A stretch of 32,412 nt of DNA from a bacterium. GTDB taxonomy: Bacteria > Pseudomonadota > Gammaproteobacteria > Burkholderiales > SG8-41. The stretch covers positions 1 through 32,412 of the forward strand of contig DAIDBG010000094.1 of NCBI GenBank assembly GCA_027310225.1, read 5' to 3'. Of this stretch, positions 1 through 32,412 are shown in pieces. Under the pieces are notes generated by a model, which was not told where the DNA came from, ran no database searches, and saw nothing but the letters and a program-made list of their open reading frames with translations. Each line of letters starts with the position of its first letter. The stretch's first letter is position 1. The position numbers and the translations under genes were made by a program.

Positions 1-2481
1 GCAGAAGATCACGCGCTTCACGTGCTCCGGATGGATGTCCTTCGCTTCCCAATCCTCGTTTACGGCATTGAACCTGTCGGTGGCGAATTCCTCGAGCGGG
101 GATACCGACTCCTTGTGGCGCAACAGGCTCTTGGGCGTGAACAGGATCAGCGGCTTGCGGAACGGCCGGATCATCTGCCGCCGCAGCAGGTAATAGAGCT
201 GCACGGGTGTCGCGGGAACGCAAACCTGCATGTTGTACTCCGCGCACAACTGCAGATAGCGCTCGATGCGGGCCGACGAGTGCTCCGGCCCCTGGCCCTC
301 GTAGCCGTGCGGCAGCAGCAGCGTGAGCCCGCACAGGCGCCCCCACTTGGCTTCGCCGGCCGCGATGAACTGGTCAATCACCACCTGCGCGCCGTTGGCA
401 AAATCGCCGAACTGCGCCTCCCAGACCACGAGCTCATTGGGGGCGGAGGTCGCGTAACCGTACTCGAACCCGACCACCGCCTCCTCGGAGAGCAGCGAGT
501 CAATCACCACGAAGTCGCCCTGCCTCTCGCTCACGTGCTGCAGCGGGACGTAGATGCCCTGGTCCCAGCGCTCGCGGTTCTGGTCGTGCAGCACGGCGTG
601 GCGGTGGAAGAAGGTGCCGCGCCCGCTGTCCTCGCCCGAGACCCGCACCGAGTAGCCTTCGTGCAGCAGCGTGGCGAACGCCAGGTGCTCGGCCATGCCC
701 CAATCGAGCGGGAGCTTGCCCTGCGCCATGAGCCGCCGGTTCTCGATCACCTTCTGCACCGCGGGATGCAGCTTGAAATTATCGGGTACGATGGTGAGGC
801 GCTCGCCGAGCATCTTCAGTGTCTCGAGCGGCAGCCGGGTGTCGCCGTGCTCGTTCCACTTGCCGCCCTTGTAGCGGCTCCAGTCAATCTCGAATGGCGG
901 CTTGTAGCTGGACAGGATCGTCTTGTTGGTGTGGTGGCCGTCGTCGAGCGCCTTGCGGAAAGTGCTGACCAGATCGTCGGCCTCGCCCTCTCGGATCACC
1001 CCTTCCCGCTGCAACCGGTCGGCATACAGCTTGCGGGTGGTGGGCAGCTTCGCGATGGTCTTGTACATCAGCGGCTGGGTGACCATCGGCTCGTCCTGCT
1101 CGTTGTGCCCCAGCCTGCGGTAGCACACCAGGTCGATCACCACGTCCTTGTGGAATTTCATGCGGTAATCGAGCGCGATCTCGGTCACCAGGCACACCGC
1201 ATCCGGGTCGTCGCCGTTGACGTGGAGGATCGGCACTTCCAGCATTTTTGCGACATCGGTGCAGTAGAGCGTCGAGCGCGTGTCCCGCAGGTCGGAGGTG
1301 GTGAAACCGATCTGGTTGTTGATGATGATGTGCACCGTGCCGCCCGTGCCGTAGCCGCGCGTCTGCGCGAGCTCAAGCGTTTCCTGGATCACGCCCTGCC
1401 CCGAGAACGAGGCGTCACCGTGGATCAGCACCGGCAGCACCTGGTCGCCCTTGAAGTCGCGGCGCCGGTGCTGGCGCGCGCGCACCGATCCTTCCACCAC
1501 CGGATTGACGATCTCGAGATGCGAAGGATTGAAGGCGAGCGTCACGTGCATCGGCCCGCCGGGCGTCATGATGTTCGAGGAGAAGCCCTGGTGGTACTTC
1601 ACGTCGCCCGCGAGCAGCGAATCGTCGTGCCTGCCCTCGAACTCCGCGAACAGGTTCCCGGGCATCTTGCCCATGGTGTTCACCAGCACGTTGATGCGGC
1701 CGCGGTGCGCCATGCCGATCACCAGCTCCTGCACGCCCGCCTTGCCGGCGTTCTGGAGCAGGATGTCGAGCTGGGGAATCAGCGACTCGCCGCCTTCGAG
1801 CGAGAAGCGCTTCTGGCCCACGTAGCGGGTGTGGAGATAACGCTCGAGCGTCTCGGCCGCCGTCAGCCGCTCCAGGATGTGCTTCCGGTACCCGGCGTCG
1901 TAGCCCGGGGTCGCGCGGATGCTCTCGATCCGTTCCTGGATCCAGCGCTTTTGCGGAATGTCGGAAATGTACAGGTATTCGGAGCCGATGGTGCGGCAGT
2001 AGGTGTCCCCGAGAAACTGCAGGATGTCCCGCAGCCTCATCTCGCGCGGCCCGACCAGGGTGCCGGTGTTGAACACCGTGTCCATGTCGGATTCCGCGAG
2101 GCCGTAGAACGCGGGGTCGAGCTCGGGAATTTCGGGTCTTTCCTGCCGTTTCAGGGGATCAATGTCGGCGTGGCGCACGCCCTGGAAGCGGTACGCCGAG
2201 ATGAGCTGCAGCACGGTGAACTGCTTCGCCCCGAGCTGGGGCCGGTCAATGACGACGGCCGGCGCCGCATGGCGTTCTCTGGCGAGTCGCGCGAAGCGCT
2301 CCTGGATCTCGAAGTGCGAGACGTCCACCGCCCCGCTGTCGAGCCGCTGCAGATCGTCGAAATAGCCGCGCCAGCGCGGTTCGACCGACGCCGGATCCCT
2401 GAGATAGGCGTCGTACAGCGCCTCGATGAACGGCGCGTTGGCGCCGAAGAGATAGGAATTGCCGAGCATCTGCTTCATCAT
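1..2481 (-). CDS. sucA: 2-oxoglutarate dehydrogenase E1 component (3' end truncated by window edge)
   Basis: Reverse-strand reading from ATG at 2481/2478 gives [30 protein letters not shown]..., ...[13 protein letters not shown]..., ...[24 protein letters not shown]..., ...[20 protein letters not shown]..., all typical SucA motifs. The frame stays open to position 1, so it is absent from the ORF track. Start overlaps the gltA stop (ATGA). Confidence 0.95.
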
Positions 2482-3776
2482 TTGCGCTTTGCCGCAGGCA
2501 CGAATTCGCGCCGCGTGGCGCCCGCGAAGAGCTGGCGCGGCCGGCCGATCTTCTGGTCGGGATCGGTGATCATCTCTTTCCACTGCGCGATCCAGCCCAC
2601 CGTGCGGGCGAGCGCGAAAATCGCGGTGAACATGCTGACCGGGATGCCGAGCGCCTTGTAAACGATGCCCGAGTAGAAATCCACGTTGGGATAGAGCTTG
2701 CGCTTGATGAAGTACTCGTCCTCGAGCGCGATCTTCTCCAGCGCCAGCGCCAGCTTGAACAGCTTGTCGTCCTTGAGGCCGAGCTCCTCCAGCACCTCGT
2801 GGCAGGTCTTCTGGATGAGCTTGGCGCGCGGATCATAGTTCTTGTAAACGCGGTGGCCGAATCCCATCAGCATGGCGTGGCCGTCCTTGTCCTTGACGCG
2901 CTTGATGAACGCGGGGATGTTCTTCGCGTCGTCTATCTCCCCCAGCAGCTTGAGCACCGCCTCGTTGGCGCCGCCGTGCGCCGGTCCCCACAGGCTGGCG
3001 ATGCCGGCGGCGATGCAGGCGAAAGGGTTCGCGCCCGACGAACCCGCCAGGCGCACCGTCGAGGTCGAGGCGTTCTGCTCGTGATCGGCATGCAGGATCA
3101 GTATGCGCTCCATCGCGCGCGAGAGGACCGGGTTGGGCCGGTACTCCTCGCACGGCGTGCCGAACATCATGTAGAGGAAGTTGTCCACGTAGGACAGCGC
3201 GTTTCTCGGGTACATGAACGGCTGGCCCGTGGTGTACTTGTAGGTCATCGCCGTGATCGTCGGCAGCTTCGCGATCAGGCGGAACGCCGAGATCTCCCGG
3301 TTGCGCGCGTCGTGGATATTGATCGAGTCGTGATAAAAGGCGGAAAGCGCGCCCACCACGCCGCACAGCACCGCCATCGGGTGCGCGTCGCGGCGGAAGC
3401 CGGAATAGAAGCGTATCAGCTGCTCGTGCACCATGGTGTGGCGGGTGACGATGTTCACGAATTCGTCGAGCTGCTGCTTGTCGGGCAATTCGCCGTTGAG
3501 GATCAGATACGCCACTTCCAGGAAGGAGCAGTGCTCGGCGAGTTGCTCGATGGGATAGCCGCGGTACTGCAGGATGCCCTTGTCGCCGTCAATGTAGGTA
3601 ATGCTGGAGCGGCAACTGGCCGTGGACATGAAACCGGGGTCGTAGGTGAATTTTCCGGTCTTGCCGTAGAGCGCGCGGACGTCAATCACGTCCGGCCCGA
3701 CGGTTCCCGTCATCACCGGGAGGTCAATCGGGGGCGTGCCGTCAGTAAAGGTCAGGGTTGCCAGCTTTTCCGCCAT
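2478..3776 (-). CDS. gltA: citrate synthase (type II, hexameric-like)
   Basis: 432 aa [77 protein letters not shown] motifs. Confidence 0.96.
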
Positions 3777-3848
3777 AAAGGTTCTCCGTTCTTTCTGTGA
3801 CTTTATACGGCTCGCGCCGTTCCCGCGCCCCGCGTCCGCGCCGGTTCC

Positions 3849-4079
3849 TCAGCCGGCACGCAGCATCTCCACCACCGCCCGGTGGCGCGGCGCGGGTTCC
3901 CGCCGCCCGAGCGCCAGGTCCAGCAGATCGTTGTCGGGCTGATCGAGCAGCTCGCTGAAGACCTCCCTCTGCCCGGCGTCGAGCCGCTCGAAGTGGCGCT
4001 CGAGGAACGCCTTGAGGATCAGGTCGAGCTCGAGCAGTCCCCGGCGGCAGCGCCAGCGTACGCGGTCGAGGTCCGCCAT
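3849..4079 (-). CDS. sdhE: FAD assembly factor SdhE (succinate dehydrogenase flavinylation)
   Basis: 76 aa, MADLDRVRWRCRRGLLELDLILKAFLERHF..., contains the RRGLLELDL (RRGxxE-type) signature; located between sdhB and gltA. Confidence 0.9.
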   Translation of the reverse strand: MADLDRVRWRCRRGLLELDLILKAFLERHFERLDAGQREVFSELLDQPDNDLLDLALGRREPAPRHRAVVEMLRAG

Positions 4080-4091
4080 GCGGCCGACCTA

Positions 4092-4123
4092 GGAATTTGC
4101 CGGGCTCACGCCCGCCAAATTCC
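4092..4123. repeat. 32-nt palindrome between sdhB and sdhE
   Basis: GGAATTTGCCGGGC-TCAC-GCCCGCCAAATTCC; 8-bp plus 5-bp stem with one C/C mismatch; shares its core with the 25782-25812 palindrome. Confidence 0.75.
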
Positions 4124-4211
4124 GAACATGCAACAACATCCGGACACTGGAACTCAACGCTATCCTCTGCCACGCCCGCGCCATCTTCTGCATTTCGAAA
4201 CGATCCATTGA

Positions 4212-4243
4212 GGAACTCGTGCGACTGAAGCTCCACGAATTCC
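4212..4243. repeat. 32-nt palindrome overlapping the sdhB stop codon
   Basis: GGAACTCGTG-(12-nt loop)-CACGAATTCC; 10-bp stem with one mismatch in DNA that is a G-U pair in the sdh transcript. Confidence 0.65.
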
Positions 4244-4938
4244 TAAACGGTGCGCTTGACCAGGAGCTCCTTGATCTTGCCGATCGCCCGGGTCGGGTTG
4301 AGCCCCTTCGGGCACACTTCCACGCAATTCATGATCGTGTGGCAGCGGAAGAGGCGATATGGATCTTCCAAGTTGTCCAGCCGCTCGTTGGTCGCCTGGT
4401 CGCGCGTGTCCGTGATGAAGCGGTAGGCCTGCAGCAGGCCGGCCGGGCCGACGAACTTGTCCGGGTTCCACCAGAACGAGGGACAGGCGGTCGAGCAGGC
4501 CGCGCACAGGATGCACTCGTAGAGCCCGTTCAACTCCTCGCGGTCCTCGGGCGACTGCAGTCGCTCCTTCTCGGGCGGCGGATCATTGTTGATGAGATAA
4601 GGCTTGATCGAGTGGTACTGCTTGAAGAACTGGGACATGTCCACGATCAGGTCGCGGATCACGGGCAGGCCCGGCAGCGGCCGGATCTCCACCGGTTCCT
4701 TCAGGCCCGCGACGCTCGTGATGCAGGCCAGTCCGTTCCTGCCGTTGATGTTCATCGCGTCCGACCCGCACACCCCCTCCCGGCACGAGCGCCGGAACGA
4801 GAGAGTGTCGTCCAGCGTCTTGATGCGCACCAGCGCGTCGAGCAGCATGCGGTCGGTGGGCTCGAGCGCCACGTCGTAGTCCTGCATGCGCGGCTTGTCG
4901 TCCGTCTCCGGGTTATAGCGGTAGATCAAGAATCGCAT
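4243..4938 (-). CDS. sdhB: succinate dehydrogenase iron-sulfur subunit
   Basis: Start reassigned to internal ATG at 4938 (MRFLIYRYNPETDDKPRMQDYDVALEP...). Motifs: SCREGVCGSDAMNINGRNGLAC, CILCAACSTACPSFWWN, CHTIMNCVEVCPKGLNP. Confidence 0.95.
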   Translation of the reverse strand: MRFLIYRYNPETDDKPRMQDYDVALEPTDRMLLDALVRIKTLDDTLSFRRSCREGVCGSDAMNINGRNGLACITSVAGLKEPVEIRPLPGLPVIRDLIVDMSQFFKQYHSIKPYLINNDPPPEKERLQSPEDREELNGLYECILCAACSTACPSFWWNPDKFVGPAGLLQAYRFITDTRDQATNERLDNLEDPYRLFRCHTIMNCVEVCPKGLNPTRAIGKIKELLVKRTV

Positions 4939-4956
4939 TACCTGCTCCGCAAGTTC

Positions 4957-5023
4957 GTCACACGTTTCTCGTTGCTTGCCAGCGACCACAACATCAACAC
5001 CAGGAACGAGTAACGAGTCACTC
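4957..5023. repeat. heptamer-based imperfect inverted repeat between sdhA and sdhB
   Basis: GTCACACGTTTCTCGTTGC (4957-4975) pairs 15/19 with GGAACGAGTAACGAGTCAC (5003-5021); right arm is GGAACGA|GTAACGA|GTCACTC. Confidence 0.65.
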
Positions 5024-6787
5024 TCAATAAACCCGGGCCTTGGGCTCGAACGCCTCCACGGTAAGCGGCTTGCCGTGCACCGGCTTGTAGTCGAGACGGT
5101 TGCCCTGCTTGTACCACAAGGTATGCTTCATCCAGTTCGCGTCGTCGCGCTGGTGGTGGTCGGCGCGGTCGTGGGCTCCGCGGCTCTCGGTGCGCGCTTC
5201 CGCCGAGATCATCGTCGCCAGCGCGACTTCGATCAGGTTGTCCAGCTCCAGCGCCTCCACTCGCGCCGTATTGAAGGTCTTGCTCTTGTCGCCGATCCCG
5301 CTATGTCCGGCACGCGCGGCTACTTCCTTGATTTTATCAACCCCCTGCTTGAGCAGATCGCCGAAGCGGAACACGCCGCAGTAGGCCTGCATGACCCTGC
5401 GCATCTCCGCCTGCACTTCAGCCACTCGTTCGCCGTCTTTCTGTGTTTCCAGACGCGCCAGACGCGCCAGCGGGCGATCCGCCGCATCGTCCGGCAAAGG
5501 CTTGAGATGCGGATTACGCTTCAGGTCGTCAATGATCTGCCGTGCCGCCGAGCGCCCGAACACCAGCAGATCCAGCAACGAATTGCAGCCCAGGCGGTTT
5601 GCGCCGTGCACCGACACACAGGCGCATTCGCCTGCCGCATACAGTCCCCGCACCACTTCCTCCGGACCGGTCGCGCCGGGCGCGACGACCTGGCCGTGAT
5701 AGTTGGCGGGAATCCCGCCCATCATGTAATGCGCCGTGGGCACGACCGGTATCGGCTCCCTGACCGGGTCCACGTTGGCGAACTTGATCGCGATCTCGCG
5801 GATGCCGGGCAGGCGCCTGTTGATGACTTCGGAACCGAGATGGTCGAGCTTGAGCAGAATGTGATCGGCATCCTTGCCGGCGCCGCGGCCTTCCTTGATT
5901 TCGGTTGCCATCGCACGCGACACCACGTCGCGGGATGCGAGGTCCTTGGCGTTGGGCGCGTAACGCTCCATGAAGCGCTCGCCGTTTTTATTGAGCAGAA
6001 ATCCGCCTTCGCCGCGCACCCCTTCGGTAATCAACACGCCGGCACCGTAGACCCCGGTCGGGTGAAACTGGAAAAACTCCATGTCCTGAAGCGGAAGGCC
6101 GGCCCGCGCCACCATGCCCAGGCCGTCACCGGTATTGATGAAGGCGTTGGTGCTGGATGCGAAAATGCGCCCGGCACCGCCGGTGGCCAGGAGCGTGCAG
6201 CGCCCCCGGAAGATCACGATCTCGCCGGTTTCGATCTCCATCGCCACCACGCCGAGCACCTCGCCGTCCCGGTCCCGGACGATATCGAGCGCCATCCACT
6301 CGATGAAGAACTGCGTGTGCACCTTGAGGTTCGCCTGGTAGAGCGTGTGCAGCATGGCGTGGCCGGTGCGGTCGGCGGCGGCACAGGCACGCTGCACCGG
6401 GTTCCTGCCGTATTCCTGCATGTGGCCGCCGAAAGGACGCTGGTAAATCCTGCCGTCGGGGAGACGGTCGAACGGCATGCCGAAATGTTCCAGCTCATAC
6501 ACCACTTCCGGTGCCGTTCGGCACATGAATTCGATCGCGTCCTGGTCGCCGAGGTAGTCGGCGCCCTTCACGGTGTCGTACATGTGCCAGTGCCAGTCGT
6601 CCTTCTCGATGTTGCCGAGCGAGGCCGCGACCCCGCCCTGCGCCGCCACTGTGTGGGAACGCGTCGGGAACACCTTCGACAGCAACGCGACCCGGAGATC
6701 GGCGCGGGCGAGCTCGAGCGCGGCGCGCATTCCCGCCCCGCCGCCGCCTACGATCACCGCGTCAAAGGTCCGGACCGGCAATCCCAT
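5024..6787 (-). CDS. sdhA: succinate dehydrogenase flavoprotein subunit
   Basis: 587 aa; DAVIVGGGGAGMRAALELA, FPTRSHTVAAQGGVAASLGN, HPTGVYGAGVLITEGVRGEGG, AAGECACVSVHGANRLGCNSLLDL. Confidence 0.97.
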   Translation of the reverse strand: MGLPVRTFDAVIVGGGGAGMRAALELARADLRVALLSKVFPTRSHTVAAQGGVAASLGNIEKDDWHWHMYDTVKGADYLGDQDAIEFMCRTAPEVVYELEHFGMPFDRLPDGRIYQRPFGGHMQEYGRNPVQRACAAADRTGHAMLHTLYQANLKVHTQFFIEWMALDIVRDRDGEVLGVVAMEIETGEIVIFRGRCTLLATGGAGRIFASSTNAFINTGDGLGMVARAGLPLQDMEFFQFHPTGVYGAGVLITEGVRGEGGFLLNKNGERFMERYAPNAKDLASRDVVSRAMATEIKEGRGAGKDADHILLKLDHLGSEVINRRLPGIREIAIKFANVDPVREPIPVVPTAHYMMGGIPANYHGQVVAPGATGPEEVVRGLYAAGECACVSVHGANRLGCNSLLDLLVFGRSAARQIIDDLKRNPHLKPLPDDAADRPLARLARLETQKDGERVAEVQAEMRRVMQAYCGVFRFGDLLKQGVDKIKEVAARAGHSGIGDKSKTFNTARVEALELDNLIEVALATMISAEARTESRGAHDRADHHQRDDANWMKHTLWYKQGNRLDYKPVHGKPLTVEAFEPKARVY

Positions 6788-7135
6788 CTACACCCCCCAC
6801 AGTATCTGCACCGACCACGCCGCGTACAGCAGCAGCGCCGCGATCACGATCACGTAAAGCGTGAGCCGCAGCCCGGCGTCCTTGAGGTAATCCATGAAGA
6901 TGTCCCGCACGCCGATCCAGGCGTGCCAGTACACGCTCAGCAGGAACAGCGCCGTGGAATAACGCACGGCCGGAATTTCCCACAACGCCTTCCAGTTCCA
7001 GTAATCGAATTCCGGCAGGCCCGCCAGCACCGCCACCAGCATCAGGGCATAAACCGCCATCACGACCGCGGTGATGCGTTGCGCCAGCCAGTCGCGCAGG
7101 CCGTAGTGGGCGCCGACGACTTCGCGCTTCACCAT
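6788..7135 (-). CDS. sdhD: succinate dehydrogenase membrane anchor subunit
   Basis: Internal ATG at 7135 gives MVKREVVGAHYGLRDWLAQRITAVVMAVYALM...HAWIGVRDIFMDYLKDAGLRL; typical SdhD, sits between sdhC and sdhA. Confidence 0.9.
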   Translation of the reverse strand: MVKREVVGAHYGLRDWLAQRITAVVMAVYALMLVAVLAGLPEFDYWNWKALWEIPAVRYSTALFLLSVYWHAWIGVRDIFMDYLKDAGLRLTLYVIVIAALLLYAAWSVQILWGV

Positions 7136-7590
7136 AGCCACACCCCGACGATCAGCGTCAGCCCGATGCTGACGGCGAGCACCGCCCTGGCGCTGGCGCG
7201 CGCCGGAGCCAGGTCGGTTCCATAATCCAGGTCGAGCGCCAGATAGCGGATGCCGGCGCACAGGTGATGAAGGAACGCCCAGATCACACCGATCGCGATC
7301 AGCTTGGCGAGCGGGTTGCCGAGCAGGTTCTTCAGCACGGCGTAGCCCTGGGGCGACTCGAGGCTCATCTGCAGCAGATACAGGAAAACGGGTATCAACA
7401 GGAACAGCGCCGCCCCGCTCGCCCGGTGCATGATTGATACGATCCCCGGTAGCGGCAGCCGGATCTTGAACAGGTTGAGGTACTTCGGGCGCGTCTTAAG
7501 CACCGGGCTTCTCGGTTCTGGAGCACTCGGAAGTGGCGTGCCCGGCGCCGTCAGCACTGTCCACTCTGCCTGCACCCGTGGTACAGGCAA
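7129..7590 (-). CDS. sdhC: succinate dehydrogenase cytochrome b556 subunit
   Basis: ...RPKYLNLFKIRLPLPGIVSIMHRASGAALFL...HHLCAGIRYLALDLDYG. The true start may be a GTG near 7502 (VLKTRPKYLNLF...), because the N-terminal ~30 aa of the ORF look non-conserved. Confidence 0.88.
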   Translation of the reverse strand: MPVPRVQAEWTVLTAPGTPLPSAPEPRSPVLKTRPKYLNLFKIRLPLPGIVSIMHRASGAALFLLIPVFLYLLQMSLESPQGYAVLKNLLGNPLAKLIAIGVIWAFLHHLCAGIRYLALDLDYGTDLAPARASARAVLAVSIGLTLIVGVWLW

Positions 7591-7749
7591 GCTTGAGCCT
7601 GCTCCGATTCACGTTGTTCCTGCGCAAGTCTTGTTTAGGCCTGAATTCTAGCAGTTTTCGCTGCACTGCATAAGCCATTGCCGGGCCCGCTGCGTCCGCC
7701 ATCCAGGAAATGGACGCCGTTGCCGCGCGCGGGCTCGCGCCCCTCCGGC

Positions 7750-7778
7750 TTGTCACCCTCAGCCGCGGTCGCTATCAT
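7750..7778 (+). promoter_or_regulatory. candidate sigma70 promoter for mdh transcription unit
   Basis: TTGTCA (7750-7755), 17-nt spacer, TATCAT (7773-7778), about 95 nt upstream of the mdh ATG; GGAG Shine-Dalgarno-like sequence just upstream of the ATG. Confidence 0.55.
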
Positions 7779-7872
7779 CGCTGCACGCGAACGAGTGCGC
7801 GCGCTGTCCGGCTTTCGCCGTGCCTCCTTCCCGAACCACAAGACCGCGTCCCGTCATTCAGGAGTCCATTAG

Positions 7873-8862
7873 ATGAAACGCCCCTTGCGTGTCGCCGTCA
7901 CCGGCGCTGCCGGCCAGATCGGCTACAGCCTGCTGCCTCGAATCGCCGGCGGCGAGATGCTCGGAAGAGACCAGCCCGTCATCCTCCAGCTGCTCGAGAT
8001 TCCCGACGAGAAGGCCCAGAAAGCGCTCAAGGGCGTCATGATGGAGCTCGATGACTGCGCCTTTCCCCTGTTGCACGGCATGGTTCCCGCCGCCGACCCC
8101 GTGGTGGCGTTCCAGGACGCCGATATCGCGCTGCTGGTCGGCGCCCGGCCCCGCGGCCCGGGCATGGAGCGCAAGGATCTCCTCGACGCCAACGGAAAGA
8201 TATTCGCGCCGCAGGGAAAAGCGCTGTCGGAAGTTGCAAGCCGCGACGTCAAGGTGCTGGTGGTGGGCAATCCCGCCAACACCAATTGCCTGATCGCGAT
8301 GAAAAATGCGCCCGGTCTCAAGCCATCCAACTTCTCCGGGATGATGCGGCTCGACCACAACCGCGCGCTCACGCAGCTCGCGCAGAAAATCGGCGCGCCG
8401 GTGGCCGGCGTGCGCAAGATGGCCGTGTGGGGAAACCACTCTGCGACCCAGTACCCGGACCTCTTCCACGCCGAGGTGGACGGCAGGAAGGCCTGGCCGA
8501 TGATCAACGACCGGGCCTGGCTGGAAAAGGACTTCATCCCCACCATCCAGAAACGCGGCGCCGCCATCATCGAGGCGCGCGGGCTGTCCTCGGCGGCGAG
8601 CGCGGCCAACGCTGCGATGGACCATGTGCGCGACTGGGTGTTCGGCACCCGTGAGAGCGACTGGACGAGCATGGGAATCCCCTCCGACGGCAGCTACGAC
8701 ATACCCGAAGGCGTGATCTACGGTCATCCCTGCGTCTGCCGCAACGGCCGCTACGAGCTCGTAAAGGGCCTCGACCTCAGCGATTTCAGCCGCGTGCGCA
8801 TGCAGGCGACGCTGAAGGAGCTGCAGGAGGAGCGCGATTCGATCCGGCACCTCCTCGGCTGA
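7873..8862 (+). CDS. mdh: malate dehydrogenase
   Basis: 329 aa; [80 protein letters not shown]. Confidence 0.97.
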
Positions 8863-8884
8863 AACCCGATCGAAACCGCAGATC

Positions 8885-10033
8885 ATGAGCGAAGCGCACG
8901 CCGGGCCCAAGCCCAAGAAATCGGTGGCGCTGTCCGGCGTCGCGGCGGGCAGCACCGCGCTGTGCACGGTCGGCCGCAGCGGCAACGATCTCCATTACCG
9001 CGGCTACGACATCCTCGAGGTGGCGGAGTACTGCGAGTTCGAGGAAATCGCCCACCTGCTGGTGCACGGCTGGCTGCCGGCACGGGCCGAGCTCTCCGCC
9101 TACAAGACCCGGCTCCGCGCCCTGCGCGGGCTGCCCGAGCCGGTGCGCGAAGTGCTCGAGCGCATTCCGGCCGCCGCTCACCCGATGGACGTGATGCGCA
9201 CCGGCTGCTCTGCGCTCGGCACGGTGCTGCCGGAAAAGGAAGACCACAATCTTCCCGGCGCACGCGACATCGCCGACCGGCTGATGGCCTGCTCCGGCTC
9301 GATGCTGCTCTACTGGTATCACTACAGCCACCACGGCCGCCGCATCGAGCTCGAGACCGATGACGATTCGATCGGCGCACATTTCCTGCACCTGCTCCAC
9401 GGCCGGCCGGTGAAACCGCTGTGGGTGAAGGCGATGCACACCTCGCTCGTGCTCTACGCGGAGCATGAATTCAACGCCTCCACCTTCACGGCGCGCGTCA
9501 TCGCCGGCACCGGATCCGACCTGTATTCCGCCGTCACCGGCGCCATCGGGGCGCTGCGCGGACCCAAGCACGGAGGGGCGAACGAAGTCGGGTTCGAGGT
9601 CATGAACCGCTACCAGACGCCCGACGAGGCGGAGAACGACATCGTCACGCGCCTGCGCAACAGGGAGGTCGTGATCGGGTTCGGCCACCCGGTCTATACC
9701 ATCGCCGATCCCCGCAACCGGGTGATCAAGGAGGTGGCGCGGCGCCTCTCGCAGGACGCCGGCGACATGAAGCTGTTCGACATCGCCGACCGGATCGAGG
9801 CGGTGATGATGCGCGAGAAGAAGATGTTCGCGAACCTCGACTGGTTCTCGGCGGTGTCCTACAGCAGGATGGGCGTTCCCACCGCGATGTTCACGCCGGT
9901 CTTCGTCATCGCGCGCACCAGCGGCTGGTCGGCCCACGTCATCGAGCAGCGCATTGACAACCGGATCATCCGGCCCACCGCGGTCTATACCGGACCCGAG
10001 CCGCGCCAATTCGTTCCGATTGACAAGCGCTGA
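8885..10033 (+). CDS. prpC: second citrate synthase family protein, 2-methylcitrate synthase type
   Basis: 382 aa; [94 protein letters not shown]; followed by a prpD-family gene. Confidence 0.85.
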
Positions 10034-10058
10034 ATCCTCATCCCTTCATGGAGCAGTC

Positions 10059-10664
10059 ATGGGTATCGGACAACTGTCGTTCCACAACCATCGCATCGCC
10101 TGGTCCCGGATCGGACTGATCCTCGCTTTCGCCTACGCCCTGCTGGTGCCGGCTCCCCGTGTCATCGGCCCGGCGTTGCGGGATCTTTCCGAACTGGCGG
10201 GGTTTGGCCTGTTGATCGTTGCCGCCCTGGGGCGCGTGTGGTGCCTGTCCTTCATCTCCGGCGTCAAAAACAAGATGCTGATAACGGAAGGACCTTACTC
10301 CGTCGTACGCAATCCGCTCTACGGTTTCAATTTCATCGGCGCTGTCGGTCTGGGCCTCGTCATGGAAAATCCGCTGCTTGCCGCGTTGCTCGCCGCGGGC
10401 TTTGCGCTTTTTTATCCGCGCGTGGTCCGGCATGAGGAAGCCGCTCTGGCGCAGGTCTTCGGGAGGTTTTACGTCCGCTATTGTGAAACAACGCCCCGCT
10501 GGCTCCCGCGCTGGTCGAATTATCACGAGCCCGAGTCCTGGGACATCAACCCGCGGAAGCTCCGCGCCGGCCTGCTCGACGCCATGTGGTTCCTGTGGGC
10601 GTTCATGCTCTGGGAAATCATCGAGGAATTCAGCATCCTGCAGTTTGTGCGCGGGATGTGGTAA
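10059..10664 (+). CDS. isoprenylcysteine carboxyl methyltransferase / PEMT-like integral membrane methyltransferase
   Basis: Internal ATG at 10059; hydrophobic N-terminus and [26 protein letters not shown], ...[29 protein letters not shown], typical of the ICMT/PEMT family. Confidence 0.75.
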
Positions 10665-10708
10665 TCGGGGCACTTCCCCTTCGCCCACCGGCATTCCCGC
10701 CGCAGCCC

Positions 10709-12151
10709 ATGTCCAGCTCCGGCTCCAACATCCGCCCCAAACCGGACAAGGTCCTCACCGACATCGCCGATTACGTCACCAGGTATCAGATCGAGAGCAA
10801 AGAAGCCTACGACACCGCCCGGCTGTGCCTGATGGACACGCTCGGATGCGGGCTGGAAGCGCTCGAGTACCCGGCCTGTACCAGGCTCCTCGGCCCGATC
10901 GTCCCCGGCACCGTGGTGCCGCACGGTGCGAAAGTGCCCGGCACGCCGTACCAGCTCGACCCGGTGAGCGCGGCGTTCAATATCGGCGCGATGATCCGCT
11001 GGCTCGACTTCAACGACACCTGGCTCGCCGCGGAGTGGGGCCATCCCTCGGACAACCTGGGCGGCATACTCGCCACGGCGGACTGGCTCTCGCGCATCCG
11101 ACTCGCGCAGGGCGGAAAGCCGCTCGTCATGCGCGACGTGCTCACCGCCATGATCAAGGCCCACGAGATCCAGGGCGTGATCGCTCTCGAGAACAGCTTC
11201 AATCGCGTGGGCCTCGACCACGTGGTGCTGGTCAAGGTCGCCTCCACCGCGGTGGTCACTCACATGATGGGCGGCACGCGCGAGGAAATCATCAACGCGC
11301 TGTCGAACGCGTGGATCGACGGCCAGAGCCTGCGCACCTACCGCCACTCGCCCAACACCGGCTCGCGCAAGTCGTGGGCCGCGGGCGACGCGACGAGCCG
11401 CGCCGTTCGCCTGGCGCTGCTGGCGCTCAAGGGCGAGATGGGCTACCCCTCCGCCCTCACCGCGAAGACCTGGGGTTTCTACGACGTGCTGTTCAAGGGG
11501 AAACCCTTCAAGTTCAAGCGGCCCTACGGCTCGTACGTGATGGAAAACGTGCTGTTCAAGATCTCTTTCCCGGCGGAGTTTCATGCCCAGACCGCGGTGG
11601 AGGCCGCGGCCAGGCTGCATCCGCAGGTCAAGGACCGGCTCCATGCCGTGAAGAAGATCGTCCTCACCACGCACGAGTCCGCCATCCGCATCATCGACAA
11701 GAGAGGCCCGCTGCACAACCCGGCCGATCGCGACCACTGCATCCAGTACATGACCGCGGTCGGCCTCATCAAGGGCAATCTGACGGCCGCCGACTACGAG
11801 GACGAGCCCGCGGCCGACGCCCGCATAGACCGGCTGCGGTCGAGAATGGTCTGCGTGGAAAACCGGCAGTGGAGCCGCGACTACCTCGATCCCGCGAAGC
11901 GCTCGATCGCGAATGCCGTCCAGATCTTCTTCACCGACGGCTCCAGTACCGACAAGGTGGCGGTCGAGTACCCGCTCGGCCACCGCCGCCGGCGCAAAGA
12001 AGGGATTCCGCTGCTCGAAGCCAAGTTCAGGACCAACCTCGCGCGCCGTTTTCCACCGCGGCAGCAGGAAGCGGTTCTCGCGGCGTGCAGCGACCAGCGC
12101 CGGCTGGAGGCCATGCCGGTGAACGAATTCGTGGATCTCTTCGTGTCTTGA
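10709..12151 (+). CDS. prpD: MmgE/PrpD family protein (2-methylcitrate dehydratase)
   Basis: Internal ATG at 10709; ...[50 protein letters not shown]...[30 protein letters not shown]..., typical PrpD. Confidence 0.92.
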
Positions 12152-13216
12152 ATGACCATCATCGCCAAATTCGAGATCCATTACTCGCAGTTTCTCGACC
12201 CCCACGGCAAGGGCGTCCAGCCGCTGCCGGAGTTCGCACGCGATCCGCGGAACCTGATTCCCCTCTACCGCTGGATGGTGATGATGCGCGCCTACGACGC
12301 CAAGGCGATCGCGCTGCAGCGCACCGGGCAGTTGGGCACCTTCGCTTCCCTGCTGGGGCACGAAGCCGTGCAGGCCGGCGTCGGTTCCGCGATGGCGAAG
12401 GACGATGTCTTCCTCATGACCTATCGCGAAAACGGCGTGCAGATGATACGCGGAGTTACGCTGAAGGAGCTGTTCCTCTACTGGAGCGGCGACGAGCGCG
12501 GCAGCGACTATGCCGTGCCGCGCGGGGACTTTCCGATCTGCATCACCATCGCTGCGCACATTACCCACGCTGTGGGAGTCGCTTACGCCATGAAGCTCCG
12601 GCGGGAGCCACGCGTGGCGGTGTGCGCGCTGGGCGACGGTGCGACTTCCAAGGGCGATTTTTACGAAGGACTCAATGCCGCGGGCACCTGGAAGCTACCG
12701 GTGGTGTTCGTCGTCGCGAACAACCAGTGGGCGATCTCGGTGCCGCGCCGCATCCAGACCGCCGCGCAAACCCTCGCGCAGAAAGCGGTCGCCGCGGGCT
12801 TCGAAGGCGTGCAGGTGGACGGCAACGACGTGATCGCCGTGCGCCATGCCATGGACCAGGCGCTCGCCAAGGCGAGGGCCGGCGGCGGCCCGACGCTGAT
12901 CGAGGCCCTCACCTACCGGCTCTCGGACCACACGACGGCGGACGACGCCACGCGCTATCGCAGCCCGGACGAAGTGGCGGAGGCCTGGAAGCTCGAGCCC
13001 ATCGCGCGGCTGCGCACCCACCTCACGGACCGCGGCGCCTGGGACAAGGCGAAGGAAGACGCTCTGCTCCGGGAATGCAACGAGCAGGTACAGGCGGCGG
13101 CGCAGGCCTGCCTCGACACGCCGCAACCCGCCGCCGGGAACATGTTCGACCATCTCTACGCAATGCTGCCGGCCGCGCTCGCGAAGCAGCGCGCCGCCGC
13201 ATTGGGTGATGGGTAA
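12152..13216 (+). CDS. pdhA: 2-oxoacid (probably pyruvate) dehydrogenase E1 component alpha subunit
   Basis: 354 aa; ThDP motif GDGATSKGDFYEGLNAAGTWKLPVVFVVANNQWAIS; ATG directly abuts the prpD stop. Confidence 0.88.
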   Translation: MTIIAKFEIHYSQFLDPHGKGVQPLPEFARDPRNLIPLYRWMVMMRAYDAKAIALQRTGQLGTFASLLGHEAVQAGVGSAMAKDDVFLMTYRENGVQMIRGVTLKELFLYWSGDERGSDYAVPRGDFPICITIAAHITHAVGVAYAMKLRREPRVAVCALGDGATSKGDFYEGLNAAGTWKLPVVFVVANNQWAISVPRRIQTAAQTLAQKAVAAGFEGVQVDGNDVIAVRHAMDQALAKARAGGGPTLIEALTYRLSDHTTADDATRYRSPDEVAEAWKLEPIARLRTHLTDRGAWDKAKEDALLRECNEQVQAAAQACLDTPQPAAGNMFDHLYAMLPAALAKQRAAALGDG

Positions 13217-13233
13217 GGGGTCATGAGATTCAA

Positions 13234-13322
13234 CTGATGCGGGATGCGAAATACGAGATGCGAGATACAGAGCCGTGGTCGATTGCTCCATCCCGTATCT
13301 CGTATCCCGGATCGCGGATCGG
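13234..13322. repeat. heptamer array in partly inverted arrangement between E1-alpha and E1-beta genes
   Basis: GGGATGC|GAAATAC|GAGATGC|GAGATAC (13241-13268) facing CCATCCC|GTATCTC|GTATCCC|GGATCGC|GGATCGG (13288-13322). Confidence 0.7.
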
Positions 13323-13336
13323 GCCGTAGAGGACGA

Positions 13337-14317
13337 ATGGCACAGATCACGCTCGTTGAAGCCATCAACCTCGCGCTCAAGCGCGAGATGGAAAACGATC
13401 CCGATGTCGTCGTGCTCGGCGAGGACGTGGGCGTGGACGGCGGCGTGTTCCGCGCTACGCTTGGCCTCACCGAGCGCTACGGCCCCGAGCGCGTCATAGA
13501 TACCCCGCTCGCGGAAGCGCTGATCGCCGGCATGGCCATTGGCATGGCGGCTGAAGGCCTCAAGCCGGTGGCCGAGATCCAGTTCTCCGGCTTCGCCTAC
13601 GCCACCCTGGACCAGATCCTCAACCACGCCGGGCGCATGCGCCATCGCTCGCGCGGCCGGCTCTCCTGCCCGATGGTGCTGAGAATGCCCTGCGGCGGCG
13701 GCATCCATGCGCCCGAGCACCACTCGGAAAGTCCGGAAGCGATGTTCGCCCACATTCCCGGCATCCGCGTGGTCTACCCGTCCTCGCCGCGCCGCGCCTA
13801 CGGGTTGCTGCTCGCCGCCATTCGCGATCCCGATCCGGTGGTCTTTCTCGAGCCCACACGGCTCTACCGCCTGTTCCGGGAGGAGGTCGCCGACGACGGC
13901 CAGGCGCTGGCGCTCGATGCCTGCTTCACGCTGCGGGAAGGCAGCGATGCGACGCTGGTGAGTTGGGGGCCGATGGTCCCCGAAACGCTCGCCGCCGCGG
14001 ACGAACTTGCAGAACAGGGCATCGCGGCGGAAGTGATTGACGTCGCCACCTTGAAGCCCCTCGACATGGACACCGTGCTCGCCTCGGTCGCCAGAACCGG
14101 CCGCTGCGTGATCGTCACCGAAGCGCCGCGCACGTGCAGCTTCGCCTCCGAGATCGCCGCCGGCCTCGCCGAGGAAGGATTGCTCAATCTCCTCGCGCCG
14201 GTGCAGCGCGTGACGGCGTACGACGTGGTGGTGCCGCTCTCGCGCCTCGAGCGCCATTACCTGCCGGGCAAGGCGCGCATCGTCGCTGCGGCCAAGAAAG
14301 CCTTGGCCTTCGCTTAA
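13337..14317 (+). CDS. pdhB: 2-oxoacid dehydrogenase E1 component beta subunit
   Basis: Internal ATG at 13337 gives MAQITLVEAINLALKREMENDPDVVVLGEDVGVDGGVFRATLGL...; ORF-track N-terminal extension falls in the heptamer-repeat spacer. Confidence 0.9.
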   Translation: MAQITLVEAINLALKREMENDPDVVVLGEDVGVDGGVFRATLGLTERYGPERVIDTPLAEALIAGMAIGMAAEGLKPVAEIQFSGFAYATLDQILNHAGRMRHRSRGRLSCPMVLRMPCGGGIHAPEHHSESPEAMFAHIPGIRVVYPSSPRRAYGLLLAAIRDPDPVVFLEPTRLYRLFREEVADDGQALALDACFTLREGSDATLVSWGPMVPETLAAADELAEQGIAAEVIDVATLKPLDMDTVLASVARTGRCVIVTEAPRTCSFASEIAAGLAEEGLLNLLAPVQRVTAYDVVVPLSRLERHYLPGKARIVAAAKKALAFA

Positions 14318-14410
14318 GAATGGACTGCGCCCGGGAATGATCAACGGTGACGCAACTGCAGACCTCGTTTCGGTGAAGAGATCGTCTATGCTGGGCCCGT
14401 CCATTCTTAA
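14314..14410. repeat. 97-nt element bounded by 12-bp perfect inverted repeats
   Basis: TTAAGAATGGAC (14314-14325) and GTCCATTCTTAA (14399-14410) are exact reverse complements; left arm overlaps the pdhB stop codon. Confidence 0.7.
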
Positions 14411-14451
14411 ATGAAACTACATCCCGAATTTTCATTAAAAAATTTTCATTT

Positions 14452-15555
14452 ATGAAAATTTTCAAGCTGCCGGACCTCGGCGAAGGGCTGCAGGAAGCCG
14501 AGATCGTCAAGTGGCACGTCAAGCCCGGCGACGAGGTGAAAGCCGACGCTCCCCTGGTATCGGTGGAGACGGCGAAGGCGGTCGTGGACATTCCCGCGCC
14601 CTACTCCGGCCGGATCGCCAGGCTCTACGGCAATCCCGGGGACATCGCTCACATCGGCGCGCCGCTGGTCGCCTTCGAGGGCGAAGGCGACAGCGGCGAT
14701 GCGGGCACCGTCGTGGGCAAGGTCGAGGTCGGCCGGAAGGTGGTCGCGGACGCCCCGCCCGCGCCGGCGCCCGTCACCGCCGGCATCAAGGTGACCCCGG
14801 CGGTGCGCGCGCTCGCGCGCAAGCTCAACGTGGACCTCGCGATGGTCACCCCGACCGGCGCCGACGGATTGCTTACCGCGGCCGACGTGCAGCGAGCGGC
14901 GCGGATTCTTGCTGAAATCGGTCCGATCGAGGTAATGCGCGGGGTGCGGCGCGCGATGGCCCAGAACATGGAACTCGCCACGGCGGAGGTCGCCTCCGCC
15001 ACCCTCATGGACGACGCCGACATCGAGGCTTGGCCCGCGGGCACGCATGTCATGCTGCGGCTGATCCGCGCGCTCGTCTCGGGCTGCCGCGCGGAGCCCT
15101 CGCTTAACGCCTGGTACGACAGCGAGAAGATTGGCCGCTGGGTGCTGAAGAAGGTGGACGTCGGCATCGCCGTGGACACCCCCGACGGGTTGCTGGTGCC
15201 GGTGCTGCGCAACGTGGACACGCGCAGCCCCGAGGACCTGAGACGCGCGCTCGAGAAGCTGATCGCCGACGCCCGCGCGCGCAAGGTGCCGCCGGAGGAC
15301 CTGCGCGCGAACACCATCACGCTCTCGAACTACGGCTCGATCGCGGGCCGCTACGCCTCGCCGGTGGTGCTGCCGCCGACGGTGGCCATCCTCGGCGCCG
15401 GGAGGATCGCGAAGCAGGTCGTGGCGGCGGACGGCGGCCCGACGGTGCGCCGCATGCTGCCGCTCTCGCTCACCTTCGACCACCGCGCGGTGACCGGCGG
15501 CGAGGCGGGACGTTTCCTCAACGCCGTAATTGCCGATCTGCAGCCGGCAATTTAA
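14452..15555 (+). CDS. 2-oxoacid dehydrogenase E2 component (dihydrolipoamide acyltransferase)
   Basis: 367 aa; lipoyl domain MKIFKLPDLGEGLQEAEIVKWHV...VETAKAVVDIPAPYSG, peripheral-subunit-binding-like segment TPAVRALARKLNVDLAMVTPTGADG, catalytic DHRAVTGGEAGRFL. Confidence 0.93.
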   Translation: MKIFKLPDLGEGLQEAEIVKWHVKPGDEVKADAPLVSVETAKAVVDIPAPYSGRIARLYGNPGDIAHIGAPLVAFEGEGDSGDAGTVVGKVEVGRKVVADAPPAPAPVTAGIKVTPAVRALARKLNVDLAMVTPTGADGLLTAADVQRAARILAEIGPIEVMRGVRRAMAQNMELATAEVASATLMDDADIEAWPAGTHVMLRLIRALVSGCRAEPSLNAWYDSEKIGRWVLKKVDVGIAVDTPDGLLVPVLRNVDTRSPEDLRRALEKLIADARARKVPPEDLRANTITLSNYGSIAGRYASPVVLPPTVAILGAGRIAKQVVAADGGPTVRRMLPLSLTFDHRAVTGGEAGRFLNAVIADLQPAI

Positions 15556-15563
15556 GGAGTTAC

Positions 15564-16799
15564 TTACGCCGCTGCGCGTTGCCCGATGACGTCTTCCGCG
15601 ATCTTGCGGAACTCGGATTCGGTCAACAGCCGCTTGCTCTTCAGCGAGAAACTCTTGACCCCGGCCGTCATCTTGGTCGCTTCCTCGTCGCTCGCCTCGA
15701 TGCCCATATGCTCGAGCCAGGCCTTGACCGAATCAATGCCGCTGCCCTTGCCCATCACCACCTCGGCGGGCGGTTGCCCGACGAAACCCGAGCGCACCGG
15801 GAACAGCTCGGTCGCATTTTCCTCCCCGCAGTTCTTGTACCAGCTCGCGATGATCCCGGATTCGATCTGATACAACTGCCTGCCCACGACGGGCTTGTTC
15901 GAAGGCACGTCCACTCCGGTGAGTTTCTGCACCAGGTTGGCGAGCGGCGTCAGCTTGCTGTAGTCGAGACCGACGTCCACGCCGTACATCGTCAGCAGCG
16001 CCATGACCGTTTCTTCCATCGGCGTGTTGCCGGCGCGTTCGCCGACGCCGAGGACGGTCGTGTGCAGCACTTCGACGCCTTCAGCGGCGGCCATGATGGT
16101 GTTCGCGACGCCCATGCCGAAGTCCTGGTGAAAGTGCGCTTCGAGGCGCTTGTTGATGCGCTTCTTGACCTCGCGGACGAAATACCGCATCGCATGGGGA
16201 GACACGACCCCGAAAGTGTCCACCAGGGCCAGCGCGTCCATGTGGCCCTCGGTCGCGACCCGGTTGATCAGGTTCAATACCCAGTTCATCTCGGAGCGGG
16301 AAAAGTCAATGGGGAAGAACACGACTTCCAGCCCGTTCTTCTGGGCGAACTTGGTGGCCTCGATCGACGTCTCGATCGCCTTTTCCATCGGCCACTTGTA
16401 GGCGAGATCGACCATGTGCTGGCTGGAGGGAATCTCCATCACCACGCCGTTGACGCCGGTGTCGATCGCGCGCTGGACGTCCTCCTTCATGCAGCGCGAG
16501 AAGGCGAAGATCTGCGGGCCGAGGTTGCGCTTCGCGATCGCCTTGATGGCTTCGGCGTCCGAGGGCGAAACGATCGGCATGCCCGCCTCGATGCGATGCA
16601 CGCCGGCTTCCGCCAGCGCTTCGGCGATGCGGATCTTGTCGTCCTTGGTGAGGATGATGCCGGTTTGCTGCTCGCCGTCGCGCAGCGTGATGTCGTGGAT
16701 CTTGATCTGCTTGGCGAACTTGAAATCCTTGCGCACTTCGTCCGCGTAATTCCACTGGCTCACGAACCAGTTGTCGGTCTTCCAGGGTTGCTTTGCCAT
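15564..16799 (-). CDS. HMGL-like pyruvate carboxyltransferase (homocitrate/isopropylmalate synthase family)
   Basis: Internal ATG at 16799 (MAKQPWKTDNWFVSQWNYADEV...); IKIHDITLRDGEQQTGIILTKDDKIRIAEALAEAGVHRIEAGMP, metal-binding EAHFHQDFGMGVANT, GVGERAGNTPMEE. Confidence 0.85.
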   Translation of the reverse strand: MAKQPWKTDNWFVSQWNYADEVRKDFKFAKQIKIHDITLRDGEQQTGIILTKDDKIRIAEALAEAGVHRIEAGMPIVSPSDAEAIKAIAKRNLGPQIFAFSRCMKEDVQRAIDTGVNGVVMEIPSSQHMVDLAYKWPMEKAIETSIEATKFAQKNGLEVVFFPIDFSRSEMNWVLNLINRVATEGHMDALALVDTFGVVSPHAMRYFVREVKKRINKRLEAHFHQDFGMGVANTIMAAAEGVEVLHTTVLGVGERAGNTPMEETVMALLTMYGVDVGLDYSKLTPLANLVQKLTGVDVPSNKPVVGRQLYQIESGIIASWYKNCGEENATELFPVRSGFVGQPPAEVVMGKGSGIDSVKAWLEHMGIEASDEEATKMTAGVKSFSLKSKRLLTESEFRKIAEDVIGQRAAA

Positions 16800-16905
16800 T
16801 GCACCGCTCCTTGTATGTTGGCTTGATCGTCCATTCTCGAAAATTGCGTAATCGCTGTCAAGGCGAGGCAGCTTGCCGCCGCGCACCGGCGCGACTTCTC
16901 CCCGA

Positions 16906-17793
16906 TCAGCGTCCGATCGCAGGCCATTTGCGGCCGGCGACGTACCAATCGAGAATCTGCTCCCCGGTCCAGAACAGCACGCCCTTCTGCTTCCTCAGCC
17001 GCCTGAACACAGCCTCGAAATACCCGATGCGGTGCGGCACGCCCGAGATATAGGGGTGCACCGCGATCGCCATCACCTTGGCGCGCTCCTTCCCTTCCCG
17101 ATGGACGCGCTCGAAATAATCCATGCAGCGCACCTCCCACTCCCTCGCGGCGTGGTGCTGGACCACCATCATCGCGATATCGTTGAGCTCCAGGCTGTAG
17201 GGCATCGTCACCAGATTCCCGTGCCGGGTCCGGATCGTGCACGGTTCATCATCAATCACCCAGTCGGCCACGTAGCGGATGCCGGCGGCGGCCAGCAGCT
17301 CGGGCGTCTCCAGCGTCTCGGTCAGGCCGGGGCCCATCCACCCCACCGGCTGCCTCCCGGTGAATTCACGGAGCACTTTCACCGACCGCTGAATCATTCC
17401 GGCCTGATCCGGCTCGGAGTGTATCGGCCGCTGGTCGTAGGAATGTCCCATGAATTCCCAGCCGGCATCGCGTGCGGCTTCGGCCACGGGCCGGTAATCG
17501 AGGCACACGCGCGCATTCACCGACAGCGACGGCACGATCTTCAATTCGTCGAGTATCGCCTTCATGCGCCAGAAGCCGACGCGCATGCCGTACTCGTGCC
17601 ATCCCCAGTTCGGCACGTCGGGCTGGTGTGTCACTCCGGTGGGCGGCGCCAGCACCTGGCGCGGCATGGGACGGCCGATGTCCCAGACCTCGACGTTGAC
17701 CACCGGCCACACCACCACGCGCGCCCTGCCGGGCAGCACGAGCGGCGGACGGTCAACGATGGCGGAGTAACGCAGGCGCTTGGCGGGGATCAT
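16906..17793 (-). CDS. polysaccharide deacetylase family protein
   Basis: Likely start at 17793 (MIPAKRLRYSAIVDRPPLVLPGRARVVVWPVVNVEVWD...); ...AGWEFMGHSYDQRPIHSEPDQAGMIQRSVKVLREFTGRQPVGWMGPGLTET, typical of the PuuE-like deacetylase subgroup. Confidence 0.78.
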   Translation of the reverse strand: MIPAKRLRYSAIVDRPPLVLPGRARVVVWPVVNVEVWDIGRPMPRQVLAPPTGVTHQPDVPNWGWHEYGMRVGFWRMKAILDELKIVPSLSVNARVCLDYRPVAEAARDAGWEFMGHSYDQRPIHSEPDQAGMIQRSVKVLREFTGRQPVGWMGPGLTETLETPELLAAAGIRYVADWVIDDEPCTIRTRHGNLVTMPYSLELNDIAMMVVQHHAAREWEVRCMDYFERVHREGKERAKVMAIAVHPYISGVPHRIGYFEAVFRRLRKQKGVLFWTGEQILDWYVAGRKWPAIGR

Positions 17794-17796
17794 GAA

Positions 17797-17831
17797 TGTT
17801 CCGTGTTCTGTGTTCCGCGTTCTAGGTTCTT
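17797..17831. repeat. heptamer tandem array (5 units) immediately upstream of the deacetylase start codon
   Basis: TGTTCCG|TGTTCTG|TGTTCCG|CGTTCTA|GGTTCTT in strict 7-nt register. Confidence 0.7.
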
Positions 17832-17967
17832 CTGGCGGCGGACAACCCGTCCGCTCCAACGCGCAGAGTTAAACCGGCGCAGCGCGTCCACTTTAACGCC
17901 AATTATAGCCGGTCGGTGACCCTCGGACCCTGATATAGTCGCCTCAATTAGACCGGAAAGAAAATCA

Positions 17968-18864
17968 ATGGACGATCCTTGTCTGCCTCCAATCGAGAAC
18001 CCCAAAAAGCCCGACGTGGCGGCGCCACCTCAGGCTTGTGATTCGCATTTTCACATCTTCGGCCCCGTCAGCCGCTTCCCCTACTCGCCGGAGCGCGCCT
18101 ACACGCCGCCCGAAGCACCGCTCGAGGCCCTACTTGCCCTGCACGCGCGGCTCGGCTTCGAGCGCGGCGTGGTGGTGCAGGGCAACGCTCACGGCACCGA
18201 TTGCTCCGCCGTGATGGATGCGCTCGAGCGCGAGCCTCGCCGCCTGCGCGCGATCGCCATCGTCGGGGACACGACCCCGCGCGCGGAATTGAAGCGTATG
18301 GCCGATGCGGGCGTGCGGGCGCTGCGCTTCCACCACGCCCCGCGCCAGCCCGGGCGCTTCAGCAGCCAGGGCATCGCCGCCTTCGAGAAGCTTGCGCCGC
18401 ATATGGCGGATTGCGGGCTGCACGCGCAGTTCTTCATGGACGCCCGTGAGCTGCCGGCGCTGCTGCCGAGCCTGAGGAACTGGAAGCAGCCGGTCGTGCT
18501 GGATCACTTCGGTTCCACCCAGGCGGACGAGGGAACTGCCGCGCCCGGCTTCGAGATGCTCAGGAATTTTCTCGGCGAGGGACGCATCTGGGTCAAGATC
18601 TCCGGCGCCTACCGCGTTTCGGACCGTTACCCCGATTACGACGACGCGCGCCCGCTGCACGAGGCGCTGGTGAGAACCAACCCCGACCATCTGCTCTGGG
18701 GCACCGACTGGCCGCACCCGCGGCTCGACAGGAACATGCCGGACACCGGGCACCTGCTCGACCTCTTCAACGCGTGGACGCCGGACGCGCGGGTGCGGAG
18801 GAAGATCTTGATCGAGAACCCCGCCCGTCTCTACGGGTTTGAGAATTCAGCCGCAAAAACATAG
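17968..18864 (+). CDS. amidohydrolase_2 family TIM-barrel hydrolase (2-pyrone-4,6-dicarboxylate lactonase-like)
   Basis: ACDSHFHIFGPVSRFPYSPERAYTPPEAPLEALLALHARLGFERGVVVQGNAHGTD...VVLDHFGS...WVKISGAYRVS...LLWGTDWPHPRLD; HxH, conserved H, and terminal D motifs. Confidence 0.83.
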   Translation: MDDPCLPPIENPKKPDVAAPPQACDSHFHIFGPVSRFPYSPERAYTPPEAPLEALLALHARLGFERGVVVQGNAHGTDCSAVMDALEREPRRLRAIAIVGDTTPRAELKRMADAGVRALRFHHAPRQPGRFSSQGIAAFEKLAPHMADCGLHAQFFMDARELPALLPSLRNWKQPVVLDHFGSTQADEGTAAPGFEMLRNFLGEGRIWVKISGAYRVSDRYPDYDDARPLHEALVRTNPDHLLWGTDWPHPRLDRNMPDTGHLLDLFNAWTPDARVRRKILIENPARLYGFENSAAKT

Positions 18865-18944
18865 GGTAACTTTTTCATCAGTAGCAATGCGTGCTGCTGC
18901 GGAAAAGCTACAATCGTCCTCTCTATTCTGCTGTCTATTCTGAC

Positions 18945-20177
18945 ATGACGCCGGAGGTCCAGTTCGGCTCGCTGCTCGTCCTCGCGGTGGCCGCCTTCCT
19001 CGTTCCGCTCGCGCTCGCTCTGTTGCCGGGCCCCGCCGTGCCCACGATCGTCGGCGAGGTCCTCGCCGGCGTGCTGCTCGGGAAAAGCGGCCTCGGCTGG
19101 ATCTTGCCCGGACCGTGGCACGATTTCCTGTTCCTGTTCGGCCTGGCGTTCCTGCTGTTCCTCGCCGGGCTCGAGATCGATTTCGGCGCCCTGCGCGCGC
19201 CCCGCGCAGGGGCGCGCGCATCGGTGCTCGACAACCCGCTCGCGCTCGCCGGTCTTGTCATGGTGCTGCGGCTTGCGCTCGCCTTCGCCATCACCATTCC
19301 GCTCGCGGCTGCCGGGCTGCTCCCGGGCCCGACGCTCGTCGCCTTCCTGCTCGTCTCGACATCGCTCGGCGCAATCCTCTCCGTCCTGCGCGAGCGCGAT
19401 CTGCTGCACGGCCCCTACGGGCAGCTCCTCATGGTCACGACGGCGGTAGCCGACTTCGGCACGACTCTGCTGCTCACCGTCTTCTTCTCGGTTGATGCCC
19501 GCTCGACCGGCGCGCGCCTCGCGCTCGTTGCCCTGCTCGTGCTCCTCGGCATCGCGCTCGTCGCGGGGTTGCGCCGGGTCGCGCGGGTGCGTTCGGTCGG
19601 CACGCTCGTCGAGCGGCTCGCCGGCGCCACCGCGCAGATCCGCATCCGCGGCGCGTTCGCGCTGCTGCTGGTGTTCGCCGCCCTCGCGGAGCGTCTCGGT
19701 CTCGAGGTGATCCTCGGCGCGTTCATTGCCGGGGCCATCATCTCGTCGCTCTCGGTGGCGCGCGAGCACCCGCTCTTCCAAGTGAAGATTGACGCCGTCG
19801 GGTACGGGTTCTTCGTGCCGGTCTTCTTCATCCTCACCGGCGCGCGGCTCGACGTGCCGGCGCTGCTCGCGAGCCCCGAGGCCCTCGTGCTCGTCCCGAT
19901 CCTGCTGGTCGCGATCTTCATCGTGAAGGCGGTGCCGGCCTGGCTCTATCGCCGCCTCTACGGCCCGCGCGAATGCCTCGCCGCCGGTGCCCTGCTGTCG
20001 GCGCAGCTCACGCTGACGATCGCGGGCGTCGAGATCGGCCGTTTACTCGGCATGATCAACGCGGCGCTCGGCTCGGCGCTCGTCATCGTCGCGTTGCTCA
20101 GCGTGTTGATCGCCCCGGTCGCTTTCGCGCGCCTTTACCCACGCGCGCCGAGCGCGACGCCGCCGGCCTTGACCTGA
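18945..20177 (+). CDS. cation:proton antiporter (Kef/CPA2-type membrane protein)
   Basis: Likely ATG at 18945; multi-TM, PTIVGEVLAGVLLGKSGLGWI, FLFLAGLEIDF, ADFGTTLLLTVFF, LGAFIAGAIISSLS, FFVPVFFILTGARLD. Confidence 0.85.
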   Translation: MTPEVQFGSLLVLAVAAFLVPLALALLPGPAVPTIVGEVLAGVLLGKSGLGWILPGPWHDFLFLFGLAFLLFLAGLEIDFGALRAPRAGARASVLDNPLALAGLVMVLRLALAFAITIPLAAAGLLPGPTLVAFLLVSTSLGAILSVLRERDLLHGPYGQLLMVTTAVADFGTTLLLTVFFSVDARSTGARLALVALLVLLGIALVAGLRRVARVRSVGTLVERLAGATAQIRIRGAFALLLVFAALAERLGLEVILGAFIAGAIISSLSVAREHPLFQVKIDAVGYGFFVPVFFILTGARLDVPALLASPEALVLVPILLVAIFIVKAVPAWLYRRLYGPRECLAAGALLSAQLTLTIAGVEIGRLLGMINAALGSALVIVALLSVLIAPVAFARLYPRAPSATPPALT

Positions 20178-20225
20178 GGAAATCGAAACTTCAACATTTT
20201 GTCCCGATTCAGGAGGAGCAAAGAT

Positions 20226-21188
20226 ATGAGTTCAAATTATGCGGGCATCGTCGGCGCGCCGGTGACGCCTTTCAAAGCTGACAACAGCGTCGATTACGAC
20301 ACGTTTGCGAAACAAGTCAATTTCCTGATCGAGAACGGGGTCCGCCTGATCGCGCATCCGATGCACATCGGCGAATCGGTGAATCTCACCGATGCAGAGC
20401 GCAAGGAGCTGGCGCGCGTGCTGGTGAGCGCGGCCGGGGGCCGGGTGCCAACGTTCGTGCACGTTTCGTCCGCGGGGACGGATCTTTCAATCGATCTGGC
20501 GAAACACAGCGTGAAGGCGGGTGCAACCGGTGTGGTGCTGCTTGCGCCTTACTATTGGCGGTCGGGGCCGCGCGCGATTGTGGAACACTTCACCTCCGTG
20601 AGCGATGCCTGCGGCGGAAAACTCATCGCTTACAACAATCCGAAAGCGACCAATGTGGAGCTGGGACCGGAGATCCTCGAGCAGCTTATGAGCAGGGTGT
20701 CTGGTTTCGTCGCCATCAAGGATGCGACGTTTCACATGGAGACGTTCACGGACATCTGTGCGCTGATTGCTGACAAATCGAAAGATATCGCGGTGTATAC
20801 AGGAGTCGAGCACATGCTGACGTCAATACCGGTCGGGGGCAGTGGTTGTTTCTCTGCGTGCAGCGAGATCGCGCCGCGGATGGTGGGAGAACTTTTCGAG
20901 GCGTGCATGAAAGCCGACATTCCGAGGGCGCGCGAGCTGCAATACAAGGTCCGGCGCGTGCTCAGGGTCGCGCAGCGCAACTATCCGTCGACCATCAAGT
21001 ACGTGATGGAGCTGATGGGACGTCCAGTAGGTTTGACACGCAAGCCGATTCAGCCGCCGACTGCCGAGGACAAGGCATGGGCGAAGGCGGAGCTCGACGC
21101 GCTGGGTGTATTTGAAAGCGAACCTCGCGGGTGGAGCGTGTCGGGAACGCAGAGCCGGGGATCGAAGCAGCGTTCTTCGGCAGTCTGA
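20226..21188 (+). CDS. dihydrodipicolinate synthase/N-acetylneuraminate lyase family protein
   Basis: ATG at 20226 preceded by AGGAGG; GIVGAPVTPFKADNSVDYDTFAKQVNFLIENGVRLIAHPMHIGES..., GVVLLAPYYWR, IAYNNPKATNVEL, FVAIKDATFHME. Confidence 0.88.
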   Translation: MSSNYAGIVGAPVTPFKADNSVDYDTFAKQVNFLIENGVRLIAHPMHIGESVNLTDAERKELARVLVSAAGGRVPTFVHVSSAGTDLSIDLAKHSVKAGATGVVLLAPYYWRSGPRAIVEHFTSVSDACGGKLIAYNNPKATNVELGPEILEQLMSRVSGFVAIKDATFHMETFTDICALIADKSKDIAVYTGVEHMLTSIPVGGSGCFSACSEIAPRMVGELFEACMKADIPRARELQYKVRRVLRVAQRNYPSTIKYVMELMGRPVGLTRKPIQPPTAEDKAWAKAELDALGVFESEPRGWSVSGTQSRGSKQRSSAV

Positions 21189-21218
21189 GCGAATGGTGGC
21201 AACCGAGGAGGAAGGTTT

Positions 21219-22757
21219 ATGAGGAAGTTACTGTTGGTGCTCGCCGCATTGTCACTGGCGGTGGGAGGAGTTTTTCCGCAAGCGATCGCAGCGAAGACGA
21301 TAAAAGACACCACGATCACGATCAGTCTGGGCTCCGAGCTCGAGACCATGGACCCGCATACGTCGAGTTCGGCGCTGGCGACCGCAATACATCGCTACGT
21401 GTTCGACACGCTCATGCATCGGCCGACCGGGGCCAACACGCTGGTGCCGTGGGCAGCCAAAGAGGTCATTCAGGTCGATCCGAAGACGCTCGAGTTTCGC
21501 ATGCGTGAAGGCGTGAAGTTCACGAACGGCGAGGACGTCGATGCGCAGGCGGTACGGTTCAGTCTCATGCGGCCGCTGCAGCCGAACTTCAAGACAGTGC
21601 AGGGACCGCTTTTCCGGGTCATCGACCGCGTCGAAGTGGTGAGCAAATGGGTGGTGCGGGTTTACATGAAATCGCCGGATCCAGGGTTACTGCGACGGCT
21701 CGCCGACTGGGGCCAGTTAGTACCACCCAAGTATTACTCGGGGCTCACCCCGGAAGACGCCGCGATCAAACCCATCGGTAGCGGCCCATACCGGCTTGCG
21801 CGCTGGGAGAGCGGCGTCGAGATGGTGTTCGAAGCGAATCCGAATTATTGGAAACCGGACGCGCCAAAGGTCAAGACCGTGCGCGTGGTGCCGATCCGGG
21901 AAGATGGTACCAAAGTGGCGGCGCTGCTGAAGAAAGAAGTCGATCTGATTAATCAGGTGCCGGCACAATACATTCCGAAGATCGAATCGGCGCCCGGTAC
22001 CAAGGTCGTGGCGGTGCGTGGGACGCGTGTGTTCCATCTGGGATTCACCCACAACATCGATTCACCGCTGAAGGACATCCGCGTGCGGCAGGCGATTGCG
22101 TATGCCATCGACCGCAACGTCATCGTCAAGAACGTGGTCGAGGGCCGTGGCATCGTTGCCAATCAACCGCTGCACGAATGGACTGAAGGCTACGACCCGA
22201 AGCGAACTTGGCCCTACGATTACAATCCCGAGAAGAGCAGGCAGTTGCTTGCCGCCGCGGGATATCCAAATGGGTTCGACATCGACTATCTGTCGACCGA
22301 CGGGCGCTACACCAAGGACAAGGAGGTGGCGCAGGCGATTGCGGGGTTCCTGCAGACAGTGGGTATCCGGGTCAGGTTTCAAGCGGTGGCGTGGAAGCGG
22401 TACGTGGACATTTTCAGGGCGCGGAACAAGCCCGGCACGAAGCCGTTCATCTACTATATCGGTTACGGCAACGGTACGGGCGATTCCGATGCCGCGTTGA
22501 GCGCGATCGCTTCCTGCAAAGGCGCGTGGAGCGCCTACTGCAATCCGCAGATCGACAAGGCGCTGGATGAGGCCGCGTCGACCGTGGATATGAAGAAACG
22601 GGCCACGATATTCGAGGACATTACGCGACGGCTGGCGAACGACGTCGCGCAGGTCATGTTGTGGCAGGAAGATTCGGTGTACGGCATGCAAAAGGACATC
22701 ATCTGGAACGTTCGCAACGACGACCGCGTTTATGCTTGGGAACTCGATCGTCGCTGA
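21219..22757 (+). CDS. ABC transporter substrate-binding protein (SBP family 5, peptide/opine-type)
   Basis: Signal peptide MRKLLLVLAALSLAVGGVFPQAIAAK; ETMDPHTSSSALATAIHRYVFDTL, ...FRMREGVKFTNGEDVDAQAVRFSL..., GSGPYRLARWESG. Confidence 0.93.
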   Translation: MRKLLLVLAALSLAVGGVFPQAIAAKTIKDTTITISLGSELETMDPHTSSSALATAIHRYVFDTLMHRPTGANTLVPWAAKEVIQVDPKTLEFRMREGVKFTNGEDVDAQAVRFSLMRPLQPNFKTVQGPLFRVIDRVEVVSKWVVRVYMKSPDPGLLRRLADWGQLVPPKYYSGLTPEDAAIKPIGSGPYRLARWESGVEMVFEANPNYWKPDAPKVKTVRVVPIREDGTKVAALLKKEVDLINQVPAQYIPKIESAPGTKVVAVRGTRVFHLGFTHNIDSPLKDIRVRQAIAYAIDRNVIVKNVVEGRGIVANQPLHEWTEGYDPKRTWPYDYNPEKSRQLLAAAGYPNGFDIDYLSTDGRYTKDKEVAQAIAGFLQTVGIRVRFQAVAWKRYVDIFRARNKPGTKPFIYYIGYGNGTGDSDAALSAIASCKGAWSAYCNPQIDKALDEAASTVDMKKRATIFEDITRRLANDVAQVMLWQEDSVYGMQKDIIWNVRNDDRVYAWELDRR

Positions 22758-22847
22758 GCAAAGTCCGCCGACTATGGCATTCCCGGCCTGAATGCGCGGC
22801 TCGATCTAAGGGAACGGCGCGCCAAAACCCATCCGCGAGAACCAACG

Positions 22848-23849
22848 ATGTTTCGCTACATCGCCGGGCGCTGCCTGCAGGCAGTCGTCGTTCTGGTCGG
22901 GATCATCGCGATCTCCTTTGCGATCCTGCATTTGACCGGCGATCCTGCGGCACTGCTGCTGCCGGAAAGCGCTACCGAGCAGGACTACCAGGAAATCAAA
23001 TCCCGGATGGGGTTTGACCGGCCGCTGGCCGAGCAATTCGTGCAATACATGGCGCGTGCGGCGCGCCTGGATTTCGGTGTCTCGTACCAGCAGTATCGCC
23101 CCGCCATGACGATCGTGCTCGAGCGCTTGCCCGCGACGTTCGAGCTCGCGATGGTTGCCTTCATGATTGCCCTCCTTATTGCGTTGCCGGTCGGAATTCT
23201 GTCGGCGACGCATCGCAATACCGCGGTCGATTACGCCGCGATGTCGACGGCCCTGTTGGGACAATCCATGCCGAATTTCTGGCTAGGGCTCATCTTGATC
23301 CTTGTCTTCTCGCTCGGGCTCGATTTACTGCCGACTTCGGGTCGCGTGAGCTACGGGATCGAACAGCGCGCCGTCACGGGCTTCTATCTGTTCGAGGGCC
23401 TGTTTCGGCTTGACTGGGTGCTGTTCGCCGATGCCTTGAAGCGCGTCATTCTTCCCGCTGTTACTGCGGGATTGTATTCTTCGGCGCGCCTCACAAGGCT
23501 GGTGCGCTCGAGCATGCTGGACGTGCTGTCGGAGGACTATGTACGCACCGCGCGCGCCAAGGGTCTTTCGGAAGGGGTAGTCGTCAACGTTCACGCGCTC
23601 AAGAATGCGGGCATTCCTCTGGTCACCATGGCCGGGATCGAACTTGGTTTGCTGCTCGGCGGGACCGTCGTCACGGAAACGGTGTTCGCCTGGCCGGGAA
23701 TCGGCTTGCTCACGATCCAAGCGTTGCAGAACGACGATTTTCCTGTAATTCAAGCGGCGGTGTTCCTGCTCGCCCTCATTTTCGTTGTGGTGAACCTTGT
23801 CGTGGACCTGTTGTACGCCGCGCTCGATCCAAGGATACGCTATGCATGA
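22848..23849 (+). CDS. ABC transporter permease (DppB/OppB-like)
   Basis: MFRYIAGRCLQAVVVLVGIIAISFAILHLTGDPAALLLP...; ARLTRLVRSSMLDVLSEDYVRTARAKGLSEGVVVNVHALKNAGIPLVTMAGI. Confidence 0.94.
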   Translation: MFRYIAGRCLQAVVVLVGIIAISFAILHLTGDPAALLLPESATEQDYQEIKSRMGFDRPLAEQFVQYMARAARLDFGVSYQQYRPAMTIVLERLPATFELAMVAFMIALLIALPVGILSATHRNTAVDYAAMSTALLGQSMPNFWLGLILILVFSLGLDLLPTSGRVSYGIEQRAVTGFYLFEGLFRLDWVLFADALKRVILPAVTAGLYSSARLTRLVRSSMLDVLSEDYVRTARAKGLSEGVVVNVHALKNAGIPLVTMAGIELGLLLGGTVVTETVFAWPGIGLLTIQALQNDDFPVIQAAVFLLALIFVVVNLVVDLLYAALDPRIRYA

Positions 23850-24756
23850 ACCGGGCGATGCCAGTGTAATTGCGCCTGATTTGATGCGTGACGAGCGCAC
23901 CTCGGCGCTCGCTGACGCGTGGAGAAGCCTGCTGCGCAACAAGCTGGCACTATTCGGAGCAGTGATTCTCGCCGCCGTCGTTGCCATGGCCGTCTTCTCG
24001 CCGTGGATCGCGCCGTACGATCCTTCGCTGCAGATTCCGTGGGAGGGGCGGCGGCAGCCGCTGACGCTGTTCGACAGCGGCCGGTTCGTGCTTCTAGGCA
24101 CCGACCAGCTCGGCCGCGATCTGCTCTCGCGCATTGTATATGCCTCGCGCGTCACGCTCGTCGTTTCGTTTACCGCCGTGGCGGTCTCCGGATTGATCGG
24201 GCTCATCATCGGTGTCATCGCCGGCTACCTCGGCAGCTGGGTCGATGCCGTGTGTATGCGGCTCGTGGATATCTTCCTCGCCTTCCCGTTCGAATTGCTT
24301 GCGCTTTCAATTGTTGCGGTGACCGGTCCCAGCCTGTCAGTGGTGGTAGTGGTGATCGCACTGCGGGTTTGGGTTGTCTACGCTCGGGTCGTTCGCGGTG
24401 CGACATTGGCGGCAAAGGAAAAGGATTTCGTTCAGGCGGCGGTGGCCCTCGGTGCCAGCGAGCTGCGGGTTGTGCTGGTCCACGTGCTCCCGAACGTCGT
24501 GACTCCAGCGATTGTCATTGCGACGCTTTACGTCGGCCGGGTGATTCTGATCGAATCGGCGCTGAGCTTTCTCGGAGTCGGCGTTCCGGGATCGACGCCG
24601 ACGTGGGGCGGCATACTTGGCGACGGCCGGGCTTATATCGATACCGCGTGGTGGATTGCGTTCTTTCCCGGGCTGGCGATCATGATCACGGTGCTGGGCG
24701 TGAATCTGGTCGGCGACTGGGTGCGCGATTATCTCGATCCGCGCATCCAAGCATGA
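23842..24756 (+). CDS. ABC transporter permease (DppC/OppC-like)
   Basis: Internal ATG at 23842 overlapping the upstream gene by 8 nt; LLGTDQLGRDLLSRIVYASRVTLVVS, ...KEKDFVQAAVALGASELRVVLVHVLPNVVTPAIV. Confidence 0.94.
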   Translation: MHEPGDASVIAPDLMRDERTSALADAWRSLLRNKLALFGAVILAAVVAMAVFSPWIAPYDPSLQIPWEGRRQPLTLFDSGRFVLLGTDQLGRDLLSRIVYASRVTLVVSFTAVAVSGLIGLIIGVIAGYLGSWVDAVCMRLVDIFLAFPFELLALSIVAVTGPSLSVVVVVIALRVWVVYARVVRGATLAAKEKDFVQAAVALGASELRVVLVHVLPNVVTPAIVIATLYVGRVILIESALSFLGVGVPGSTPTWGGILGDGRAYIDTAWWIAFFPGLAIMITVLGVNLVGDWVRDYLDPRIQA

Positions 24757-24801
24757 ATGCCGCCGCAGATGGACACCGGAATCGTTGAATAGGTTTCGAG
24801 C

Positions 24802-25782
24802 GTGAACGACATCCTGCTCAGGGCCGACAACCTGACGAAGTACTTTGCAGTGCGCCGCGGTTTTCCGGCCCGGCGGCTGCGGCAAGTGCATGCGGTCGAT
24901 GGCGTGAGCTTCGGATTGCGCCGGCAGGAAGTCCTGGGCGTGGTCGGCGAAAGCGGCTGCGGCAAGTCGACGATCGGCAGAATGGTCGTGCGTCTGATCG
25001 AGCCGACTTCAGGCAAGGTGGTTTTCGATGGCGTGGACATTACTGCGCTCGCGAAGCGTGATCTGCGTAATTGGCGGCGCAGGCTGCAGATCATATTCCA
25101 GGACCCTTATTCTTCGCTCAACCCGCGCCTGACTATCGGCAGCATCGTCGCAGAACCATTGGTCATCCACAAGCTTTGCACGAAAACTGAGATCCGGAAC
25201 CGCGTCGCGGACCTGCTGAAGAAAGTCGGGATGTCTCCTGACCACATGCGCAGGTACCCGCACGAGCTCTCGGGCGGCCAGCGTCAGCGCATAGGCATCG
25301 CCAGGGCACTGATCGTGAATCCGGAGCTGATCGTCGCCGATGAGCCGGTGAGTGCGCTCGACGTGTCGGTCCAGGCGCAAGTGCTGAACCTGCTCGGTGA
25401 CCTCAAGGAAGAATTCCGCTTATCGCTCATCATGATTTCGCACAACATGTCGGTGATCCAGCACGCCAGCGACCGTGTGGCCGTCATGTACCTCGGGCAG
25501 ATCGTGGAACTCGCAGCCGCGGATGAGGTGGTCATGGCGCCATGCCATCCTTACACGGTGGCGCTGGTGTCAGCGGTTCCGGTTCCTGATCCCCGCGCGA
25601 AGAAAGAGCGGATACTACTCAAGGGCGACGTTCCAAGCCCGATCGATCCGCCCGCGGGCTGCCGTTTTCATACGCGCTGTCCGCATGCGAAACCGCGATG
25701 TGCAACCGAGCAGCCGGAATTAAGAGAGGTACGCTCGGCGCATTTTGCTGCCTGCCATTTCAGCGAGGAGCTATACGCGTAG
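24802..25782 (+). CDS. ABC transporter ATP-binding protein (DppF/OppF-like)
   Basis: GTG start; Walker [10 protein letters not shown], signature [15 protein letters not shown], Walker [15 protein letters not shown]-terminal oligopeptide-type [14 protein letters not shown]. Confidence 0.94.
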
Positions 25783-25813
25783 GATTTTGCCGGACTTGGT
25801 CCGGCAAAATCCT
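25781..25813. repeat. perfect 15-bp-arm palindrome at the end of the dppF-like gene, in a convergent intergenic region
   Basis: AGGATTTTGCCGGAC-TTG-GTCCGGCAAAATCCT; arms are exact reverse complements; starts within the stop codon; no T-tract follows. Confidence 0.85.
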
Positions 25814-25837
25814 TATAGCACGTAACAAAATGAGTTT

Positions 25838-25873
25838 CCCCGCTCCCCTGCTCACGGAGGGCAGGGGAAGGGG
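25838..25873. terminator. second stem-loop in the convergent intergenic region (possible bidirectional transcript end)
   Basis: CCCC-GCT-CCCCTGC-(9 nt)-GCAGGGG-AA-GGGG; no U-tract, so not a classic intrinsic terminator. Confidence 0.4.
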
Positions 25874-25895
25874 CACAGAAACGTTACGGGCGCGC

Positions 25896-26951
25896 TTAAG
25901 AGCCGGTGTGAGGGCTCAAGTTCGACGGGCTGGACAGGCTGCTCGGCGGCGAGCCGTAAAGCCAGCATCGCACGCAATGGCCGGATGTGGTTTGCAGTAA
26001 CGCCGGCTCTTCGCTGGAACAGACAGGAAGCGCCTTCGGACAGCGCGGTTGAAACGCGCAACCCCGCGGCAGATTGGCGGGACTGGGCACGACGCCGGGA
26101 ATTGCGTGGAGTTTTCTTTCTTTCGGTTCGGAACGCTTCATTCTGAGTCGCGGAATGGAGTCAAGCAGCCCTGACGTATATGGGTGCAGCGGCTGCTCGA
26201 AGATTCGCTCGACGCTCGATTCTTCGACGATCCTGCCCGCGTACATGACGGCGACGCGGTCGCAGGTTTCGGCGACGAGTCCCATGTCATGGGAAATGAA
26301 TGCGATAGCGGTCGAGTATTCCTTTTGCAGCGCGGCCATGAGATCGATGATCTGCGCCTGGATGGTGACATCGAGCGCGGTGGTTGGCTCGTCCGCGAGC
26401 AGAACTTCCGGATTGCAGGCGAGCGCCATCGCGATCATCACACGCTGTCGCATTCCGCCAGATAACTGGTGCGGATATTCCTTGATGCGCTGGGCAGGCA
26501 GAGAAATGCCAACCTTGTCGAGCATGTTAGTTGCGTAGTCGAGCGCTTCATGCTTTCCCATTTTGAGGTGCAGCTCGACTGTCTCGGCGATTTGCCGGCC
26601 GATCGTGAACACCGGGTTCAAGCTCGTCATCGGCTCCTGAAAAATCATGGCGATTTTGTTGCCGCGGATTTTGCGCAGCTCGCCGGCAGGCAGCGCGATC
26701 AGGTTTTCGCCGTGAAATAAAATTCCCGCGCCCGACACGCTGCCGGGCGGACGCGGAATCAGGCCGAGTATGGCGAGAGCGGTCACCGATTTGCCTGAAC
26801 CGGATTCGCCGACGATGCCCAGCGTTTCGCCGCGCTTAAGCTCGAAGCTCACACCGTTGACGGCGCGGACCGTTCCTCCTGAGGGCGTATCGAATCGTAC
26901 GTCGAGCTCCCGGACGGCGAGCACACTCGATTCGGCCGGCTGCCGATCCAT
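25896..26951 (-). CDS. ABC transporter ATP-binding protein (DppD/OppD-like)
   Basis: Walker A GESGSGKS, LSGGMRQRVMIAMALACNPEVLLADEPTTALDVTIQAQI, C-terminal RGCAFQPRCPKALPVC. Confidence 0.94.
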   Translation of the reverse strand: MDRQPAESSVLAVRELDVRFDTPSGGTVRAVNGVSFELKRGETLGIVGESGSGKSVTALAILGLIPRPPGSVSGAGILFHGENLIALPAGELRKIRGNKIAMIFQEPMTSLNPVFTIGRQIAETVELHLKMGKHEALDYATNMLDKVGISLPAQRIKEYPHQLSGGMRQRVMIAMALACNPEVLLADEPTTALDVTIQAQIIDLMAALQKEYSTAIAFISHDMGLVAETCDRVAVMYAGRIVEESSVERIFEQPLHPYTSGLLDSIPRLRMKRSEPKERKLHAIPGVVPSPANLPRGCAFQPRCPKALPVCSSEEPALLQTTSGHCVRCWLYGSPPSSLSSPSNLSPHTGS

Positions 26952-27016
26952 TTGTCAGTCAGCTCCGGCCAACTCGTAATCTTTTCTTGTAAGGCGTAGC
27001 CTTCACCCCTCTGCCC

Positions 27017-28063
27017 TCACCGCTCCCTGAACCGGAACGGTCCGCCGTACTTCTCGAGAATGCGTGTGTAATCGCCCTCGTAGATGCGATCGTATTCCTC
27101 GAGCCAGCCGTCGAGGTTGCCGTTACGCCAGTATTCGTAGTCCATCGAATAGGGGCTCGGTTCGCACAGTTCCTGATAGAGCGAAGGATCCCGTTCGTAG
27201 ATCTGGCCGGGGCGGCAGCCGATGGGACGGAAGCCGGGCTCGGGAACCGACATGTTCTCCTCGTCGAAATTCCGGGTGCGCAGATAGCGCAGCCGTTCCA
27301 TGTCGAGATCCGTTATGAGCACGCCCGGCTCGGTGAGCTTGCCTTCCATGCGCTCCGGACCCGCCGCAATGGCGCCCGCGGACATCTGCGTCCGATAATC
27401 GAAATGCTCGGCAACATAGAGATTCTGCGTTGACAGCACGTAGCACAGATTCTCCGCCGCTCGCGCGCGGGCGAGGCAGTACCATGTGTCCTGTATTGCG
27501 AGCCCGGTCTGGCTATGCCTGCCGTGCACCGGGGAAACGATGATCTCCGCGCCGCGCAGCATGAGCATGCGCGGCAGCTCGGGGCACCACAGCTCGCTGC
27601 AGATGAGCAACCCGACCTTTCCGAGCTCGGTGTCCACGACGATCCGCTTCTTGCCCGGCAACAAATGCGCTTTCCCGCCGTAGAGATAGGCGTTGAGCGG
27701 CGGCGTATCGGGCTGCTGACGCAGATAGCATGCGAGCTCGCGGCCGTCCGGGCCGAACATTCTCAGCGTGAGCAGATGCGCACCCGGCACATCGCTTGTC
27801 ACCACGTTGCCCGCGATGATGTACAGCGCGTGCTGTTTCGCCTTTTTCTTCAATTCCTCGACGGGATCGAACGGAAACTTCGGATTGTCGAGCGGACCCG
27901 TCATCGGTCCCGGATAGCCTTCGGGATAGAGCACGAGCTGAGCGCCTTTGCGTGCGGCCTCATCCGCGTACTCGATGGCGCGCTCGGCGTTCTGCCACTC
28001 GGCTTCGCCATAATAGGAATGCGGCAGAACGATGCCGACCCGGACGCTCGCTGGCTGTACCAT
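27017..28063 (-). CDS. carbon-nitrogen hydrolase (nitrilase superfamily)
   Basis: VRVGIVLPHSYYGEAEWQNAERAIEYADEAARKGAQLVLYPEGYPGP (Glu motif), GKVGLLICSELWCPELPRMLMLRGAEIIVSP (Cys motif); GGAGG ribosome-binding site upstream. Confidence 0.85.
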   Translation of the reverse strand: MVQPASVRVGIVLPHSYYGEAEWQNAERAIEYADEAARKGAQLVLYPEGYPGPMTGPLDNPKFPFDPVEELKKKAKQHALYIIAGNVVTSDVPGAHLLTLRMFGPDGRELACYLRQQPDTPPLNAYLYGGKAHLLPGKKRIVVDTELGKVGLLICSELWCPELPRMLMLRGAEIIVSPVHGRHSQTGLAIQDTWYCLARARAAENLCYVLSTQNLYVAEHFDYRTQMSAGAIAAGPERMEGKLTEPGVLITDLDMERLRYLRTRNFDEENMSVPEPGFRPIGCRPGQIYERDPSLYQELCEPSPYSMDYEYWRNGNLDGWLEEYDRIYEGDYTRILEKYGGPFRFRER

Positions 28064-28115
28064 GAAATACGCCTCCTCGACAAGTCTGAACCGCTGCGCG
28101 GGCGCGGCGATCGCT

Positions 28116-28367
28116 CTACCGAAGATCGCACGCAGCCTGCCACGCCCATGTTACCGGTGTGGCGGGCGCAGCGGCAAATGAATTTTCCTTTTTCACCAGC
28201 GCGGCGATGCACTCCCCGTTGATGCAGTTCTGCAGCGACACTACGAAGCCGTCAGGAGCGAGATCGTGTGGCGTTTGGACCCGGTCACGCCCGAGAGCTC
28301 GATGCCGCTCGCGCGCATGTACTCGACGTGCTCCGGCCACGGATCAATCAACGAGAAACGAATCACC
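28116..28367 (-). pseudogene. degraded 2-dehydropantoate 2-reductase (ketopantoate reductase)-like remnant
   Basis: One minus frame reads GDSFLVDPWPEHVEYMRASGIELSGVTG then runs to a stop; a second frame reads LAPDGFVVSLQNCINGECIAALVKKENSF. Both resemble PanE/ApbA segments that are normally well separated. N-terminal GxGxxG region, intervening residues and C-terminal domain are absent. Confidence 0.55.
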
Positions 28368-29415
28368 CCTTCAGCTTCTCGATGATGGCGTCAGTCATCG
28401 CGCGCGTGCCGGCGGTCCCTCCGAGGTCGCGCGTGACATGGCGCTTTTCCGCAAGCACCTTTTCCAGCGCCGATTCGATGCGGTCCGCGCCGCCGCCCTC
28501 CCCGATGTAGCGCAGCATCATCACGGCGGAAAGGATGCATGCCGCCGGGTTGGCGATGTCCCGGCCGGCGATGTCGGGCGCGCTGCCGTGCACCGCCTCG
28601 AACATCGCGTAGTCGGTGCCGATGTTCGCGCCCGGCGCAAGCCCCAGCCCGCCGACCAGCCCCGCCGCGAGGTCGGACACGATATCGCCGTAGAGGTTGG
28701 GCAGCAGCAGGCAGTCGAAGGCCTCCGGCTTCATGACAAATTACATGCACAGCGCGTCCACCACGCGCTGGTCCACCGTGAACTCCGGGTGCCGCTTCGC
28801 GACCTCCTGCGCGGTCCTGAGGAACAGGCCGTCGGTCATCTTGAGCACGTTCGCCTTGTGCCCGATGGTGAGCCTGCGCCGGCGCGTCCCCATGTAATCG
28901 AAGGCGAAGCGCGCCACGCGCTCGCTCGCGCGAACCGAGATGATCTTGATCGCTTCCGCCGTGCTCTCATCCACCATGCGCTCGATCCCGGTATAGAGAT
29001 CCTCGCTGTTCTCGCGGAAGATCACGAGATCCACTCCCTCGTAGCGGGAGGCGACGCCGGGATAGTTCCGCACCGGACGCACGTTGACGAAGAGCCCCAG
29101 TTCCTTGCGCAACGCGATCGCCACGCTGGGATAGACGCGGCGAATCGTTCGCCCGCCGGAGCCGGCGCGCTCGATCGGAACGCGGTAATCGCCGCCGAAC
29201 GGCGTCTGCGTCGGCCCCTTGAGGGCGATCCGGTTGCGGTCTATCGAATCGAACACCGCGCGCGGCAGCGGCGAGCCGTGTTCCTCCCCCGCGCGCATGC
29301 CCGCGGCGACCTCCTCGAATTCCACGGCCGCATCGGAGGCGCGCACCACTTCGCGCGCGGCGCGGGTCACTTCCGGGCCGATGCCGTCGCCGGGTATCAG
29401 CGTGATCGTGTGCAT
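28363..29415 (-). pseudogene. isocitrate/isopropylmalate dehydrogenase family gene interrupted by an in-frame TAA
   Basis: 28741-29415: MHTITLIPGDGIGPEVTRAAREVV...VFRENSEDLYTGIE...IGHKANVLKMTDGLFLRTAQEVAKRHPEFTVDQRVVDALCM*. Same frame resumes [41 protein letters not shown]...[30 protein letters not shown] to a stop at 28363. Stop codon occupies 28741-28743. Confidence 0.8.
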
Positions 29416-29416
29416 G

Positions 29417-30928
29417 TCAGGCCGTGTCGCGCGAGCCGTCCCGCCACGCCTTGAGCCGCGGCAGAATAAACGGCAGGACGACGGACAGCGCCGAGAGCGC
29501 GACCAGGGTCACGGAGATCGCGCTGCCCACGAAGATCCCGGGATTGCCGCCCGAGATCGTCATCGCCTGGCGGAACGACTGCTCCATCGTGCCGCCCAGC
29601 ACGAGGGACAGCACCATGGGCGCGACCGGGATGTCCGCCTTGCGGAAGAGGTAGCCGGCGATCCCGAACAGCAGGCCGATGTAGAGCTCGACCGGGTTGC
29701 CGTTGAGAGCGTACACGCCGATGGCCGAGATCGCCATGATCAGCGGCATCAGGATGCCGCGGGGAATGTAGAGCAGGCGCACGAACAGCCCGATCAGCGG
29801 CAGGTTAAGGATCAGCAGCATGATGTTCCCGATGTACATGCTGTCCACCAGCCCCCATACCAGGTCGGGACGGTTCTGGAACAGCAGCGGTCCCGGCTGT
29901 ATGCCGTACATGATGAAGGCGCCAAGCAGCACCGCCGTCGCGCCCCCGCCCGGGATGCCGAGCGTCAGCAGCGGCACCATGGCGCCGGCGGTGTCGGAGT
30001 TGTTCGCCGCCTCGGGCCCGGCCACGCCCTCGATCGCGCCCTTGCCAAACTCCTCGGGATGTCTGGACAGGCGCTTCTCCCAGACGTACGACAGGATCGC
30101 GGCGATGGTGCCGCCGGCCCCGGGCAGCACGCCGATGACGAAGCCGATGACACCGCCGCGCAGGATCGGCGCGACCGAGCGCTCCCATTCGTCGCGCGTG
30201 AACCACAGCCTGCCCTTCAGGCGGATGATCTCGGAGCGCACGCCCTTCGTGATGTCCTCCATCGTGGAGAACACTTCCGCGATGGCGAACAGCCCCACCA
30301 CGGCGATCACGAAGCCGACGCCGTCCTGCAGCTCCGGAATGCCCATGGTGTAGCGCGGCTGCCCGCTCTGCAGATCTATACCGATGGTCGCGATCATGAG
30401 CCCCAGGATGGTCGAGATCATCGCCTTCGCGGGCGACTTGCCCCCGAGCGAGGACACCGCGGTCAGTGCGAAGAACATGAGCGCGAAGTACTCCGCCGGC
30501 CCGAACTTCAGCGCCATGCTCGCGAGCGGCACCGCGAATACCGTCAACCCGACCACGCCGAGCGTGCCGGCGATGAACGAGCCCACCGCCGAGATGGCGA
30601 GCGCGGCGCCGGCCCTGCCCTTCTTCGCCATCTGATAGCCGTCAATGGCAGTCATCACCGACGCGGCTTCGCCCGGGGTGTTGATCAGGATCGCCGTGGT
30701 CGAGCCGCCGTACTTGGTGCCGTAGTAAATGCCCGCCATCATGATCAAGGCGGACGTTGGGTTCATGCCGTAGGTCACCGGGATGAGCAGCGCGATGCCC
30801 GCCGAGGGGCCGATTCCCGGCAGCACGCCGATGATGGTGCCGAGAAACACGCCGATGAACGTGTACCAGAGGTTGATCGGCTGCAGGGAAACCGCGAAGC
30901 CGTTGAGGATGTGCGTCAGCGTCTCCAT
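29417..30928 (-). CDS. tctA: tripartite tricarboxylate transporter permease TctA
   Basis: Start reassigned to ATG at 30928 (METLTHILNGFAVSLQPINLWYTFIGVFLGTIIGVLPGIGPSAGIALLIPVTYGMNPTSALIMMAGIYYGTKYGGSTTAILINTPGEAAS); start overlaps the tctB stop. Confidence 0.94.
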   Translation of the reverse strand: METLTHILNGFAVSLQPINLWYTFIGVFLGTIIGVLPGIGPSAGIALLIPVTYGMNPTSALIMMAGIYYGTKYGGSTTAILINTPGEAASVMTAIDGYQMAKKGRAGAALAISAVGSFIAGTLGVVGLTVFAVPLASMALKFGPAEYFALMFFALTAVSSLGGKSPAKAMISTILGLMIATIGIDLQSGQPRYTMGIPELQDGVGFVIAVVGLFAIAEVFSTMEDITKGVRSEIIRLKGRLWFTRDEWERSVAPILRGGVIGFVIGVLPGAGGTIAAILSYVWEKRLSRHPEEFGKGAIEGVAGPEAANNSDTAGAMVPLLTLGIPGGGATAVLLGAFIMYGIQPGPLLFQNRPDLVWGLVDSMYIGNIMLLILNLPLIGLFVRLLYIPRGILMPLIMAISAIGVYALNGNPVELYIGLLFGIAGYLFRKADIPVAPMVLSLVLGGTMEQSFRQAMTISGGNPGIFVGSAISVTLVALSALSVVLPFILPRLKAWRDGSRDTA

Positions 30929-31392
30929 CAGAACGGCAGGATGCCTTTCGGCAGGTTGACGTCGAGCTTGACGAACATCGCGTAGCTCAACAGGCAGAAC
31001 AGCACCGAGGCGAGTGCGTTTGTCACCCACCGGCCGCGATTGAACCACGCCATCAGCGCGAACAGGTAGATCGCGGTGGCGACGACGTAGCCGAGCCTCT
31101 CGAACGCCGCGTAGTACGCGCCGGTCCAGACGATCACGCCCGCAATGACCCAGAGGTGCCGCCAATCGTGCGATCCGACACGAGCGGCCCCCGGGACCGG
31201 CGCTCTACGATCCTTCCGCATCTCGGCGAACAGCAATCCCGCGGCGATCAGCAGCCCGAGGCCGAGCAGCCGCGGGAACGCCTTCGGCCCGAGGGGGTCG
31301 CCGATCTCGAGGACGGGGATTTGCGCGGTGGCGAAGAGATAGACCCCCGCCACGACGATGGTGCCGACGAGGATGACCCGATCGGTCATCAT
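30928..31392 (-). CDS. tctB: tripartite tricarboxylate transporter TctB family protein
   Basis: MMTDRVILVGTIVVAGVYLFATAQIPVLEIGDPLGPKAFPRLLGLGLLIAAGLLF..., four-TM small subunit next to tctA. Confidence 0.85.
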   Translation of the reverse strand: MMTDRVILVGTIVVAGVYLFATAQIPVLEIGDPLGPKAFPRLLGLGLLIAAGLLFAEMRKDRRAPVPGAARVGSHDWRHLWVIAGVIVWTGAYYAAFERLGYVVATAIYLFALMAWFNRGRWVTNALASVLFCLLSYAMFVKLDVNLPKGILPF

Positions 31393-31502
31393 GGGTAAGC
31401 TCTTGTTCTCCTCAACGGGCGCACGATTTTTTTCCGCCGCGGGTCCGCAGGACCGCACCGCCGCGGGCGGCCGGCCTCCATCTTACCCAAGAACGGGCCT
31501 CC

Positions 31503-32412
31503 CTACATTTGCCTGCGGTACTCTGCGGGATCAATCCGCGCTTCGATCAGCGTGAAGCGGGAGGACCGGAGAGCCGACCGCGCGGCTTTCCTGAGATCCG
31601 CGATGCTCCCCGCCACGACGCCGTTGCCGCCGTACGCCCTGGCCAGCGCCGCGTAATCCGGGCTGCCGGTGACGACGCCGGTTTCGGGCAACCGCATGCG
31701 CTCCTGCTTGAGCCTGATCAGCGACAGCGTGTCGTCGCGGAACACGACGATCGTGATCGCGAGCCGGTGATGCGCGAGCAGCGCCATTTCGCCGATCACC
31801 ATGTCGAGCCCCGCTTCCCCCATCATCGCCAGCACCGGCCGCCTCGGGAACAGCAGCTTGGCGGCGATCGCGGCCGGCAGCGCGTATCCCATCGAGCCGA
31901 GCCCGTTCGACTGGAGCAGCCGCCGCGGCTCGTACGATTGCCAGACGTGATTGATCAGGATGCGGTGCGAGCCGGTATCCAGGGTGGCGATGGTGTTGCG
32001 CGGGAACACCTTGCGCAGTGCCGATGCAACCTGATAGGGGCCGATGCCGCGCTTCGGCGCGTGCGCGATGGCTTTCTGTATCGAGGCGCGATAGCGGTCG
32101 AGTTTGGCGTCCGGCCAGCGCCGCGGAGGCGCGGCCGGAGCGGCGGCGACCAGCAGCCGGAGCGCGCCCGCGATGCCGCCCGCGTACTCGATGGCGCAGC
32201 GGTAAACGTGGTGCGTATTGGGAACGAGGTCCAGTGAAACGGTACGCTTGCCTTCGTCCCACGGCGCGATCCAGTCGCTGCGCAACTCCACGGGGTCGAA
32301 ACCGATGGCGAGGACGAGGTCGGCGTCGCGCACGCGCGCCATGTGGATGCCGTCCACCACCGGCGAGAGCCCGGCGCCGCCGATGCACAAGGGATGGTCT
32401 TCGGGAACGATC
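31503..32412 (-). CDS. thiamine-diphosphate-dependent enzyme, acetolactate-synthase-like (5' end beyond window)
   Basis: Frame open to the right edge; ...DADLVLAIGFDPVELRSDW..., ...LDTGSHRILINHVWQSYEPRRLLQSNGLGSMGYALPAAIAAKLLFPRRPVLAMMGEAGLDMVIGEMALLAHHRLAITIVVFRDDTLSLIRLKQ (ThDP-binding domain). Confidence 0.85.
   Translation of the reverse strand, partial: IVPEDHPLCIGGAGLSPVVDGIHMARVRDADLVLAIGFDPVELRSDWIAPWDEGKRTVSLDLVPNTHHVYRCAIEYAGGIAGALRLLVAAAPAAPPRRWPDAKLDRYRASIQKAIAHAPKRGIGPYQVASALRKVFPRNTIATLDTGSHRILINHVWQSYEPRRLLQSNGLGSMGYALPAAIAAKLLFPRRPVLAMMGEAGLDMVIGEMALLAHHRLAITIVVFRDDTLSLIRLKQERMRLPETGVVTGSPDYAALARAYGGNGVVAGSIADLRKAARSALRSSRFTLIEARIDPAEYRRQM

Follow-up and report, generated by a model that had tools for sequence, protein, structure and literature searches.

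Two palindromes of 31-32 nucleotides in a 32,412-nucleotide stretch of betaproteobacterial DNA (hereafter the window) raise the question of what these sequences are and how they came to lie at the ends of genes. We consider it quite likely that they are the terminal hairpins of CTAG-targeting MITEs, related to IS1182 transposons, that accumulate at stop codons. As far as our literature search shows the family is new, although ordinary and known in kind.

A dispersed palindrome family in one bacterial family

Reading the sequence places the palindromes at 4092-4123 and 25782-25812, as first annotated, with arms that agree at 12 of 14 positions on the left and 11 of 14 on the right. Two of the differences, at stem pairs 4 and 13, are compensated, with Watson-Crick pairing retained; the 4092 stem carries a single C-C mismatch at pair 9. 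Their contexts had been called unrelated, but both palindromes lie at a gene 3' end, at a TAG stop codon. In the case of the second, the stop (25780-25782) belongs to an oligopeptide ABC transporter ATPase gene and its G is the first G of the palindrome, whose feet read GTAG and CTTA; a convergent gene occupies 25896-26951. The initial annotation had further proposed a dispersed element in place of two chance terminators, which is borne out by the covariance-model matches and by pattern matches far above the reversed control.

The genome of origin (G000) is an assembly of 3.34 Mb, 88% complete and split into 386 contigs, which we examined by searching it and by fetching parts of it. A single-arm pattern with at most one mismatch gave 43 matches, against 2 for the reversed pattern. 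The covariance-model scan that had been proposed as a check, run with a model built from 15 copies of the palindrome, located ~69 distinct places, nearly all with E<0.1, for a total of ~65-69 copies; the 25782 copy is a member of this same family. Stem covariation in the 15 model copies, which had been picked for their palindrome, was well above that of shuffled and slid versions. Exact matches to the two-arm pattern number 22 in G000, 107 in G009, 102 in G019, 108 in G066, 132 in G068, 42 in G015 and 23 in G012, and the reversed control gave zero in every genome searched. By contrast, the exact pattern was found in none of 57 of the 74 genomes of the bacterial family, and among 300 genomes sampled from the order it appeared in two only, both from this bacterial family; where records matching a strict version of the pattern carry a name, they are MAGs of groundwater Betaproteobacteria. 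The palindrome family is restricted to one family of uncultured Betaproteobacteria and, with zero exact copies in most relatives and over 100 in several, is lineage-specific and patchy, like mobile elements. A search of Rfam with the palindrome gave no match, and the literature yielded neither relevant published strings of its sequence nor a description of this CTAG-targeting, hairpin-ended family.

Anatomy was read from 1.06 Mb fetched round copies in five relatives, together with the window, a sample that held 140 palindrome copies against 1 in the reversed control. Position 4 of the stem is T-A, A-T or G-C and almost always complementary, and length is constant at 32 bp in 164 of 198 classified copies. 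Such constancy would suit a DNA-level binding site for a dimeric protein, whether a regulator or a nucleoid protein; however, a double-stranded site does not require the near-constant complementarity at position 4, and the copies do not favour promoters, which leaves a binding-site role extremely improbable.

Hairpin-ended elements bounded by CTAG

Many of the sampled palindromes form one end of a composite. Composite copies that run from one hairpin (A) to another (B) number 27 in four genomes, with the layout hairpin A, TNA, TGCAAAACCGCC, ~100 bp, GGCGGTTTTGC and hairpin B (CAGCCTGTCGGAC...GTCCGACAGGCTG), the outer bounds being CTAG. Delimited copies measure 150-212 bp, with CTAG on both sides and the hairpins as ends. 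In G009, a 212-bp version is present in ~40 copies of 87-100% identity, with end-to-end matches in nearly all; of the 30 copies examined, 20 carry a CTAG at each end, while in the rest one end is mutated or truncated. The 212-bp element is therefore a MITE by the usual description (short, free of a transposase gene, with fixed ends and many near-identical copies), and its near-identical copies with CTAG ends are the signature of one that has moved recently. Two CTAG feet would be expected from duplication of a 4-bp target; the target is apparently always CTAG, and the copies alone cannot separate such a duplication from conserved ends; the occupied and empty alleles at sdhB agree with duplication. 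Each end is itself a full palindrome, consisting of an inverted repeat and its own inverted copy, unlike the ends of autonomous IS1182 elements.

The 4092 palindrome forms one end of an element of 150 bp that sits at the stop codon of sdhB (Table 1). On the minus strand, sdhB ends in KRTV and a TAG that sits inside the CTAA foot and shares its G with the decayed hairpin (4243-4212); 88 bp, hairpin A (4123-4092), CTAG and the sdhE start follow in that order. An element lies between the sdhB TAG stop and CTAG in this genome, in G009, where the arrangement is the same, and in G007, where a CTAG-bounded element runs from hairpin B to hairpin A. The G007 element is alike in hairpin A and unlike in its other half, and may stem from the insertion that gave the other two or from a separate one. 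In G008 and G002 the site is empty, with 10-15 bp from sdhB to sdhE. Occupied and empty relatives end SdhB with KRTV at the identical residue, in an alignment whose stop was extended automatically from the aligned tail. Empty, occupied and decayed states of the sdhB-sdhE junction form a natural series in which a MITE can be followed over time at a single locus.

Table 1. Coordinates of the two elements and their neighbouring genes in the window
Feature	Position	Strand	Evidence
sdhE (Sdh5 flavinator), downstream gene	3849..4079	-	Pfam Sdh5 1.6e-22; ATG 10 nt past the CTAG foot
CTAG, outer foot of hairpin A, target copy on the sdhE side	4089..4092		sequence; CTAG likewise in G009 and G007
Hairpin A, palindrome at one end of the element	4092..4123		13/14 pairs, loop TCAC; fold -19.3 kcal/mol; model E 1e-9
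Whole MITE, 150 bp between CTAG/CTAA feet	4093..4242		occupied and empty alleles in relatives
Decayed partner hairpin, GGAACTCGTG...CACGAATTCC	4212..4243		fold -9.9 kcal/mol; aligns with G009 hairpin GAATTCGTCGG...CGACGAATTTC
CTAA foot (TTAG on minus strand), other target copy, mutated from CTAG	4243..4246		CTAG here in G007 and G009
sdhB, succinate dehydrogenase iron-sulfur subunit; insertion target is its TAG stop	4243..4989	-	Pfam Fer2_3 7e-33
Oligopeptide ABC transporter ATPase gene	24802..25782	+	Pfam ABC_tran and oligo_HPY
Second palindrome	25782..25812		14 perfect pairs, loop TTG; model E 2e-10
Probable rest of second element, TTATAGCACGTAACAAAATGA ... GTTACGGGCGCGCTTAAG	25813..25898		extent inferred; stops at the convergent gene's stop codon

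The 25782 palindrome is probably the end of another composite type, the extent of which is judged from sequence. Motif TAACAAAATGA adjoins the hairpin foot at four copies in this genome, that at 25782 included, and its background is low.

Solo 32-bp hairpins are also common, and their perfect stems are kept across species divergence. A CTAG foot is present in 20 of 78, with no duplicated flank beyond it, and the feet, chiefly in the GGAWTTTG class, are often YNA instead of CTA. Duplication of a YNA trinucleotide target found no support at solo hairpins, the middle base being no more alike than expected, nor did extension of the stem past the A/T foot, where covariation was not seen. Every solo hairpin would, we infer, have come by the same route as the composite MITEs. 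It is doubtful, though conceivable, that the palindrome is itself a minimal mobile unit or is renewed by hairpin-templated repair; were this so, few self-contained mobile units of bacteria would be smaller.

Stop codons and the scarcity of CTAG

With 3' ends called by a simple gene caller, a TAG that includes the first G of the hairpin occurs at 39 of 131 flanking 3' ends, with 3 more abutting, as against 28 of 3577 random intergenic positions. A C precedes the TAG in 29 of these 39 stops and in 54 of 186 other TAG stops. CTAG itself is strongly depleted in these genomes (351 observed, elements counted, against 833 expected). Outside elements, the 1.06 Mb holds 240 CTAG sites, of which 52 are at stops, 111 otherwise intergenic and 77 in genes, so that stop codons make up 32% of the tolerated sites, and the elements show the same share. 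The scarcity of CTAG explains why a third of the elements adjoin a stop codon: of the few sites where it is tolerated, a third are stops. A preference for stop codons as such was dropped, since the distribution of CTAG sites accounts for the bias. Mechanistically, a TAG stop preceded by C would be one of the few places where insertion at CTAG spares the gene; the gene would keep its TAG at the edge of the element, and elements would in this way gather exactly at stop codons. Comparison of fis, argD, phoR and two other genes with their relatives places the element at the native stop or at most two codons from it. At one locus (L110, contig C49 of G000), an insertion cut an acyl-CoA-dehydrogenase-like gene by two codons, the new TAG stop coming from the element.

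Location at gene ends would also be expected of functional RNA hairpins, that is, 3'-end stabilisers or terminators selected at stops, spread by copying and kept for a role in mRNA. Orthologous hairpins do contain pairs changed on both sides (three between this genome and G009 at C309, two between this genome and G001 at C268), together with mismatch-involving pairs in each comparison. Against such a role, the CTAG target fully explains the position at stop codons, and the palindrome family is absent from most relatives. In tandem contexts G-U pairs and A-C mismatches are equally frequent on the transcribed strand (17 each), which indicates no strand preference, and the proportions of tandem, convergent and divergent contexts match the background. 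Nor do the hairpins resemble intrinsic terminators: no T-run lies 3' of them, only TNA and then variable sequence. Selection for an mRNA function is accordingly improbable, and the conservation of stems may stem from renewal of the palindrome at the DNA level or from recent spread. The structural constraint first proposed for the pair thus survives in that compensatory changes keep the stems, whereas mismatch symmetry gives no sign of selection on RNA. The MITE reading instead provides a clean case in which target choice and the scarcity of CTAG pile mobile elements onto stop codons, an arrangement that could readily pass for a functional one. Without it, those who annotate these groundwater Betaproteobacteria would label the repeats REPs, terminators or RNA motifs.

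IS1182 transposons as candidate mobilisers

The palindromes had been described as REP-like, and REP elements moved by a RAYT (Y1) transposase, through single-strand transposition of tetranucleotide-tagged hairpins, would fit them in size, palindromy, intergenic position and copy number. GTAG REPs and REPINs with their RAYT are intergenic palindromes of 20-40 bp, sometimes paired, that often supply TAG stops (PMC3733652, PMC2817692); in particular, GTAG REPs, too, often give flanking ORFs their TAG stops, and GTAG or CGTC defines the REP superfamilies (PMC3733652). The present family differs in its 14-bp, perfectly symmetric stem and in its foot, which is YNAG/CTAG with a conserved YNA before GGA, and carries neither a GTAG nor a CGTC tag; GTA feet are few, on 4 of 240 sides for the G class and on 5 of 156 for the W class. 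RAYT-domain genes, a predicted companion of the repeats, do exist in most genomes of the bacterial family, but the palindrome borders none of the 30 Y1 loci examined, whether sought with the palindrome model or by a direct motif and hairpin scan. Their presence is moreover independent of copy number: they occur in copy-poor genomes too, and none was found in copy-rich G012 (23 exact copies). The duplex-style form of the element, with a CTAG at each end, agrees instead with IS1182 insertions. What stands of the REP-like description is a dispersed element that keeps its stem; mobilisation by a REP/RAYT system is highly improbable.

IS1182-family transposons do occur in the genome of origin (NF033551, 2.7e-112), as elements of ~1550 bp that are flanked on either side by CTAG and have GAGTCTGCGCGGCAGA as inverted repeats. 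The IS1182 elements of G086, G077 and G067 have CTAG duplications and CAGCCTGTCGG ends, and make up a nearer subfamily in which CTAG is followed by CAGCCTGTCGGACTT-type ends, whose sequence is that of the arm of hairpin B. That arm (CAGCCTGTCGGAC) is identical to the IS1182 inverted repeat in G086, G067 and, at one end, G077. The ends that a MITE should have in common with its autonomous relative are thus found through the arm of hairpin B, whereas the arm of hairpin A only resembles IS ends. The exact 17-base end is present on fragments of the nearer relative in G000 and G043, where a two-mismatch control gives 1 match per Mb. The similarity has a limit, in that the IS1182-family elements (1.55-1.58 kb, with a transposase gene) have single inverted-repeat ends that match one arm only and are not 32-bp palindromes.

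The intact IS1182 elements with B-type ends lie in genomes with 0-1 exact copies of hairpin A, and the searches turned up no autonomous element that ends in hairpin A. No DUF772 transposase was detected in copy-rich G007, G011, G012, G015, G019 and G021, which are draft MAGs in which loss or a gap is possible. Close hairpins in this genome and in the 1.06 Mb of relatives enclose ordinary genes only, and no transposase, in the cases read. An IS1182-family transposase most likely moved the MITEs in trans: a DDE enzyme whose own element ends in CTAG plus CAGCCTGTCGGACTT or GAGTCTGCGCGGCAGA, like the outer arms of the hairpins, would act on them from elsewhere.

The nearest described precedent that we found is MITEPsy1 of Pseudomonas syringae, a gene-less, IS5-type element of 100 bp with inverted repeats, which inserts at CTAG (or YTAA), duplicates this target and is thought to be moved by a related IS; strain 1448A has six copies (PMC3189936). 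The present MITEs have in common with it short length, the lack of genes, inverted repeats and insertion at CTAG. They differ in terminal sequence, in possessing terminal palindromes and in copy number, tens to hundreds against six.

Several minor observations were made along the way. In contig C159 of G000, an IS1182 element is nested within the CTAG at which a hairpin A has its foot (L298:1264-2821). G009 (L324, contig C123) and G000 (L325, contig C157) share a near-identical hairpin, TTAGCAGCTTGTCGGG...CCCGACAAGCTGCTAG, in each case next to a fragment of an IS1182 transposase. Two distant genomes (L067 in G014, L083 in G015) have similar sequence, beginning ATGCAAGTGAC, just after hairpin A. 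Next to hairpin A, the window at 25813-25898 and two other contigs of G000 (L092 in C254, L026 in C233) have a different interior type, TTAnAGCGCCTAACAAAATGA, whose mirror end is GTTAGGC; its GCCTAAC/GTTAGGC is similar to the core sites of integron attC, perhaps by chance. Within the same part of the window, a GC-rich inverted repeat, CCCCGCTCCCCTGC...GGCAGGGGAAGGGGC, spans 25836-25872, and these genomes have CCCCTCC-rich repeats like it in many of their intergenic regions.
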